From: an uncultured Pelagibacteraceae bacterium
GTDB lineage: Bacteria > Pseudomonadota > Alphaproteobacteria > Pelagibacterales > Pelagibacteraceae
Assembly: GCA_902597335.1 (NCBI GenBank)
Contig: CACJXK010000001.1
Location: forward strand, 124,001 to 188,000
Length of the DNA stretch: 64,000 bases
Direction: 5' to 3'
Below, in pieces: positions 1-64,000 of the stretch (the stretch's first letter is position 1; each line of letters begins with the position of its first letter). The position numbers and the translations under genes are program-made. Below the pieces are notes generated by a model, which saw nothing but the letters and a program-made list of their open reading frames with translations, was not told the origin of the DNA and made no database searches.

Positions 1-2000
1 TTTCCTCCATGACCAGCATTCATTTCAGTTTTTAAAAGTAGTAAATTATTGTCTGTTTTATAATCTCTTAACTTTGCAGTAAATTTTGCTGGTTCATCAA
101 AAAGAACCCTATTATCGCTAAGACTTGTTGTTATTAAAATATGAGGATAATCCATTTTTTTGATATTATTATAAGGAGCGTAGGAATAAATATAATCAAA
201 ATGATCTTTGTTATCTTTTGCATTTCCAAATTCATCAAATTCCCCAACTGTTAAAGGAAGTGAATGATCGAGATTAGTAGTTAATGAGTCTACAAATGGA
301 ACAGCCATAATTACTCCTAAAAATAGCTCTGGCATTTGGTTAACAACAGCTCCCATAAGTAGTCCACCTGCTGAACCACCCATGCCAATTATCTTACCTT
401 GAGAGGTATATTTTTTTTCAATTAAGTATTTTCCAACAGCAATATAATCTTCAAAAGTGTTTTTTTTATTTAAAAGCTTTCCTTCTTTCCACCATTTCAT
501 ACCTCTTTCCATTCCTCCTCTGATATGTGCTGTTACCCAAATTATATTTCTATTTATTAAACTTAAACGAGTAGAAGAGAAACCTGGAGACATTGAATTT
601 CCATATGATCCATAGCCGTATAGCAAAAGATTTGATGATCCATCTAAAACAGTATCTTTATGTCTAGTAATAGTTATTGGAACCATCCTCCCATCATGTG
701 ATGGGCATTCAATACGTTCTACAATATAGTTATCTGGATTATGTCCAGATGGAATTTCTTGCTCTTTAACAAGTGTTTTGTCTTTTGATTTCAAATTATA
801 TAAAAAAGTTCTTCCTGGTGTTTTAGGAGAAGAGTATGATAAATATACTTCATCTGTATTTTTATCTTTTTGAGTTAAAGATATACTAGGCACAATTACT
901 TCCTCATCACTAAACGTGATTTCCTCCTCTTTGCTAGTTTTAGGATCTCTTAAAATAATTTTACCAAGCGCGTTTGATGTTTCTGATCTTATTATCCAAT
1001 TATTTAAAAATACTAAACCTCCAATTAAAACTTCTTCTTTAGCTTGAATAAATGGTTCCCATTTTTGTTTTATTAAATTATCACATCTATCAATTTTAAA
1101 ATCTTCAGCATTTTCATTTGTATGTTTGTAAAAAAAATTATCCCATGAATTTACAGAGTAAATTATTCCTCTTTGTCTTTGCTGAATTAATTTAGGTTTT
1201 GGAATAATTTCATCTACCTTAAAAAAATACTGTTCAGAGGTATTATGATCAGAACTCGAAATTATAAAATATTTTTCATCCGAAGTTAGACCAATACTTA
1301 CAGTAAAAGCTTCACTTTTTTCCTCAAAAATTAACAAATCATTTTCTACAGGCTCACCAATTTCATGCCTATAGATTGTTCTTGGTCTGTGATGTTTATC
1401 TAGCTTAGAATAGAATATAAATTTGTCGTCTAAACTAAATTCAATGATACCACTTGTTTCTTTAATTACCTCTGTAACTAAATTACCTGATTTTATGTCT
1501 CTTATGTAGATTGTATAATATTCAGATCCCTTTAAATCTAAAGAGTAACCGAGATATTTATCATTGAAGCTGACTTCTAAATCTCCCAAACCAAAATATT
1601 CTGTATTCAATTTTTTTTTTTCTAAATCTCCATTCCATATTTCCTCAATCTTTTTCTCCCCAATCTTTCTTCTTAATTTTATTGAGTAATTTCCCTCTTT
1701 TGTAGTTTTAGTCCAGTATTCATAATTTTTATCTTTGTAAGGTAAAGACTCGTCATCTAGTTTAATTCTTCCTTTAATTTCGTCAAAAATTTTTTTCCTA
1801 ATTTGTCTAGTATCTTTCATTTTATATTCAAAATATTCATTTTCTTTTTCTAAATATTCTTTTACTTCGGGTAACAATTTTGAGTTATCTTTAAGAACAT
1901 CAAGTATGTTTTGCTGATGTATCCAACCATAGTTATCTTCCCAAGTTGTATTGTGACAAGATTTTATTTCAGGTTTTTTTTCAAGTTGTGGTATTTTCAT
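1..2000 (-). CDS. ptrB: Oligopeptidase B (S9 serine peptidase), 3' end cut by window edge
   Basis: Cytosolic prolyl-oligopeptidase-family enzyme that cleaves short peptides, classically after basic residues. Translating the minus strand from ATG at 2000 gives 666 uninterrupted codons running off the left edge. The complete catalytic triad is visible: Ser about residue 543 in GMGGSAGGLL, Asp about 629 in SLSDNRV, His about 664 in MNAGHGG. The spacing matches E. coli PtrB, which is about 686 residues, so only the last few tens of residues are missing. The N-terminal part up to about residue 400 reads as the beta-propeller lid. It is divergent from the J-domain gene with only 18 bases between the start codons. 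Confidence 0.93.
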   Translation of the reverse strand, partial: MKIPQLEKKPEIKSCHNTTWEDNYGWIHQQNILDVLKDNSKLLPEVKEYLEKENEYFEYKMKDTRQIRKKIFDEIKGRIKLDDESLPYKDKNYEYWTKTTKEGNYSIKLRRKIGEKKIEEIWNGDLEKKKLNTEYFGLGDLEVSFNDKYLGYSLDLKGSEYYTIYIRDIKSGNLVTEVIKETSGIIEFSLDDKFIFYSKLDKHHRPRTIYRHEIGEPVENDLLIFEEKSEAFTVSIGLTSDEKYFIISSSDHNTSEQYFFKVDEIIPKPKLIQQRQRGIIYSVNSWDNFFYKHTNENAEDFKIDRCDNLIKQKWEPFIQAKEEVLIGGLVFLNNWIIRSETSNALGKIILRDPKTSKEEEITFSDEEVIVPSISLTQKDKNTDEVYLSYSSPKTPGRTFLYNLKSKDKTLVKEQEIPSGHNPDNYIVERIECPSHDGRMVPITITRHKDTVLDGSSNLLLYGYGSYGNSMSPGFSSTRLSLINRNIIWVTAHIRGGMERGMKWWKEGKLLNKKNTFEDYIAVGKYLIEKKYTSQGKIIGMGGSAGGLLMGAVVNQMPELFLGVIMAVPFVDSLTTNLDHSLPLTVGEFDEFGNAKDNKDHFDYIYSYAPYNNIKKMDYPHILITTSLSDNRVLFDEPAKFTAKLRDYKTDNNLLLLKTEMNAGHGG

Positions 2001-2018
2001 AATGAAAATTATTAATAT

Positions 2019-2528
2019 ATGAATATTTTTTTTATAACAGTTATAATTTTTATTATAATTTATATTCTTCTGACTTGGTTTGCCAGGACTTCAGCTAAGA
2101 AAATTTCAAAAATTATTAAAGTGGTTATAATTTTATCTTCAATTTTATTGGCTTTTGTAATGGTCTATGCAGGTAGATATATTTTTTCATTACCTTTTGT
2201 TCTAGCTATTTTACCTTTAATCAAAACAAAAGCAGGTATATCTCTGTTTCAATTATTAAGACTTTGGGGTTTAATTAGAGTTCTTAGAAATTCAGGTAGA
2301 TTTAATTTTAAAAATTTTGGTCAAACTACCAATATACAAAGTATGAATTTAGATGAAGCTTATAAGATTTTAAACTTAGACCCAAAAAAAAAATATTCAA
2401 AGAATGAAATTTTAAATTCATACAAAAAAATTATGAAAAAGATACACCCTGATATTAGTCCCGAATTGAACCGACTTGCATCAATTGTAAATGAGGCTAA
2501 AGAAATTATATTGAAAGATTTAGGATAA
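2019..2528 (+). CDS. Membrane-anchored J-domain protein (Pam18/Tim14-like layout)
   Basis: 169 residues. Two or three hydrophobic segments fill about residues 1-70, followed by a basic linker and a minimal J domain at about 110-169. The HPD tripeptide that stimulates Hsp70 ATPase is at 143-145 (KKIHPDIS), and the C-terminal helix reads VNEAKEIIL. The order membrane segment then C-terminal J domain, and the final helix, resemble mitochondrial Tim14/Pam18 more than classical DnaJ; there is no Gly/Phe or zinc region. The expected partner is DnaK at the inner membrane. The client is unknown. The start is ATG at 2019; the ATG at 2002 runs into a stop after six codons. Followed by gmd after 50 bases. 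Confidence 0.82.
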   Translation: MNIFFITVIIFIIIYILLTWFARTSAKKISKIIKVVIILSSILLAFVMVYAGRYIFSLPFVLAILPLIKTKAGISLFQLLRLWGLIRVLRNSGRFNFKNFGQTTNIQSMNLDEAYKILNLDPKKKYSKNEILNSYKKIMKKIHPDISPELNRLASIVNEAKEIILKDLG

Positions 2529-2578
2529 TAAAAATAATTTATTTTCAATTTTAATTATAAATATATAAGGTAAATAAT

Positions 2579-3595
2579 ATGGGAAAAAAAATAGCCTTAA
2601 TTACGGGAATCTCTGGACAAGATGGAGCTTATTTAGCTAATTTTTTGTTAAAAAAAAATTATACTATTATTGGAACAGATAGGAGATCAGCCAGAAGCGA
2701 CAACTGGAGGCTTATAAAATTAAACATTCAAAATAAAGTTATCATTGAGGATTTGGATGTGACCGAAATAAATAATTTAATTAGAATTTTTCAAAAATAT
2801 AAAATTAATGAAGTTTATAATTTAGCAGCGCAATCATTTGTAAAAAGCTCTTTTGAAAATCCTATTCAAACATCAATTGTTAATGCAATTTCCCCACTGA
2901 CCTTTCTTGAAATAATTCGTAATCAAAAAAGAAAGATTAAATTCTATCAGGCCTCAACTTCCGAAATGTTTGGAAAACATAAAACTAAAAAACAGAATGA
3001 AACTACTAATTTTTACCCAAGGAGTCCGTACGGAACTTCAAAAACATTTGCACATTATTCTGTTCAAAATTATAGAGAAGCCTACAAAATGTTTGCAGTT
3101 AGTGGGATTCTTTTTAATCATGAATCACCACTAAGAGGTGAAGAATTTATCACTAGAAAAATTTCTATTGGATTAACTAATATTATATCCGGCAAGCAAA
3201 ATAAAATTAAGTTAGGCAATATTTATGCAAAAAGAGATTGGGGTTTTGCTGGAGATTATGTAGAAGCTATGTGGAAAATGTTGCAAAATAAATACCCAAA
3301 AGATTATGTAATTGCTACAGGTGAAAATCATAGTGTTAAAGAATTTATAAATGAGGCAACAAAAATACTAAATCTAAAAACTAGATGGATGGGAAAAGGA
3401 CTGCAAGAAAAGTTAATTAATCTTGAAACAAAAAAAATCATAATAGAAATTGATAAAAAATACTTCAGGCCCACAGATGTAGAGAGTCTTAAGGGTGATT
3501 ATTCAAAAGCTAAAAGAGAGCTTAAATGGAGACCAAAAACTAATTTTAAAAGTTTGGTTAAAATGATGATTAAAGCTGATCTTAAAGAAAATTAA
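2579..3595 (+). CDS. gmd: GDP-mannose 4,6-dehydratase
   Basis: Converts GDP-D-mannose to GDP-4-keto-6-deoxymannose, the precursor of GDP-fucose, rhamnose or perosamine for surface polysaccharide. It is an extended short-chain dehydrogenase: the NAD(P)-binding TGISGQDG is at residues 9-16, the active-site STSEMFG at 126-132 and the catalytic YGTSK (Tyr151, Lys155) after YPRSP. The FNHESPLRGEEF stretch is typical of Gmd. At 338 residues it is slightly shorter than the usual 350-370. A GT9 glycosyltransferase follows after 14 bases, consistent with a small LPS or O-antigen module. No reductase or epimerase to finish a specific sugar is visible here. Confidence 0.93.
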   Translation: MGKKIALITGISGQDGAYLANFLLKKNYTIIGTDRRSARSDNWRLIKLNIQNKVIIEDLDVTEINNLIRIFQKYKINEVYNLAAQSFVKSSFENPIQTSIVNAISPLTFLEIIRNQKRKIKFYQASTSEMFGKHKTKKQNETTNFYPRSPYGTSKTFAHYSVQNYREAYKMFAVSGILFNHESPLRGEEFITRKISIGLTNIISGKQNKIKLGNIYAKRDWGFAGDYVEAMWKMLQNKYPKDYVIATGENHSVKEFINEATKILNLKTRWMGKGLQEKLINLETKKIIIEIDKKYFRPTDVESLKGDYSKAKRELKWRPKTNFKSLVKMMIKADLKEN

Positions 3596-3609
3596 ATTTG
3601 TGAATTTTA

Positions 3610-4539
3610 GTGTCTAATATTTTAATAATCCAAACTAGACCTGGGATCGGTGACTTGTGTATTTTTCTTTCTTCTATGCATGAGATATCAAAAAAAAATG
3701 TAGGCTCAAACATTTTCTTATTAACAAAAAAAAGAACTCAAGCTCGAAATATTTTGTCAGAAGATAAATATATTAAAAATATTTTATTTACTGATAGGGG
3801 TGAAAAAAACTCCAAGCATTCAGGTGTTGGGGGTTTTTTTAGATTAAAAAATGAACTTAAAAGATATAATTTTGCAAAGATTTATATAATGCATGCGAGC
3901 CCTAGGTATTTTCTATTAGGAAAACTTTTAGGAGCAAAAGAAATATTTTCTTATGGTTTAATAAAAAAGAAAGAAAATATTTCAAATAAAATTTTTCAAT
4001 CAACAAAAGAGTGGCTTTCAATTAATGATTACAATACTAATGCAGATATTAACCTAAATTCAAGTAAAAATAATAACATTAATAATATTATTATTGGAAT
4101 TGGATCGTCTGGCATAACTAGGAGATGGTCTAAAGAAAAAATGATTAGTTTAATAATGAAATTAAATCAGAAAAAAAGATATAACTTTCTTTTAGCTGCA
4201 GGAATGTCTGAGAAGTTTTTGGCAGATGAAATAGTTAATAATTTAAAAAATAAAGTTGTTATTGAGTCATTATGTGAAAAAAGTATTTATGATATATTAA
4301 CAAAAATTAAAAATAGTAAAATTTATGTCGGTACAGACTCAGCTTTTATGCATTTAAGTGCTGGCTTAAAAGTAAAATCATTCGGATTATTTGGAGATAC
4401 ACCTACAAATTACGCAGAATACTCAAGCTATATTCATCCAATCCTTCCGGAAGGTTATAAGTCAATTTCACATAATTCAAATGCAATGGATAAAATTTCA
4501 GTTGAACATGTAATAAATACTATCAATAATTTCGTATAA
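3610..4539 (+). CDS. Glycosyltransferase family 9 (heptosyltransferase-like)
   Basis: 309 residues with the GT9 (ADP-heptose:LPS heptosyltransferase) architecture. The N-terminal Rossmann half opens with IIQTRPGIGDLCIF, the donor-binding half contains GIGSSGITRRWSKEKM, and the late motif VGTDSAFMHLSAGL is the family signature. Such enzymes build the LPS inner core at the cytoplasmic face of the inner membrane. Donor and acceptor cannot be read from sequence; the neighbouring gmd makes another deoxy- or hexose donor conceivable. The start codon is GTG. It sits 14 bases after gmd, in the same direction. Confidence 0.82.
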   Translation: MSNILIIQTRPGIGDLCIFLSSMHEISKKNVGSNIFLLTKKRTQARNILSEDKYIKNILFTDRGEKNSKHSGVGGFFRLKNELKRYNFAKIYIMHASPRYFLLGKLLGAKEIFSYGLIKKKENISNKIFQSTKEWLSINDYNTNADINLNSSKNNNINNIIIGIGSSGITRRWSKEKMISLIMKLNQKKRYNFLLAAGMSEKFLADEIVNNLKNKVVIESLCEKSIYDILTKIKNSKIYVGTDSAFMHLSAGLKVKSFGLFGDTPTNYAEYSSYIHPILPEGYKSISHNSNAMDKISVEHVINTINNFV

Positions 4540-4590
4540 AATAATTTTTTAAAATCTTTACTAATTTGTATTTTTATATAAATTTTGACT

Positions 4591-5475
4591 ATGGAACAAA
4601 TTAAAGGTGTTTATGCTGCTGGATTGTCTGTACTAGATAAAAATCTTGCGCTAGATGTTAAAAATACCATTAAACATGCTGAAAATGTGATCGATCTAGG
4701 TTGCCATGGGGTCGTATTCTTTGGAAGCACAGGTCAGTCACAACTGATATCTTTGAGTGAGAAAATTCAATTAATAAACGAGTTACCTAAAAGTAGGTAC
4801 AAAAATAAATTTTTAATCGGAACAGGTCTTAATTCTTTGATTGATACGATAAATATTATGAAAATATCTAAATCGATTGGATTTAGCAATTTTTTAATTA
4901 TGCCCCCAGCTTATTATAAGTATGGAGATGAAGATGTGATTAATTTCTATTCCAAAATTATCAATGAGATTAATGAGTGTAAAATTATTTTATATAACTT
5001 TGAAAAGCTTTGTGGATATAGATTTAGTGTTCAATGTGTAGAAAAGCTGGTGAAAAAATTTCCAAATCAAATCGTTGGAGTTAAAGATAGCAGTTATAAT
5101 TTATTCGAAACTCTTAAAATTAAAAATTTTTCGATTTTTCCAGGGTCTGAGGCAAAATTGTTAAAAGGATTAGAATTAGGATGTCATGGTGTAATTACCG
5201 CAACAACAAATATTACTGGTCACCTAGCAAGGAAAATTTATGATAATTTTCACAGCAATAAAGAATTATCATCAAATCAAAACTTGTGTGATGTTAGAAT
5301 GTCTTTTGATAAATATAACTTAATTTCAGGTCTTCATACTTTAATGGCAGAAAAAAATTCAATTTATGAAAATCTTTTGCCTCCATTAAAATTATTAGAT
5401 GAAGGAGAAAAAAAAGATTTATTATCAAATCTAGAAAAACTTAATTTTAATTTGGAGACATTAAAAGCAGCATAA
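4591..5475 (+). CDS. DapA/NanA-superfamily aldolase (dihydrodipicolinate synthase-like)
   Basis: 294 residues from ATG at 4591; a TTG six bases upstream is in frame but ATG is preferred. Class I aldolase TIM barrel: substrate-carboxylate loop FGSTGQSQ near residue 47, Tyr in ILYNFEKLCGY, and Schiff-base Lys in VGVKDSSYN near 162. The superfamily includes DapA, N-acetylneuraminate lyase and 2-keto-3-deoxy-sugar aldolases. The loop is GSTGQS rather than the GTTGES of true DapA and no lysine gene adjoins, so I do not assign dapA. It abuts cfa (one base gap) and lies near polysaccharide genes, so a sugar-acid or pyruvate-releasing lyase is possible. Confidence 0.75.
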   Translation: MEQIKGVYAAGLSVLDKNLALDVKNTIKHAENVIDLGCHGVVFFGSTGQSQLISLSEKIQLINELPKSRYKNKFLIGTGLNSLIDTINIMKISKSIGFSNFLIMPPAYYKYGDEDVINFYSKIINEINECKIILYNFEKLCGYRFSVQCVEKLVKKFPNQIVGVKDSSYNLFETLKIKNFSIFPGSEAKLLKGLELGCHGVITATTNITGHLARKIYDNFHSNKELSSNQNLCDVRMSFDKYNLISGLHTLMAEKNSIYENLLPPLKLLDEGEKKDLLSNLEKLNFNLETLKAA

Positions 5476-5476
5476 A

Positions 5477-6664
5477 ATGAGTTTGGTAAGTTTTTTAAAT
5501 AATTTATTTACACATGATGGCTTCGAACTTTTAGACTCTAATTCTAAAAAGTATGTAATTGGAAAACCAATAAAAGAAAAACCAATTGCAATAAAGCTAC
5601 TCGATCAAAAATTAATGCAAAAATTGCTCATAAACCCTGATCTTTATTTTGGCGAAGCTTACATGGATGGATCTTTAGTGATAGAAAATGGTACACTTAC
5701 TGAGTTCCTAGATTTAGCATTTAAAAATATTGGTAGAGGAAATATAAATTCTTACGGAGCGCTTATTAAAAAAATAAGAGGCACATTTGGATATATTACA
5801 AATATAAATAAAATTGTTAAGTCAAAAGAAAATGTTGCACATCATTATGATATATCCGAAAAACTTTACGATTTATTTTTGGATGAAAATAGACAATATT
5901 CTTGTGCATACTTTAAAAATGATGACGATACGCTTGAACAAGCACAAAATAATAAGATACATCATATTATAAAAAAATTAAATATTCAGCCTAATCAAAA
6001 AGTTTTAGATATTGGTTCAGGTTGGGGAACATTAGCACTAGCAATAGCAAAAGAGACAAATGCTAATGTTACAGGTATCACACTGTCAGAAAATCAATTC
6101 GAATATAGTAAGAATAAAGCTAAAGAAATGAATCTATCTAATCAGGTAGAATTTAAACTTATTGATTACAGACAATTAAATGAGAAGTTTGATAGAGTCG
6201 TTAGTGTTGGTATGTTTGAGCATGTTGGAAGAAATTTTTATAAAACTTATTTTAATACAGTCTTTAAGCTTTTGAGTGAAAAAGGAATAGCTCTAATTCA
6301 TACTATCGGTTCTTCTATGCCACCAAGAGATCCACAACCATGGATACAAAAGTATATTTTTCCTGGTGGTTATACACCCAGCCTAAGTGAGGTTGCAAAA
6401 CCTATTGAAAAATCTGGTCTCATTATTTCTGACATAGAAGTTCTAAGGATGCACTACGCACATACACTCAGGAACTGGAAGGAAAGATTTTTATCAAAAA
6501 AAGATACAGTTTTAAACATGTTTGATGAAAAATTTTTTAGAATGTGGGAATTTTACTTGGCTAGTTGTGAAATGGCATTTAAATGGGGAGATCAGGTTGT
6601 ATTTCAGTTACAATTATCAAAAGATAATATATCCGTTCCTAATACTCGGGACTATATTTATTAA
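5477..6664 (+). CDS. cfa: Cyclopropane-fatty-acyl-phospholipid synthase
   Basis: 395 residues. Transfers a methylene group from S-adenosylmethionine onto cis double bonds of phospholipid acyl chains, at the inner membrane surface. Family hallmarks are NVAHHYDISEKLYDLF followed by RQYSCAYF, then SAM motif I VLDIGSGWGTLALAIA, the VSVGMFEHVGRNFY segment and the PGGYTPSLSE region. Length matches the family (about 380-420). It starts one base after the aldolase stop, so the two are probably cotranscribed. The fold is shared with mycolic acid cyclopropane synthases and related unsaturated-lipid methyltransferases, so the exact product is inferred. Confidence 0.92.
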   Translation: MSLVSFLNNLFTHDGFELLDSNSKKYVIGKPIKEKPIAIKLLDQKLMQKLLINPDLYFGEAYMDGSLVIENGTLTEFLDLAFKNIGRGNINSYGALIKKIRGTFGYITNINKIVKSKENVAHHYDISEKLYDLFLDENRQYSCAYFKNDDDTLEQAQNNKIHHIIKKLNIQPNQKVLDIGSGWGTLALAIAKETNANVTGITLSENQFEYSKNKAKEMNLSNQVEFKLIDYRQLNEKFDRVVSVGMFEHVGRNFYKTYFNTVFKLLSEKGIALIHTIGSSMPPRDPQPWIQKYIFPGGYTPSLSEVAKPIEKSGLIISDIEVLRMHYAHTLRNWKERFLSKKDTVLNMFDEKFFRMWEFYLASCEMAFKWGDQVVFQLQLSKDNISVPNTRDYIY

Positions 6665-6694
6665 AATATTACTGATAAATAATTAACAGTAATA

Positions 6695-7858
6695 ATGAAA
6701 AAAAATAAAAAAAAAAAATTAAAAAATACTAAAAAAAAAAGAAAAATTCCTTTAAAAACTAAAAAAAAAGTAAAAAAGAAAAAGAGAGTATTAAAATTAA
6801 GGAAAAAAAAGACTCAAAAGAAAAAATCTATTTTAAAAAAAAAAATAAACAATAATTTAATTTCTAAATCAGTAAAATTAGAAGAAAAGTTAAAATCAAA
6901 ATTAAAAGTAAAAGTAAAATTTGATATTTTTGCTATCGATCGAGGTATCTCGAAATTCTTTCAATCTATAGATGGTAAAATAAATGAATTCAAAATACAG
7001 AGAAAGGATGAAAAAAGAAGACTCAAATTAATAGAAATTGAGAAAAGAGACAAAGAAAGAGAAAAAATTAAAAAACAGAAAATATTACAAGAAGAAAAAC
7101 AATTTAAACTTAAGCAACAAGAGTTAAAAGATGAAAAGAGAATTGAAAAACTAAGAACTAAAGATTTAAAATTATTCTTAAGGAAAGAGCAAGCTCTATT
7201 AAGAAAAGAACAGGCAGAAAGACAAAAGAAATTTTTACAGGAACTTAGAATACAAAAGCAGATCGAAAGATTTAGAATAAGAGAAGTAAAAGAACTCGAA
7301 AAATTAGAGAAAATGTCTCTTCGAGAAAAAAGAGAAGATTATGGAGGTTTGCAACAGAGAATAGAAAATTTAAAAAATAAATATAGATTAATTAGAGATC
7401 AAAAAATTAGAGAAAGAGTTGAAGCTCTTGGAGTAAAAACCGAGAAAGGTGACGATAGATCAGCCCTACTTCAAAAAGAAAGGGAATATAACTTAGCAAG
7501 ACAAAAAATTGAGTTTGCTTTAGAAAGTTTTTACAGGAGTGCCAACAGTTTAGTTTTTCAATTAAACAAAAGATATATTACGAGACATATGTCTATATTC
7601 AGATGTATAGATAAAAGATTTGAAACTGGAGAAATATTTATAAAATGGGACGAGTCAGCAGACGAGGAATGGTTAATTTTAATATATATTAAGGATAATT
7701 CCCCAGACAAAGGAATAATAATAGAAGATAAGACAAACGATGAAAAAAATATGTCCTATGAATTCAAACCTAATGAGATATTTAAAGCCTCTGATTTGAT
7801 GGTGGACTCATTAACCCAACTAATTTCAAAAAAAAGGCAAAAACTAAAGGAAAATTAA
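6695..7858 (+). CDS. Lys-rich coiled-coil protein of unknown function
   Basis: 387 residues. About residues 1-75 are extremely Lys-rich, with runs of three to five lysines and almost no acidic residues until residue 63. About 90-250 is a long charged heptad-like segment rich in Glu, Lys, Arg and Gln, predicted by eye as coiled coil. From about 265 a compact, better-mixed domain follows (FALESFYRSANSL, RCIDKRFETGEIFIKW). No signal peptide or membrane segment. I do not recognise the family. A histone-H1-like or ribosomal-tail-like nucleic-acid-binding role is conceivable from the basic tail alone. It follows cfa by 30 bases and is convergent with the regulator downstream. Confidence 0.7.
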   Translation: MKKNKKKKLKNTKKKRKIPLKTKKKVKKKKRVLKLRKKKTQKKKSILKKKINNNLISKSVKLEEKLKSKLKVKVKFDIFAIDRGISKFFQSIDGKINEFKIQRKDEKRRLKLIEIEKRDKEREKIKKQKILQEEKQFKLKQQELKDEKRIEKLRTKDLKLFLRKEQALLRKEQAERQKKFLQELRIQKQIERFRIREVKELEKLEKMSLREKREDYGGLQQRIENLKNKYRLIRDQKIRERVEALGVKTEKGDDRSALLQKEREYNLARQKIEFALESFYRSANSLVFQLNKRYITRHMSIFRCIDKRFETGEIFIKWDESADEEWLILIYIKDNSPDKGIIIEDKTNDEKNMSYEFKPNEIFKASDLMVDSLTQLISKKRQKLKEN

Positions 7859-7862
7859 CCTT

Positions 7863-9287
7863 TTATTCATTAACATATACAGAAACTCCTCTGGAATTAA
7901 TATCTACATCAAATTTTTTATGTAGAGGTGGGAAAGCTCTTTGTGAACAATCAAGTCTATCACATGTTCTACAAGATACTCCTATGGGCAACTCAGATTT
8001 TTTATCTGTTAAATCTAAATTTTCTGTATAGACAAATTCTTTTGCATATTTTGCTTCGCATCCTAGACCTATAGATAACATACTTTTCTTCTGTCCATAT
8101 CTACCAACACCTTTTTCAACTGTCTTAGCTATACAAACGTATTTTTCTCCATTAGTCATTTTACTTACTGCTGCTTGAATTACCCCAGGTCTTGAAAAAG
8201 CTGAATAAACATTCCATCGAGGACAAGCGCCGCCATACCTTGGTATTTCAATGCCTGATAATGAAAATCTTTTTGATATGTTTCCAGCAACATCAACTCT
8301 TAAAAAATGAAAAGGTATTCCAGGTAGTTTAGGATCTTGTAAACAAGTTACTCTATGTGCAACTTGTTCAAACGAAGTTGCAAATGTATTTTGTAAAAGT
8401 TCAAGATCATATTTTAATTCTTTGCACTCTTTATGAAAAAGAGAGTAGGGCATTAATATTGCTGCTCCACAATAATTTAAAAGAGCAACCCTAGTTAACT
8501 TTTTAGACTCATTCGTTGGAAAACTAAATGTGGATAGGTACTCATCAATTTCTTTTGATGCTCCTTCTTGTGAAATTTGTGCAGCGGCAAAAAGTTTTTT
8601 TGTTTCAAGTGAAAGATAATCAGATAATAATAACTCTTTTTCTTTAACTTTGTATATTTTTGAAAATGGTTTTCCTTCTTTTGGAATCACATCTTTTACT
8701 GTTATACCATACTCAGTTTTTAGAAAATCACAAAGAGCTATATATCTTGTTCTGTTATTTTGTTTAACCTTATCAAAGATTTTATTTGCAAATTCTTCCA
8801 ATTTTGGAAAAAAGTTTTTATTCTCTTGTAAAAAATCTGAAATTACTTCTCCAGGAAATGCATTTTTTCTTCCATCAATAATTTTACCTGAAATATTTTC
8901 TAGTTTATTAAAAATTTCATGATCTTTTTGCTTAAAGTTATCCCCTAACTTGATTAAAGCTTTAGCAATTTTTGGATTAGTATTAACTAAGTCTTTTACT
9001 TCTGGCCCCAAGATATCTAGATCTTCAAAAAGCTCATCACCCAACAACTCAGATATATTATTTTCTAGATTAATGTCTGTCTTACTTGTTAAATCTGAAA
9101 GTTCTATTTTAAGTTTATCACAAACTCTTAATAGTAAATCACCATCAATTTTCCTTTTTCCACCTTCGATTAAATTTAAATAACTTGGAGAGATAGACAT
9201 TTCCTCAGCTAGTTTGTTAGCTTGTATACCTAACTGTCTTCTAAAAGCTTTGATTTTTGGACCGATTTTTGTATCAATTTGACTCAT
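7863..9287 (-). CDS. XRE-family regulator of the RamB/ScfR type
   Basis: 474 residues. The N-terminal helix-turn-helix occupies about 8-65 (GIQANKLAEEMSISPSYLNL is the core). The middle corresponds to the ImmA/IrrE-like region, but I see no HExxH metallopeptidase motif. The C-terminal domain ends with the family's Cys-rich signature GVSCRTCDRLDCSQRAFPPL. Members (RamB, short-chain fatty-acyl-CoA regulators) control acetate, propionate and glyoxylate-cycle genes. Its divergent neighbour is isocitrate lyase, and an array of palindromic boxes lies between them, so regulation of aceA and of itself is the simplest reading. Convergent with the upstream coiled-coil gene, 4 bases apart. Confidence 0.87.
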   Translation of the reverse strand: MSQIDTKIGPKIKAFRRQLGIQANKLAEEMSISPSYLNLIEGGKRKIDGDLLLRVCDKLKIELSDLTSKTDINLENNISELLGDELFEDLDILGPEVKDLVNTNPKIAKALIKLGDNFKQKDHEIFNKLENISGKIIDGRKNAFPGEVISDFLQENKNFFPKLEEFANKIFDKVKQNNRTRYIALCDFLKTEYGITVKDVIPKEGKPFSKIYKVKEKELLLSDYLSLETKKLFAAAQISQEGASKEIDEYLSTFSFPTNESKKLTRVALLNYCGAAILMPYSLFHKECKELKYDLELLQNTFATSFEQVAHRVTCLQDPKLPGIPFHFLRVDVAGNISKRFSLSGIEIPRYGGACPRWNVYSAFSRPGVIQAAVSKMTNGEKYVCIAKTVEKGVGRYGQKKSMLSIGLGCEAKYAKEFVYTENLDLTDKKSELPIGVSCRTCDRLDCSQRAFPPLHKKFDVDINSRGVSVYVNE

Positions 9288-9294
9288 TTTACTA

Positions 9295-9398
9295 TTTGTA
9301 AATATTGTAAATTTAAATTTACATAAAATTATTGTATTTTACAAGGAAAATGTAATTAATTGTAGATTTTGTAAATATTGTAAATTATAAAGTTTACA
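9295..9398. promoter_or_regulatory. Operator array between RamB-like gene and aceA
   Basis: The 19-bp box TTTGTAAATATTGTAAATT occurs exactly twice, at 9295 and 9368, offset by 73 bases (about seven helical turns). Each copy leads into an inverted TTTACA: a perfect 18-bp palindrome TGTAAATTTAAATTTACA at 9306-9323, and TGTAAA-N8-TTTACA at 9379-9398. Between them TTGTA-TTT-TACAA at 9332-9344 is another perfect dyad. The array starts 8 bases upstream of the regulator's start codon, so autoregulation plus aceA control is likely. RamB sites known elsewhere also contain a TTTGCAAA-like core; the match here is an inference. Confidence 0.72.
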
Positions 9399-9559
9399 TG
9401 GAAAAAAACAAAATCAACAATATAGAAAATAACTACCAAATTACTAACAAAGAAGAGCATTCTGAGCATAAGTCTAAAGGCATCTACATCAGAGACGATC
9501 ATTGCGATTGGGGATCAAGCGGAATGAACGAATTTACTGAAGAATATAGCTCAAATTAA
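9398..9559 (+). CDS. Small ORF, 53 aa, upstream of aceA
   Basis: ATG at 9398 to TAA at 9557-9559 encodes a hydrophilic 53-residue peptide beginning MEKNKINNIENNYQ and continuing GIYIRDDHCDWGSSGMNEF. It has one Cys, no signal peptide and no membrane segment. It fills most of the space between the operator array and aceA, in the same direction as aceA, and its start codon overlaps the last TTTACA half-site. No clear Shine-Dalgarno sequence precedes it, which lowers confidence. The amino-acid mix of the second half looks protein-like rather than random A/T translation. Function unknown; a leader peptide or small regulator is possible. Confidence 0.5.
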   Translation: MEKNKINNIENNYQITNKEEHSEHKSKGIYIRDDHCDWGSSGMNEFTEEYSSN

Positions 9560-9602
9560 AAATTAGTAATTTCTAGTCATTTATTCAAAGAGAGAGGTTT
9601 AA

Positions 9603-10877
9603 GTGTCAGCTGAAAACATTTCATACGATTTACAGAGATTTGCAGGTATTAAAAGAGATTATACACCCGAAGAAGTTGAGAGATTAAGAGGATCAATTAA
9701 AATTGAGTATTCGATGTGCAAAATGCAGTCCCAAAAGCTTTGGAGACTTCTAAACACAGAATCTTATGTGAACACATTAGGGTCACTTTCTGGAAATCAT
9801 GCAGTTCAACATGCAAAAGCTGGATTAAAAGCAATTTATTTAAGTGGTTGGCAAGTGGCAGCTGATGCTAATAGTGCTGGCGAAATGTATCCTGACCAAT
9901 CATTATATCCATATGATAGTGCACCAAAGTTAGTTGAGACTATGAACAATTCTTTAATCAGAGCTGATCAAATTCAACACATGGAAATGATAGACGGAGA
10001 TATGGATAAAAGTAAAAGAACTGATTACATGTTACCAATCATAGCTGATGGAGAAGCAGGGTTTGGTGGTCCATTAAATGTATTTGAATTAACAAAAAAA
10101 TTTATTAGGGCAGGTGCCGCTGGAGTTCACTTTGAAGACCAATTGGCAAGTGAAAAAAAGTGTGGGCACATGGGTGGTAAAGTATTAGTTCCAACTGGAA
10201 CTATGGTTAGAAACCTTAAAGCAGCAAGATTAGCAGCAGATATAGCAGATGTCCCTCTCATCATTCTAGCTAGAACTGATGCTAATGCTGCTAAACTAAT
10301 TACTAACGATTTTGACGAAAACGATAAACCTTTCTTAACTGGCGAAAGATCACCAGAAGGTTTCTTTTATGTTAAAGATGGAATTGAGCAAGCAATCTCT
10401 AGAGGTCTAGCTTATGCACCATACGCAGATTTAATATGGTGTGAAACAGCAACCCCAAATTTAGAGGAAGCAAAGAAATTTGCTGATGCTATTCATGAAA
10501 AATATCCTGGTAAGATGTTAGCTTATAATTGTTCACCATCATTTAATTGGAAGAAACATTTGTCAGATGAGGAAATTGGATCCTTCCAAAGAAAAATTGG
10601 AGAAATGGGTTACAAATTTCAATTTATTACACTTGCTGGTTTTCATACACAAAATATTGCGATTTTTGAGTTAGCGGAAAAATATAAGAAAGAAGGAATG
10701 ACTGCATATTCTAAAATTCAACAGCATGAATTTGCAAGGGAAAAAGATGGATATACTAGTGTTAAACATCAAAGAGAAGTAGGTACATCTTATTTTGATG
10801 CTGTTTCAAATACTATTAGCTCAGGTAAAAGTTCAACCACAGCAATGGAAGGATCAACAGAGTCAGAACAATTTTAG
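9603..10877 (+). CDS. aceA: Isocitrate lyase
   Basis: 424 residues. Cleaves isocitrate to glyoxylate and succinate, the first step of the glyoxylate bypass. The catalytic KKCGHMGGK is at 185-193 with Cys187. GDGEAGFGG-like metal/substrate residues appear as [12 protein letters not shown] near 148-159, and [12 protein letters not shown] near 304 is also diagnostic. The start is GTG at 9603 with a good ribosome site (AGAGAGG) 7 bases upstream, giving [12 protein letters not shown]. Malate synthase is not in this window. Control by the divergent RamB-like regulator is inferred from the shared upstream operators. Confidence 0.96.
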
Positions 10878-10888
10878 ATGATAGTATA

Positions 10889-11179
10889 ATGTTAACTAGT
10901 GGTCTTCTTTTAATAGTAAGCTACATTTTATTTAAATATACAGTTCAGTGGATCCAATATTATAACCAAACTGACCCAAGAATGCCAAATTCCATTTGGC
11001 GATATACTTGCGATTACCAAGTTGTTGGAATTAGAGATATTTGTGATCTAGATGATAAACCCTTTGTCAGACAAAGACGAAAAAGGGATAAGATTGTTAC
11101 TATTATGTATTTTATAGTAGTTCTCGCTTTTATTTTCTCTATGTATTTTATGGCCAGTTTATTAGGATTAATTCTTTAA
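10889..11179 (+). CDS. Small membrane protein of unknown function
   Basis: 96 residues with one hydrophobic segment at the N-terminus (about 2-18) and one at the C-terminus (about 72-95). They flank a soluble loop with two Cys residues (YTCDYQVVGIRDICDLDD) and a basic RQRRKRDK stretch before the second segment. Not recognised. It begins 11 bases after aceA and could be read through from it. Its last 12 bases overlap the end of the convergent djlA gene. No start alternatives are obvious. Confidence 0.68.
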   Translation: MLTSGLLLIVSYILFKYTVQWIQYYNQTDPRMPNSIWRYTCDYQVVGIRDICDLDDKPFVRQRRKRDKIVTIMYFIVVLAFIFSMYFMASLLGLIL

Positions 11180-11890
11180 TTTTTGTATTTGGCTCCAAGC
11201 AGAATTAACTGCTCTCATTTTAGCTTTACTTTCATCTAAAACTTCTTGGGGTACGCCTTTACTCATTAATAAATCTGGATGATGTTCTTTACTAAGCTTA
11301 AGATAACGTTTTCTAATTGTATCTAATGAATCGTCAGGTTTGCTTTCTAAAACAATATAAGGATTAAGCTTATCTGATGATTTTCTACTTTCCATTATTC
11401 CATTTATTTGAACATCATTCAATCCAAATATCCTTGCAATATCTTGAATCATTTCTAATTCTTTACCACTGACATGGCCATCTGACTCTGCAATATAAAA
11501 TAAAGTGTTAATTACTTCTTCTAGAACATTTAGGTTGCCTTTATATATCTCTGCAATTTGTCTTGCGTATGGTTCGTAACCTGTACTTTCTTCTTTGGCC
11601 TTATTAAAAATTTTTCCAACTTGATCTAATTCACTATCAGGTATTTTTAATTTATCTTTAACCGCAATTAGTTCTTCACGACTAACCTGTCCATCTGCTT
11701 TACTCAATTTTGCTGACAAAACAATTAAAGAAAGTGCAAAAATTTGTTGTGGTTGTGCAAATGATCTAAATCCTCCCCCAGATCTTGATTTTGACATTTT
11801 TCCACCGATTAATGATCCTAAAAGCATTCCAAATGGTCCTCCAAGTGAAAAACCTATCATTCCACCAATTAAACTTCCCCATATAGCCAT
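11168..11890 (-). CDS. djlA: DjlA-like TerB/J-domain co-chaperone
   Basis: 240 residues in the DjlA order. The Gly-rich N-terminal hydrophobic segment (about 1-30, with SLIGGMIGFSLGG) anchors it in the inner membrane. A TerB-like helical domain follows at about 45-150 (SKADGQVSREE and ESDGHVSGKE are its two acidic repeats). A C-terminal J domain at about 175-240 contains HPD in KEHHPDLL. It recruits DnaK to the membrane. Its ATG overlaps the stop of the upstream secreted-protein gene (TAATG), so translation is probably coupled. This is the second J-domain membrane protein in the window. Confidence 0.88.
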   Translation of the reverse strand: MAIWGSLIGGMIGFSLGGPFGMLLGSLIGGKMSKSRSGGGFRSFAQPQQIFALSLIVLSAKLSKADGQVSREELIAVKDKLKIPDSELDQVGKIFNKAKEESTGYEPYARQIAEIYKGNLNVLEEVINTLFYIAESDGHVSGKELEMIQDIARIFGLNDVQINGIMESRKSSDKLNPYIVLESKPDDSLDTIRKRYLKLSKEHHPDLLMSKGVPQEVLDESKAKMRAVNSAWSQIQKLKN

Positions 11891-12576
11891 TACTCAAAAC
11901 TCCTTAATCTGTATTCCCAACTTCCCATTTTATTATAAGTTACTTTTAAAATTAAACTATTTTTTGGATTGTACCATACATCAAATTCAAATTGTTTGTC
12001 TTCATCAAGGCTTTCATCATTTGATTTAATTTTGAAATGTTTACTTAAATATTCTTCAGTATTTATAATAATATTTTCAGTTCCAATCAAATTTACAGTT
12101 TGCCTCTTTATACTGCCTGATAGAGGACTAATTTGTTTGCTAGCTTTAAAAATTTTATGGTTCCACCAATTCCCGATAGTACAATCTATATCAGCTTCTC
12201 CCTTAAATGACGAACCATCAATAATGAATTTATTTTTTTCCTTATGATATTTTAAATTTACGAATTTTTCTTTATCATTTTGGAATGTATTTGATTTAAA
12301 AAAAATAAGTTTATCATCTTTATATTTTTCTACAGATTCACTTAATATTGAAAAAACCTTAATACCGAACAATTCTACTTTAAAATTGGTATAATTTTTA
12401 ACTACAAATAAATCCTCATCAAATTCAAAAAAGTAGCTAGTACTTCCAATAACTTCATTATTTCTTAGAACATCCATTTCAATTTTTTTTAAACCTTCAT
12501 AATGACTACCGTGTGCAATTGCCTTTGAGGAATAAATAAAAATTATTATTATGAATATAAAACGTTTCATTTTCAT
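11890..12576 (-). CDS. Secreted protein, DUF6134-like
   Basis: 228 residues. The signal peptide (MKMKRFIFIIIIFIYSSKAIA) should be cleaved before HGSHYEG. The rest is beta-rich, with the pattern MDVLRNNEVIGSTSYFF and later GNWWNHKIF, which resembles the DUF6134 family of alphaproteobacterial periplasmic proteins; that is recollection, not a search. Function unknown. It overlaps djlA by one base and is divergent from the YczE-like gene, with 39 bases between start codons. Confidence 0.75.
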   Translation of the reverse strand: MKMKRFIFIIIIFIYSSKAIAHGSHYEGLKKIEMDVLRNNEVIGSTSYFFEFDEDLFVVKNYTNFKVELFGIKVFSILSESVEKYKDDKLIFFKSNTFQNDKEKFVNLKYHKEKNKFIIDGSSFKGEADIDCTIGNWWNHKIFKASKQISPLSGSIKRQTVNLIGTENIIINTEEYLSKHFKIKSNDESLDEDKQFEFDVWYNPKNSLILKVTYNKMGSWEYRLRSFE

Positions 12577-12615
12577 AGATTTTAGTTCAAGAAAGTATAA
12601 ATAATAGTAAATTAT

Positions 12616-13263
12616 ATGTTCCTTACTATCAAAAAAATCCCAAAAGTCTCATGGAGTTCTGATGAAACCTTTAATCTAAAGCCGAAATTATCAACATTAT
12701 TTTTTCTTTGTTTTGGTCTTATATTGTTTGGTTTTGGCGAAGCATTGGTTGTTATTTCATTTCTTGGAAACTCTCCATGGACTGTAATGGCACAGGGAAT
12801 TTCAATTAAATCAGGATTATCTATTGGTGTTGTTACTTTCATTGTAAGTGTCGTTGTTTTGTCTCTATGGTACTTTTTAAAACAAAAGCCAGGTCTTGGA
12901 ACTATATTTAATATCGTAATTATTGCAGCAATGTTAGATATTACAATTGCATTAATCCAAACTCCTGAAACTTATATAATGAAATTGTTAATGGCAGCTC
13001 TAGGTGTAATGATAGTTGGAGTAGGGAGTGGAGTGTATTTAATTGCAAATTTAGGACCGGGACCAAGAGATGGTTTAATGACCGGATTACAAAAAAAAAC
13101 TAATCTACCAATTGCAGCTGTTAGAGCTTTTATAGAAATTTCGGTTGCATCAGTGGGTTGGTATTTAGGTGGGACTCTCGGTATAGGGACTTTAATGTTT
13201 GCTTTCGGTATAGGTCCTTGTATAGCTTTAAGTTTGTATTTAATTGATAAGATGATGAATTAA
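12616..13263 (+). CDS. YczE/YitT-type integral membrane protein
   Basis: 215 residues with about five hydrophobic helices starting near residue 27. The pattern GDxPWT-like SFLGNSPWTVMAQGIS, then NLGPGPRDGLMTGLQ and later GWYLGGTLGIGTLMFA is characteristic of YczE/YyaS membrane proteins. The function of the family is not established. A cytosolic N-terminal 25 residues precede the first helix. Its TAA stop shares the tetranucleotide TTAA with the stop of the convergent typA gene. Confidence 0.8.
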   Translation: MFLTIKKIPKVSWSSDETFNLKPKLSTLFFLCFGLILFGFGEALVVISFLGNSPWTVMAQGISIKSGLSIGVVTFIVSVVVLSLWYFLKQKPGLGTIFNIVIIAAMLDITIALIQTPETYIMKLLMAALGVMIVGVGSGVYLIANLGPGPRDGLMTGLQKKTNLPIAAVRAFIEISVASVGWYLGGTLGIGTLMFAFGIGPCIALSLYLIDKMMN

Positions 13264-15086
13264 GTAATTAGATTATTTTTTTCGCTTCTTTTTCTTTCGT
13301 GAGGATCAAGAATTGCTTTTCTTAGTCTACATGATTTTGGTGTAATTTCTAAAGCCTCATCTGTATTAAGCATGCTTAATTGTTCAGCTATAGACATTTG
13401 TCGAACAGGAGTGAGAACTATGTTTTCATCTGTTCCTTGTGTCCTCATATTTGTAAGTTTTTTACCTTTCATAACATTTATAATCATATCACCCGGTTTT
13501 GGTGCTAAGCCCACAATCATTCCAGTATAAACAGGATCATTATGTGTAACAAACATCTCTCCTCTGGCTTGTAAGTTAAAAATTGAAAAAGCCACCGCCT
13601 TACCTTGATCCATAGAGATCAAGGCGCCATTTCTTCTTCCTTCCATATCGCCTTCAAATTCTCCATATGAATGAAAAATTCTGTTAATAACACCTGTGCC
13701 TTTGGTTAATGTTAAAAACCTGCTTGTATAACCCATCAATCCTCTGGTTGGAGCATGAAAAATTAATCTTTTTTTATCTTTTCCAGTATCTTTAAGTTCA
13801 ATTAATTTACCTTTTCTCTTATTCATAGAATCTATGATTTTAGATGAATATTCTTCATCAATATCCATAGTGATTTCCTCAATTGGCTCCAATTTTTTGG
13901 AATTATTGTCAATTTTAAATAAAACTTTCGGTGGGCTTACTGTCATTTCAAATCCTTCTCGTCTCATTTGTGTTAACAAAATCTCAAGCATCAATTCCCC
14001 TCTTCCGCTTATTTCAAATGCATCTTTATTTGAATTTTCTGAAAAAGTAATTCCAACATTATTCTGAGCTTCTAAAATTAATCGATCTCGGATTTGCGTG
14101 CTGGTCAATTTTTTACCCTCAGTTCCTGCAAGTGGAGAGCTATTTACTGTTATTTTTATAGACATTGTTGGTGGATCAATTGGGGTAGCTTTTATTGGCT
14201 CATTAACTTCCAAGTCACAAATAGTATCTGCAACGTTAGCTTTTTCTAATCCAGCTATTACTACAATATCTCCCGCTTCACCAATTTCGATTGGCACTTT
14301 TTTTGTCCCCTCATATCTAAAGATTTTTGTAAGTCTTCCTTCGTCTACCTTTTTACCCTCTAAATTAATTGCTTTAATCTGTTGATTTGCTTTGGCAGTT
14401 CCTTGAGAAATTCTTCCTACGAGACTTCTTCCTAAAAAATTATCTGCATAAAGCAATGTTGAAAGCATTGCAAAAGGTTTAGATCTATCAAATTCGGAAG
14501 GTTTAACATGTTCAAGCACTAAATCTAATAGTGGATTAAGATTTTCTCGAGGTCCATCAATATCTTTACTAGCCCAACCCGATCTTCCACTTGCATATAA
14601 AACTGGGAAATCCAATTGTTCTTCGTTTGCGTCTAAACTTACAAATAAATCAAAAGTCTCATTTAAAACTTCATCAGCTCTTTGATCTGTCTTGTCTAAT
14701 TTATTAATAACAACTATTGGCTTCAAACCTTGCCTTAAGGCTTTACTTAATACAAATTTTGTTTGCGGCATAACCCCCTCTGCAGAGTCCACAAGCAGTA
14801 ATGCTCCATCTGCTAAACTTAAAACTCTTTCAACTTCTGCTGCAAAATCTCTGTGGCCAGGTGTATCAATAATATTTATTCTAGTATCTTTCCAATTTAT
14901 AGAAGTAGGTTTAGCTAAAATTGTAATTCCTCTTTCCTTTTCTAGTTCACCAGAGTCCATTACCCTCTCATCTACGACTTCATTTTCTCTAAAAGAGCCG
15001 CTTTGCTTCATTAAATTATCAATCAACGTTGTTTTTCCGTGGTCAACATGAGCGATTATAGTAATATTTCTTATATTTTGATTCAT
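13260..15086 (-). CDS. typA: Ribosome-associated GTPase TypA/BipA
   Basis: 608 residues, the normal length. A translational GTPase of the EF-G family that binds the ribosome and aids 50S assembly and stress or cold adaptation. G motifs: AHVDHGKTTL near residue 12 (G1), RGITI (G2), DTPGH near 75 (G3) and NKLD near 129 (G4). Domains III, V and the TypA-specific C-terminus follow (GRGELMLEIL; the RGLMGYTSRFLT segment). It is transcribed away from groEL's terminator, leaving 264 bases upstream for its own promoter, in which I see no convincing -35/-10 pair. Confidence 0.96.
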   Translation of the reverse strand: MNQNIRNITIIAHVDHGKTTLIDNLMKQSGSFRENEVVDERVMDSGELEKERGITILAKPTSINWKDTRINIIDTPGHRDFAAEVERVLSLADGALLLVDSAEGVMPQTKFVLSKALRQGLKPIVVINKLDKTDQRADEVLNETFDLFVSLDANEEQLDFPVLYASGRSGWASKDIDGPRENLNPLLDLVLEHVKPSEFDRSKPFAMLSTLLYADNFLGRSLVGRISQGTAKANQQIKAINLEGKKVDEGRLTKIFRYEGTKKVPIEIGEAGDIVVIAGLEKANVADTICDLEVNEPIKATPIDPPTMSIKITVNSSPLAGTEGKKLTSTQIRDRLILEAQNNVGITFSENSNKDAFEISGRGELMLEILLTQMRREGFEMTVSPPKVLFKIDNNSKKLEPIEEITMDIDEEYSSKIIDSMNKRKGKLIELKDTGKDKKRLIFHAPTRGLMGYTSRFLTLTKGTGVINRIFHSYGEFEGDMEGRRNGALISMDQGKAVAFSIFNLQARGEMFVTHNDPVYTGMIVGLAPKPGDMIINVMKGKKLTNMRTQGTDENIVLTPVRQMSIAEQLSMLNTDEALEITPKSCRLRKAILDPHERKRSEKNNLIT

Positions 15087-15281
15087 AGTTCGGTGTTCTT
15101 ATACATCTAAACCTCAGATTGAAAACAAAAAAAAATTAATTAAATTTCACTTTAAGATAGAAAAAAAATTGAAGTCTTATTGAATACAACCTGAAAAATT
15201 TATAAATTTAGTTCATGTGGTTCGTTAGAAAAAGACTACATAAATTTGTAAAATTAAGTTTTCGTCCGCCTTGAAAAAGGT

Positions 15282-15319
15282 AAAAAAAAACCCCCGAAAA
15301 CTTCAATTCGGGGGTTTTT
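15282..15319 (-). terminator. Intrinsic terminator of groESL
   Basis: A perfect inverted repeat AAAAACCCCCGAA / TTCGGGGGTTTTT (15286-15298 and 15307-15319) with an 8-base loop lies about 30 bases beyond the groEL stop. Read on the minus strand the GC stem is followed by nine T, the classic rho-independent form. The plus-strand reading also ends in five T, so it may work weakly in both directions. Confidence 0.92.
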
Positions 15320-15350
15320 AAATTTTCCTGAAAAAACAGATTGAAAAGGA

Positions 15351-17325
<1,975 letters not shown>

Positions 17326-17349
17326 AAATACTCCTTTAAATTAGAGTTC

Positions 17350-17378
17350 ATATAGATGCATGTGACTATTTTTTCAAG
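17350..17378 (-). promoter_or_regulatory. Sigma-32-like heat-shock promoter of groESL
   Basis: On the minus strand CTTGAA (17378-17373) is separated by exactly 17 bases from CTATAT (17355-17350), 24 bases upstream of the groES start. Alphaproteobacterial RpoH promoters have CTTGAC/A at -35 and CYTATNT at -10, so element sequence and spacing both agree. The match was made by eye, not by transcript mapping. Confidence 0.7.
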
Positions 17379-17445
17379 ATCTGGTCTTAAATATATAAAG
17401 TAGAAAATCCAAGAATTTATTAGTTTTTTAAGCTATATCTGAAAT

Positions 17446-18261
17446 ATGAGTAAAAATTTAGAGCAAATAGGCTTAAAATCAATCGTAAGTCAGTATGATT
17501 TATTTTTCATCGACATTTGGGGAGTAATTCATAATGGAATAAAGCTACACGAGAATGCAGTAAAAGTTTTAAAAGAATTATCAGAAAATAATAAAAAATT
17601 TATTTTACTTACAAATGCTCCACGACCAAATTTAACTGTAATTAATACCCTTAAAGGAATGGGATTAAATAAGTTTTCTGAAACTGTTTTTACATCCGGA
17701 GAAGCATCTCTAAAATATATTTTAGAAAAATTAAAAAACAAAAAATTTTTTCATTTAGGACCATCAAGAGATTTTGATTTATTCAGAAAATTTGAGAATA
17801 ATAAAGTCAATAATATAGATGACTCAGAATACATATTGTGCTCAGGACTTTTCGAAGAACATGAGAATGATTTGGAGTATTATAAAAATTTTCTATCAGC
17901 GCAAATATCAAAAAAAATGATATGTACTAATCCAGATTTAATAGTTGATAGAGGAAATAAAAGAGAATACTGCGCTGGATCTATAGCTAAATCATTTGAG
18001 GAAATTAATGGAGAAGTAATATATTTTGGCAAACCTTATCCACTAGTTTATGAACTTGCTGCCACAGTTAAAGATAAAAAAATATTATGTATTGGTGATA
18101 ATTTAAATACGGATATAAAAGGAGCCATGACTCAAAATTTTGATTCACTACTGATCACAGGTGGTATACATAGACAAGAAATTTCAAATTTTTCTATTGA
18201 AAATGTACTAAAAAATTATGATGCAAAAATTAATTATTTTCAGAGTGAATTAAAATGGTGA
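17446..18261 (+). CDS. HAD-superfamily class IIA hydrolase
   Basis: 271 residues. Phosphatase of the HAD-IIA subgroup. Motif I is FFIDIWGVIHNG (residues about 20-31, catalytic Asp), motif II LLTNAPRP, and motif III/IV GDNLNTDIKGA near 217. The DxWGVxHxG form of motif I matches the alphaproteobacterial subfamily usually placed next to ribF, as here. The substrate is unknown; a sugar or nucleotide monophosphate (possibly FMN-related) is a guess from context. It overlaps ribF by 7 bases. Confidence 0.85.
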   Translation: MSKNLEQIGLKSIVSQYDLFFIDIWGVIHNGIKLHENAVKVLKELSENNKKFILLTNAPRPNLTVINTLKGMGLNKFSETVFTSGEASLKYILEKLKNKKFFHLGPSRDFDLFRKFENNKVNNIDDSEYILCSGLFEEHENDLEYYKNFLSAQISKKMICTNPDLIVDRGNKREYCAGSIAKSFEEINGEVIYFGKPYPLVYELAATVKDKKILCIGDNLNTDIKGAMTQNFDSLLITGGIHRQEISNFSIENVLKNYDAKINYFQSELKW

Positions 18262-19187
18262 AACAGTCTAAGATTTTTAATAATTTTAATATTTCACAAA
18301 AATTTAAAAATTCTATTATCTTGATTGGAAACTTTGATGGTTTGCATTCTGGACACCAAAAATTATTTCAATTGGCAAAAAAATATAAAACTAAATATAA
18401 ATCTAAGATAGGAGTTGTCACTTTTGATCCAATTCCTAAAATGTTTTTTAATAGTAAAATAAAAAATTATAGAATATCAAATTTCAATCAAAAAGTTGCC
18501 TATTTACAAAAATTTGGAGTTGATTTTATAATTAATAAAAATTTTGATAAAAAATTTTCAAAAATAAATTGTATAGATTTTATTAAGGAGATTTTATCAA
18601 AAAAATTAAACTCAAAATTTATATTTGTTAGTAACAATTTTAGATTTGGTAACAAAAGAGAGGGTGATGTTTTGTTACTTAAAAAATATGAAAATATTTT
18701 TGGTTATACTTTAGTTAAACCAACACCTTTAAAGAAAAATAAAAAAATTATTTCATCTACAATAATTAGGAAGTTGCTTGAAAAAGGACATCTATCTAAA
18801 GCAAATAATTTTCTAAAAAGAAATTGGACGATTGAGGGTACAGTTCAAAAGGGTAGAATGATGGGGAAAAAAATTGGTTTTCCAACATGCAATATAGACA
18901 TTGAAAACTACGTCATAGCAAAACCAGGAGTTTATGCAGTAAGAGTTAGAATTAACGATAAAAAAAAGGTCTTTAGGGGTATTGCAAACTTAGGATATAG
19001 GCCAACTTTTAATCAAAAAAAAATACTTTTAGAGGTAAATATTTTTAATTTTTCAAGAAATCTCTATAATAAAAAATTGTCTGTAGAATTTTTAAAATTT
19101 ATTAGAGGAGAGAAAAAATTCAGAGGTATCAGTGAGTTAAAAAATCAAATTCAAAAAGATATTTTGAAAGCTAAAAAAACTTCATGA
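18255..19187 (+). CDS. ribF: Bifunctional riboflavin kinase / FAD synthetase
   Basis: 310 residues. Phosphorylates riboflavin to FMN and adenylates FMN to FAD. The N-terminal nucleotidyltransferase domain has GNFDGLHSGHQKLF near residues 24-37 (HxGH class) and the late ISSTIIRKLL motif. The C-terminal kinase domain begins near 185 with GTVQKGRMMGKKIGFPTCNI and contains GVYAVRV and the NLGYRPTF segment. It overlaps the HAD gene upstream by 7 bases and ileS downstream by 4 (ATGA), so the four-gene block to lspA is probably one operon. Confidence 0.95.
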   Translation: MVKQSKIFNNFNISQKFKNSIILIGNFDGLHSGHQKLFQLAKKYKTKYKSKIGVVTFDPIPKMFFNSKIKNYRISNFNQKVAYLQKFGVDFIINKNFDKKFSKINCIDFIKEILSKKLNSKFIFVSNNFRFGNKREGDVLLLKKYENIFGYTLVKPTPLKKNKKIISSTIIRKLLEKGHLSKANNFLKRNWTIEGTVQKGRMMGKKIGFPTCNIDIENYVIAKPGVYAVRVRINDKKKVFRGIANLGYRPTFNQKKILLEVNIFNFSRNLYNKKLSVEFLKFIRGEKKFRGISELKNQIQKDILKAKKTS

Positions 19188-21925
19188 GCAAAGAACATTT
19201 AAATTTACCCAAAACTGCTTTTTCTATGAAAGCAAACCTGCCTAATAAAGAGCCTGAGTATTTAAGATTTTGGGAAAAGATAAATTTATATAAAAAACTG
19301 AGATCACAAAGCAAAGGTAAAGAAAAATTTGTCTTACATGATGGCCCACCTTATGCGAATGGAAACATTCATATGGGAACAGCTTTAAATAAAATTTTAA
19401 AAGATATTATAATTAAATTTCATCAAATGGATGGCAAGGACTCAGTTTATGTTCCAGGATGGGATTGTCATGGTTTACCAATTGAGTGGAAAATTGAGGA
19501 GCAATATAAAAAAAATAAAAAAAATAAAAATGATGTACCTGTAATAGAGTTTAGAAAAGAGTGTAGAGACTTTGCAAGCAAATGGATCGAAATCCATAAA
19601 GATCAATTTAAAAGACTTGGAGTTATTGGAGATTGGGAAAACTATTATTCTACAATGAGTTTTGATGCAGAGGCACAAATTGTTAGAGAGCTTGGTAAAT
19701 TTTTAAAAGAAGGAAGTTTATTTAAAGGGTATAAGCCTGTTTTATGGTCAACTGTCGAAAAAACTGCTTTAGCAGATGCTGAAGTTGAATATCAAGATCA
19801 TATATCAGATACTATTTATGCAGCTTTTTTAGTCAAAAGTTCAAATATAAAAGAGATTATTGGTTCTAATATTATAATTTGGACTACAACCCCTTGGACA
19901 ATACCTGCAAATAAGGCCTTAGCTTACAATCAAAGTTTAGATTATGTTTTATGTGAGATAAAAAACAAAGATAAATTAAACAATGAAAAAATAATAATCG
20001 CTAAAGATCTATTAGAGTCTGTTTCAAAAGATACAGAATGTAAAATAAATATAGTTTCTGAATTTAAAGGAAAGGAATTTGAAGGAACTATATGTGGTCA
20101 TCCATTTTACAAAATTGGATATGATTATGATGTTCCAATGCTTGAAGCAAGATTTGTTACAACAGAACAGGGAACAGGTATTGTTCATTGTGCACCCAGT
20201 CATGGACCTGATGATTTTAATTTGTGCTTAAATAACGGGATTAAAGCAATTGAAACAGTTGATGACGATGGAAGATACACTAGACATATACCAATATTTG
20301 AAGGAACACATATTTTTAAAGCTAATACGATCGTCATAGAGAAGCTTAAGGAAACAAAAACCTTGTTATCCAACGGAAAACTTACTCATTCCTATCCACA
20401 TTCTTGGAGATCTAAAGCTCCATTAGTTCACAGAGCAACACCTCAATGGTTTATTTCAATGGAGAGTCACAAATTAAGAGATAAAGCTCTTAAAGCTATA
20501 GATGATACAACTTTTTACCCCGCCAAAGGTAAAGAAAGAATTAAATCAATGATTGAGACTAGACCAGATTGGTGTGTATCTAGACAGAGAGTATGGGGTG
20601 TTCCTTTACCAATATTTATTTCAAAAAAAAATGGGGAGATTTTGATTGATGATGAAGTTTTTGAAAATATCGCAAAAATTTATGAAAAAGAGGGTTCCGA
20701 TTGTTGGTTTGAAGAAAATTTTCAGAGACTTCTAGGAGAAAAATATAAAGCAGAGGATTTTACAAAATCATCAGACATAGTAGAAGTGTGGTTTGATAGT
20801 GGCTCAACACATTCTTTTGTATTAGAAAAAAGAGAAGACCTAAAATGGCCTGCATCAATGTATTTAGAAGGCTCAGACCAACATAGAGGATGGTTTCATT
20901 CTTCTTTACTTGAATCATGTGGAACTAGAGGTAGAGCACCTTTTGAAAGTATTCTATCACATGGGTTTGTCGTTGATGGCAAAGGGCATAAAATGTCTAA
21001 ATCAACAGGGAATGTAATTGCCCCTGAGGATATTTTAAAAAAATATGGTGCTGATATACTTAGAATCTGGGTCGCATCATCAAATTATGCTGAGGATTTA
21101 AGAATAGATTACTCAATTTTAGATCAACATTCTGAATCTTATAGAAAAATAAGAAATACTTTCAGATATCTCTTAGGAAATATGCAAGATGATTACACAA
21201 AAATAGATTTTGAAAAAATTGACTTAAATGATTTGCCTGAACTCGAAAAATACATGCTTCACAGATTATTTATGATTAATAAAAGTTTTAATGAATATTT
21301 TAAGTCCTACAATTTTCACAATCTATACAAAGAATTACTTAATTTCTGTACTGTAGAGTTGTCAGCATTTTATTTTGATATAAGAAAAGATCTTCTTTAT
21401 TGTGATCCTAAAGATTCTAAAAAAAGATCAGATTGTATTTTAATATTAAAAGTAATTTTAGAATGTTTATTAAAATGGTTTGCGCCTATATTATCATTCA
21501 CTACTGAAGAAATTTATCATCTAATTTCTAAAGAAGATAGAGAGGGTAGCGTTCATTTACAAAAATTTGTTAAAATTCCTAATCAATGGAAAAATGATGA
21601 ATTAAATAATAAGTGGCAAAAGATCAAATTAATAAGAGATGAAGCAAATATTAGCATAGAGAGTAAAAGAGCCGAAAAAATAATAGGTTCAAGTTTGGAG
21701 GCAAATATTGAAATCAAAATCAAAAATCAAGATATGTTCAATATAGCACATAACCAAGATTTCTCAGAAATTTGTATAACTTCCTCAGCTTCAATTTCAA
21801 ATGACAACAATTTAGAAAAAGAAATTGAAGTTATTAGTTCAAAAGCTATCGGAAATAAGTGCCCTGTTTGCTGGAAAATTAGAGAGAGCGCTTGTGAAAG
21901 ACATGATAAATGTCATCTTTCATGA
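19184..21925 (+). CDS. ileS: Isoleucyl-tRNA synthetase
   Basis: 913 residues. Class I synthetase charging tRNA-Ile. The HIGH-equivalent is in PPYANGNIHMGTALNKI near residue 60; the CP1 editing domain includes WTTTPWTIPANKA and HCAPSHGPDDF; WFDSGSTHS and KMSKS (GHKMSKSTGN, about residue 603) complete the active site. The C-terminal zinc motif CPVCWKIRESACERHDKC ends only three residues before the stop, as in compact bacterial IleS. It overlaps ribF by 4 bases and lspA by 4 bases. Confidence 0.98.
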   Translation: MSKEHLNLPKTAFSMKANLPNKEPEYLRFWEKINLYKKLRSQSKGKEKFVLHDGPPYANGNIHMGTALNKILKDIIIKFHQMDGKDSVYVPGWDCHGLPIEWKIEEQYKKNKKNKNDVPVIEFRKECRDFASKWIEIHKDQFKRLGVIGDWENYYSTMSFDAEAQIVRELGKFLKEGSLFKGYKPVLWSTVEKTALADAEVEYQDHISDTIYAAFLVKSSNIKEIIGSNIIIWTTTPWTIPANKALAYNQSLDYVLCEIKNKDKLNNEKIIIAKDLLESVSKDTECKINIVSEFKGKEFEGTICGHPFYKIGYDYDVPMLEARFVTTEQGTGIVHCAPSHGPDDFNLCLNNGIKAIETVDDDGRYTRHIPIFEGTHIFKANTIVIEKLKETKTLLSNGKLTHSYPHSWRSKAPLVHRATPQWFISMESHKLRDKALKAIDDTTFYPAKGKERIKSMIETRPDWCVSRQRVWGVPLPIFISKKNGEILIDDEVFENIAKIYEKEGSDCWFEENFQRLLGEKYKAEDFTKSSDIVEVWFDSGSTHSFVLEKREDLKWPASMYLEGSDQHRGWFHSSLLESCGTRGRAPFESILSHGFVVDGKGHKMSKSTGNVIAPEDILKKYGADILRIWVASSNYAEDLRIDYSILDQHSESYRKIRNTFRYLLGNMQDDYTKIDFEKIDLNDLPELEKYMLHRLFMINKSFNEYFKSYNFHNLYKELLNFCTVELSAFYFDIRKDLLYCDPKDSKKRSDCILILKVILECLLKWFAPILSFTTEEIYHLISKEDREGSVHLQKFVKIPNQWKNDELNNKWQKIKLIRDEANISIESKRAEKIIGSSLEANIEIKIKNQDMFNIAHNQDFSEICITSSASISNDNNLEKEIEVISSKAIGNKCPVCWKIRESACERHDKCHLS

Positions 21926-22413
21926 TTAATGAAAAAATTAAAAAAATTATATTAAGTATTTCGCTTTTATTGATAATTTTTTTATTAGATAGAATATCTA
22001 AAATTTTAATTCTAGATATATTAGAGGACATTGGCAAAGTAGATATCTACATAAACTCATTCTTAAATTTTTATCTAGTTTGGAATAAAGGAATTGGATT
22101 TGGTTTGTTATCTTCAGATCAAGATTATTTTTATAATATTGTGACTGCTTTAATTGTTTTGATTAATTTTGTTATAATTTACTTATTATTTACTGAAAAA
22201 GGCATTAAGTATTATTTTTTATTGGTCATTCTAGGAGGATCACTTGGAAACTTATTTGATAGAATGTATTTTAGAGCTGTGCCGGATTTTATAGACCTAA
22301 ATTATAACGGATATCATTGGTTTATTTTTAATGTAGCAGATATATTTATTACTATTGGTATTATTTTACTTATTCTAGCCGAATTTATAAGTTATAAAAA
22401 AGTAAATGAATAA
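21922..22413 (+). CDS. lspA: Lipoprotein signal peptidase
   Basis: 163 residues from ATG at 21922, which forms an ATGA overlap with the ileS stop; an ATG four codons upstream is also in frame. Inner-membrane aspartyl protease that cleaves prolipoprotein signal peptides. Four hydrophobic helices. The catalytic Asp residues are in GGSLGNLFDRM (GNLxDR) and FNVADIFI (FNxAD). It is directly followed by a predicted lipoprotein, a substrate of this enzyme, with an 8-base overlap. Confidence 0.96.
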   Translation: MINEKIKKIILSISLLLIIFLLDRISKILILDILEDIGKVDIYINSFLNFYLVWNKGIGFGLLSSDQDYFYNIVTALIVLINFVIIYLLFTEKGIKYYFLLVILGGSLGNLFDRMYFRAVPDFIDLNYNGYHWFIFNVADIFITIGIILLILAEFISYKKVNE

Positions 22414-22729
22414 ATTCATCAAAATAAATAAATTATTATTTTTACTTTTATTTATTTATTCTTGCGGAGTAGGTGAAGCATTACAAGGTAAAAAAAGGTC
22501 AGATCAGGGGGATGAATTTCTCATAGATAAAAAAAATCCTCTAGCAATGCCACCTGACTTTGACAAGTTGCCAATCCCAGGTGAGACAACTAAAAAAACC
22601 ATAAATGAGACACAAAATGATGAATCTAAAATAGAAAATTTATTAAAGAAAAGTTCAGATGAACAAGAAAACGAGTCAAGTCAATCATCCTCCTCAATCG
22701 AGAACTCAATTTTAAAAAAAATTAAGTAA
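22406..22729 (+). CDS. Putative outer-membrane lipoprotein, DUF3035-like
   Basis: 107 residues. The N-terminal hydrophobic stretch ends in a lipobox-like FIYSCGVG, so Cys near residue 20 would be lipidated after LspA cleavage. The segment NPLAMPPDFDKLPIPGE matches the conserved core of the DUF3035 lipoproteins that follow lspA in many alphaproteobacteria. The last third is Ser/Glu/Asn-rich and probably disordered. Function unknown. The coding sequence overlaps lspA by 8 bases and stops 4 bases before pgi. Confidence 0.78.
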   Translation: MNKFIKINKLLFLLLFIYSCGVGEALQGKKRSDQGDEFLIDKKNPLAMPPDFDKLPIPGETTKKTINETQNDESKIENLLKKSSDEQENESSQSSSSIENSILKKIK

Positions 22730-22733
22730 ATTA

Positions 22734-23903
22734 ATGTTTTCCAAAAACATAAAATTCAAAAACTTTAGTCAAAAAATAAATATTAAAACAAAAAAAAAAA
22801 TAAATAATATTTTAAAAAAGGAATTAATAATTAGTTCTTCATTATTAAATTCATTTAACAAAAGCTATAAATACAGTTTTAAAAAAGAAAGCTTAAAAAA
22901 ATATAAAAAATTTCAAATAATAAATTTAATTGGAATGGGTGGTTCAATTTTAGGCACAGAGGCAATATATGATTTTTTAAATTTTAAAATTAAAAAAAAA
23001 ATTCGATTTTATAACAATCTTAATAGTAAGATAGATTTAAAATCAAAAAAAAAAGCTTTAAATCTAGTTGTGTCAAAATCTGGCAATACTCTTGAAACTA
23101 TATCGAATTTTAATTTAATACATAATTTCAATAGAAAAAATAAGAACTTAGTAATAACTGAGAATAAATCAAGCTTTCTTAATGAGCTAGCAAAAAAACT
23201 AAGAGCAGAAGTTATAGAGCATAAAAATTATATTGGTGGAAGATACTCTGTTTTATCTGAGGTTGGAATGCTGCCAGCTCAACTACTTGGATTGAACGAA
23301 AGAAAGTTTAAAAGACTAAATAATCTTATAAAAAATAAAAATTTTCTTAAAGAATTGATATGTAATGTCAATTTTATATTTAAATGTATTTCTAGTGGCA
23401 AAAAAAATTCTGTAATTTTAAACTATGATGAAAACTCTGAAAATTTGTTCAAATGGTATCAACAACTTACTGCCGAGAGCTTGGGTAAAAAAAATAAAGG
23501 TATTTTTCCAATAATTTCATCTATGCCAAAGGATAACCATAGTTTGCTCCAACTTTATTTAGATGGCCCTAAAAATAATTTTTTTACATTTTTTGGAATA
23601 CAAAATGAAAAAACAAATAAATTATCAAATAAAAATTTGTTTGATAAATTTTCAATTTTAAAAAATAAAAACCTCGATCAGATTGTCCAAGCACAAAGAC
23701 TAGCAACTCAAACAGTTTTTAGAAGGAAAAATATTCCCTTTAGAAGTTTTGAGGTATTTAAAAGAAACGAAGAAGCTATTGGTGAACTCTTCTCTTTTTT
23801 TGTTTTAGAAACAATTTTGCTTGGAAGATTAATGAAAGTAAATCCATATGATCAACCTTCAGTTGAATTAATTAAAACAGAGACATCAAAAATTCTTAAT
23901 TAG
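22734..23903 (+). CDS. pgi: Glucose-6-phosphate isomerase (short form)
   Basis: 389 residues. Interconverts glucose-6-phosphate and fructose-6-phosphate. The two SIS subdomains show NLIGMGGSILGTEAIY near residue 63 and VVSKSGNTLETISNF near 113. GGRYSVLSEVGMLPAQLLG carries the substrate-loop Arg, and DNHSLLQLYLDGP the catalytic Glu/His region. It is clearly shorter than the roughly 550-residue E. coli enzyme and resembles the compact Pgi of small-genome bacteria. Very Lys/Asn-rich, like its neighbours. Its stop shares four bases with convergent rsmD. Confidence 0.9.
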   Translation: MFSKNIKFKNFSQKINIKTKKKINNILKKELIISSSLLNSFNKSYKYSFKKESLKKYKKFQIINLIGMGGSILGTEAIYDFLNFKIKKKIRFYNNLNSKIDLKSKKKALNLVVSKSGNTLETISNFNLIHNFNRKNKNLVITENKSSFLNELAKKLRAEVIEHKNYIGGRYSVLSEVGMLPAQLLGLNERKFKRLNNLIKNKNFLKELICNVNFIFKCISSGKKNSVILNYDENSENLFKWYQQLTAESLGKKNKGIFPIISSMPKDNHSLLQLYLDGPKNNFFTFFGIQNEKTNKLSNKNLFDKFSILKNKNLDQIVQAQRLATQTVFRRKNIPFRSFEVFKRNEEAIGELFSFFVLETILLGRLMKVNPYDQPSVELIKTETSKILN

Positions 23904-24463
23904 TTTAATTTACAAAAAAATATTTTAGATAAACCATAATTTTTTTCTTCGATTACATTTAGATACTTTGAAATCCTATCATTTGATTTTTTATTACGGT
24001 GAATAATTAATAATGATTTTAAATCAGCAACTTTCGATTTTTTAATTTGTTCTATTAAAATATTTATTTCTTTATCTTTGAATGGCGGATCTAAAAAAAT
24101 AATATCAAATATAATTTTTTTAAATTCTAAGTTTTCTAAATTATATGCACTCTCATTATATATGGTAGTTTTCTTTTCTAATTTAAGATTAAAGATATTT
24201 TGTTTTAGAATTTTTAAAGAATTTTGGTAATTTTCAAAAAAAATTACATTATCTGATCCTCTAGATAAACATTCAATTCCAAAAGATCCAGTTCCAGAAA
24301 ATAAATCTAACACTTTTGAATTAGTTATTTTTTTAGATACTTTATTTGAATGTTCTAAAATATTAAAAATTGACTCTCTAACAATATCTTTTAATGGTCT
24401 TGTTGATTTATCTAATGGAGTTAATAATTTTTTTCCTTTGAGATCTCCTGATATAATTCTCAT
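23900..24463 (-). CDS. rsmD: 16S rRNA (guanine966-N2)-methyltransferase
   Basis: 187 residues. SAM-dependent methylation of G966 of 16S rRNA during 30S assembly. It opens with the family signature MRIISGDLKGKKLLTP and STRPLKDIVRESIFNIL. SAM motif I is VLDLFSGTGSFGIECLSRG near residue 50, and the catalytic IIFLDPPFKDKE (N4/N6/N2 amino-MTase motif DPPF) is near 120. It overlaps purD by 4 bases and is probably cotranscribed with it. Confidence 0.95.
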   Translation of the reverse strand: MRIISGDLKGKKLLTPLDKSTRPLKDIVRESIFNILEHSNKVSKKITNSKVLDLFSGTGSFGIECLSRGSDNVIFFENYQNSLKILKQNIFNLKLEKKTTIYNESAYNLENLEFKKIIFDIIFLDPPFKDKEINILIEQIKKSKVADLKSLLIIHRNKKSNDRISKYLNVIEEKNYGLSKIFFCKLN

Positions 24464-25725
24464 TTATCTATAATTCTAAAACCAATATCTTTTCTGTAAA
24501 AACCATTTTTCCAACTTAAGTTTTCTATTTCTTTAATCACAGTCTCTCTCGAGACTTTTAAATCATCAGAAATACTAACAAAATTAAGCACTCTTCCTCC
24601 TGTTGAGTAAACTTTGTTATTAATTAATTGGGTTCCAGCATGGTAAACAAATAAATTCTTATCATTAACGATTTGATCTAAATTTGAAATTTCAACATTT
24701 TCTTTATACTTATCTGGATATCCTTTCGAACAAAGAACAACACAAATACTTTTTTTGTCCTCCCACTCTACTATACTATTTTCTAAATTCTCATCACAGC
24801 AAGATAAAATTAGTTCTAAAAGATCAGATTTTAATAAAGGTAAAATTGTTTGACACTCTGGATCTCCCATTCTTACATTATACTCAACTAGATATGGATT
24901 ATTATTTTTTATCATTAGTCCAACGTATAAAAATCCCTTGTATACTGCACCCATATCATTAATTGCTTTAAAAGTTGGTTTAATTATTTTTTCAACAATT
25001 TTAGCGTCTAACTCCTTATTTATAAGTCCAGATGGACAATACGCTCCCATTCCTCCAGTATTTTTACCATTATCACCCTCACCAACTCTTTTGTGGTCTT
25101 GAGCAGTGTTAAATTTTTTGAATGTTTTTCCATCAGATATTACAAAGTAACTCATCTCCTCTCCTTGTAAAAATTCCTCAACAAGAACTTGTTCAGCCTT
25201 ACCAAATTTTCCATTAAAAATTTCTACTACAGCATTTTTTGCACTTTCAGTATCATCGCAAATATAAACACCTTTACCTGCAGCTAAACCATCTGCTTTG
25301 ATAACAATTGGTTTATTTGCTTTTTCTAAATATTTGTTAGCAGATTCAATTGAGTCAAAAACACCAAACTGAGCAGTTGGTATTTCATATTTTTCACATA
25401 TTTTTTTTGTAAATATTTTTGAACCCTCAAGTTGTGCAGAAACTTTGTTAGGTCCAAATACTTTGATACCTTTATTTGTAAGAAAGTCTACAACACCCTC
25501 AACGAGTGGTTGCTCTGGTCCAACAATTACCAAACTTATATCATTTTCTTTGACAAATTTTTCCAATTTCTCAAAATCATAAATATCAAGCTTTACGTTT
25601 TCAGCAATTAAATTGGTTCCTGCATTACCTGGTAAACAATATAGTTTTTTAACTCTATAAGATTTTGATATATTAACTGCTAAAGCGTGTTCTCTTCCAC
25701 CATTCCCAAGAATTGCAATTTTCAT
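24460..25725 (-). CDS. purD: Phosphoribosylamine-glycine ligase
   Basis: 421 residues, full length. ATP-grasp enzyme joining glycine to phosphoribosylamine in de novo purine synthesis. Seen: MKIAILGNGGREHALA at the N-terminus, VGPEQPLVEG, KADGLAAGKGV near residue 142, the TGGMGAYCP loop near 215 and VEYNVRMGDPECQ near 280. It is divergent from the DUF2093 gene, with 26 bases between starts, and forms a two-gene unit with rsmD. Confidence 0.97.
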   Translation of the reverse strand: MKIAILGNGGREHALAVNISKSYRVKKLYCLPGNAGTNLIAENVKLDIYDFEKLEKFVKENDISLVIVGPEQPLVEGVVDFLTNKGIKVFGPNKVSAQLEGSKIFTKKICEKYEIPTAQFGVFDSIESANKYLEKANKPIVIKADGLAAGKGVYICDDTESAKNAVVEIFNGKFGKAEQVLVEEFLQGEEMSYFVISDGKTFKKFNTAQDHKRVGEGDNGKNTGGMGAYCPSGLINKELDAKIVEKIIKPTFKAINDMGAVYKGFLYVGLMIKNNNPYLVEYNVRMGDPECQTILPLLKSDLLELILSCCDENLENSIVEWEDKKSICVVLCSKGYPDKYKENVEISNLDQIVNDKNLFVYHAGTQLINNKVYSTGGRVLNFVSISDDLKVSRETVIKEIENLSWKNGFYRKDIGFRIIDK

Positions 25726-25751
25726 ATTTTCAAATATATATCCTATAAATC

Positions 25752-25937
25752 ATGAACAAGTTAGCAAAATTAAAATATCTTCCAAATAATTTTGAAGTTA
25801 TTGAAGAAGGTGATTATGTGATTTGTGCAATTTCTGGAAAGAAAATTCCTTTAGAAAGTTTAAATTATTGGAATGTTGATGAACAAGAGGCTTATTATTC
25901 TTATGTCGAGGCCTCAATTAAAAAGGAAAAACAATAA
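25752..25937 (+). CDS. DUF2093 small protein
   Basis: 61 residues. The sequence KLKYLPNNFEVIEEGDYVICAISGKKIPLESLNYW is the compact core of DUF2093, a small alphaproteobacterial family of unknown role. It has one Cys, no membrane segment, and a C-terminal helix ending KKEKQ. It stands alone between two minus-strand genes. The assignment rests on the GDYVxCAxSGxxIPLExLxYW pattern. Confidence 0.82.
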   Translation: MNKLAKLKYLPNNFEVIEEGDYVICAISGKKIPLESLNYWNVDEQEAYYSYVEASIKKEKQ

Positions 25938-25945
25938 AGTAATAA

Positions 25946-26806
25946 CTATTTTTTCCATCTGTTGTGTGTCCATATCCATTGTTCAGGATTTTTTAATATC
26001 ATTTTTTCCAAAATTTTATTCAAATGTATTGAAATCTCTTCGTGAGATTTTTCTGAATTAATTATAATAGGCTGAGAAACATACATTTTAAAAAAATATT
26101 TTTTTACCCTTTCAATATAAATGGGAACCAAGTCACATTTATATTTTTTTATAATTTGTGCTGGTATAGTTGTAGTAGACGCTAAATCTCCAAAAAAGTT
26201 TATTTTAATACCTTCAGTAACCCTTTGATCAATCATTAATGCAATTGAGTTTCCTTTTTTAAGATTTTCCAAAATTTGCCTGGTTCCTGATCTTCCTTTT
26301 TTAATCTGATTTTTGCAAATAAAATTAGTCCTGATGTATTCCATATTTTTATTTAAAAAAATATTATTTAAAGGTCTATATATTGCAGCTAAATTAATAC
26401 CTGATTTCTCAATTTGCATAGCCATTAACTCGAAATTACTAAAATGCCCAGAAATAAAAACAACTGGTTTCTTATTCTTTTTTATTTTTTCTAAATTATC
26501 AATTCCATCAATTGAAATATATTTAGATAGATTATTATTTCTAAAGTCTTTTAAAAATGGATACTCTGCTAAAATTCTTCCATAATTACCCAACACATTT
26601 TTTGCAAATTTATTTTTGGAAGTATCAATTGAAATTTTAGATTTTTCAATATTCTGAATAATTGATTTTTTTGTTCTAAATATATTGCCAAACGTACTAC
26701 CAATATAAAATCCAAAGTTGGAAGAAATTCTATATCCTAATAAGTTACAAAGTATAAAAAAAAATCTTATTACAATAAATTCAATAAAATAAAATATTTT
26801 TTTCAT
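25946..26806 (-). CDS. lpxL: Lipid A lauroyl/acyloxyacyl transferase family
   Basis: 286 residues. Late lipid A acyltransferase of the LpxL/LpxM (HtrB) family, adding a secondary acyl chain at the inner membrane. An N-terminal hydrophobic segment at about 5-25 anchors it. The catalytic HX4E is H121/E126 in ISGHFSNFELMA; RSGTRQIL and GNSIALMIDQR follow in family order, then PEQWIWTHNRWK near the end. It is the last gene of the ubiA-msbA-waaA-lpxK-lpxL run and overlaps lpxK by 4 bases. LpxL versus LpxM cannot be decided by eye. Confidence 0.85.
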   Translation of the reverse strand: MKKIFYFIEFIVIRFFFILCNLLGYRISSNFGFYIGSTFGNIFRTKKSIIQNIEKSKISIDTSKNKFAKNVLGNYGRILAEYPFLKDFRNNNLSKYISIDGIDNLEKIKKNKKPVVFISGHFSNFELMAMQIEKSGINLAAIYRPLNNIFLNKNMEYIRTNFICKNQIKKGRSGTRQILENLKKGNSIALMIDQRVTEGIKINFFGDLASTTTIPAQIIKKYKCDLVPIYIERVKKYFFKMYVSQPIIINSEKSHEEISIHLNKILEKMILKNPEQWIWTHNRWKK

Positions 26807-27720
26807 AGTCTTTCTTCAAGAAACTTTCTAAATTCACTTAAATTTTTTATATTTATTTTTATTTTAAGATGATCAATGTTTTTCTTATTTCTTTTACTCA
26901 ATCTCTTATAATCTTTTTCTGTGGTAATAATTTTTAATTTTTCAGAATATGCAATTTGTTTGATTTTATCAATTTCTTGATTTTCAAAGTTATGATGATC
27001 CGGGTATATGAATTTCTTAGCTATTTTGAAATTGTATTTTTTAAGTGTGTATTCAAATTCTTCAGGGTTTCCTATGCCGCAAAAATATAAATATTTTTTT
27101 TTTCTATTTAGTTTTTTAATATTTGTTGGAAGATAGTTTGAGCGAAAGATATGATTGTTATATTTTTTAAGCATTGAAAAAAGTTTTTTGTTATTTTTTT
27201 CACCATTTAAAAAAATTGCACTATAATTTTTCAGTACCGATAAATTTTCTCTCAATGGTCCAGCTGGTAATAATAGTCCATTTCCAACACCATAACTCGA
27301 ATTAAAACAAGCTATAGAAATATCATAACTTATAGTTTTTTCCTGTAATCCGTCATCTAGGATAGCAAGATTAAATTTTTTTGAATTTTCGACTTTTCTT
27401 AAACTTATTTTCCTAGCATTATGACTTAAAAAGTCTCCTTGTGATGTGAGTAATTGTTTTTCGTCAAACTGATCAGAGTATTTTTTTTTAATAAATACAG
27501 TTCTGAATTTTTTTTTTAAAATGTTATTTATTTCAATACATAGAGAAGTTTTTCCTGTTCCACCAATATATATATTTCCTATACATATGGTTTTTATTTT
27601 ATACTTTTTTTTTACAAATAAATTTTTAAAAAAATTTACTATCAATGTAATTATTGAAATTGGAATTAATGATAAAGAAATCAGATTAATATTATTCCAA
27701 AATAATGGTTTTCTGATCAT
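26803..27720 (-). CDS. lpxK: Tetraacyldisaccharide 4'-kinase
   Basis: 305 residues. Phosphorylates the 4' position of the lipid A disaccharide at the inner membrane. A hydrophobic segment at about 10-35 precedes the P-loop GNIYIGGTGKTSL (residues 48-60). DDGLQ in ILDDGLQEKTI and the family motif LLPAGPLRENL are present, as is ITTEKDYKRL near the C-terminus. The three bases between it and waaA indicate one operon. Confidence 0.94.
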   Translation of the reverse strand: MIRKPLFWNNINLISLSLIPISIITLIVNFFKNLFVKKKYKIKTICIGNIYIGGTGKTSLCIEINNILKKKFRTVFIKKKYSDQFDEKQLLTSQGDFLSHNARKISLRKVENSKKFNLAILDDGLQEKTISYDISIACFNSSYGVGNGLLLPAGPLRENLSVLKNYSAIFLNGEKNNKKLFSMLKKYNNHIFRSNYLPTNIKKLNRKKKYLYFCGIGNPEEFEYTLKKYNFKIAKKFIYPDHHNFENQEIDKIKQIAYSEKLKIITTEKDYKRLSKRNKKNIDHLKIKINIKNLSEFRKFLEERL

Positions 27721-27723
27721 GGT

Positions 27724-28959
27724 TTAAATAAATTTTTTAATTTCTAAAATATTTTTATTTATTATTTTATCGCCTAAATAATTTAATCTGTATTTAACTT
27801 TAGTATTTCCTGAATAATTAATCTTTTTAAGAATAAGTTTTTTCATATCTTTAATTGCATTGATTTTTTTTGCTATTTTTAAATTTTCTAGAGTCTGATA
27901 AACCTCTTTAAAATTGTTAATATAAGGACCGTATAAAATATAATTTCCTTCACGTGCAGGCTCTAATGGGTTTTGTCCACCATGCATGACCAATGAGCCA
28001 CCAACAAAGGTTAATTTAGAAAGTGAGTAGAATTTCTTGGCATCTCCATATGTATCCACAATATATATATCACTATCTTTTTTTAGAATCTTAGATAACG
28101 TATGAAATTCAGAATTTAACCCAATCTTTGATAATTCATCGGCTATTCCACTTTTTCTTTCTATATGTCTAGGAATAATAATGGTTAGCAAATTTTTTAT
28201 TTTTGTTTTTAATTCTTTGTGAACTTTACCAATAAATAATTCCTCATTTTTATGTGTACTCGCAGCACACCAAATAGTTTTTTGACTAAATTTATTTTTT
28301 AATTTTATGTTATTGTAATTTGATAAATTGGTACCAAAAAATTTTATATTTCCTGCAATCTTAATATTTTTTGCACCCAGAAGTTTTAAATATTTTTTAG
28401 TTTCCGTATTTTGTGGCAAGGCTACTTTTATTTTTTCAAATATATTTTTTGAAAAAGTGGGGAAATATTTCCACCTTTTAAATGATCTCTCAGTTATTCT
28501 TGCATTTAAAAGAATTAAGGGAATTTTTCTCTTGTCTAGATTGTTATACATGTTTGGCCAAATTTCAGAATCTACAAATATAGCTAGTTTTGGTTTCCAA
28601 TAATTAATAAATAACTTAGTGAAAATATTTAAATCAAATGGATAAAATTGGTGAATTGTTTTTTTAAATTTATATTTAGATAAAATATAAGATGAACTCG
28701 TAGTAGAGGAAGTAATTAATATTCTTTTTATTTTATTATTTTTTTCAAAATTTTTAATTATTGGAATAATACTTGTAATTTCTCCAACACTAGCACCATG
28801 AAACCAAATCGTTTCATCAACATGATTTTTTTTTGAAAAAAAACAAAATTTTTCTTTGAATCTGATTTTATCCTCTTTTCCTAAAAAAATTCTGATTGTT
28901 ATAATTATTGGTGAAATTAATAATATTATTAATAAAAAAATATTATAAATAAAATACAT
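27724..28959 (-). CDS. waaA: Kdo transferase (3-deoxy-D-manno-octulosonate transferase)
   Basis: 411 residues. Transfers Kdo from CMP-Kdo to lipid IV-A. N-terminal membrane anchor at about 1-22, then the catalytic-base region WFHGASVGEITSI near residue 52. The GT-B second domain has IWCAASTHKNEE and later TFVGGSLVMHGGQNPLEPA, which is the family signature. Its ATG shares one base with the stop of msbA (TGATG). The number of Kdo residues added cannot be read from sequence. Confidence 0.95.
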   Translation of the reverse strand: MYFIYNIFLLIILLISPIIITIRIFLGKEDKIRFKEKFCFFSKKNHVDETIWFHGASVGEITSIIPIIKNFEKNNKIKRILITSSTTSSSYILSKYKFKKTIHQFYPFDLNIFTKLFINYWKPKLAIFVDSEIWPNMYNNLDKRKIPLILLNARITERSFKRWKYFPTFSKNIFEKIKVALPQNTETKKYLKLLGAKNIKIAGNIKFFGTNLSNYNNIKLKNKFSQKTIWCAASTHKNEELFIGKVHKELKTKIKNLLTIIIPRHIERKSGIADELSKIGLNSEFHTLSKILKKDSDIYIVDTYGDAKKFYSLSKLTFVGGSLVMHGGQNPLEPAREGNYILYGPYINNFKEVYQTLENLKIAKKINAIKDMKKLILKKINYSGNTKVKYRLNYLGDKIINKNILEIKKFI

Positions 28960-30701
28960 CAGTGTTTGTTTATTTGCTTGTTGTAGAAGTTTTTATAAGT
29001 TTCAGATTTCTTTAATAGTTCTTCATGATTTCCTGAGTCTAAAACATTACCTTTATCCATTACATAAATTTTATCTGAATTCAGAATTGTCGATAGTCTA
29101 TGAGCTATAACCACTGTTGTTTTATTTAATATTAATTTATCGAGTGCTCTTTGAATTTTCTCTTCAGTTTCAGAATCCAGTGATGATGTAGCTTCGTCTA
29201 AAAGAATAATTTTGCTATCTTTCAAAAAGGCTCTTGCAATTGAAAGTCTTTGCTTTTCACCCCCAGATAATCTTACTCCATTTTCACCAATCATTGTTTG
29301 ATATTTATTCTCAAGTTTTTCAATAAAATCTAAACACATAGATTGTTCTGCGGCTTTATAAATTTCCTCTTCTGAAGCATTAGGTTTTGCATATTTGATA
29401 TTATTAAAAATTGTGTCATCAAATAGAGTTACATTTTGATCAACAATTGAAATTTCTTTTCTAAGTGAATACAAATTTACATTTTTAATATTTTGACCAT
29501 CTATTTCTAAAATTCCTGATTTTGGATCATAAATTCTTGGTATCAGACTTAATAAAGAGGACTTACCCGACCCACTTTGACCAACTAAAGCAGTCATTTT
29601 TTTTCCAGTAATCTTTATATTAATTTTATTTAATACTTTGTTTTCTTGATTTGATGAATAGTTAAAATTTATATCTTTAAACTCAATATCTCCATTTTTA
29701 AAATCAATAATTGACTTATCTTCATTCGGTTTAATTAAATTTTTATTATCAATTATTGGAAGTATTCGTTTTGCAGCTGACATACCTTGTCCAACACCCA
29801 CATTAATTGTAGCAAGTGATTTTACAGGCTGATATGCCAACATCATGGCTGCCAAAAAAGAAAAAAAATTATTTAAACTTAATTGTTCATTCATAATTAA
29901 TTTACCTGAATAAAAAATTAATATAGCGATCATTATGCCTGTAAGAATTTCCATTATTGGTGTTGCTCTGATAAATACAGTTGAAATTTTTATTGATTTT
30001 TCTTTTAAATCATTGACAAATTTTTCTGATCTTTTTTCCTCAAATTTTTCTCTTTGAAAAATTTTTATTATTTTATGATTTTTAAATATGTCTATTAAAT
30101 ATTTATTTAGATCTCCAGATTTTTCTTGAGCTTCTGTAACAACTTTACTAATCCTTTTACCTAATTTTTTTGCTGTTACCGATGCCAATGGAATCATAAT
30201 TATTGCTATTAAAGATAATCTCCAATTTTGATAAAACATCACAGTAAGAAGCCCAATTAATGTAAGACCATCTTTAAAGAAGTTTAAAAATGAAGTACTC
30301 AGCATCATCGTAATTTGATTAACATCAAAATTTAAATTTGAGATATATTTTCCTGTATGTTTATTTTCTATATATTCCGTATCAGCCTTTATGAATGAAG
30401 AGAGCATATTGATTTGTATTTTTTTTTTGACTTCCTCGGCAACGTTAATCATTAGAATTTTAGCCAAATAAAGCGAAATACCTTTAGTGGCAAAAGCTAT
30501 AATTATAAAAAACGGAATTATTAGTAATAAACTCTGATCCCTATTTAAAAATATTTTGTCGATCGCAGGATCTAGTAACCATGCGGTTGCTGATGTACTT
30601 GCTGCTACTAAAATTGAAAAAAAAACTGCTAGAAATATTTTATTCAAGAAATTTTTTGTATAATCTTTGTATAGTCTTTTTAATATTTCAATACTGTTCA
30701 T
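28959..30701 (-). CDS. msbA: Lipid A flippase, ABC transporter MsbA type
   Basis: 580 residues, a fused ABC exporter half-transporter that acts as a homodimer. Six hydrophobic helices lie in about 1-310, then a nucleotide-binding domain: Walker A VGQSGSGKSSL near residue 375, signature LSGGEKQRLSIARAF near 478, Walker B IILLDEATSSLD and the H-loop VVIAHRLST. Its position between ubiA and waaA/lpxK/lpxL supports lipid A core flipping rather than general drug export. Confidence 0.92.
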   Translation of the reverse strand: MNSIEILKRLYKDYTKNFLNKIFLAVFFSILVAASTSATAWLLDPAIDKIFLNRDQSLLLIIPFFIIIAFATKGISLYLAKILMINVAEEVKKKIQINMLSSFIKADTEYIENKHTGKYISNLNFDVNQITMMLSTSFLNFFKDGLTLIGLLTVMFYQNWRLSLIAIIMIPLASVTAKKLGKRISKVVTEAQEKSGDLNKYLIDIFKNHKIIKIFQREKFEEKRSEKFVNDLKEKSIKISTVFIRATPIMEILTGIMIAILIFYSGKLIMNEQLSLNNFFSFLAAMMLAYQPVKSLATINVGVGQGMSAAKRILPIIDNKNLIKPNEDKSIIDFKNGDIEFKDINFNYSSNQENKVLNKINIKITGKKMTALVGQSGSGKSSLLSLIPRIYDPKSGILEIDGQNIKNVNLYSLRKEISIVDQNVTLFDDTIFNNIKYAKPNASEEEIYKAAEQSMCLDFIEKLENKYQTMIGENGVRLSGGEKQRLSIARAFLKDSKIILLDEATSSLDSETEEKIQRALDKLILNKTTVVIAHRLSTILNSDKIYVMDKGNVLDSGNHEELLKKSETYKNFYNKQINKH

Positions 30702-31568
30702 TTATAATATTTTTCCCATTAAAATATTTACGAATACAAGTAATCCAAAAAAATTATTACTTTTAAATTTTTTTAGACACACTATTGGATTGGTTACATT
30801 AAGACTTTTTATTTGATAAACTATTAAGTGTAAAAAAATTACAATCAAACCTATGAAATAGAAGATTTTAAAATTCATTAGAATTCCAATCGTTATTAAT
30901 GAAAGAAAAAAAATTAAGTAACATAATGAAATAAATAGTTTTGGGTTTTTTTTAAATTTTATTGAGGTAGATTTTACTCCTATAATCTCATCGTCTTTTA
31001 TATCTTGATATCCATAAATTGTGTCGTAACCGAGTGTCCAAAATATGGCCCCCACATAAAACATAATTGGAACTATAGAAATACTGTTATTTATTGATAT
31101 CCAAGCAAGAACAAGGCCATAATTAAATGTAATACCTAAAAATAATTGGGGCCAGTAAGTAAACCTTTTCATCAAAGGATAAGTAAATGCAAGCGGCATT
31201 GATAAAAGTGCCATCGATATTGTGAATATATTAAAATTGATTAAAACTAAAAATGCCAACCCGCACAAAACTGCTGAATATATAATTCCAAGTCTAACTG
31301 AAACTTTCCCAGATGCGATTGGTCTATTTTTAGTGCGTTCAACTTTTTTGTCGAAATTTCTATCTACTATATCATTTACTATGCATCCAGCAGATCTCAT
31401 TAATATTGAACCCATTAAAAATAGAAAAGAATAAAAATAATATATTTCTAAGTCATAATTGAAATCATAAGAAATAGTTAGACCCCATAAGCAAGGCCAA
31501 AATAAAAGCATATAACCTATTGGCCTGTTTAATCTTGTAAGCTCAACGAATAATTTTAAGTTTTGCAT
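30702..31568 (-). CDS. ubiA: 4-hydroxybenzoate polyprenyltransferase
   Basis: 288 residues, about eight hydrophobic helices. Attaches the polyprenyl tail to 4-hydroxybenzoate in ubiquinone synthesis. The first Asp-rich motif is NDIVDRNFDKKVERTKNRP near residue 66, the second GYDTIYGYQDIKDDEIIGVKST near 180. The N-terminal RLNRPIGYMLLFWPCLWG is also typical. The stop codon directly abuts the msbA start. The oxidase cluster later in the window also depends on prenyl chemistry (cyoE). Confidence 0.95.
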   Translation of the reverse strand: MQNLKLFVELTRLNRPIGYMLLFWPCLWGLTISYDFNYDLEIYYFYSFLFLMGSILMRSAGCIVNDIVDRNFDKKVERTKNRPIASGKVSVRLGIIYSAVLCGLAFLVLINFNIFTISMALLSMPLAFTYPLMKRFTYWPQLFLGITFNYGLVLAWISINNSISIVPIMFYVGAIFWTLGYDTIYGYQDIKDDEIIGVKSTSIKFKKNPKLFISLCYLIFFLSLITIGILMNFKIFYFIGLIVIFLHLIVYQIKSLNVTNPIVCLKKFKSNNFFGLLVFVNILMGKIL

Positions 31569-31620
31569 AATAATTTACTTGTAAATAGCAAAGCAGAGTT
31601 TCATAATCAAATTGATTCGA

Positions 31621-32028
31621 ATGAACATAGATTACACTGTAACTGCATTAATGTTTCCAGCAATACCTCTTATAATGAGTGTTTACAGCAATAGGTTTCA
31701 CACGCTTAGTGGACTTATTAGAAAAATTCATGATGAATACGTTTTTGAAAAACACACCCCGCCAGAGTGGAAAGATCAACTTATCAACTTGAACAGTAGA
31801 ATAGGAGTATTAAAGTTTGCCATTATGTCAGCGGCATTTGGTTTTCTATTTAATATGCTTACTGTGTTTGCCCTTTATTTAGAAAGTTTAATTATTGCAA
31901 GAGTAATTTTTGGATCATGCTGTTTGTCCATGATGGTTTCAATTATTTTTTTTATAAGAGAAATACAAATTTCTGGAAAAGCTTTAAAACTTCATCTATC
32001 AGATATGGATGTACAATTTAAGGAATAA
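31621..32028 (+). CDS. DUF2721 membrane protein
   Basis: 135 residues from ATG at 31621 (an in-frame TTG three codons upstream is less likely). The opening pattern YTVTALMFPAIPLIMSVYSN and RFHTLSGLIRKIHDEY is that of DUF2721. Three hydrophobic helices lie at about 8-25, 63-85 and 92-115. Function unknown. It is divergent from ubiA and its last 11 bases overlap the convergent quinone reductase gene. Confidence 0.78.
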   Translation: MNIDYTVTALMFPAIPLIMSVYSNRFHTLSGLIRKIHDEYVFEKHTPPEWKDQLINLNSRIGVLKFAIMSAAFGFLFNMLTVFALYLESLIIARVIFGSCCLSMMVSIIFFIREIQISGKALKLHLSDMDVQFKE

Positions 32029-32989
32029 TTACTGCTGGACCGGTGATCTTTCTTCCCTCTAAGTCCTTGTGAGCTTGTACTGCATCCTCTAATTTATATT
32101 TTTTATAGATTTCAATTTTTACATTTCCTGATGAAATTTGCTTAAACAACATATTAGCAGCCTCATGTATTTCCTCACTATTTGTAAAATATTGATTCAT
32201 TGCTGGTCTTACAAAATATATACCTTTTGGTTGCAAAGATTTTGAAACAATTATTGGATCAAGTGCTCCAGATGCATTACCAAATGAAACCATGGTACCC
32301 CTTAATTTTAAACATTCAATTGATTTGTCGTAAGTTGATTTACCTACACCATCATAAACGACAGAAACACCTTTGCCATCTGTAAGTTCAATGACTTTTT
32401 TTGCAAAATCTTCTTTTGAATAGTTGATTACCTCGTCACATCCATACTTTTTTGCTATTTCTATTTTTTCCTGACTTCCAACTGTTCCAATAACTTTTAA
32501 TCCTAAACTTTTTGCCCACTGACAAAAGAATTGTCCAACACCTCCTGCTGCTGCGTGAAATAAAACTGTTTCTCCCTTTTTTGGAACATATGTTTTGTGC
32601 AATAAATAAAAAGTTGTCATACCTTTTGTCATAGCACTCGATATAATTTCTAAATCAATATTATCTGGAACTTTAACAATATTTTTTGAAGGGTAATTTC
32701 TGTGAGTTGAATAAGAACCCAATGGAGCTGCAGCATAAGCAACTTTATCTCCAACCGAAAAATTAGAGACATTTGAACCTATTTCTTTAATTATACCTGC
32801 CGCTTCCAAACCAATTCCTGTAGGAAGTTGAAGAGGGTATAAACCTGATCTATGATAAGTGTCTATATAGTTTAATCCAATTGACACATGTTCTATCTTA
32901 ACCTCATCAGCACCTGGTTTATCTAAAGTAATTTCCTCTAACTCTAGAACTTCAGGACCACCTGTATTTGTTACTTTAATTGATTTCAT
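32018..32989 (-). CDS. qor: NADPH:quinone reductase-like medium-chain dehydrogenase
   Basis: 323 residues. Zinc-independent MDR enzyme reducing quinones or enones with NADPH. The N-terminal GroES-like domain contains IGLNYIDTYHRSGLYPLQ. The Rossmann domain begins HAAAGGVGQFFCQWAKSLG near residue 145, then DGVGKSTYDKSIECL. The catalytic-zinc ligands of alcohol dehydrogenases are absent. Qor/zeta-crystallin is the closest subgroup; the true substrate is unknown. Pirin, DoxX and HAD genes follow upstream in the same direction, suggesting a small stress or redox unit. Confidence 0.88.
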   Translation of the reverse strand: MKSIKVTNTGGPEVLELEEITLDKPGADEVKIEHVSIGLNYIDTYHRSGLYPLQLPTGIGLEAAGIIKEIGSNVSNFSVGDKVAYAAAPLGSYSTHRNYPSKNIVKVPDNIDLEIISSAMTKGMTTFYLLHKTYVPKKGETVLFHAAAGGVGQFFCQWAKSLGLKVIGTVGSQEKIEIAKKYGCDEVINYSKEDFAKKVIELTDGKGVSVVYDGVGKSTYDKSIECLKLRGTMVSFGNASGALDPIIVSKSLQPKGIYFVRPAMNQYFTNSEEIHEAANMLFKQISSGNVKIEIYKKYKLEDAVQAHKDLEGRKITGPAVIIP

Positions 32990-33005
32990 TTTTACAAAAG
33001 TAATT

Positions 33006-33842
33006 TTATTTTACAAATGTACCTTTATGATAATCCTCGACTGCTTGCAAGATTTCTTGTTTAGTATTCATGACAAAAGGGCCACCTCTTGCAATTTGTT
33101 CGCCTATTGGTTTTCCAGCAATCAGAAGGAACTTAGCATTAGTTGAGCCATAAACCTTAAGTTTCTCACCCATTTTTAAAAGAATAAGTTTTGAATTTTC
33201 AATTTTTTGATGCTGTTGATTCCCAATTTTTATTTCTCCTTTAATTAAATAGATAAATGAATTGTGAGTTGAGGGTAAATCAAAATTGAACTCTTTATCT
33301 TTATTTAATTCAATATCAAAATAAATAGGTTCAACATTATGTTTTTTTATAGGTCCCTCAGCTTTTCTAAATTTACCAGCTATGACTTTGACTATTTTTT
33401 CTTCATCTAGGTGAGTTTGCATCTGATCAGCATCTATGTAGATGTAGCTAGGTTTACTCATTTTTAATTTAGCTGGCATATTGATCCATAATTGAAATCC
33501 ATGTAACCTACCTTCTTTCATTGCAGGCATCTCAGAGTGAATTATTCCGCTTCCTGTCTTCATCCATTGAACATCTCCTGCAGTCATTCTACCTTCACCA
33601 CCTGTACTATCTTTGTGCTCAAAGTCTCCAGCCAACATATATGTTACTGTTTCTATGCCTCGATGAGGATGAGGCGGAAAACCAGCTATATAATCTTCAC
33701 TATTTTCTGATCCGAATTCATCTAACATTAAAAATGGATCAAAGTAATTAGGCTCTACACCAATGCTTCTTTTTAATTTTACCCCAGCACCGTCAGATGC
33801 TGGTATAGGTTCGATAATTTGTTTAACTTCAATATTTGACAT
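33006..33842 (-). CDS. Pirin-family bicupin protein
   Basis: 278 residues. The N-terminal cupin carries the metal-binding signature FPPHPHRGIETVTYML near residue 55 (His ligands) followed by HKDSTGGEGRMTAGDVQWM and GSGIIHSEMP with further His/Glu ligands. The C-terminal pirin domain ends GGPFVMNTKQEI. Pirins act as quercetinase-like dioxygenases or metal-dependent regulators; activity here is unknown. It is one base from the DoxX gene and 16 from qor. Confidence 0.9.
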   Translation of the reverse strand: MSNIEVKQIIEPIPASDGAGVKLKRSIGVEPNYFDPFLMLDEFGSENSEDYIAGFPPHPHRGIETVTYMLAGDFEHKDSTGGEGRMTAGDVQWMKTGSGIIHSEMPAMKEGRLHGFQLWINMPAKLKMSKPSYIYIDADQMQTHLDEEKIVKVIAGKFRKAEGPIKKHNVEPIYFDIELNKDKEFNFDLPSTHNSFIYLIKGEIKIGNQQHQKIENSKLILLKMGEKLKVYGSTNAKFLLIAGKPIGEQIARGGPFVMNTKQEILQAVEDYHKGTFVK

Positions 33843-33843
33843 T

Positions 33844-34221
33844 TTATTTTAAGAATTTTTTATCTAAGCTAAAATCTTTAGTTCCATTTATGAAAATAAA
33901 TAAAAACCCACCTGCTAAAGCTATATTTTTCAAAAATGATCCAAGTTGCATTTGGTCAGAAAAATCGTTGTGAAATATTACAGCTGTTGCAATACAGAAT
34001 AAACTTAATAAACCAGCGGATATTTTTGCCTTATATCCTAGTATAATTAATATTGGTGCAATTATCTCAAGTATTATTGCTGGAATAATTAAAATTCCAG
34101 GCAATCCAAAGCTCTCCATCCACTCAATAGTTCCATCATAATTACCAATTTTAAAAAAACCATTGAGAAGGAACAATGCTGAAATTAAAATTCTTGCGAT
34201 GAGATCTAGAATATTTGTCAT
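33844..34221 (-). CDS. DoxX-family membrane protein
   Basis: 125 residues, four hydrophobic helices. The opening LIARILISALFLLNGFFKIGNYDGTI and the middle IPAIILEIIAPILIILGYK match the DoxX/YphA family, small integral membrane proteins linked to oxidative stress in some bacteria. It starts after the HAD gene and ends one base before the pirin start, so cotranscription is likely. No catalytic residues can be assigned. Confidence 0.85.
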   Translation of the reverse strand: MTNILDLIARILISALFLLNGFFKIGNYDGTIEWMESFGLPGILIIPAIILEIIAPILIILGYKAKISAGLLSLFCIATAVIFHNDFSDQMQLGSFLKNIALAGGFLFIFINGTKDFSLDKKFLK

Positions 34222-34242
34222 AGTAATAAAGTAGTATCTTGC

Positions 34243-34905
34243 CTAAACAATATCAAGCAACTGTTTAAGATTATTTATTTCATTTTTTGGTGTGTAATCT
34301 AAATTATCAAAAATTGCATTGTTTCTATTGACCCAAATTGCGTTAAAACCATAATTGCCACCCCCAGAAACGTCCCAAGTATTTGCGCTTAAAAAAGCAA
34401 CTTCCTTCTCTTTAATGTTATATTTTTTAATTGGCAAATCGTAAACTTTTGAACTTGGTTTAAAAATACTTACTTCTTCTACAGACATAATATCATCAAA
34501 AATATCATTGAGATTATTTCTATTCACTAATTCATCAAGAAGAGTAGGGGTGCCGTTTGAAAGTATTGAAAGTTTATAATTTTTTTCTCTCAATAATTTC
34601 AGAGTTTCTTTTACTTCAGGGTATGGAGATAAAATTTTGTAAAGATCCAACAATTCAGTTCTCATATCTGGATTAATATTGAAAACTTTCATTGATTTAT
34701 CTAGGCTATCTTCTGTTACTTTCCAAAAATCTTTATGCCTGCTCATTAAACTTCTAAGCCAAGTGTATTCTAACTGAGTAGTCCTCCAATAATTTGAGAA
34801 ATTTTCCCATTTAATACCAATTTTATCTTTACACTTTTCAGCTGCAGAATTTACGTCAAATAGAGTTCCATATGCATCGAAAATTATTGCTTTAATATTT
34901 TTCAT
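34243..34905 (-). CDS. Haloacid dehalogenase, type II
   Basis: 220 residues. L-2-haloacid dehalogenase subgroup of the HAD fold: nucleophile Asp in IIFDAYGTLFDVNSA (residues 6-20), LSNGTP near 115, Lys in FKPSSKVYDLP near 150, and SANTWDVSGGGNYGF near 174 where the type II family has its Asp and Asn. The conserved Arg in the WRTTQLEYTW segment also fits. Actual dehalogenation is not proven by sequence; a general phosphatase role is the alternative. Confidence 0.85.
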   Translation of the reverse strand: MKNIKAIIFDAYGTLFDVNSAAEKCKDKIGIKWENFSNYWRTTQLEYTWLRSLMSRHKDFWKVTEDSLDKSMKVFNINPDMRTELLDLYKILSPYPEVKETLKLLREKNYKLSILSNGTPTLLDELVNRNNLNDIFDDIMSVEEVSIFKPSSKVYDLPIKKYNIKEKEVAFLSANTWDVSGGGNYGFNAIWVNRNNAIFDNLDYTPKNEINNLKQLLDIV

Positions 34906-34921
34906 AAATTACTTTCTTAAT

Positions 34922-35632
34922 ATGAGTAATATTAGAATATTTTTCTCTGAAAGTTTATCTCTTAATTTAACTTCTTCACTTGCTAAACCACAATCACATT
35001 ATTTGACGAAAGTCATGCGAGTGAAAATTGGAGAAAATTTTTCTTTATTTAATAAAACTGGTGAATGGTTAGCCAAAATAGACAACATTTATGATGGAAA
35101 GGTAGAATTTAGCATTAAGGAACAATTAAGAAGAAAAGAAAATTCCCTGGATATTTGGTTAGCATTTTCACCTATTAAATCAAATTATTCAAATTTTATG
35201 ATTCAGAAAGCTACAGAATTAGGAGTTACAAAATTTTTCCCTATAATTTTTGATAGGACAATTGTAAGAAAAATTAATTCTGAAAGATTGGAAAAAATAA
35301 TAATAGAGGCAACAGAACAGTCAAATAGATTGAACCCCCCGTATTTAGAAAAAACTCAAAATTTGAAAACTTTTTTAGAGAAAAATCAAAGTACAATGGA
35401 TTTAATATTTACAGATCTTAATTCTAAAAACAAAAAAATTGAAGTAAATAAAAAAAGCAAAAAACCTTTGTGTATTATAATCGGACCCGAGGGAGATTTT
35501 TCTGAGAAGGAAAGAGAGGATATTTTAAATTTTAAAGATGTAAAATCAGTAAAGATCAATGACAATATATTGAGGTCAGAGACAGCAGTTATATCTTCAA
35601 TATCAATTCTTAATTATATCTTAAATCTATAA
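34922..35632 (+). CDS. rsmE: 16S rRNA (uracil1498-N3)-methyltransferase
   Basis: 236 residues. SPOUT-class enzyme methylating U1498 of 16S rRNA. An N-terminal PUA-like domain (HYLTKVMRVKIGENFSLF) is followed by the trefoil-knot domain with QKATELGVTKFFPI, ATEQSNRLNPP, IIGPEGDFSEKE and LRSETAVISSISIL, all family signatures. It is divergent from the HAD gene (16 bases) and overlaps the convergent SCO1 gene by 6. Confidence 0.95.
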   Translation: MSNIRIFFSESLSLNLTSSLAKPQSHYLTKVMRVKIGENFSLFNKTGEWLAKIDNIYDGKVEFSIKEQLRRKENSLDIWLAFSPIKSNYSNFMIQKATELGVTKFFPIIFDRTIVRKINSERLEKIIIEATEQSNRLNPPYLEKTQNLKTFLEKNQSTMDLIFTDLNSKNKKIEVNKKSKKPLCIIIGPEGDFSEKEREDILNFKDVKSVKINDNILRSETAVISSISILNYILNL

Positions 35633-36214
35633 ATATTTATTTATCAATTTGATAGATTTTTTAATGTCGTCTCTGTGAGAAATCTTGGCAATATATTTTC
35701 CATCTTTTAAAAGTATTACAGGTGAACTATGATCAATATTATAATCACCATTTTCAAAAAATATTTTTTGGCTAATTATTCCCCAAGATTGTGAAAGTAA
35801 AAAAATTTCGCCTGGATCTCCAGTAATTCCAACAAATTTATTATCAAAATTGCTAAGATAATCTTTTACTACTTCAGGAGTATCTCTTTTAGGATCAACG
35901 CTAATAAAAAATACTTTTATATTTTTTTTTTTATTTTTCTTAATTCTATTCATAACTATATCCATTTTATTCAATGTCATTGGACATATGTCAGGACAAT
36001 TTGTAAAACCAAAAAAAATTGCAGTCAAAGGTCCGTTAAAGGACTCTTGAGTTATTATATTATTGTTCATATCTTTAAGCTCAAAATCTGAGCCCTTGAA
36101 TGCTGCGACTGATTGATCTTTTTGTTCTTTCATTGATAAAAAGACAGGAAGCATTAAAAATAAGAATATAGTTAAGCATCCTGTTAATACTGCAATGGAG
36201 GTTTTTAATTTCAT
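35627..36214 (-). CDS. SCO1/SenC copper chaperone for cytochrome c oxidase
   Basis: 195 residues. An N-terminal membrane anchor (about 5-27) places the thioredoxin-fold domain in the periplasm. The Cu-binding CPDICP (C73, C77) follows FFGFTNC, and the third ligand is His in NIDHSSPVILL near 162. It delivers copper to the CuA site of subunit II, whose gene lies 1 kb away. It is divergent from the first subunit III-like gene, with 36 bases between start codons. Confidence 0.93.
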   Translation of the reverse strand: MKLKTSIAVLTGCLTIFLFLMLPVFLSMKEQKDQSVAAFKGSDFELKDMNNNIITQESFNGPLTAIFFGFTNCPDICPMTLNKMDIVMNRIKKNKKKNIKVFFISVDPKRDTPEVVKDYLSNFDNKFVGITGDPGEIFLLSQSWGIISQKIFFENGDYNIDHSSPVILLKDGKYIAKISHRDDIKKSIKLINKYL

Positions 36215-36250
36215 TATTGTAAAATTATATATTCGGACTATATAAATAAT

Positions 36251-36928
36251 ATGTCTCTGATAAAGAAATTATTTGGCGCATTAACTGAGAAACCTTGGGA
36301 ACAAAACCAAGCAGTTATAGACAGTGGCCACTCAGGCAAAACATTTGAAATATCAAATCAAATGTCAGCAGTAATAATCATATTTGGAGTGAGCACAACT
36401 TTATTTAGTTTAATTTTCACTGGTTACCTTTACTCACTTCCACCTGAACAGGACACAACTTTTATTCTTAAAACAAATTTACTTTGGATAAATACATTAG
36501 TTTTAATTTTAGTAACAATATTTTTTAATAAGATAAGTAAAGATTTAAAAAATGGAATTACAAGTTCAATTAAAAAGAATTTAATTTATGTTGGTGGACT
36601 AAGTTATATATTTTTATTCCTTCAATTAGCTCTGTGGTATCAATTAATGCAAACTGGAAATTTTGTTTCAACTAATACTTATTTCTCATCTTATTACTTC
36701 TTCACTGCGTTGCATGGTATACATTTGTTAGGAGGACTTTTTTTCTGGGGTAAAGTAAGTTCAAGAATTTTTAAATCAGAGGAGAGTGAATACAAAAAAG
36801 AAGAGAAAAGTATAAATGCCCTTTCTTTATACTGGTTATTTTTATTTATTGTTTGGTTAGTATTTTTTACAATAATGTTTGCTTACAATGATACTGTAAT
36901 TGAATTTTGTAAATCTTTGATTGCTTAG
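36251..36928 (+). CDS. Cytochrome c oxidase subunit III-like protein (first copy)
   Basis: 225 residues, five hydrophobic helices after a polar 30-residue N-terminus that starts MSLIKKLFGALTEKPWEQN. The segment FTALHGIHLLGGLFFWG carries the HGxHxxxG signature of subunit III. It is a distant paralog of the second subunit III gene 3.7 kb downstream, which lies in the normal coxB-coxA-coxC order. Whether it replaces or adds to the canonical subunit, or belongs to another terminal oxidase, cannot be told. It is placed next to the SCO1 gene. Confidence 0.8.
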   Translation: MSLIKKLFGALTEKPWEQNQAVIDSGHSGKTFEISNQMSAVIIIFGVSTTLFSLIFTGYLYSLPPEQDTTFILKTNLLWINTLVLILVTIFFNKISKDLKNGITSSIKKNLIYVGGLSYIFLFLQLALWYQLMQTGNFVSTNTYFSSYYFFTALHGIHLLGGLFFWGKVSSRIFKSEESEYKKEEKSINALSLYWLFLFIVWLVFFTIMFAYNDTVIEFCKSLIA

Positions 36929-36935
36929 ATTAATT

Positions 36936-37127
36936 TTAAAGAAATAAAACTAACACAGATCCAAACACTGCAATAATTATTAGCAAAATGTTTACTGATC
37001 TAAGATATTTCTTCGTTTCAGGTTTAGCCTCTCCTTTTGAAAATCTTCCAGCTCCTAAAGAAATTACAAAATAGAATGCTAGAACTAAGACAAGTATTGT
37101 TATTAAAATGCCTAATTTACCGAACAT
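36936..37127 (-). CDS. Two-helix small membrane protein, HIG1-like layout
   Basis: 63 residues: hydrophobic helix at about 5-26, a polar loop GAGRFSKGEAKPETKKYLRS, and a second helix at about 46-63. Not confidently recognised. The layout resembles the HIG1-type proteins that associate with cytochrome c oxidase, and it sits inside the oxidase cluster, but the diagnostic residues are weak. Its start codon is 87 bases from that of coxB, in the opposite direction, with a palindrome between them. Confidence 0.62.
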   Translation of the reverse strand: MFGKLGILITILVLVLAFYFVISLGAGRFSKGEAKPETKKYLRSVNILLIIIAVFGSVLVLFL

Positions 37128-37163
37128 AAATATATTGATTATATTAGTATAATTAATATGTTT

Positions 37164-37180
37164 TATGACATTTTGTCATA
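37164..37180. promoter_or_regulatory. 17-bp palindrome upstream of coxB
   Basis: TATGACA-TTT-TGTCATA is a perfect dyad 34 bases before the coxB start codon and 36 bases before the divergent small membrane gene. Its sequence and 3-base spacer look like a dimeric operator rather than a terminator, as there is no T tract. It is not the FNR/CRP consensus. The binding factor is unknown. Confidence 0.5.
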
Positions 37181-37214
37181 GGTATTTATAAAATTATTAT
37201 TCTATACAGGCATT

Positions 37215-38051
37215 ATGCATGCAGGAATTATATTTTTACTAGTCATCATCGGATCGATACTATTTCATATCTTTACACCTTGGTATTGGACAGACATAGC
37301 ATCTAATTGGAAAGGAATGGATGATACAATCACACTTACTTTCTGGGTAGGTGGAGGAGTTTTCGTAGCTGTTTGTCTATTCATGATTTATTGCGTTTTT
37401 AGATACCAACATAAAGAGGGTAGAAGAGCAGAATATAAACCTGAAGACAAAAAATTAGAAAAAATTTTAACATGGGCAACAACATTAGGAGTTGCTGCTC
37501 TGTTAGCGCCTGGACTTATAATTTGGAATCAATATGTAAATGTTCCAAAAAATGCAATCGAAGTTGATGTAATGGCATGGCAGTGGGGATGGCAGTACAG
37601 ATTACCAGGTAAAGATGGAAAATTAGGAACAACTCAAGTCAGGAACATCGCTGATAATAATCCGTTTGGCATCAATCCAGATGATCCATTTGGTAAAGAT
37701 GACATAATGGTAGAAAGTGATGTAATAAATTTAGAAAATAATAGACCTGTAAAAATTTTATTAAGATCTGTAGATGTACTTCATAACTGGTATGTACCTC
37801 AGTTCAGGGCAAAAATGGATGCTGTCCCTGGTACCGTGACTTTTTATTGGTTTGAACCTAATAAAGTTGGAGAATATGAAGTTTTATGTGCAGAGTATTG
37901 CGGAGTTGGACACTATGCTATGAGAGGTGGTGTTGAAGTTCAGGATAAAGCTGATTACGAAGCTTGGTTAGGAGAACAAGAAACTTTTGAGCAATTATCT
38001 GCTAGATATGAAAAATTAAACGTAGATGGGAACAAATTAGCTAAAAAATAA
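37215..38051 (+). CDS. coxB: Cytochrome c oxidase subunit II
   Basis: 278 residues. Two N-terminal membrane helices (about 2-20 and 40-65) and a periplasmic cupredoxin domain. The CuA ligands are complete: His in LHNWYVPQF and the CAEYCGVGHYAM motif near residue 224. The electron-entry tryptophans lie in MAWQWGWQY near 120. There is no fused c-type haem domain. This CuA site identifies a cytochrome c, not a quinol, oxidase. It is followed by coxA after 44 bases. Confidence 0.95.
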   Translation: MHAGIIFLLVIIGSILFHIFTPWYWTDIASNWKGMDDTITLTFWVGGGVFVAVCLFMIYCVFRYQHKEGRRAEYKPEDKKLEKILTWATTLGVAALLAPGLIIWNQYVNVPKNAIEVDVMAWQWGWQYRLPGKDGKLGTTQVRNIADNNPFGINPDDPFGKDDIMVESDVINLENNRPVKILLRSVDVLHNWYVPQFRAKMDAVPGTVTFYWFEPNKVGEYEVLCAEYCGVGHYAMRGGVEVQDKADYEAWLGEQETFEQLSARYEKLNVDGNKLAKK

Positions 38052-38095
38052 CAATTTAATAATTAAAAAAAATATATATATAAAGGATAAAAAAT

Positions 38096-39934
38096 ATGTC
38101 AGACGAATACGATAATAATAAATCTTATCAAGCACAGTCATCAGAGGTAATGGATGGATCAACAGGTTCAGTGAGTCCTGACATAGATTATGTAAGACCT
38201 TCGGAAGTCGGTGAACAAGAATTATATCATCCTCATAGTTTTATTGAGAAATGGGTATTTTGCCAAGATGCAAAAGTAATCGGTGTGCAATATTTTTTAA
38301 CAGCAGTATTTACAGGGGTTGTAGGATTAATTTTATCCTGGTTAATGAGACTTCAGCTAGGTTTTCCTGAGTTAGCCGGTTTCATGACTGCAGAACATTA
38401 TTATCAATTCGTAACTATGCATGGAATGATAATGGTAGTTTATTTTTTAACCGCACTATTCCTTGGAGGCTTTGGTAACTATTTAATACCATTAATGGTT
38501 GGAGCAAGAGATATGGTTTTTCCATATGTGAACATGTTAAGTTTTTGGATGTTTTTTGTTGCTGTTGCAGTTTTGATGGCAAGTTTCTTTGTGCCAGGTG
38601 GTCCAACAGGAGCTGGATGGACTTTATATCCTCCTCAAACAATTTTAGAGGGTACTCCTGGAGCAGGTATGGGAATTTTATTAATGCTTATTTCTTTATC
38701 TCTTTTTGTAATTGGATTTACAATGGGTGGATTAAATTACATGATCACAATTCTTCAAGCTAGAACTAGAGGAATGACATTAATGAGAATGCCCCTTACA
38801 GTCTGGGGTATATTTACAGCTACAGTGCTTGCAATGTTAGCATTTCCAGCATTATTGGTAAGTGCTATAATGATGACTTTAGACAAGGTATTACAAACTA
38901 GCTTCTTCATGCCAACAATATTAAAGGCTGGTGAAGTTCTAGAATATGGTGGTGGAAGCCCAATTCTTTTCCAACACTTGTTTTGGTTCTTTGGACACCC
39001 AGAGGTTTATATTGTTGCGCTTCCTGCTTTTGGGATAGTTTCAGATTTAATATCTGTTCATGCTAGAAAAAATATCTTTGGATATAGAATGATGGTTTGG
39101 GCAATTGTTGGAATTGGAGCATTAAGTTTCTTTGTTTGGGCACACCACATGTATGTAAGCGGAATGAACCCTTGGTTTGGTTTCTTCTTTGCAACAACTA
39201 CATTAATTATTGCAGTTCCAACAGCCATGAAGGTTTATAACTGGATACTAACTTTATGGAGAGGAAATATAAGAATAAACGTAGTTATGTTGTGGTGTTT
39301 AGGTTTTATAGTAACATTTGTTAATGGTGGAATTACTGGAATATTTTTAGGAAACGTATCAGTTGATGTTCCATTATCAGATACTTATTTCGTGATAGCA
39401 CACTTCCACATGGTTATGGGTATTGCACCGTTAATGGTAATTATGGGTGCAGTTTATCACTGGTTCCCGTTAGTTGCAGGGAAAATGTTAGACGAAGGTC
39501 TTGGAAAATGGCACTTCTGGATTACTTTCTTGGGCGCTTACTCCATTTACTTCCCAATGCACTACTTAGGATTTATTGGAGTTCCAAGAAGATATTTTGA
39601 AATGTATGATAGTCCATATATGACATCAGCAGTAGGGATGAATGAGTTTATTAGTATTGCAGCATTCATAGTAGGTGCTGCACAATTTATTTTAATCTTC
39701 AATATAATTAAAACATTAAAAACAGGTAAAAAAGCTGAGCAAAATCCTTGGAAAGCTAATTCACTAGAATGGTACACTTCAACTGTTCCACCAGAACATG
39801 GTAATTTCGGAGACAGACTTCCGGTTGTGCATAGATGGCCATATGACTTTAGTGTTCCTGGAGCTAAGGAAGATTATATTCCACAAACTACTGCTCCGAG
39901 TGAAGTAATACATACAGAAGTAGAAAAAACATAA
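38096..39934 (+). CDS. coxA: Cytochrome c oxidase subunit I (aa3-type)
   Basis: 612 residues, twelve hydrophobic helices after an acidic soluble N-terminus of about 55. Haem a ligand in TMHGMIMV, CuB and cross-linked Tyr in GHPEVYIVALP, CuB His pair in WAHHMYVSG, and haem ligands in AHFHMVMG. The HPEVY glutamate and PTAMK lysine indicate A-type D and K proton channels. GARDMVFPYVN differs from the usual mitochondrial-type GAPDMAFPRMNN and is closer to the GARD form of bo3 quinol oxidases. The CuA subunit next door still argues for cytochrome c as donor. Confidence 0.95.
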   Translation: MSDEYDNNKSYQAQSSEVMDGSTGSVSPDIDYVRPSEVGEQELYHPHSFIEKWVFCQDAKVIGVQYFLTAVFTGVVGLILSWLMRLQLGFPELAGFMTAEHYYQFVTMHGMIMVVYFLTALFLGGFGNYLIPLMVGARDMVFPYVNMLSFWMFFVAVAVLMASFFVPGGPTGAGWTLYPPQTILEGTPGAGMGILLMLISLSLFVIGFTMGGLNYMITILQARTRGMTLMRMPLTVWGIFTATVLAMLAFPALLVSAIMMTLDKVLQTSFFMPTILKAGEVLEYGGGSPILFQHLFWFFGHPEVYIVALPAFGIVSDLISVHARKNIFGYRMMVWAIVGIGALSFFVWAHHMYVSGMNPWFGFFFATTTLIIAVPTAMKVYNWILTLWRGNIRINVVMLWCLGFIVTFVNGGITGIFLGNVSVDVPLSDTYFVIAHFHMVMGIAPLMVIMGAVYHWFPLVAGKMLDEGLGKWHFWITFLGAYSIYFPMHYLGFIGVPRRYFEMYDSPYMTSAVGMNEFISIAAFIVGAAQFILIFNIIKTLKTGKKAEQNPWKANSLEWYTSTVPPEHGNFGDRLPVVHRWPYDFSVPGAKEDYIPQTTAPSEVIHTEVEKT

Positions 39935-39943
39935 GAGAAATAA

Positions 39944-40654
39944 ATGTCTGAACCAAAAATAGACGGCTTCGAACTTAAACCAGGGTTTAAGGGAATGGCG
40001 TCTGATACAGCGTCAGACCAGACAATGTTCAAAGGTGTACATTGGGGCAAAGCCATGATGTGGATCTTTCTATTAAGTGATACTTTTGTTTTTAGTTGTT
40101 TTTTAATTTCATACATGAAAGGAAGGGGTTCAACTCCTGTCGAGTGGCCAAACCCTAGTGAAGTATTTGCACTAGAGGCATTTGGTGTACCTGTTCCGTT
40201 ATTACTGATTGCTCTTATGACCTTTGTCTTGATCACCAGTAGTGGAACAATGGCTATCGCCGTTAAATATGGATACGAAAAAAATAGAAAAATGTGTGGA
40301 TGGCTATTATTGGCAACCGCGCTTGGCGGTTTAACTTTTGTTGGGATGCAGGCTTATGAGTGGTCAAAATTAATTCATGAGGGTGTGAGACCTTGGGAAA
40401 ATCCATTTGGAGCTGCTCAATTTGGATCATTTTTCTTTATGATAACTGGTTTTCACGGCTTTCACGTATCCATCGGAGTAATCTTTTTATTTATATATAC
40501 TTATAAAGTATTTGCCGGCCACTACGAAAAAGGCAAAAAAGGATGGTTCACGAAATTAAAGGGCGATTATGTAGAAATTGAGATTTTAGGTCTTTATTGG
40601 CACTTCGTAGATCTTGTATGGGTTTTTATTTTTGCATTCTTTTACTTGTGGTAA
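39944..40654 (+). CDS. coxC: Cytochrome c oxidase subunit III (second copy)
   Basis: 236 residues, five to six hydrophobic helices. The family motif is FHGFHVSIGVIFLF near residue 168, and the polar N-terminus KGMASDTASDQTMFKGVHWGK precedes the first helix, as in CyoC/CtaE forms with five helices. The ending LYWHFVDLVWVFIFAFFYLW is highly conserved in subunit III. It begins 9 bases after coxA and lies 8 bases before the subunit IV gene. Confidence 0.94.
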   Translation: MSEPKIDGFELKPGFKGMASDTASDQTMFKGVHWGKAMMWIFLLSDTFVFSCFLISYMKGRGSTPVEWPNPSEVFALEAFGVPVPLLLIALMTFVLITSSGTMAIAVKYGYEKNRKMCGWLLLATALGGLTFVGMQAYEWSKLIHEGVRPWENPFGAAQFGSFFFMITGFHGFHVSIGVIFLFIYTYKVFAGHYEKGKKGWFTKLKGDYVEIEILGLYWHFVDLVWVFIFAFFYLW

Positions 40655-40662
40655 AATAAATT

Positions 40663-41022
40663 ATGGAAAATACAAATAATATTGAAAAAACAGACAAAAA
40701 AGAGGAAGCTTCCACACATAAAATTGGAATTTATCTTTGGATTTGGACTTTGTTATTCGTACTCAGTTTTTTTTCTTACATGGTCGACTGGTATCAATTC
40801 CAAGGAATGCTAAGATGGTCATTAATTCTATTTTTCATGTTTTTAAAAGCTGGTCTGATAATGGCTTTTTTCATGCACCTATTTTGGGAAAGATATGCAT
40901 TGGTAAATGTTCTTTTATGGCCGATGACGGCTATAGCTTGCTTCATATTTTTAATGGCAGCTGAATTTCAGTATACATTATTTTCAAGATTATTTTATTT
41001 TGTTGTTGGAGGTGGAGCTTAA
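40663..41022 (+). CDS. Bacterial cytochrome oxidase subunit IV (CyoD/COX4-like)
   Basis: 119 residues with three hydrophobic helices at about 24-42, 51-72 and 84-108. The pattern HKIGIYLWIWTLLFVLSFFSYMVD and LIMAFFMHLFWERYALV matches the prokaryotic subunit IV family, a small structural subunit of haem-copper oxidases. The first 20 residues are acidic and soluble. It sits directly between coxC and another small membrane gene. Confidence 0.88.
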   Translation: MENTNNIEKTDKKEEASTHKIGIYLWIWTLLFVLSFFSYMVDWYQFQGMLRWSLILFFMFLKAGLIMAFFMHLFWERYALVNVLLWPMTAIACFIFLMAAEFQYTLFSRLFYFVVGGGA

Positions 41023-41023
41023 A

Positions 41024-41287
41024 ATGGATGCATATGGATATTTAGCTTTCTTCTTAATTTTATTTGTTTTCTTTATTTATATTGTTTGGTTTGGCTATTC
41101 AGTTAAATTAGAAAATCAGAAAGAACAGGGAGATAAAGTCTCTATAAATCCTTATGATCAAATACCTTTGCGTAGAAGATTAATTGATAAGAAAAACAGC
41201 AAAGTAGGAATTTTCGATCTTGGAAATCATATCTTAATAGCGGGTGTTATATTACTTGTAATATTTGTTTCACTGAATGTTGAGTAG
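41024..41287 (+). CDS. Small membrane protein of the oxidase cluster
   Basis: 87 residues from ATG at 41024, one base after the subunit IV stop; GGAGGTGG 10 bases upstream is one of the strongest ribosome sites in the window and decides this start over an in-frame TTG inside the previous gene. Two hydrophobic helices (about 3-25 and 68-84) flank a polar loop (NPYDQIPLRRRLIDKKNSK). Not recognised; an assembly factor or supernumerary subunit is inferred from position only. Confidence 0.72.
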   Translation: MDAYGYLAFFLILFVFFIYIVWFGYSVKLENQKEQGDKVSINPYDQIPLRRRLIDKKNSKVGIFDLGNHILIAGVILLVIFVSLNVE

Positions 41288-41289
41288 TA

Positions 41290-42204
41290 GTGACCACAAA
41301 TACAATTAAAAAAAAATCAGTTTCAATAAGTTTTTTCTCGTACTTTAAATATCTCTTATTATTAATGAAGCCAAGAGTAATGTCTTTGGTTATTTTTACT
41401 TGTGCTGTTGGGTTGTTAACAGCTCCTAATTCAGTTTCATTTCTAAATTCAATAATTGCAATTTTTTTTGTTACTATGGGTGCAGGTGCTGCGGGTGCAC
41501 TAAATATGTGGTATGAGGCTGATCTTGATAAATTAATGACAAGAACTTGTCTTAGACCAATTCCTACTGGAAAAGTAAACAGGGAGCATGCTCTTTTATT
41601 TGGCACAATGCTGTCAGTTATTTCTGTAGCCGGACTTTATTATTTTTCAAATTTAACATCAGCTATACTATTATCTATAACAATAGCATTTTACGTATTT
41701 GTTTATACAATTTGGTTAAAAAGAAAAACACCACAAAACATTGTTATTGGAGGAGCATCTGGAGCGTTGCCTCCAGTTATTGGCTGGACAATAGCCACCA
41801 ACTCGCTAACATTTGAACCAATAACATTTTTCTTAATAATATTTTTTTGGACCCCATCTCATTTTTGGGCTCTTAGCCTTTATAAAGCAGATGACTATCA
41901 AAAAGCTAAAATCCCGATGTTGCCGATTACTAATGGAATTGAGGAGACAAAGAAGAATATTTTTGTTTACTCGTTAGTAATGTTACCAATAGTAATTTTG
42001 CCTTATTATATAGGGTTTGTTGGTGAAACATTTTTAATCGTATCTCTATTACTGACATTTTATTACAATTATGTCTGTTACGATCTTCTTAAATTCAAAA
42101 AAAACAAATTTGAAATAAAGAAGGCTAAAAAGGTATTTTCTTACTCAATTTTTTACCTATTTTTGCTTTTTGTCTTATTTTTGGTAGACCAGATCATAAA
42201 ATAA
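41290..42204 (+). CDS. cyoE: Protoheme IX farnesyltransferase (haem O synthase)
   Basis: 304 residues, about eight to nine hydrophobic helices, UbiA superfamily. Adds the farnesyl chain to haem b, giving haem O, precursor of haem A. Motif 1 NMWYEADLDKLMTRTCLRPIP near residue 74 has the conserved Asp/Arg pattern, and the second region has LYKADDYQKAKIPMLP. The start is GTG two bases after the previous stop. Haem A synthase (ctaA) and cox11 are not in the window. Confidence 0.95.
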   Translation: MTTNTIKKKSVSISFFSYFKYLLLLMKPRVMSLVIFTCAVGLLTAPNSVSFLNSIIAIFFVTMGAGAAGALNMWYEADLDKLMTRTCLRPIPTGKVNREHALLFGTMLSVISVAGLYYFSNLTSAILLSITIAFYVFVYTIWLKRKTPQNIVIGGASGALPPVIGWTIATNSLTFEPITFFLIIFFWTPSHFWALSLYKADDYQKAKIPMLPITNGIEETKKNIFVYSLVMLPIVILPYYIGFVGETFLIVSLLLTFYYNYVCYDLLKFKKNKFEIKKAKKVFSYSIFYLFLLFVLFLVDQIIK

Positions 42205-42227
42205 ATAATCCTATTTATTTTATAGGA
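42196..42227 (+). other. Alternative A/T hairpins between cyoE and thrC
   Basis: A perfect 12-bp inverted repeat ATAAAATAAATA / TATTTATTTTAT with a 4-base loop overlaps the cyoE stop. A second dyad TCCTAT-N7-ATAGGA (42209-42227) uses part of the same bases, so the two stems exclude each other. No T tract follows, so it is not a standard terminator. In A/T-rich DNA such dyads can be chance. Confidence 0.35.
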
Positions 42228-42245
42228 AAATGGTAAAAAAAATTC

Positions 42246-43616
42246 ATGAAATACGTAAGCACAAGAGATAATTCTAAGGAATATAGTTTTGAAGAGGTTT
42301 TCATCAAAGGCCTTGCCGATGATGGAGGACTTTATGTACCTACATCTTTAAAAAAATTTAGTTTAGATGAATTATCACAGCTTAAAAATCTTAATTATTA
42401 TGATTTATCTACTGAGGTAATTAATTTATTTTCATCCGATTTTATATCTAAGAATGATCTTTCAGCATTAATTAAAAAATCTTATTCGACTTTTAGAGAA
42501 AAAGAGGTTGTTAAAATCTCCAATCTTGGTGATCTAAAATTGTTAGAATTATTTCATGGTCCTACATTGGCTTTTAAAGATGTTGCTATGCAGTTTATTG
42601 GCAATTTATATGAATATTATTTAGGGAAAAATGACAAAAAAATTAATATTGTTGTGGCTACTTCAGGTGATACAGGGGCAGCTGCTATTGATGCAATTAG
42701 AGGTAAATCAAATTTAAATATTTTCGTTTTACATCCTAATAATAGAATTTCGCCAGTTCAAAGAAAATTAATGACAACAGTTGAAGATGAAAATGTTTTC
42801 AATATCGCAATTGATGGAAATTTTGATGACTGCCAAAATATTGTTAAGCAAATGTTTTCAGACTTATCTTTTTCAAATTCAATCAATATGTCAGGAGTGA
42901 ATTCTATTAATTGGGCAAGAATTATAGCTCAAGCTGTTTATTATTTTTATACTTATTTTAAACTTGATAGCGGCAAACCAATTTCTTTTTCGGTGCCAAC
43001 AGGAAACTTTGGAGATGTTTTTGCAGGTTATCTTGCAAAAGAAATGGGATTGCCCATAGATAAACTTATTGTTGCAACTAATGAGAATGATATTTTGCAT
43101 CGAGCAATTTCTAAAGGTGATTATGTTTCAAAAAAAGTTAAAGAAACACTTTCTCCAAGTATGGATATTCAGTTAGCAAGTAATTTTGAAAGATTAATTT
43201 ATTATGTGAATAATTCTAATTCTGGCATTACATCAGATATAATGAAAAAAGTTAAGAATAATGAATATAAAATAGAAAAATCAAACTTAGACATTATCCA
43301 AAAAGATTTTATTTCAGAAAGTTGTGATGAAAATGAAACTTTAGAAATTATAAAACAACATTTTGACAAAAGTAGTGTCATATTAGATCCTCATACTGCA
43401 GTTGGAGTAGGGGCTGTAAATAAGCTAAATTTTAGTGATTGTGTGGTTTTATCTACTGCACATCCATGTAAATTTCCAGCTGCCACAGATAAGGCTATAA
43501 ATAAACATGAAGAATTGCCTAAAGAGCTTCAATATGTTCATAGTAAAGAGGAAAATTTTCAACTATTAAAAAATGATACAGAGGCAGTAAAAAATTTTGT
43601 TAAAAGTAAATTATGA
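42246..43616 (+). CDS. thrC: Threonine synthase
   Basis: 456 residues. PLP enzyme converting O-phosphohomoserine to threonine. The N-terminal MKYVSTRDNSKEYSFEEV and LADDGGLYVP are typical of the longer bacterial/fungal form. The PLP lysine is in GPTLAFKDVAMQF near residue 108, the phosphate loop in VATSGDTGAAAIDAI, and SVPTGNFGDVFAGYLAK is near 245. thrB is found 2 kb further on the other strand. It overlaps the peroxiredoxin gene by 4 bases. Confidence 0.96.
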   Translation: MKYVSTRDNSKEYSFEEVFIKGLADDGGLYVPTSLKKFSLDELSQLKNLNYYDLSTEVINLFSSDFISKNDLSALIKKSYSTFREKEVVKISNLGDLKLLELFHGPTLAFKDVAMQFIGNLYEYYLGKNDKKINIVVATSGDTGAAAIDAIRGKSNLNIFVLHPNNRISPVQRKLMTTVEDENVFNIAIDGNFDDCQNIVKQMFSDLSFSNSINMSGVNSINWARIIAQAVYYFYTYFKLDSGKPISFSVPTGNFGDVFAGYLAKEMGLPIDKLIVATNENDILHRAISKGDYVSKKVKETLSPSMDIQLASNFERLIYYVNNSNSGITSDIMKKVKNNEYKIEKSNLDIIQKDFISESCDENETLEIIKQHFDKSSVILDPHTAVGVGAVNKLNFSDCVVLSTAHPCKFPAATDKAINKHEELPKELQYVHSKEENFQLLKNDTEAVKNFVKSKL

Positions 43617-44098
43617 AGCTAAAAGTTAATGACCAAATTCCAGATATAAAAATCTTCCATTTAGTTGATGGCGAACCTAAGGAACAAAATATATCTGAGG
43701 TATTAGGATCAAAAAAAATAATATTATTTGGTTTACCTGGTGCATTTACAGCTACATGCTCTAAATTTCATTTACCAGGTTATGTTGAAAATGCTCAACA
43801 AATCTTAGATAAAGGTATTGATAAAATATTTTGTTTAGCTGTTAATGACCCTTATGTAATGAATGCTTGGGGTGAGGCGAATAATATAGGAGAAAATATA
43901 ACTATGTTAGCTGATCCTTATTTGTTATTTACTAAGCTAATAGGTGCTGAAGTTGATAGAAACTCAAAAGGTATGGGCATGAGATCAAGCCGTTATGCAA
44001 TGGTTATAGAAAACCTTAAAGTTCAAAGTATTCAAGAAGAAGAAGAAACTAAAAATTGTGGAATATCCTCAGCAGAGGAAATTTTAGGTATTATTTAG
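43613..44098 (+). CDS. Peroxiredoxin, Prx5-type
   Basis: 161 residues. Thiol peroxidase reducing H2O2 and organic peroxides. The peroxidatic Cys is in LPGAFTATCSKFHLPGYV near residue 49, with the family's Thr three before it. The AVNDPYVMNAWGE segment and RSSRYAMVIE (active-site Arg) follow. A second Cys in NCGISSAEEIL near 151 could act as resolving Cys. ATGA overlap with thrC. It probably takes electrons from glutaredoxin or thioredoxin. Confidence 0.93.
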   Translation: MKLKVNDQIPDIKIFHLVDGEPKEQNISEVLGSKKIILFGLPGAFTATCSKFHLPGYVENAQQILDKGIDKIFCLAVNDPYVMNAWGEANNIGENITMLADPYLLFTKLIGAEVDRNSKGMGMRSSRYAMVIENLKVQSIQEEEETKNCGISSAEEILGII

Positions 44099-44102
44099 CA
44101 AG

Positions 44103-44120
44103 AAGGGGCGTTCTGTTGCC
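44103..44120. repeat. 18-bp direct repeat, copy 1
   Basis: AAGGGGCGTTCTGTTGCC, unusually G/C-rich for this genome. It is identical to the copy at 44919, 816 bases away, in the same orientation. On the minus strand it lies 14 bases beyond the stop of the 124-aa Cys/His protein and can form a short GGGC-N8-GCCC stem. Confidence 0.8.
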
Positions 44121-44134
44121 CGGCAATTAAGTAT

Positions 44135-44509
44135 TTAAAGTTCCCATCTTTCTGCTATCCATATTTTTATTTCTTCATCAAACTTAGGATATTCTAAAGT
44201 GAATCCAAATCTTTTCTTCTTTTCTTCAAATTTACAACCAAACAATAATTCCATTTTATCTGTATTAAAAAATCCACGAACTTTTACTGCACTTAAGTGT
44301 TTACACTCTTTTACCATTAATCCCATTTTATACATGCCGCCATCAACAAATGGTGGAGAAGTTAAATTGTTATAGATATGGGTTTTGCCACACGTACAAT
44401 CAAAAGGTTTTCCAGTATATGGACTCATATTAAATGCTTGTGGTGCTTGAGAATATGGTATCCACATTTTTATTTTTTTTTCCAGTTCTTTAGTAGTTAG
44501 TTTAGACAT
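44135..44509 (-). CDS. Cys/His-motif small protein A
   Basis: 124 residues. Family not recognised. Two putative metal-binding clusters: FDCTCGKTH (Cys38, Cys40, His44) and KECKHLSAVKVRGFF (Cys69, His71). The same two clusters, same order and similar spacing, occur in the 102-aa protein encoded 15 bases upstream, so the pair look like tandem paralogs. No signal peptide or membrane helix; the ends are rich in Lys, Glu and Trp. A structural zinc site is plausible from CxCx3H...CxH. Function unknown; the pair sits between copies of an 18-bp repeat. Confidence 0.72.
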   Translation of the reverse strand: MSKLTTKELEKKIKMWIPYSQAPQAFNMSPYTGKPFDCTCGKTHIYNNLTSPPFVDGGMYKMGLMVKECKHLSAVKVRGFFNTDKMELLFGCKFEEKKKRFGFTLEYPKFDEEIKIWIAERWEL

Positions 44510-44524
44510 AAAAACTGGAATTAA

Positions 44525-44833
44525 TTAAAGTCCTCTTTTTTTAACAATTTCATCTGATAAACTTATTGACCATGTTGCTTCAGAAACACATGTCTGAGAA
44601 AATATTCCTTTAATTCTTACTTTTGTATAGTGTGACGAACATTTAAATAAAACTTTTACAGGTCTAAAATTTGCTATCTGTTGAATAGATGGATCATTAA
44701 CTCCATGTGTATCACCACAACCACAATCAAAACCTAGATTCCTATAACCCGATGTATCTATAACCCCAGGTGGCATTGGATTATCATCGTGAATAAATTC
44801 TTTAAGTTCTTCCTCTGACTTAATTACTTTCAT
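44525..44833 (-). CDS. Cys/His-motif small protein B
   Basis: 102 residues, paralogous to protein A. GFDCGCGDTH gives Cys37, Cys39 and His43; FKCSSHYTKVRIKGIF gives Cys65 and His68. The N-terminal helix MKVIKSEEELKEFIHDD is acidic and lacks the Trp-rich region of A. Cytosolic by sequence. It is first in the two-gene unit; 113 bases separate its start from rnhA and hold the second 18-bp repeat. The number of shared Cys/His positions is too high for chance, but the ligand set is inferred. Confidence 0.7.
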   Translation of the reverse strand: MKVIKSEEELKEFIHDDNPMPPGVIDTSGYRNLGFDCGCGDTHGVNDPSIQQIANFRPVKVLFKCSSHYTKVRIKGIFSQTCVSEATWSISLSDEIVKKRGL

Positions 44834-44918
44834 TGTTAATCAAATCATTATCTATCAGTAATTTCAATATATTTTTAATAAGGGTTTATTGACTAATTTA
44901 AAATCAAAAAAAAATAAA

Positions 44919-44936
44919 AAGGGGCGTTCTGTTGCC
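44919..44936. repeat. 18-bp direct repeat, copy 2
   Basis: Exact copy of the element at 44103. On the minus strand it lies 10 bases beyond the rnhA stop and is followed by TTTTTATTTTTTTT, so together with its GGC-N8-GCC dyad it could serve as a weak intrinsic terminator. Both copies therefore sit just 3' of minus-strand genes. Confidence 0.8.
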
Positions 44937-44946
44937 AGGTACCCTG

Positions 44947-45369
44947 TTAGGAGTTTGCAGCTTCTCTAGCAATTAAATCTACCTCATTGTTTAAAACATC
45001 TGTAGAGTGGCCTTTGACCCAACTCCATTTTATTTGAAATTCATTAGTCATTTGATCTAATTCAGTCCAGAGATCTTTATTTTTAACAGGTTGTTTACTA
45101 GCTGTTTTCCATCCATTTTTTTTCCAATTATGTATCCACTCTGTAATCCCTGACTTCACATATTTGGAATCTGTAAAAATTTGAACATTGCTCCCTTTAG
45201 GAATTTTTTTAAGGGCTTTTATTGTAGCAAGCAACTCCATTTGATTATTTGTTGTATTTTTTTTTCTTCCCTTTATATGAATTTTTTTATTATCATCTAT
45301 AATAATAGCAGCCCAACCACCATTTCCTGGATTACCTAAGCACGATCCATCAGTATAGATTTTTATCAT
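44947..45369 (-). CDS. rnhA: Ribonuclease HI
   Basis: 140 residues. Cleaves RNA in RNA:DNA hybrids. It opens IYTDGSCLGNPGNGGWAAI with the first catalytic Asp at residue 7. The Glu follows in TNNQMELLATIKAL, the next Asp in QIFTDSKYVKSG, then WVKGHSTDVLNNEVD with the flexible-loop His and the final Asp. Its start overlaps the thrB stop by one base (TAATG). rnhB is also in the window, at 61 kb. Confidence 0.96.
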   Translation of the reverse strand: MIKIYTDGSCLGNPGNGGWAAIIIDDNKKIHIKGRKKNTTNNQMELLATIKALKKIPKGSNVQIFTDSKYVKSGITEWIHNWKKNGWKTASKQPVKNKDLWTELDQMTNEFQIKWSWVKGHSTDVLNNEVDLIAREAANS

Positions 45370-46334
45370 TAATTGTAATCCTTAAATGAATTTAATTTTC
45401 TGTGAAAATTTAATTTATCTAAATATTCTTTTGGGTCTTTAATTTTAATTAATGCTTTTTTTGGAGTATTTAAATAGTCATATGATCTTGTAAGTAGATA
45501 TCTCAAAGCCGAACCTCTGCATAAAGTATTGAAATTACTCTTTTCTTTAGGGTTTAATTTACGTATTGATTGATAACCTCTTAATAAATGTGCAGATTTG
45601 CTTTTGTCTAAAATAAAAATTTTATTTCTTTTTTTAAAACATAATGCATTCACACATGTAGCTAATTCATAAGCTAAAAAATCATTTGCAGAAAAATAAA
45701 AATCAATGAACCCATAATATTTTTTCTTATAGAAAAAAATATTATCAATAAACAGATCGCTATGTATTATTCCATTGGGCATACTTTTTGGCCATTTTTT
45801 CTTGATGTCGACTAAGTCAGTTCGCATAGTATTTATTAAATTACTTGAAAGTTTATTAATTCTTTTATCTATTCTATTCAATAAAGGTCCCCACGAATTG
45901 ACTGATAATGAATTTTTTCTATATAATCTTAATTTTTTTGCAGCCAAATGTAACAGAGCTGCATTTTTTCCAACTTGAAAACAATCTTTATTTGTAAGTT
46001 GATTTTTGTCTTTTCCCTCCAAAAAACTTACTAAACATGCAGTTTTATTTTTAATTTTGAATAAGTATCTACCTTTTTTATCTTTAATTGGCTCTGGACA
46101 TTTGATTTTATTTTTTGATAAACCATACATAAGTTTCATAAAAAAAGGTAAATCTTTTTTTTGAACTCTTTTTTCAAATATAGTTAGTATTATTTTTTTT
46201 TTACTTGTTTTTATTAAGTAATTGGTATTTTCAATTCCTTTTTTTATGCCTGAAAAAGATACAATTTTTCCAATATTAAAGTTTCTCTCGATCAAGCTTA
46301 AATCGCTATGATTTATCCTTGTATATACAGCCAT
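45369..46334 (-). CDS. thrB: Homoserine kinase (APH-fold ThrB)
   Basis: 321 residues. Phosphorylates homoserine, giving the substrate of ThrC. It belongs to the aminoglycoside-phosphotransferase-like type, not the GHMP type of E. coli: catalytic loop NGIIHSDLFIDNIFFYK near residue 188 (HxDxxxxN) followed by GFIDFYFSANDF. The start MAVYTRINHSDLSLIERNF is typical of alphaproteobacterial ThrB. Order ispH-thrB-rnhA with one-base overlaps on both sides implies strict cotranslation. Confidence 0.92.
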   Translation of the reverse strand: MAVYTRINHSDLSLIERNFNIGKIVSFSGIKKGIENTNYLIKTSKKKIILTIFEKRVQKKDLPFFMKLMYGLSKNKIKCPEPIKDKKGRYLFKIKNKTACLVSFLEGKDKNQLTNKDCFQVGKNAALLHLAAKKLRLYRKNSLSVNSWGPLLNRIDKRINKLSSNLINTMRTDLVDIKKKWPKSMPNGIIHSDLFIDNIFFYKKKYYGFIDFYFSANDFLAYELATCVNALCFKKRNKIFILDKSKSAHLLRGYQSIRKLNPKEKSNFNTLCRGSALRYLLTRSYDYLNTPKKALIKIKDPKEYLDKLNFHRKLNSFKDYN

Positions 46335-47284
46335 TAATTTAATTTTCCTGGGATTTTAAATGTTACGTCTTCTTTAACTATTTCAACTTCTTCTATCTCT
46401 ACAGTAAATTTTTTTTTTATATTTTCTATAAATTCTTTGACTAAAACTTCAGGAGCTGACGCTCCAGATGAAATACCAATAGTTTTGCATTTAGATATCT
46501 TGTCTAACGGAAAATTACTCTCTGAATGAATTAATTCAGCATTTTCGCATCCATTATTTTTAGCTACTTCTACTAGCCTAACTGAGTTGGATGAATTCCT
46601 ACTACCAATTACAAATAGATTATCGCACTCTTTTGCAATTTTTTTTATTGCTGCTTGTCTATTGGTGGTTGCATAACAAATATCATCTTTTTTTGGCTCG
46701 TGAATATCAGGAAAGCGTTCTTTTAAAACATTAATAATATCTTTAGTATCATCAACCGATAATGTTGTTTGCGTAATATAAGCAAGTTTATCATTTTTGC
46801 CTCTCTGATAATTTTTTGCATCGTCTATTGTTTCAATAAGATCAATCTTTCCATTAGCTACTTGACCCATTGTGCCAATTACTTCAGGATGGTTTTTATG
46901 ACCTATAAGCAAAACCTGAACATCTTTTTTGTTTAAATTTTCTGCCTCTCTGTGAACTTTTGATACTAATGGGCATGTCGCATCAACAAATATCATATTA
47001 AAACTTTTTGCTTCTTGAGGAACAGATTTAGGGACACCATGAGCTGAAAAGATAACAGGTCTTGTTTTATCCTCAATTTCATCAATCTCCTCAACAAATA
47101 TTGCACCGATTTTTTTTAAGCCATCTACTACATGTTTGTTATGAACAATTTCATGTCTTACATATACAGGGGCGCCATATTTTTCTATACTTTTCTTTAC
47201 TATTTCAATTGCTCTATCAACACCTGCACAAAAACCTCTCGGAGCTGCCAAAAGTATTTTAATATGATTATTTTTCACTTTCAT
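46334..47284 (-). CDS. ispH: 4-hydroxy-3-methylbut-2-enyl diphosphate reductase
   Basis: 316 residues. Last step of the MEP pathway, making IPP and DMAPP. The three Cys ligands of the 4Fe-4S cluster are in APRGFCAGVDRAI near residue 19, VDATCPLVSKVH near 102 and DDICYATTNRQAA near 203. The conserved His residues lie in HEIVHN and GHKNHPEV, and the diphosphate pocket in GSRNSSNS. It lies directly after the blh/crt genes, which consume these precursors. The start overlaps the upstream small ORF by 17 bases. Confidence 0.97.
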   Translation of the reverse strand: MKVKNNHIKILLAAPRGFCAGVDRAIEIVKKSIEKYGAPVYVRHEIVHNKHVVDGLKKIGAIFVEEIDEIEDKTRPVIFSAHGVPKSVPQEAKSFNMIFVDATCPLVSKVHREAENLNKKDVQVLLIGHKNHPEVIGTMGQVANGKIDLIETIDDAKNYQRGKNDKLAYITQTTLSVDDTKDIINVLKERFPDIHEPKKDDICYATTNRQAAIKKIAKECDNLFVIGSRNSSNSVRLVEVAKNNGCENAELIHSESNFPLDKISKCKTIGISSGASAPEVLVKEFIENIKKKFTVEIEEVEIVKEDVTFKIPGKLN

Positions 47285-47441
47285 CCTTTCTAAAAAACGG
47301 GATTAAAAAAACAATACATGCAATTAGAAAAAAAAGACTGCCAAACATAGCCCAAAAACTTCCTACACTTGATATAATAAAACCCAACGCAGAAATAATG
47401 AATAAAATCCAACCAATTAAATTAATATTTTTATTGCTCAT
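47268..47441 (-). CDS. Small two-helix membrane protein between blh and ispH
   Basis: 57 residues from ATG at 47441 (an in-frame TTG lies three codons upstream). Two hydrophobic helices, about 8-25 and 31-50, with little loop, and a charged tail RKDESEK. It overlaps blh by 11 bases and ispH by 17, a nested arrangement that supports real translation. Not recognised. Its place in the retinal/isoprenoid unit is suggestive only. Confidence 0.62.
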   Translation of the reverse strand: MSNKNINLIGWILFIISALGFIISSVGSFWAMFGSLFFLIACIVFLIPFFRKDESEK

Positions 47442-48324
47442 TTTTTTCAATTAAATATTCGAGCAATATATGTGGAAAAGTTAATGAGGCCAATCCAATA
47501 AAAATTACTCGATATATAGTTTCGCTAAATTCGTTATAATTATTCAGAATTGATATTGAAACAACATATCCTAAAATTGTTAAAATTGTTAGTGGAAGAG
47601 CTTTTTTAATGAATATTGGTAAACCTTTTGTCAAATTTATATTTATTTCTCTAATCAAAGAAATCGAGTGCCTTATAGAATGTAAAAAGCAAAAGTAAAT
47701 CGTAAAAGCAATTATTGGATTAAGAAAATAATTTAGGATTAGTATCGATAAATAATCCATTAACAATAATGATTTAACTTCAATACTTTTTTTAAATGAT
47801 AAAATTATTCCAGAGAACAAAGATAAAAGTATAAGAATGAATAATATCTCGTCAGGTATTATTAAATTATTTGAAATATAAAAGTTTAACGTCTCGAATA
47901 TTGTCAGTGTCTCTTCTTTGTGGAAAAATAAGGGTGAGGTAATTATTAATGATCCTTTTAAAAAATAAATTAATTCAAAGTTTTTCTTTTGGTTAATAAA
48001 TTCGGAGTCCTCTTTTCCAAAATGAAAAGCAGCGATAATTAAAAATAAGAAAAGTAATGATTTTGGAAATATTAACCAAATCAATATTATAACTGCACCA
48101 ATAAGTAAATAACTCAAATAAAAAATACTAATTGATTTATATCCAAAATATTTAATCAGTTTTTTACCTTTAATATGATCCAGAGAACCATGAGATATTC
48201 CAATTGTTAAAATTAAAAATAATGAAATAATTAAGAAGCTACCTTCTCTTAGGTATTCTATCCCAGATAAAAAAATACATAAATTAAAAAAAATTAAAGA
48301 GTGGTAAAAATTAATTTTGATCAT
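47431..48324 (-). CDS. blh: Beta-carotene 15,15'-dioxygenase, Brp/Blh family
   Basis: 297 residues, about eight hydrophobic helices. Cleaves beta-carotene into two retinal molecules, the chromophore of proteorhodopsin. The family's metal-binding His motifs are visible: GISHGSLDHIKG near residue 44, AAFHFGKEDSEF near 98, and CFLHSIRHSISL near 215. It ends the crtI-crtB-crtY-blh order seen in retinal-producing marine bacteria, 4 bases after crtY. The opsin gene is outside this window. Confidence 0.92.
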   Translation of the reverse strand: MIKINFYHSLIFFNLCIFLSGIEYLREGSFLIISLFLILTIGISHGSLDHIKGKKLIKYFGYKSISIFYLSYLLIGAVIILIWLIFPKSLLFLFLIIAAFHFGKEDSEFINQKKNFELIYFLKGSLIITSPLFFHKEETLTIFETLNFYISNNLIIPDEILFILILLSLFSGIILSFKKSIEVKSLLLMDYLSILILNYFLNPIIAFTIYFCFLHSIRHSISLIREININLTKGLPIFIKKALPLTILTILGYVVSISILNNYNEFSETIYRVIFIGLASLTFPHILLEYLIEKNEQ

Positions 48325-48328
48325 TTAT

Positions 48329-49393
48329 TTAAAAAAGTGCTTTTATAAAAATCCATTTAGGCATTTTTAATATTATTGATAAATCTTCAAAAAAGTTACT
48401 TCTATTCGACAAAAATTTTATAACAGTATTAGATTTATTATTAAACATCCTAAAAAAAATATTTGGCATTTTGCTTGGATTATTTTTCAGAACTTTTAAA
48501 AAAATATTATCGAGAAATTGATATTTATTTTTAATTTGAAAACTTTTCAATTTACTAATGTTTTCGATATTTTCTCTTATATATTTACTTTGTTCTTGAA
48601 TATTTAGAAAAGTGTAACCAGTGCTTAATCTTGTCATACCACCGGCTGTGCCAATATTAATTTTATTTTTTACTTGGTCAATTATTGGGTAAAAAAGAGG
48701 TATTGCACCAACTTCTTTGTATGTAATTTTATAATCTTTTAATTTTAAATTATTCTCAAGATATTCTTTAATTTGCTGATCATAATCTTTTTGGGAATCG
48801 TCATTCATTTCTGATAACCAAGTTGTTTCAACTAATGCTGTTCTTTTTGAATATGGAAGTGTATAAAAAAAATGAACACTTCCTCGCTGATCACAATCAA
48901 AATCCATTAGATTCATCATTTCTTCATCAAAAAATTCCTTTTTTGTTTCTATTTCTACCCCACAAAAATGCTGCCATAGACCTTTGTTTTGATTATTTAA
49001 ATTTGGAACACTATTAAATACTAAAGAGTTATCAAAATTTATATTTTGATCATTTTTGTGAAATGAAATATTTTTATTCTCTTTTAATCTATTGTTTATC
49101 TTCTCATAAAATAGCCCACTATCAATACTTTGATATGGATAATTATTGCACTCTAGATGTTTAGTTTTTTTAGGTACATTTATTGAAAAATGTTTCCAAT
49201 TTTTTTTTACACAATCTTCAAAATTATGCGGGAACGTCTTCCAAAAAGACCAAGTTTTATCTTTTTTATATTCATTTCTTGGTTCAATAATAGCTAATGT
49301 TTTATTTTTTAACTTATTATTTATCTCTAATTCATATGCTAAAGATAATCCTGCACAACCTCCACCAATTATTACAAAATCAAAATCTTTCAT
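48329..49393 (-). CDS. crtY: Lycopene beta-cyclase, CrtY type
   Basis: 354 residues. Flavoprotein that closes both beta-ionone rings of lycopene to give beta-carotene. Dinucleotide fold at the N-terminus: FVIIGGGCAGLSLAYEL. A conserved middle has FFYTLPYSKRTALVETTWLS, and the C-terminal INIGTAGGMTRLSTGYTF is the CrtY signature. It overlaps crtB by 14 bases. It feeds Blh downstream. Confidence 0.94.
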   Translation of the reverse strand: MKDFDFVIIGGGCAGLSLAYELEINNKLKNKTLAIIEPRNEYKKDKTWSFWKTFPHNFEDCVKKNWKHFSINVPKKTKHLECNNYPYQSIDSGLFYEKINNRLKENKNISFHKNDQNINFDNSLVFNSVPNLNNQNKGLWQHFCGVEIETKKEFFDEEMMNLMDFDCDQRGSVHFFYTLPYSKRTALVETTWLSEMNDDSQKDYDQQIKEYLENNLKLKDYKITYKEVGAIPLFYPIIDQVKNKINIGTAGGMTRLSTGYTFLNIQEQSKYIRENIENISKLKSFQIKNKYQFLDNIFLKVLKNNPSKMPNIFFRMFNNKSNTVIKFLSNRSNFFEDLSIILKMPKWIFIKALF

Positions 49394-50231
49394 TTAAATT
49401 TATTTCTTCACTAATTAATTCATGTTCTTTATCTGTAAGGTGATTATGTTTTTTAATCAATGATAGTTTTACTATGTCAAATATAGATAATATTGTTTGT
49501 AATATCTTACCACTTTTAGTAACAAAAATTTTACCTGATCTATTATAATTTTGAATAGTTTGTTTTTTAATAATATTTCTCCCAATTTGTCTATAAACTC
49601 TTCTTGCAACTAAAATTGAAAATCTAAGATTTAATGGAATATCTTTTATTGATGAAAAGCTACTATCGTAAAATAAATCTGCAGTAGCCAATGTTTCTTT
49701 AATGGTTTCAAAATTATGTTTTATATAAAATCTTTTATTCTTAGAATCTTCTATCACATCTCTAGAAATATTTGTTAGTTGCATAGCTATTCCCAAATCT
49801 ATAGCCGATTTAAGAGAATTAGAGCTAGTGACATTTAAAATTTTTGCCATCATTAATCCAACTGTTCCTGCTACTCTATATGAATAAATTAATAGTTCCT
49901 TTTTTGAATTTAATCTTATTTCATTTTGAATATCGGACTCCACACCATCGAATAAGTCCTCTACAATTTTTTTGGAAATATTATATTCATTCATTAATAC
50001 CCACATATTTTTTATTATTGAATTCTGAAATTCTTTATTGATAAAATTATTTTTGAAGTTTAAAAATCTTCTTAATTTAACATCAATTGTACCTTCGTCG
50101 TCTGCTATATTGTCTAAAGTTCTACAAAAATCGTATAAATTAGAGCATTTCAAATAAGTTTCTTTTGGAAGAAAAAAACCAGCCCAGTAAAATGATTTTG
50201 CGTATATTGATAGAAAACTCTTTTTCTCCAT
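49380..50231 (-). CDS. crtB: Phytoene synthase
   Basis: 283 residues. Condenses two geranylgeranyl diphosphates into phytoene. The first Asp-rich motif is CRTLDNIADDEG near residue 36, the second TNISRDVIEDSKNKRFY near 153, with AGTVGLMMAKIL between. Trans-isoprenyl synthase fold, all-helical. Its start shares one base with the crtI stop. No GGPP synthase (crtE) gene is present nearby, so the substrate must come from elsewhere in the genome. Confidence 0.95.
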   Translation of the reverse strand: MEKKSFLSIYAKSFYWAGFFLPKETYLKCSNLYDFCRTLDNIADDEGTIDVKLRRFLNFKNNFINKEFQNSIIKNMWVLMNEYNISKKIVEDLFDGVESDIQNEIRLNSKKELLIYSYRVAGTVGLMMAKILNVTSSNSLKSAIDLGIAMQLTNISRDVIEDSKNKRFYIKHNFETIKETLATADLFYDSSFSSIKDIPLNLRFSILVARRVYRQIGRNIIKKQTIQNYNRSGKIFVTKSGKILQTILSIFDIVKLSLIKKHNHLTDKEHELISEEINLNERF

Positions 50232-51688
50232 TACAAAATTTTGTCTAAGACTTTTGCTGAAGATAGTACTCCTGGTACACCTGCTCCAGGATGAGTGCCT
50301 GCTCCAACAAAATATAAACCATCAAAAATCTCTGATTTATTATGAAATCTAAAATAAGCTGATTGGGTAAATTTTGGTTGAATAGAAAAACCTGAGCCAT
50401 ATTTTGTATTTAACTCTTTCTCAAAATAATCTGGAGTTAAGTAAAAATCTTCAACAATATTTTCGCTTAGATTGGGCAGTAAACTTTCTTCCATTTTTTT
50501 AATAACTAATTTTTTCATTTTATCTCCCTCAATAGACCAATCTATACCAGATTGGTTATTAGGAACTGGCACCAACACATAAAAACAATCATGATTATCG
50601 GGCGCCATAGATTTGTCAGTAGCTGTTGGTCTATGTAAATAGTAACTAATATCGTCATTTAATTTTTTATTGTTAAAAATATCATCCAAGTGTTCCTTGT
50701 ACTTATTTCCAAATTTGATGGTATGATGTTCAACATCGTCGTAAACTTTCTTAGTTCCAAAGTAATACACAAACAAACCCATTGAATATTCCATTCTTTT
50801 CATTTTCCAATTAAAGATAGAATTACTATTGTTTGTATTTGCTAATTTTGAATAAACTGCAGGTGGATCAGCGTTGCAAATGACATTATCTGTCTCTATT
50901 TTATCCCCGTTGCTTAATTCAACGCCAGTTATTTTATTTTTATTTGATAAGATTTTATTTACTTCACATCCTTTTAATACTTTTATATTTTCTTCATTCA
51001 TTAGTTTTTCCATACCATTTATTATTTGACCAGTACCTCCCATTGAATAATGAATCCCCCATTTTTTTTCTAAATATAAAATTAATCCATATATTGATGT
51101 TGTTGTAAAAGGATTACCACCTACCAACAGTGGATGCATACTAAGTAATCTTCTTAATTTTTCATTTTCTATGTAAGAGGAAACTAATCCATAAACTGAT
51201 TTATAACTCTTTAGATTAAACAAAGAGGGTATTTGCTTTAACATAAATAAGGGTTTATCAAATGGCACATCTGATAATTCAGTAAATCCTTTATCAAAAA
51301 TTTTTTTTGTAAAATTTACTAAATTTTTATAACCCTCAGCATCTTTTTCATTGATTTTTTTTATTTGATCAATCATCTCTTGTTCGTTGCCTGAATAGTT
51401 GAATTTAAAACCATCCTCAAAAACAAATTGATACCAAATTTTCAGAGATTTAATTTCTAAATAGTCCTGTGATTTTTTATTGAAAAGCTGAAATAGCTCA
51501 TCAATCAAATAAGGTGCTGTTATAACAGTTGGACCACCGTCAAATGTGAATCCATTTTTTTTAAAAACTCTTGCTCTGCCACCTAAATCTTTGTGTTTTT
51601 CAATCAGAGTTACTTTATGACCCTTTGCTTTTAATCTCAAGGCTGCAGCCATACCCCCAAAACCTGATCCAATTACTATCGAATTCAT
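50231..51688 (-). CDS. crtI: Phytoene desaturase
   Basis: 485 residues. FAD enzyme taking phytoene to lycopene. The N-terminus VIGSGFGGMAAALRLKAKGH with LIEKHKDLGGRARVF is the dinucleotide-binding start, followed by FDGGPTVITAPYLIDELF. The C-terminal GLYFVGAGTHPGAGVPGVL is the bacterial-type CrtI signature. First gene of the retinal unit, 44 bases after atpF. A possible promoter in that gap (TTACGT-N18-TATAAA) is weak. Confidence 0.95.
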   Translation of the reverse strand: MNSIVIGSGFGGMAAALRLKAKGHKVTLIEKHKDLGGRARVFKKNGFTFDGGPTVITAPYLIDELFQLFNKKSQDYLEIKSLKIWYQFVFEDGFKFNYSGNEQEMIDQIKKINEKDAEGYKNLVNFTKKIFDKGFTELSDVPFDKPLFMLKQIPSLFNLKSYKSVYGLVSSYIENEKLRRLLSMHPLLVGGNPFTTTSIYGLILYLEKKWGIHYSMGGTGQIINGMEKLMNEENIKVLKGCEVNKILSNKNKITGVELSNGDKIETDNVICNADPPAVYSKLANTNNSNSIFNWKMKRMEYSMGLFVYYFGTKKVYDDVEHHTIKFGNKYKEHLDDIFNNKKLNDDISYYLHRPTATDKSMAPDNHDCFYVLVPVPNNQSGIDWSIEGDKMKKLVIKKMEESLLPNLSENIVEDFYLTPDYFEKELNTKYGSGFSIQPKFTQSAYFRFHNKSEIFDGLYFVGAGTHPGAGVPGVLSSAKVLDKIL

Positions 51689-51697
51689 AATACAGAT

Positions 51698-51727
51698 TTT
51701 ATATTATTTTGAGTAAATGTAACGTAA
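51698..51727 (-). promoter_or_regulatory. Possible weak promoter of crtI
   Basis: Minus-strand TTACGT (51727-51722) and TATAAA (51703-51698) are separated by 18 bases, 9 bases before the crtI start codon. The -35 match to TTGACA is poor and TATAAA-like strings are common at this base composition. If real, crt genes could be expressed apart from the atp genes. Confidence 0.22.
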
Positions 51728-51732
51728 TTAAG

Positions 51733-52230
51733 TTATGAATTAATTTTTTTTAATTCAGACTTTGCTTCCTCAAGATTTTTTTCAAAAAGATTATCTAATT
51801 TTGACTTATCTACTGTGGTAGTTATAATTTTTTTAACAGACTCCAGTGCAATTTTAATTGATCTATCTTTGATTTCTTTGATTGCTGACTCTTTCATCTG
51901 ATTTATTTTAGTTTGGGTTAAATTTTTCTTTATTTCAGAACTTTTGTGAAATTTTTCATTCATACTTATTACAAGTTGCTCAGATTCAGTTTTGGCCTGA
52001 TCGAGTATTTTTTTAGACTCTGCTTCCACCGAGTTAAGTTTGGCCTGAGCTTCATCTAAGAGTTTTTTTGACTCAACTCTTAATTTTTCACTTTCATCAA
52101 TTTCTTTTTTTATATCTCCTATCATTTTGGTTAGGAGGCTATTGATATTCTGTGGAATTTTAAAATATACCAACAGGCCAACAAATATAAAAAAAGATAT
52201 AGCTACCCAAAATGTTGCGTCAAATGACAT
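51733..52230 (-). CDS. atpF: ATP synthase F0 subunit b
   Basis: 165 residues. One N-terminal hydrophobic helix (about 5-25, TFWVAISFFIFVGLLVYF), then a long charged right-handed-coil segment to the end. It forms half of the peripheral stalk holding F1 against rotation. Its partner b' is encoded directly upstream with an 11-base overlap, as is usual in alphaproteobacteria. The F1 genes (atpHAGDC) are not in this window. Confidence 0.93.
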   Translation of the reverse strand: MSFDATFWVAISFFIFVGLLVYFKIPQNINSLLTKMIGDIKKEIDESEKLRVESKKLLDEAQAKLNSVEAESKKILDQAKTESEQLVISMNEKFHKSSEIKKNLTQTKINQMKESAIKEIKDRSIKIALESVKKIITTTVDKSKLDNLFEKNLEEAKSELKKINS

Positions 52231-52810
52231 CTTTTCTCTCTTTATTCATTTTTGCTTGATCTTCTACTATTGCTGCTATGCTGCTGCTATTCACACCTTC
52301 ACCAATCAGTTCTTTTATCAACTCTGCTGATGTTTCAGCCGCTATTTTAGTAACCTTATCTCCAGAGCTTTTCTTAAATTCAGAAAGCTCATTTTCTGTA
52401 GAACTAATTTCTTCATCAAGATCTTTTTCTAATGCAGCTCTCTTTTTATTAATATCTTCTATTATTTTTTCTCTAGCATCATTAAAATAATTCTTGGCTT
52501 TAATTTTACTTTCTAAAATAATCTTTTCATATTCATCAATTTTTTTCTGACTTTCTTCCTTTTGTTTATCGGCAGTCTCAATATTTTCTAGTATTTGGGA
52601 CTTTCTAGTTTCTAGGTTATCGCTAATTTTCGGCAATATAACTTTAGTTAGGACAATAAAAAGTATTCCAAATGTGATGATAAGCCAGAATATTTGAGAT
52701 ATCCAAAACTCTGGATTGAGTTGAGGCATACCACCACTTTCAGCAGCAAATACTGTTTTAAAACATGCAAAGCATGTGACGAATACTAAAATAATTATTT
52801 TTTTCAACAT
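52220..52810 (-). CDS. ATP synthase F0 subunit b'
   Basis: 196 residues. A putative cleavable or hydrophobic N-terminus (MLKKIIILVFVTCFACFKTVFA) precedes the membrane helix at about 35-55 (FWISQIFWLIITFGILFIVL), and the rest is coiled coil rich in Glu and Lys. It is the divergent partner of subunit b (atpF', also called atpG in this group). It lies 3 bases from atpE. Confidence 0.92.
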   Translation of the reverse strand: MLKKIIILVFVTCFACFKTVFAAESGGMPQLNPEFWISQIFWLIITFGILFIVLTKVILPKISDNLETRKSQILENIETADKQKEESQKKIDEYEKIILESKIKAKNYFNDAREKIIEDINKKRAALEKDLDEEISSTENELSEFKKSSGDKVTKIAAETSAELIKELIGEGVNSSSIAAIVEDQAKMNKERKDVI

Positions 52811-52813
52811 TAA

Positions 52814-53041
52814 CTAAAATGCAAATAAAATAATCAACGCAACTACTAGTCCAAATAATCCTGTAGCTTCAGCTAAAGCAAATCCTAATAATAAATTAGG
52901 GAATTGTTTTTGAGCTGCAGATGGATTTCTCATAGCACCAGATAAGTAATTACCAAAGATAATTCCAATACCAACTCCTGCACCTGCTAGTGCAATAGCT
53001 GCCAAACCTGCTCCTATCATTTTTGCTGCTTCTAATTCCAT
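52814..53041 (-). CDS. atpE: ATP synthase F0 subunit c
   Basis: 75 residues, two-helix hairpin of the c-ring. The polar loop is around residue 40 (AMRNPSAAQKQFP) and the ion-binding Glu lies in FALAEATGLFGLV near residue 58. Residues around the Glu lack the Gln/Ser-Thr set of known Na+-type rings, so H+ coupling is expected. Preceded by GGAGG. Glycine-rich first helix (ALAGAGVGIGIIFGN) as usual. Confidence 0.97.
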   Translation of the reverse strand: MELEAAKMIGAGLAAIALAGAGVGIGIIFGNYLSGAMRNPSAAQKQFPNLLLGFALAEATGLFGLVVALIILFAF

Positions 53042-53057
53042 TTTTCCTCCTTTTTTA

Positions 53058-53792
53058 TTAATGGTGTAGATTTAATGCATCATTTAAATAAATGCATGTT
53101 AAAATTGCAAATACATATGCTTGAAGAAAAGCAACTAATATCTCCAAACCAGTAAGTGCAACCGAAAAACTTAGTGGAAGCCATCCACCAACAATTCCTA
53201 AGCTTATAACAAAGCCACCAAATACCTTCATCATTGTGTGACCTGCCATCATATTTGCAAATAGTCTTACCGATAAACTAATAGGCCTACTTAAATATGA
53301 GATAATTTCAATAACAACGATCAATGGAAGCAATACCATTGGAACCCCACTAGGAACAAATAATTTAAGATATCCTAAACCATGTTTCATGAAACCAATA
53401 ACTGTTACTCCAATAAAAATAAATGCTGCTAAAACAAATGTTACAATAATATGGCTAGTGACTGTAAATGCGTAAGGTATCATGCCGAACATGTTACAAA
53501 AAAGTACAAACATGAATAGTGAAAATATAAAAGAAAAGTAAGGCTTTGCTTTTGATCCAGCAGTATCACTAATCATTTTGGCCACAAAGGAATAACTTAG
53601 TTCTGAGAGTAATTGTAATTTATCAGGTATTAAAGTTTTTTTCTTAGCCCCTAAATTGAAAATTATTAAAATTGCTAGTGAGCTAATAACCATAAATAAG
53701 CTAGCATTTGTAAAAGAAATATCAACTGAACCTAATTTTATTTCTGGACCAATTCTATAAACGTTGAATTGATACATTGGGTTTGATGCCAT
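53058..53792 (-). CDS. atpB: ATP synthase F0 subunit a
   Basis: 244 residues, five to six hydrophobic helices. Forms the proton half-channels against the c-ring. The essential Arg is in SLSVRLFANMMAGHTMM near residue 177, with the Asn/Gln pattern in LEILVAFLQAYVFAIL near 220. The N-terminus MASNPMYQFNVYRIGPEIKL matches alphaproteobacterial AtpB. Between atpI and atpE, in the standard order. Confidence 0.96.
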   Translation of the reverse strand: MASNPMYQFNVYRIGPEIKLGSVDISFTNASLFMVISSLAILIIFNLGAKKKTLIPDKLQLLSELSYSFVAKMISDTAGSKAKPYFSFIFSLFMFVLFCNMFGMIPYAFTVTSHIIVTFVLAAFIFIGVTVIGFMKHGLGYLKLFVPSGVPMVLLPLIVVIEIISYLSRPISLSVRLFANMMAGHTMMKVFGGFVISLGIVGGWLPLSFSVALTGLEILVAFLQAYVFAILTCIYLNDALNLHH

Positions 53793-53801
53793 ATTATTTT
53801 C

Positions 53802-54080
53802 TTACTTTTTCTGCATTTTTCTTGCTGATTTAATCACATTCATAATTCCTGCAATTACTCCTACAAAAAAAAATATTAAAATTAACCAAGGCTTAGTACC
53901 AAACCAATTGTCTAAAATAAACCCAATAATTGTCCCAACAGCTACTGCAGCAACTAATTCTGTACTCATCTTGAAAGCATGCCCCATTCCCGATGTCGAT
54001 GTCTCTTTATTTTCAGAATATTTTGATTTTGCTCTAATTTTTGCACTTTTAAGGCGAGTTTTAAAATCCTCTTCTTCCAT
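53802..54080 (-). CDS. atpI: ATP synthase accessory protein AtpI
   Basis: 92 residues. A charged N-terminal half precedes two hydrophobic helices (about 40-58, 64-82) with GTIIGFILDNWFGTKPWLI, the AtpI signature, between them. It assists c-ring assembly. Heads the F0 operon and starts 4 bases after smc, so atp transcription may begin inside or upstream of smc. Confidence 0.88.
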   Translation of the reverse strand: MEEEDFKTRLKSAKIRAKSKYSENKETSTSGMGHAFKMSTELVAAVAVGTIIGFILDNWFGTKPWLILIFFFVGVIAGIMNVIKSARKMQKK

Positions 54081-54084
54081 CAGC

Positions 54085-56658
54085 CTAAGCTACCATGCTC
54101 TCAGCTTTTTGAAGGTCAACAGCAACTAATTGACTTATCCCTTTCTCAGGCATTGTAACACCATATAATCTGTCCATTTTTGACATAGTTAGCGCGTGGT
54201 GTGTTACTATTATAAATCTGGTAGATGTAATCTTTGTTAGTTCGTTTAACAAATTACAAAATCTTGTAACGTTTGCATCATCAAGTGGAGCATCTACCTC
54301 ATCTAACACGCATATAGGCGAGGGGTTGGTTAAAAACACAGCAAATATAAGAGATAATGCTGTTAAAGCCTGTTCACCTCCAGAAAGTAAAGTAATTGAT
54401 TGAAGTCTTTTTCCAGGGGGACTTACCAACATTTCTAAACCGGCATCCAGTGGATCATCTGAGTCTACCAGTTCTAATTTAGCACTACCTCCATTAAATA
54501 ATTTTGTATAGACCTCATTAAATTTCCTATTTACTCTTTCAAATGCATCTAAAAGTCTTTCTCGACCTTTCTGGTTGAGTTCTGTTATACTCTCTTTTAA
54601 TTTTAGTATTGCTGTAACAAGATCTTGTCTGTCTTGCTCCATCTTTTTAATTTCGGTTTTATATTTTTCTGTTTCATCGTCTGCTCTTAAATTCACGGAT
54701 CCTAATTTTTCTCTTTCTCTCTTTTTTTCGTCTAATAGTTCCTCTTGAGTAACTAGATCTGGAAACTCACTTCCTTTTTCTAAATTTGAATAATTAAATA
54801 TATTTTCCTCTTCTAGATTTAATTCAGTCATAATTCTTTCCAAGAGATCTTTTCTCCTTTTATTTAAACCATCAATTGTAGCACCTGAACTTGCCTTTTT
54901 TTCTCTAATTTCGATCGAACTTTCTTTAGTATCATTAAGCTGATTTCTAATTTCTGCTATGTTATTATCAATTTTTTCAACAAGTATCTCGTTCTCATTT
55001 TTTTCATTTTCTGAAATTCTTAAGTTCTCTGAAATCTTTCCTTTTTTTTCAGCTTGAGCTTGAGGTTGCTTTTCAAGATCATTTAATTTTTCACTAAGTT
55101 TATTTTTTCTAGCATTTAACTCATTTACCATTTTTCCTGAATTGGTTAAAAGGTTTTGCCAACTCTCAAATTCTTGATCGATGATACTTATTCTTTCTTT
55201 TCTTTTAACTGATTCATTTTTTATACTTTGATTTTTACTATAAGTTTCAGCATAGTCGTCTTGCAATTTTTTAATTTGTTCACTCTTTGTTGTTAAAGTT
55301 GACACTGTATCGTTATTCTCAAAATCTTTAACTTTCATAGTCAAGTATGATAAATTAACAATACACTCATCCAAAATTTTAATTGTTTGATGATTTCTAT
55401 TTTCAGAAATTAATCGTTTAACTTCCTCAATTTGGTGTTTGATATTATTGATAATCTCATTATTTTTCCGCAATGTCTCAACACTGAAACTCTCAAACAA
55501 TGCATCCATCTTTTCTTGTTCATTTTTTAGTTTTGATCTAGAGGTATCCAAGTCTTGATTTGAGAGCTTTTCTGTCTCATAATATTTAGAATCTGTATCA
55601 GTTAGTATGCTTCTCTCTTCTTTTAATCTTTTTTCGTTTGAATTTGCATCAATTACAATACTTTTTTCTCTATCAATATCCTCATCAATGACTTTTATAG
55701 AACTTTTTATTGTATCTATTTCCTCATTAATTCTTGTGCTTTCCTCATCTAAAGCCTTAAGCTCAAGATTTAACCTTTGAATTTTAGACAAATTTTCGAT
55801 ATTTTTTTGTCTTATAGGTTCTACCCTCTCAAGTTCACTTTTAATTTTATTTTCTAGCTCATTAATTTTTTTATTAAATTCCTCAACTTTTCCATCTGCT
55901 TCATTGTTAATTTCGTTTTCCAAACTAATTTCTTTATCTATTTCTATAAGTCTTAAATAATAAAGACCTGCCTCTACTTTTTTTATTTCTTCAGAAATTA
56001 ATTTATATTTTGCTGCTTCTTCAGCTTGTTTTTCTAAACTTGCCAATTGTTTTTCTTGCTGTCGTCTAAGTTCATCTGCTCTTTTTAGATTATTTTCTGC
56101 TGCTCCTAATCTGATTTCAGCCTCATGTCTTCTTACATGAAGTCCTGCTATTCCAGCAGCTTCTTCAAGTATTGCCCTTCTGTCAGATGGTTTTGCAGTA
56201 ACCAATGCTCCTATTCTTCCTTGACTTATTAATGATGGCGAATGAGCTCCAGTAGATAGATCTGCAAAAAACATTTGTGCATCCTTTGCCCTAACTTCTT
56301 TATTGTTTATGTAAAACTTAGACCCTTTATCTTTTTCAATTTTTCTTCGAATTTCTATTTCATCCAATTCGTTATATTGATGCGGGCCATCTTTATTTTC
56401 ATTATTTAAACTTAAAACTACTTCAGCAATATTCTTTGATGGTTTATTTGATGTACCTGAAAATATAACATCTTCCATCCCCGAACCTCGCATACTTTTT
56501 GCTGAGGTTTCTCCCATACACCATCTAAGAGACTCAACAATATTTGATTTGCCACAACCGTTAGGCCCGACAATACCAGTGAGCCCTTTTTCAATAAGAA
56601 AATTTGTTTTCTCTGCAAATGACTTAAAGCCATTTAATTGGATTTTTTTAAACTCCAT
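54085..56658 (-). CDS. smc: SMC chromosome segregation ATPase, short, no recognisable hinge
   Basis: 857 residues against about 1150 in most bacteria. Both ATPase halves are intact: Walker A VGPNGCGKSN (residues 31-40), signature LLSGGEQALTAL at about 757, Walker B ICVLDEVDAPLDD at about 782. The N-terminal head also shows RGSGMEDVIFSGT and GRIGALVTAKPSDRRAI. Between them is almost continuous coiled coil (about 170-680). The canonical 120-150-residue hinge with its Gly-rich dimerisation patches is not visible, nor is a Rad50-type CxxC hook. A short less-coiled stretch near 390-470 could replace it. It organises and segregates the chromosome with ScpAB, which are not in this window. Confidence 0.92.
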   Translation of the reverse strand: MEFKKIQLNGFKSFAEKTNFLIEKGLTGIVGPNGCGKSNIVESLRWCMGETSAKSMRGSGMEDVIFSGTSNKPSKNIAEVVLSLNNENKDGPHQYNELDEIEIRRKIEKDKGSKFYINNKEVRAKDAQMFFADLSTGAHSPSLISQGRIGALVTAKPSDRRAILEEAAGIAGLHVRRHEAEIRLGAAENNLKRADELRRQQEKQLASLEKQAEEAAKYKLISEEIKKVEAGLYYLRLIEIDKEISLENEINNEADGKVEEFNKKINELENKIKSELERVEPIRQKNIENLSKIQRLNLELKALDEESTRINEEIDTIKSSIKVIDEDIDREKSIVIDANSNEKRLKEERSILTDTDSKYYETEKLSNQDLDTSRSKLKNEQEKMDALFESFSVETLRKNNEIINNIKHQIEEVKRLISENRNHQTIKILDECIVNLSYLTMKVKDFENNDTVSTLTTKSEQIKKLQDDYAETYSKNQSIKNESVKRKERISIIDQEFESWQNLLTNSGKMVNELNARKNKLSEKLNDLEKQPQAQAEKKGKISENLRISENEKNENEILVEKIDNNIAEIRNQLNDTKESSIEIREKKASSGATIDGLNKRRKDLLERIMTELNLEEENIFNYSNLEKGSEFPDLVTQEELLDEKKREREKLGSVNLRADDETEKYKTEIKKMEQDRQDLVTAILKLKESITELNQKGRERLLDAFERVNRKFNEVYTKLFNGGSAKLELVDSDDPLDAGLEMLVSPPGKRLQSITLLSGGEQALTALSLIFAVFLTNPSPICVLDEVDAPLDDANVTRFCNLLNELTKITSTRFIIVTHHALTMSKMDRLYGVTMPEKGISQLVAVDLQKAESMVA

Positions 56659-56666
56659 TCAATGAC

Positions 56667-57248
56667 TTATATCAGTTTTTCAATATATTTTTTTAATTTT
56701 TTATAGTTTTTAGGATTTTCGAACTTTTCGCCGTTGATTATAAGTGTTGGAGTTGCCTCTATTTTATAGTTTTTTGCTCCGTCGATTCGGTCTTCTAAAA
56801 TAAAATCTTCAATTTTTGAGTTGGAAATACAATTATCAAAATCTAATTTAAAACCTGATTCTTGAACTACTCTTTTTAAATTTTTATTGAGATCCTCAAT
56901 TGTACTTCCTCTAACCCAGCTACTTTGGTTGTTGTATAAGTGATGAAGTATTTCTGATTTTCCATCATTCCTACAATGAGCAATTTTTGCTGCATTAAAT
57001 GCAGCTATATCTAGAGGAAAATTCCTATATTCAATCGAAATTAAATTTTTATCTATAAAATCAGTTTTTAGCTTTGGATAAATATCTCTATGAAAATCTC
57101 CACAATGACTACATGTCAAAGACTCGAACACCACAAGTTTTACTTTTGCATCAACATTGCCGTCTTTAATATGTTTAATTTCTGCAGTTGCGTTAAAACT
57201 AATAAAAAATAATGATATTATTAATGTTTGTATTAATATTTTTTTCAT
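56667..57248 (-). CDS. DsbA-family thiol oxidoreductase, secreted
   Basis: 193 residues. A signal peptide (MKKILIQTLIISLFFISFNATA) leads to a DsbA-like thioredoxin fold: active site LTCSHCGDFH near residue 47 and cis-Pro in EATPTLIINGEKF near 168. The helical insert lies between. The CSHC dipeptide differs from E. coli DsbA CPHC. Likely a periplasmic disulfide oxidase or isomerase. It overlaps the dciA-like gene by 4 bases and precedes smc by 8. Confidence 0.9.
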   Translation of the reverse strand: MKKILIQTLIISLFFISFNATAEIKHIKDGNVDAKVKLVVFESLTCSHCGDFHRDIYPKLKTDFIDKNLISIEYRNFPLDIAAFNAAKIAHCRNDGKSEILHHLYNNQSSWVRGSTIEDLNKNLKRVVQESGFKLDFDNCISNSKIEDFILEDRIDGAKNYKIEATPTLIINGEKFENPKNYKKLKKYIEKLI

Positions 57249-57724
57249 CTTGTTTTAAATATTTTATTTAACTCTAATAGAGATTGTTTAATTTTATCAT
57301 TCTTAATATTGGCAATCTTCTTAATATTTTTGCTATTTGTCGCATTATTAATTTTATTATCTCTAGTTTTTTTGAATTCTCCCTCAAAAGTCTTTAACCT
57401 TATATTATCGACCACATTATAACCAAAAAAAATATTTATTTTTTTTAAAATTTCTTTCTTAGAATATTCTAGGTCAACTTCATTTCCTCTTTTTACCATT
57501 ATACTTAAATAGCTTCCATTTAATTTTGAGTTTTTATAAGATATTGGATAGCAAACATTAAATAATTCTTTTCCAACAAGATATTTCCAATTATCTAAAG
57601 TATTTGAATAAATTTGTCCTTTTTTATTCAATATTCTTTTTGCTTCTTGGGGCAAAGTATCTTTAAAAGATCTTAGTCCTTGAACAGATTTATTTCTCTG
57701 CTTAGTATTATATTTAAAATTCAT
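57245..57724 (-). CDS. DciA-like protein (DUF721)
   Basis: 159 residues from ATG at 57724; a TTG four codons upstream is in frame but would overlap mutY. The middle WKYLVGKELFNVCYPISYKN and SYLSIMVKRGNEVDLEYSKKEILKKIN match the DUF721 domain of DciA, the loader partner of the replicative helicase DnaB. Basic termini, C-terminal Lys/Asn-rich tail. Its start codon directly abuts the divergent mutY start (CATATG). DUF721 versus true DciA function is inferred. Confidence 0.8.
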   Translation of the reverse strand: MNFKYNTKQRNKSVQGLRSFKDTLPQEAKRILNKKGQIYSNTLDNWKYLVGKELFNVCYPISYKNSKLNGSYLSIMVKRGNEVDLEYSKKEILKKINIFFGYNVVDNIRLKTFEGEFKKTRDNKINNATNSKNIKKIANIKNDKIKQSLLELNKIFKTR

Positions 57725-58711
57725 ATGACAAATCAAAACATACCAAATAAAATTTTAAAATGGTACGACAATAATAAAAGAAATCTTCCTTGGCGAAAAA
57801 AAGTCTCTAAAAGTCAAAAAGAATATTTTACTTTAGTAAGTGAATTTATGTTGCAACAAACTCAAGTAAAAACAGTAATCCCATATTTTGAAAATTTTAC
57901 CTCGAAAATCCCAGATTTAAAAAGTTTATCAAAAGTTAGAGATGCTAAATTGATGAAATGTTGGGAGGGATTAGGATATTACTCAAGAGCAAAAAATCTA
58001 AAAAAAACTGCAAAAATAATTATAAATGAATTTAAGGGAAAGCTTCCAAATAATGAGGAAGGTTTAAAATCGCTACCTGGAATAGGAGATTATACTGCAA
58101 AAGCTATTATGGCAATTGCATTCAACAATAAAATAATCCCACTAGATGGAAATGTTGAAAGAGTTTTGAAAAGAGTATTTTATTTAAAAAAAGAAAAAGA
58201 AATTTCTAAAGAGAATTTACATAAAAAAAAATCTTTTTTTGGGGAAACAAATAGAGCTAGTGATTATGCTCAAGCCATAATGGAAATAGGCGCATTAATT
58301 TGTAAACCATCAAAACCAATTTGTAATCAATGTCCAATTTCTAGAAATTGTAAATCTTTTAAAAAAAACGATTTTCAGATTGTGAAAGTAAATAAATTTA
58401 ATAAACAAATATTTTTTGAGGCAAATATTTTTCAAAATAAAAAGAATAATTTTTACCTTTTAAAAAACAGAAAATTTAATTTTTTAAAGGATATGCCTAT
58501 ATTTCCAATGAATGAGATACCTAAAATAAAATTTAGAAAACACGTGGGAAAAAGGATCAATATAAAAATGTCTAATATGGACATGAGAATTGCAATTACG
58601 ATGAAAAATAATTTGCCAGAAAAGAAAAATGGTTTTTTTGTTGATGTAAAAGATTTAACTAATTTGACTTTACCTTCATTTACAAAGAAAATAATTAATA
58701 CTATCAGATAA
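57725..58711 (+). CDS. mutY: Adenine DNA glycosylase MutY
   Basis: 328 residues from ATG at 57725. Removes adenine opposite 8-oxoguanine. EFMLQQTQVKTVIPYFENF carries the catalytic Glu region; the helix-hairpin-helix is LKSLPGIGDYTAKAIMAIA near residue 117, with catalytic Asp in IIPLDGNVERVLKR. The iron-sulfur Cys pattern C-x6-C-x2-C-x5-C is in ICKPSKPICNQCPISRNC near 198. The C-terminal NUDIX-like domain is short and Lys/Phe-rich. An upstream in-frame TTG at 57680 would overlap dciA. Confidence 0.93.
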   Translation: MTNQNIPNKILKWYDNNKRNLPWRKKVSKSQKEYFTLVSEFMLQQTQVKTVIPYFENFTSKIPDLKSLSKVRDAKLMKCWEGLGYYSRAKNLKKTAKIIINEFKGKLPNNEEGLKSLPGIGDYTAKAIMAIAFNNKIIPLDGNVERVLKRVFYLKKEKEISKENLHKKKSFFGETNRASDYAQAIMEIGALICKPSKPICNQCPISRNCKSFKKNDFQIVKVNKFNKQIFFEANIFQNKKNNFYLLKNRKFNFLKDMPIFPMNEIPKIKFRKHVGKRINIKMSNMDMRIAITMKNNLPEKKNGFFVDVKDLTNLTLPSFTKKIINTIR

Positions 58712-58715
58712 ATTA

Positions 58716-59846
58716 ATGAAAAAAATTGCAATAATTGGTGGAGGAATATCGGGGTTATATTTTGCAAATATTTTAAATAGTGAAAAAAATTTTGAATACA
58801 AAATATTTGAAAAAAAAAATAATTTTAATTTCCAAGATGGTTATGGAATTCAACTATCAGTAAATAGTATTAAGTTATTGAATAACATAGGATTTAAAAA
58901 TCTACCTGCATCTGAAGTTAGCTTTCCGTCAAAAGTGAATTTCATACAAGCAAATAACTCTAAAAAAATTTGCGATATAGACCTTACACAATTTAATGAT
59001 CCATTAAATCGATACACAACACTAAAAAGATCAACATTATTAGAATTTTTATTTAAGAATGTGCCTGAAAATCAGATTAAACTTAATTCAAATATAACAA
59101 AAATAGAAAAGGCGAATGGCTTCAGAATTACTTTGGATGAAAATACACATGAGGAATTTGATTATTTGATAATTGCTGATGGTATTTTTTCAAAAACGAA
59201 GTCATTGATATTGAATGATATTACAAATCCAAAATATAACTTTAATGTTGCTCTTAGAGGTAAGTTAATTGGTGATTATGGTAGTGATATTTCTATTTAT
59301 ATGGCATCAAACAGTCATTATGTGATCTATCCGATAAACCAAAATAATGAATATAATTTTGTAGCTATCATAAAAAAAAAATTATCATCAGATGAGCTAA
59401 GAAATTATAATTTATTTAAATCTAATGAGTTTTTAAGCTCTTTAAGATCAAGTTTACAAAAAACATCACAAATAAGCTTTGGACATTTAAGTGAATTAAA
59501 ATCTTTTCCTGTTTACGTAAGCAGCAAATTTCCGAGTTTAAATGAACAAAATATATATTTATCCGGTGATGCTCTGTTCACTTTTCCACCATCATTTGCT
59601 CAAGGCGCGTCCCAAAGCATTGAGACCGCAAACGATATATTAAAAAGTATTTTAAATGGTTCAACTGAATACTATCAAAAAAGAATTGAAAATATTTCCT
59701 CTATAAATGACAAATCAAAACTTAACCATTTTTCATTCCATTTATCAAATCCTTTAAGTGTCTTTATTAGAAATAATATTTTGAAGTTTCTCTCAAAAAA
59801 TAAAACATTTCTTGAAAATTATTTGGGTAAAATTTATAGAACTTAA
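58716..59846 (+). CDS. FAD-dependent monooxygenase, UbiH/hydroxybenzoate-hydroxylase fold
   Basis: 376 residues. Dinucleotide motif IIGGGISGLYFANIL (residues 5-19), the DG-type motif DYLIIADGIFSKTK near 150 and the FAD ribityl motif LSGDALFTFPPSFAQGASQ near 285. This is the group A flavin hydroxylase fold. The substrate is not readable; ubiquinone hydroxylation, aromatic hydroxylation or modification of a secondary compound are all possible. It begins 4 bases after mutY. Its stop shares four bases with the convergent ccrM stop. Confidence 0.82.
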   Translation: MKKIAIIGGGISGLYFANILNSEKNFEYKIFEKKNNFNFQDGYGIQLSVNSIKLLNNIGFKNLPASEVSFPSKVNFIQANNSKKICDIDLTQFNDPLNRYTTLKRSTLLEFLFKNVPENQIKLNSNITKIEKANGFRITLDENTHEEFDYLIIADGIFSKTKSLILNDITNPKYNFNVALRGKLIGDYGSDISIYMASNSHYVIYPINQNNEYNFVAIIKKKLSSDELRNYNLFKSNEFLSSLRSSLQKTSQISFGHLSELKSFPVYVSSKFPSLNEQNIYLSGDALFTFPPSFAQGASQSIETANDILKSILNGSTEYYQKRIENISSINDKSKLNHFSFHLSNPLSVFIRNNILKFLSKNKTFLENYLGKIYRT

Positions 59847-60916
59847 TTTGTAGGTCTTAGTCTTTGTCGCAAATCATCAATTGGCTTTAAAGAATTTCCA
59901 GATTTATAATGCCAAAATGTCCATCCATTACAACTTTCTGCACCAATAATTTTTGCTGCCACTTTATGGATTGATCCCTCTGATTGTTGATATTTTATAC
60001 TACCATCTACCATAATTTTGGCATTTACTTTTTTTTTTTGATCATAAATTTCTGTTCCAGGTTTAATTAAACCCATTTCAACCAATGACCCAAAAGGAAC
60101 TCTTGGTTTAGATCTGTTATTTTGTAGAGTATCCAGATACTCATCTTTTATGATATTTGTATTCTCTAATCTTTTCTTTGTAGCATCAAAATAATATTTT
60201 TCTTTTTCAATTCCAAAATAATTTCTACCTAATTTTTTTGAAACAACAGCTGTAGTACCTGATCCTAAAAATGGATCTAAAATGAAATCATCTTTATTTG
60301 ATGAGGCTAATATTATTCTATGCATTAATGATTCTGGTTTTTGAGTAGAATGAACTTTTTTTCCATTATTTTTTAATCTTTCTTTTCCACTACAAATTGG
60401 CAGACTCCATGTGGATCTCATTTGTAGGTCATCATTTAAACATTTTAATGATTGATAATTAAAAGTATATTTGGATCCTTCGCTCTTAGATGCCCAAATA
60501 AGCGTTTCATGCGCATTGGTAAACCTCGTCCCTCTAAAATTTGGCATTGGATTATTTTTATTCCAAATCACATCATTTAATATCCAAAAACCTAGATTCT
60601 GGATTGTAGTACCTACTCTAAATATATTGTGGTAACTACCTATAACCCAAATCGTTCCATCCTTTTTTAAAATTCTTTTACATTCTTTTAACCACTCAAA
60701 AGTAAATTTATCATAGCTTTTAAAACTTTCAAATTGATCCCATTTATCATTAACAGCATCCACTTTAGATCTATCTGGTCTACTTAATTCTTTTTTTAAT
60801 TGAAGGTTGTAAGGAGGGTCAGCGAAAATAAGATCAAAAGTTTCGTCAGGAATTTTCTTCAATTCCTTTAAGCTGTCTCCATTAATAATTTTATTTTTAA
60901 AAGTTTTAACACTCAT
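59843..60916 (-). CDS. ccrM: CcrM-type adenine-N6 DNA methyltransferase
   Basis: 357 residues. Orphan solitary methylase that in alphaproteobacteria methylates GANTC and times the cell cycle. Beta-class order: catalytic DPPY at 33-36 (IFADPPYNLQL), then the SAM motif DPFLGSGTTAVV near 225. The C-terminal RAMA domain (about 265-357) includes GSLVEMGLIKPGTEIY and NGWTFWHYK and is characteristic of CcrM. No restriction enzyme is nearby. Three GANTC sites cluster upstream. The gene lies 75 bases from rnhB. Confidence 0.93.
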   Translation of the reverse strand: MSVKTFKNKIINGDSLKELKKIPDETFDLIFADPPYNLQLKKELSRPDRSKVDAVNDKWDQFESFKSYDKFTFEWLKECKRILKKDGTIWVIGSYHNIFRVGTTIQNLGFWILNDVIWNKNNPMPNFRGTRFTNAHETLIWASKSEGSKYTFNYQSLKCLNDDLQMRSTWSLPICSGKERLKNNGKKVHSTQKPESLMHRIILASSNKDDFILDPFLGSGTTAVVSKKLGRNYFGIEKEKYYFDATKKRLENTNIIKDEYLDTLQNNRSKPRVPFGSLVEMGLIKPGTEIYDQKKKVNAKIMVDGSIKYQQSEGSIHKVAAKIIGAESCNGWTFWHYKSGNSLKPIDDLRQRLRPTN

Positions 60917-60933
60917 TTTTTAAATATTAATTA

Positions 60934-61010
60934 GACTCCAGAGAAGAGACTGCGTCAACCTGTGATTGAATTATTTTGAGTCTACTTGTTGCTATTTTTT
61001 TTTAAGACTC
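60934..61010. promoter_or_regulatory. GANTC cluster upstream of ccrM
   Basis: Three GANTC sites lie within 77 bases: GACTC at 60934, GAGTC at 60978 and GACTC at 61006. The first two are in the gap before ccrM and the third is in the end of rnhB. At this base composition GANTC is expected only about once in several hundred bases. In Caulobacter the methylation state of GANTC sites controls ccrM itself. Confidence 0.55.
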
Positions 61011-61570
61011 AATATGTTGTGTATTGGATGAAATGTTTTGCGATGAAACCTGGTTATTCCATATTTTCTAATAGCGTTAATATGATCTTTGGTTCCATAA
61101 CCTGCATTAGAGTCCCATTTGTATTTTTTGAAACTTTTTGACATTTTGAGTATCAGTTTGTCTCTTGATACTTTTGCAACAATTGATGCTGCAGATATCT
61201 CTTTTATTTTTTGATCTCCTTTTATTACTGTTTTTGTAATGCAATTATTCAAATCTGGCGATTTATTTCCATCAACAAGTACTAAATTTGGTTTAACTTT
61301 TAGTTTTTCTATCGCTCTCTTCATAGCTAATAGACTTGCATTTAATATATTAAGTCTTTCTATTTCTTTAATTGATGCTGATCCAATAGCCCAAATAGAA
61401 TTTTTTTTTATATACTTAAATAATTTTTCTCTCTCAATCTTTTTCAATTTTTTGGAATCTTTAATTTCTTTTTTATTTATTTTACGATTAAATATAACTG
61501 CTGCCGCATAAACTGGACCAATCAAACTACCTCTACCAACTTCATCAACACCAGCAACAATTTTTTTCAT
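60992..61570 (-). CDS. rnhB: Ribonuclease HII
   Basis: 192 residues. Removes single ribonucleotides and RNA from DNA duplexes. GVDEVGRGSLIGPVYAAAV carries the first two catalytic acids (Asp, Glu near residues 7-8), PNLVLVDGNK the next Asp and ISAASIVAKVSRDKL the fourth region. KYGITRFHRKTFHPI is the C-terminal signature. Its ATG overlaps the stop of an upstream 45-aa ORF (ATGA), so translation is coupled. Position beside ccrM is common in alphaproteobacteria. Confidence 0.96.
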   Translation of the reverse strand: MKKIVAGVDEVGRGSLIGPVYAAAVIFNRKINKKEIKDSKKLKKIEREKLFKYIKKNSIWAIGSASIKEIERLNILNASLLAMKRAIEKLKVKPNLVLVDGNKSPDLNNCITKTVIKGDQKIKEISAASIVAKVSRDKLILKMSKSFKKYKWDSNAGYGTKDHINAIRKYGITRFHRKTFHPIHNILSLKKK

Positions 61571-61704
61571 TGAGCAATAAAAAAATGATACAAAAATATG
61601 CCGATTATTAATCCTTTAATGAATGTGATCCATAACAATCCATAATTCGAAATATTAAGTTTCTCTTTCCACCAACTTATATATTTTTTATGTATTTCTA
61701 TCAT
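61567..61704 (-). CDS. 45-aa membrane microprotein coupled to rnhB
   Basis: ATG at 61704 to TGA at 61569-61567. A basic, Trp-containing N-terminus (IEIHKKYISWWKEKLNI) precedes one hydrophobic helix (YGLLWITFIKGLIIGIFLY). The stop codon overlaps the rnhB start as ATGA, the commonest coupling mode in this window, which is strong support for translation. The ORF fills almost all of the gap between the glycosylase and rnhB. Function unknown; a single-pass inner-membrane protein. Confidence 0.62.
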   Translation of the reverse strand: MIEIHKKYISWWKEKLNISNYGLLWITFIKGLIIGIFLYHFFIAQ

Positions 61705-61711
61705 TTTAGAT

Positions 61712-62416
61712 TTAAACAGATATTTTTAAATCATCTATTTTTTTCCTGATTAATTTTAAATCAGCCCAAGAATATTTTTTTTGATCAGCCTGTCTTAATA
61801 AGTAAGCAGGATGAAATGTAATCATTGTTAAATACGTTTTGTTATGAATGATTAATTCTTTCCAAACACCTCTTTCTTTTGAAATTTTTATTTTTGAACC
61901 AAAAAGCGACTCCATTGCTGTACTACCCATTAGAATTAAAATTTTTGGATCAATTATCTCGATATGTTGCCTGAGATAATTCGAGTATCTATTTATTTCT
62001 GATGGCTCAGGCTTTCTATTATTTGGTGGTCTATAATTTACAACATTAGTTATATAAATATTGCTCCTTTTTATCTGAATTGCCTCTAGCATTTTATTTA
62101 ATAATATTCCCGCATCTCCTACAAAGGGTTTTCCTTGTTCATCTTCTTTTTGTCCAGGCCCTTCGCCTATAATCATAATTTTACTTTGATTGTTGCCATC
62201 AGCAAATACTAACTGCTTAGCATTTTTTTTCAGCTCACAATTATCTATGTTTTCAATTTCGCTTCTTAATTTTTCAAGAAGTTTAATTTTTTCTTCTATC
62301 TGAGGTTTAGTTTTAAGTCTGTTTATTGGTTTATCACTAAATATATATTCAATATCGTTTGAGTTAAGCTTTTCAAGGTTTAATATGTCATTTTGATTTT
62401 TGAAACTTAAAGTCAT
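61712..62416 (-). CDS. Uracil-DNA glycosylase, family 4/5-like
   Basis: 234 residues from ATG at 62416; an in-frame TTG 31 codons upstream would run into the divergent TPR gene and lacks conserved sequence. Motif 1 IIGEGPGQKEDEQGKPFVGDAG near residue 85 is the family 4 signature, and the C-terminal ITFHPAYLLRQ carries the motif 2 His. The Cys of NCELKKNAKQL near 62 may be one Fe-S ligand; other expected Cys are not obvious, so cluster binding is uncertain. Removes uracil from DNA. Confidence 0.88.
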   Translation of the reverse strand: MTLSFKNQNDILNLEKLNSNDIEYIFSDKPINRLKTKPQIEEKIKLLEKLRSEIENIDNCELKKNAKQLVFADGNNQSKIMIIGEGPGQKEDEQGKPFVGDAGILLNKMLEAIQIKRSNIYITNVVNYRPPNNRKPEPSEINRYSNYLRQHIEIIDPKILILMGSTAMESLFGSKIKISKERGVWKELIIHNKTYLTMITFHPAYLLRQADQKKYSWADLKLIRKKIDDLKISV

Positions 62417-62426
62417 AAGTTTAGGT

Positions 62427-64000
62427 ATGAAAATATTATTAATAATTTTATCATTTTTAACACTCCAAACCAGCACATATTCAAGCACAACCGTGGATAA
62501 AAAATTCAACCAGAAGTATTTATCTGATTATTTTTCTGCTTTGGTCTCATCAGGAAATCAAAAAAACGAAGAGGCGCTTAAATATTTCAATTCATCAAAA
62601 TTTCTAATTCAAAAACATGATGATTTTTTAAAAAAATACGTATTTTCTCTAGTTTTGAATGGGCAAGTAAAAAAAGGGATAGATCAAATAAAGACTTCAA
62701 AAAATGATATCAATTCAAATACTTTCGAACTTAACTTACTTTTGCTAATTGATAGTTTAAAGAAAAAAGATTTCAAGCAAGCTAATAAAAGATTTAAAGA
62801 ATTTCAGTTTAATAAAGATGATGGAACTTATGAATATGTAATTTACAAAATTTTAAAAGACTTTAATTATCTATTTTTAAAAAAAGAGACTATCGAGGAT
62901 AACAAGTATGGAACATTAAGTTTAATTTCTTCAGCTTTTCAAAATTGTTATTTAAATTCTCCAAATACCAGCTCATATTTTGAAAAATTACTAAATAGTT
63001 CTGATGGAGATTATTCTAGATACATGTTCTTTTATTTTGCAAATTTAATTGAAAATAATAATACTGAAAAAGTTATTCAAGTTTCAAAAACGATTGAGCC
63101 TATTGGTGACAGCATATTATTGCATCAAATCAAAGACTGGATTAATAATGATCAATACAAAAAATTTGAATCCCATTTCTCATGCTATAATGAAAATGAT
63201 ATTCTAGCTGAAATTTTTTATTTGATATCTAATTTATTTTCAACACAAAATATATATGATCAGTCAAATTTTTATTTAAGAATTTCTGAGTACTTAAATC
63301 CTAAGTTTTATTTTAACCAATCTCTTCTTGCTGAAAACTATTACTTAAATAAAAATAGTGAACAAGCTACCAAAATTTTAGAAAATTTTAAAAAAAAAGA
63401 TAAATTATATTTTTGGTATAAAACAAAAAAGATAGGAAGAATATTATCTGAAGATAATAGTGAGGAAGAGGCTATCAACTATATAAATAAGAATTTTAAT
63501 TCTATAAAAAAACCTACAGAAAAAATACTTTATGATTATGCAAATATAAATAAAGGTTTTGAAAAGTATGAAATTGCAATTGAATATTACACAGAGTTAC
63601 TCAAAAATGTTGATCATAGTTCATATGCAATCTCAAGAATTTTATATAGGAGGGGTAGCAGTTATGAACGAACAGGAAATTATGAGAAGGCTGACAGAGA
63701 TTTAATTACAAGTTTAAAAATGTATCCAAATGAACCATACACATTAAATTATCTAGCTTATAGCTGGTTAGAAAGAAATTATAAAATAGATCAAGCGATA
63801 GATATGATACAAAAAGCACATAAACAAAAAGAAAATGATCCGTATATCACCGACTCTGTTGGATGGGGATTTTATTTAATTGGTGATTATATCAATGCTG
63901 AAAAATATCTTAAAAAAGCATTGCAATTAATGCCAGATGATCCAATTGTTAATGATCATTATGGTGATGTCCTTTGGAAATTAGACAGAAAATTACAAGC
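62427..64000 (+). CDS. Secreted TPR-repeat protein, 3' end cut by window edge
   Basis: 524 uninterrupted codons from ATG at 62427 to the right edge. The signal peptide (MKILLIILSFLTLQTSTYS) is short and clear. The rest is helical, with recognisable TPR units toward the end (RRGSSYERTGNYEKADRDL; GWGFYLIGDYINAEKYLKKA and NDHYGDVLWKLDRK). Earlier repeats are degenerate. Large TPR lipoprotein-like scaffolds of this kind occur beside udg and ispE in alphaproteobacteria; ispE would be expected just beyond the edge. Only 10 bases separate it from the divergent glycosylase gene. Confidence 0.85.
   Translation, partial: MKILLIILSFLTLQTSTYSSTTVDKKFNQKYLSDYFSALVSSGNQKNEEALKYFNSSKFLIQKHDDFLKKYVFSLVLNGQVKKGIDQIKTSKNDINSNTFELNLLLLIDSLKKKDFKQANKRFKEFQFNKDDGTYEYVIYKILKDFNYLFLKKETIEDNKYGTLSLISSAFQNCYLNSPNTSSYFEKLLNSSDGDYSRYMFFYFANLIENNNTEKVIQVSKTIEPIGDSILLHQIKDWINNDQYKKFESHFSCYNENDILAEIFYLISNLFSTQNIYDQSNFYLRISEYLNPKFYFNQSLLAENYYLNKNSEQATKILENFKKKDKLYFWYKTKKIGRILSEDNSEEEAINYINKNFNSIKKPTEKILYDYANINKGFEKYEIAIEYYTELLKNVDHSSYAISRILYRRGSSYERTGNYEKADRDLITSLKMYPNEPYTLNYLAYSWLERNYKIDQAIDMIQKAHKQKENDPYITDSVGWGFYLIGDYINAEKYLKKALQLMPDDPIVNDHYGDVLWKLDRKLQ

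Follow-up and report, generated by a model that had tools for sequence, protein, structure and literature searches.

The window, that is, the whole stretch of 64,000 nucleotides analysed here, contains two adjacent small genes, p102 and p124, located between rnhA and prx (Table 1). Both open reading frames, together with the Cys/His motifs by which they had originally been singled out, are present on the minus strand. The genes run in the same direction with p102 first, and 15 nt separate its stop codon from the start codon of p124. The original prediction delimited the pair at 44135-44833 and left out two copies of a short repeat that bracket it. The segment between the repeats encodes p102 and p124 only; a recombinase gene is absent, and the base composition (30–31% GC) is unremarkable. 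The window as a whole is devoid of tRNA genes. A bablM sRNA (RF01784) is located at window positions 60913-60982 on the minus strand, with a score of 47.6 bits, which is above the gathering score.

Table 1. Features of the rnhA-prx locus, in window coordinates.
Feature	Position	Strand	Description
prx (peroxiredoxin, named from sequence)	43613..44098	+	conserved convergent flank of the insertion site
whole mini-cassette (proposed)	44105..44936	-	repeat - spacer - p102 - p124 - repeat, 816-bp period
right att-like repeat	44105..44120	-	identical 16 bp, cassette-type left flank TTAATTGCCG
p124	44135..44509	-	124 aa, FDCTCGKTH...KECKH...RGFF; downstream of p102
p102	44525..44833	-	102 aa, FDCGCGDTH...KCSSH...KGIF; upstream gene of the pair
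left att-like repeat	44921..44936	-	reads GGCAACAGAACGCCCC (minus strand); adjoins the stop codon of rnhA
rnhA (ribonuclease HI)	44947..45369	-	conserved flank of the insertion site

The bracketing sequence is an exact 16-bp direct repeat. The window holds two copies of it, and 0.04 would be expected even with three mismatches allowed. The flanks of the two copies are unlike each other: the copy on the rnhA side has ...GGGTACCT in front of it, resembling the 3′ end of ssrA, whereas the other copy is preceded by ...TTAATTGCCG. Other cassettes end in ...TCTAATGCCG. The only other copy in the source genome (G000, 87% complete) is found at C10:5870-5885 and constitutes the 3′ end of ssrA, which encodes a permuted alphaproteobacterial tmRNA; the number of exact copies expected in the genome from base composition is about 1e-5. 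In an Rfam scan of the locus, the only meaningful signal was the tail of alpha_tmRNA. The 16-mer is referred to below as the core.

The rnhA loci of 30 genomes were read, and they present the rnhA-prx junction in several states. In G227, the two genes are 33 nt apart and a single exact core lies between them, which represents an empty site. A single core that is degenerate but recognisable is present at the junction in G212, G172, G215, G223, and G244. An unrelated gap of near 30 nt with no core separates the genes in G230, G213, and G231, and others have none. In G240, the closest relative found (rnhA 95% identical), the gene pair is missing and two imperfect cores stand 88 nt from each other; the downstream flank TTCTTGCTAAATAATA is common to G240 and the window. 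A different small insert adjoins an exact core at the same junction in G101, and G264 carries a gene of 98 aa between the core and prx. The filled site of the window is known from one assembly. Because the relatives are empty at this position or filled differently, the comparison of sequences marks the junction as a place at which inserts are gained and lost.

The core is also found far beyond this junction. Only exact copies were counted, so that the figures are lower bounds, and many of the genomes compared are incomplete single-cell or metagenome assemblies. On this count, 157 of 201 same-genus genomes contain the 16-mer, and 63 of the 201 have it in two or more copies (tallied by reading the table); a reversed-pattern control gave none. 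The listed tandem copies lie on one strand, with a spacing of 239–3136 bp and a median of 1.3 kb (26 intervals). Arrays begin at the tmRNA gene in L010, L053-L056, and L147, and up to eight exact or near-exact copies of the ssrA 3′ end are arranged around small ORFs in L053 (3268-6580), L054 (3359-8436), and L055 (3902-7451). Core copies also occur directly after pnp and before fabI (L043 4028, L057 3894), and the pnp end is apparently a further insertion site. Others are located near a hydratase/M24 peptidase neighbourhood (L052, L059, L158). Most cassettes of the arrays encode between one and three small proteins, which are unknown or secreted. Recognisable among the cargo are a PDC-S11 defence candidate (E 2e-123), an MrcB_N-HNH protein, a trypsin-like protease, and an ABM monooxygenase, and in G217 a type II methyltransferase adjoins an ssrA core. 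No integrase was seen in the arrays that were read.

Two further observations concern the surroundings of the core. The sequence TTTCCAAAGGTTTCCGTTGTCC recurs directly after it in several genomes (e.g., L044 4157, L045 4412, L018, and L050); it can form an imperfect hairpin with the core and is perhaps a recombinase arm site. A scan of viral contigs for the core returned 14 matching contigs. In eight of the 14 (L124-L127, L130, L131, L133, and L136), the core is situated within the 3′ end of a tmRNA gene. Another core-bearing contig, L135, consists of GC-rich phage DNA. None of the 14 contigs yielded an integrase-attP pair.

As had been proposed, p102 and p124 are diverged paralogs. With p124 as the query, the only matches in its own genome were itself and p102 (E 3.6e-4, 26% identity). 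The Smith-Waterman score of the two proteins is 70, a value reached by 0 of 2000 shuffles (25.6 +/- 4.6, Z 9.7). In comparison with its 67% ortholog L140 of G304, p102 has a dN of 0.27 and a dS of about 2.5; for p124 and its 61–62% ortholog L061, the values are 0.28 and about 2.1, with dS near saturation in both cases. Judged from such substitution patterns, both genes are under purifying selection, which supports their coding status.

The protein family to which they belong was assembled stepwise by profile searches. The first step yielded members in G001 and G168, the former being the C-terminal domain of a 308-aa protein that is apparently membrane-anchored. The next step yielded L061-L066, where L062 is the G001 locus and L066 the G168 locus. 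Further same-genus members were found in G213, G304, G316, G865, G911, G271, and G945, although those of G213 and G316 seem to be identical with L061 and L063. Members also occur in G587 and G814, which are Alphaproteobacteria at a greater distance. Any family member at E<=1e-3 is present in 9 of 399 same-genus genomes, and one of the nine, G246, has a weak match with stops. Conservation as a two-gene unit extends to one other genome, G007, in which a second tandem pair has genes overlapping by ATGA; most relatives are single genes.

The relatives are scattered over unrelated loci. Family members stand beside core repeats in three genomes, namely G000 (the window), G001 (L010), and G271 (L143/L158). 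In the ssrA island of G001, the family gene overlaps a restriction-type MrcB_N-HNH gene of the same unit. About 12 of the 15 family loci are not beside an ssrA-type repeat, and several of the relatives away from the repeat have tRNA genes at a distance of no more than a few kb. Since most loci have no adjoining ssrA-type repeat, the gene family is not tied to the ssrA-end element. In two cases (L061 2490-2798 and L144 1863-2162), a relative is adjoined by a neighbour of about 100 aa, and the two neighbours are alike (...EERNxIIKILENLxFDEKK...); this neighbour is a possible functional partner.

Common to all 14 aligned relatives are four residues that are candidate metal ligands, namely C, C, H, and a later C. 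C37, C39, and H43 (p102 numbering) are invariant in the 14-sequence alignment, and the third Cys was assigned by eye, as a gap shift of 1-3 columns splits it there. The pattern C-x-C-G-x2-H...C is conserved across the family down to about 20% identity. Five conserved ligands had been claimed. Four of them hold, and the second His does not: it appears as C-x-H (CKH) in one paralog and as C-x2-H (CSSH) in the other, and it is missing from most relatives.

The AlphaFold2 models of p102 (pLDDT 77) and p124 (pLDDT 85) agree in the order of their elements, which begin with a short strand and a helix at the N terminus and continue with a hairpin that bears CxCGxxH and then a four-strand meander. The third Cys is placed in the turn between meander strands two and three (residues 65-67 in p102 and 67-70 in p124). 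According to the reported secondary structure of the models, from which the placement was read, the predicted ligands sit in turns of the same sheet region. The conserved pattern and the common element order bear out the earlier suggestion of a real small fold. Given the ligand conservation and the models, the C-x-C-G-x2-H...C set of these small beta-rich domains most likely binds one structural zinc per domain.

Comparisons with known proteins gave little to which this fold could be related. Foldseek and VIA-align searches of both models against the PDB, and of p102 against viral models, returned nothing convincing; RelE, HigB, BrnT, WD40, and PH structures recurred as weak rows, all with Z below 4. 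Scans of both proteins and their relatives with Pfam, NCBIfam, PHROG, and PADLOC produced no convincing match, and PDB sequence searches gave chance-level matches only (BiP, cytochrome c555). A PADLOC CARF-HEPN match of p102 (E 0.006) was weak, occurred in 1 of the 14 members, and was taken as chance, as were the weak PHROG matches of L061. The proteins were not found in the viral contigs and phages searched, so these give no sign of a direct phage origin. The protein family is undescribed and has no named relative.

We consider it probable that p102 and p124 are carried as cargo by a very small, site-specifically inserted mini-cassette, rather than being a retained duplicate, and that their products bind zinc. 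Site-specific recombination within a short core is suggested because the core is conserved, its flanks are unlike, the tandem arrays keep to one strand, and sites are encountered both empty and refilled. A recombinase supplied in trans would exchange strands within the core, so that cassettes enter and leave while the 3′ end of the host gene stays intact. Excised circles were not observed. One candidate enzyme is a tyrosine recombinase encoded on C6 of the source genome; alternatively, a phage or plasmid integrase may act. The C6 protein has 317 aa (L122 1132-2085, not on the window contig) and is the sole tyrosine recombinase (PF00589) found in G000, which is incomplete (87%). It is related to XerD, XerC, and the integron integrases but falls well below their cut-offs (30 bits against TIGR02249, for which the cut-off is 265). 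At least one PF00589 protein is present in 13 of 13 genomes searched, and most have just one match. The C6 recombinase gene adjoins sugar-kinase-like genes.

There are other ways to read the locus. The 16-bp repeats might be copies of a dispersed terminator-like hairpin or MITE-like repeat (GGGGC...GCCCC plus a T run) that spread to gene ends, so that the pair came to lie between two of them by chance or through ordinary recombination. The copy at ssrA indeed forms a GC stem of 5 bp with T after it, and copies are found at the 3′ ends of ssrA, rnhA, and pnp. However, the window copy at the cassette end has CCG upstream in place of the ACCT-side stem flank and therefore does not make the same full hairpin. 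Tandem copies moreover lie on the same strand and enclose different small cargo each time; G227 has an empty rnhA-prx junction with a single copy, and G240 has a refilled one. We regard spreading of such a repeat as unlikely. An old resident duplication, in line with the view from which the analysis started, held by selection for a core cell function and with the repeats as incidental neighbours, is the least credible reading of all. The strong purifying selection on both genes and the second tandem pair of G007 would suit it, but a family confined to 9 of 399 same-genus genomes is rare, its relatives are scattered over unrelated loci, and the pair is absent from rnhA-prx in the closest relatives. 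The idea of a duplicate that a streamlined genome has retained finds no support, in view of the rarity of the family and the position of the pair in a swappable cassette.

It could also be asked whether the mobile segment carries a toxin-antitoxin-like module with a RelE/HigB or BrnT fold, as two adjacent small genes on such a segment would bring to mind. RelE, HigB, BrnT, and colicin D RNase chains do recur among the structural matches, at Z 2.3-3.5. With every Z below 4 and Foldseek E about 1, these matches are weak, and p102 and p124 are paralogous to each other, unlike a toxin and its antitoxin. Most relatives are solitary genes. Furthermore, the residues conserved in the family are Cys and His, which differ from RelE-type catalytic residues. 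Such a module is quite improbable here, and we hold to the mini-cassette with probably zinc-binding cargo.

What the cargo does can be approached only speculatively. Sequence, family, and fold searches lent no support to a particular cellular role through a structure or family match. The leading guess is that the proteins act in phage-host or element conflict as small adaptors or regulators, possibly as a heteromeric pair, because the family is rare, mobile, and divergent and has a restriction-type partner; we would sooner expect this guess to fail than to hold. A broader proposal, put forward tentatively and at somewhat less than even chances, is that SAR11 maintains an integron-like cassette economy. 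In it, the tmRNA 3′ end would serve as the recombination site, cassettes of one to three small genes would be added one behind another at ssrA and, secondarily, at the ends of a few other genes, the recombinase would be provided in trans, and the zinc-knuckle family would be part of the circulating cargo.

No marine bacterial group is more abundant than SAR11, whose genome is the textbook example of streamlining. How its genes turn over without obvious mobile elements is a question left open so far. The swapping in and out of units of one to three genes, bracketed by a 16-bp tmRNA-end core and visible as filled and empty sites, would answer it with a concrete mechanism that can be tested, and it would mean that even streamlined genomes are able to acquire and shed genes singly or in pairs. 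The units bracketed by the core also delimit cargo that is worth screening for anti-phage activity. To this, the p102/p124 family adds an undescribed, probably zinc-binding domain, predicted from sequence and models and found mainly in the cassette cargo pool. In the part of the literature that was searched, we found no report of ssrA-end cassette arrays in SAR11, only precedents; since the search was partial, the novelty of the SAR11 cassettes is provisional.

Several known systems share features with the unit described here. At the protein level, the C-x-C-x3-H...C arrangement of the p102/p124 family is common to generic Cys/His zinc-knuckle proteins. Integron cassettes resemble the SAR11 arrays as small, mostly unknown, single-gene units with a short repeated site and recombination presumably in trans. 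They differ in that the SAR11 site is the ssrA 3′ end and in that no IntI-type integrase was found in G000, at 87% completeness (its single PF00589 protein scores 30 versus 265 bits). Wilhelm et al. 2007 did not find attC sites at the SAR11 hypervariable regions and noted one integrase gene in HVR2 (PMC2217521). Tycheposons are elements of 4–200 kb with a tyrosine recombinase that are located at tRNA genes, and recurring 20-bp tRNA ends are found in a tRNA-Lys additive island (PMC10872708). Both the tycheposons and the additive islands at tRNA ends, which belong to streamlined bacteria of the sea and of fresh water, are, like the SAR11 unit, site-specific and accompanied by partial repeats of the end of a structural-RNA gene. 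The window unit differs from tycheposons in being about 0.8 kb long, in lacking a recombinase, and in having a tmRNA-end core and not a tRNA target.

Among published systems, the ssrA-GI family of Dehalococcoides comes closest; in it, islands with variable cargo and 20-bp ssrA repeats are arranged in tandem after ssrA, and 15 of 31 islands lack an integration module (PMC3146451). As in ssrA-site islands, direct repeats of the ssrA 3′ end bound the window unit, in this case as two exact 16-bp copies, and the single-copy empty site seen in relatives is matched here by G227. The window unit does not encode an integrase, which is likewise true of those 15 of 31 Dehalococcoides units (PMC3146451). 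The islands sit at ssrA, as do the arrays of the relatives (L010, L053-L056), whereas the window unit sits at rnhA-prx. In comparison with the Dehalococcoides islands, the SAR11 units are mostly 0.2–3 kb in size with one to three genes, and the SAR11 core apparently serves as a site also at rnhA-prx and at the ends of other genes.
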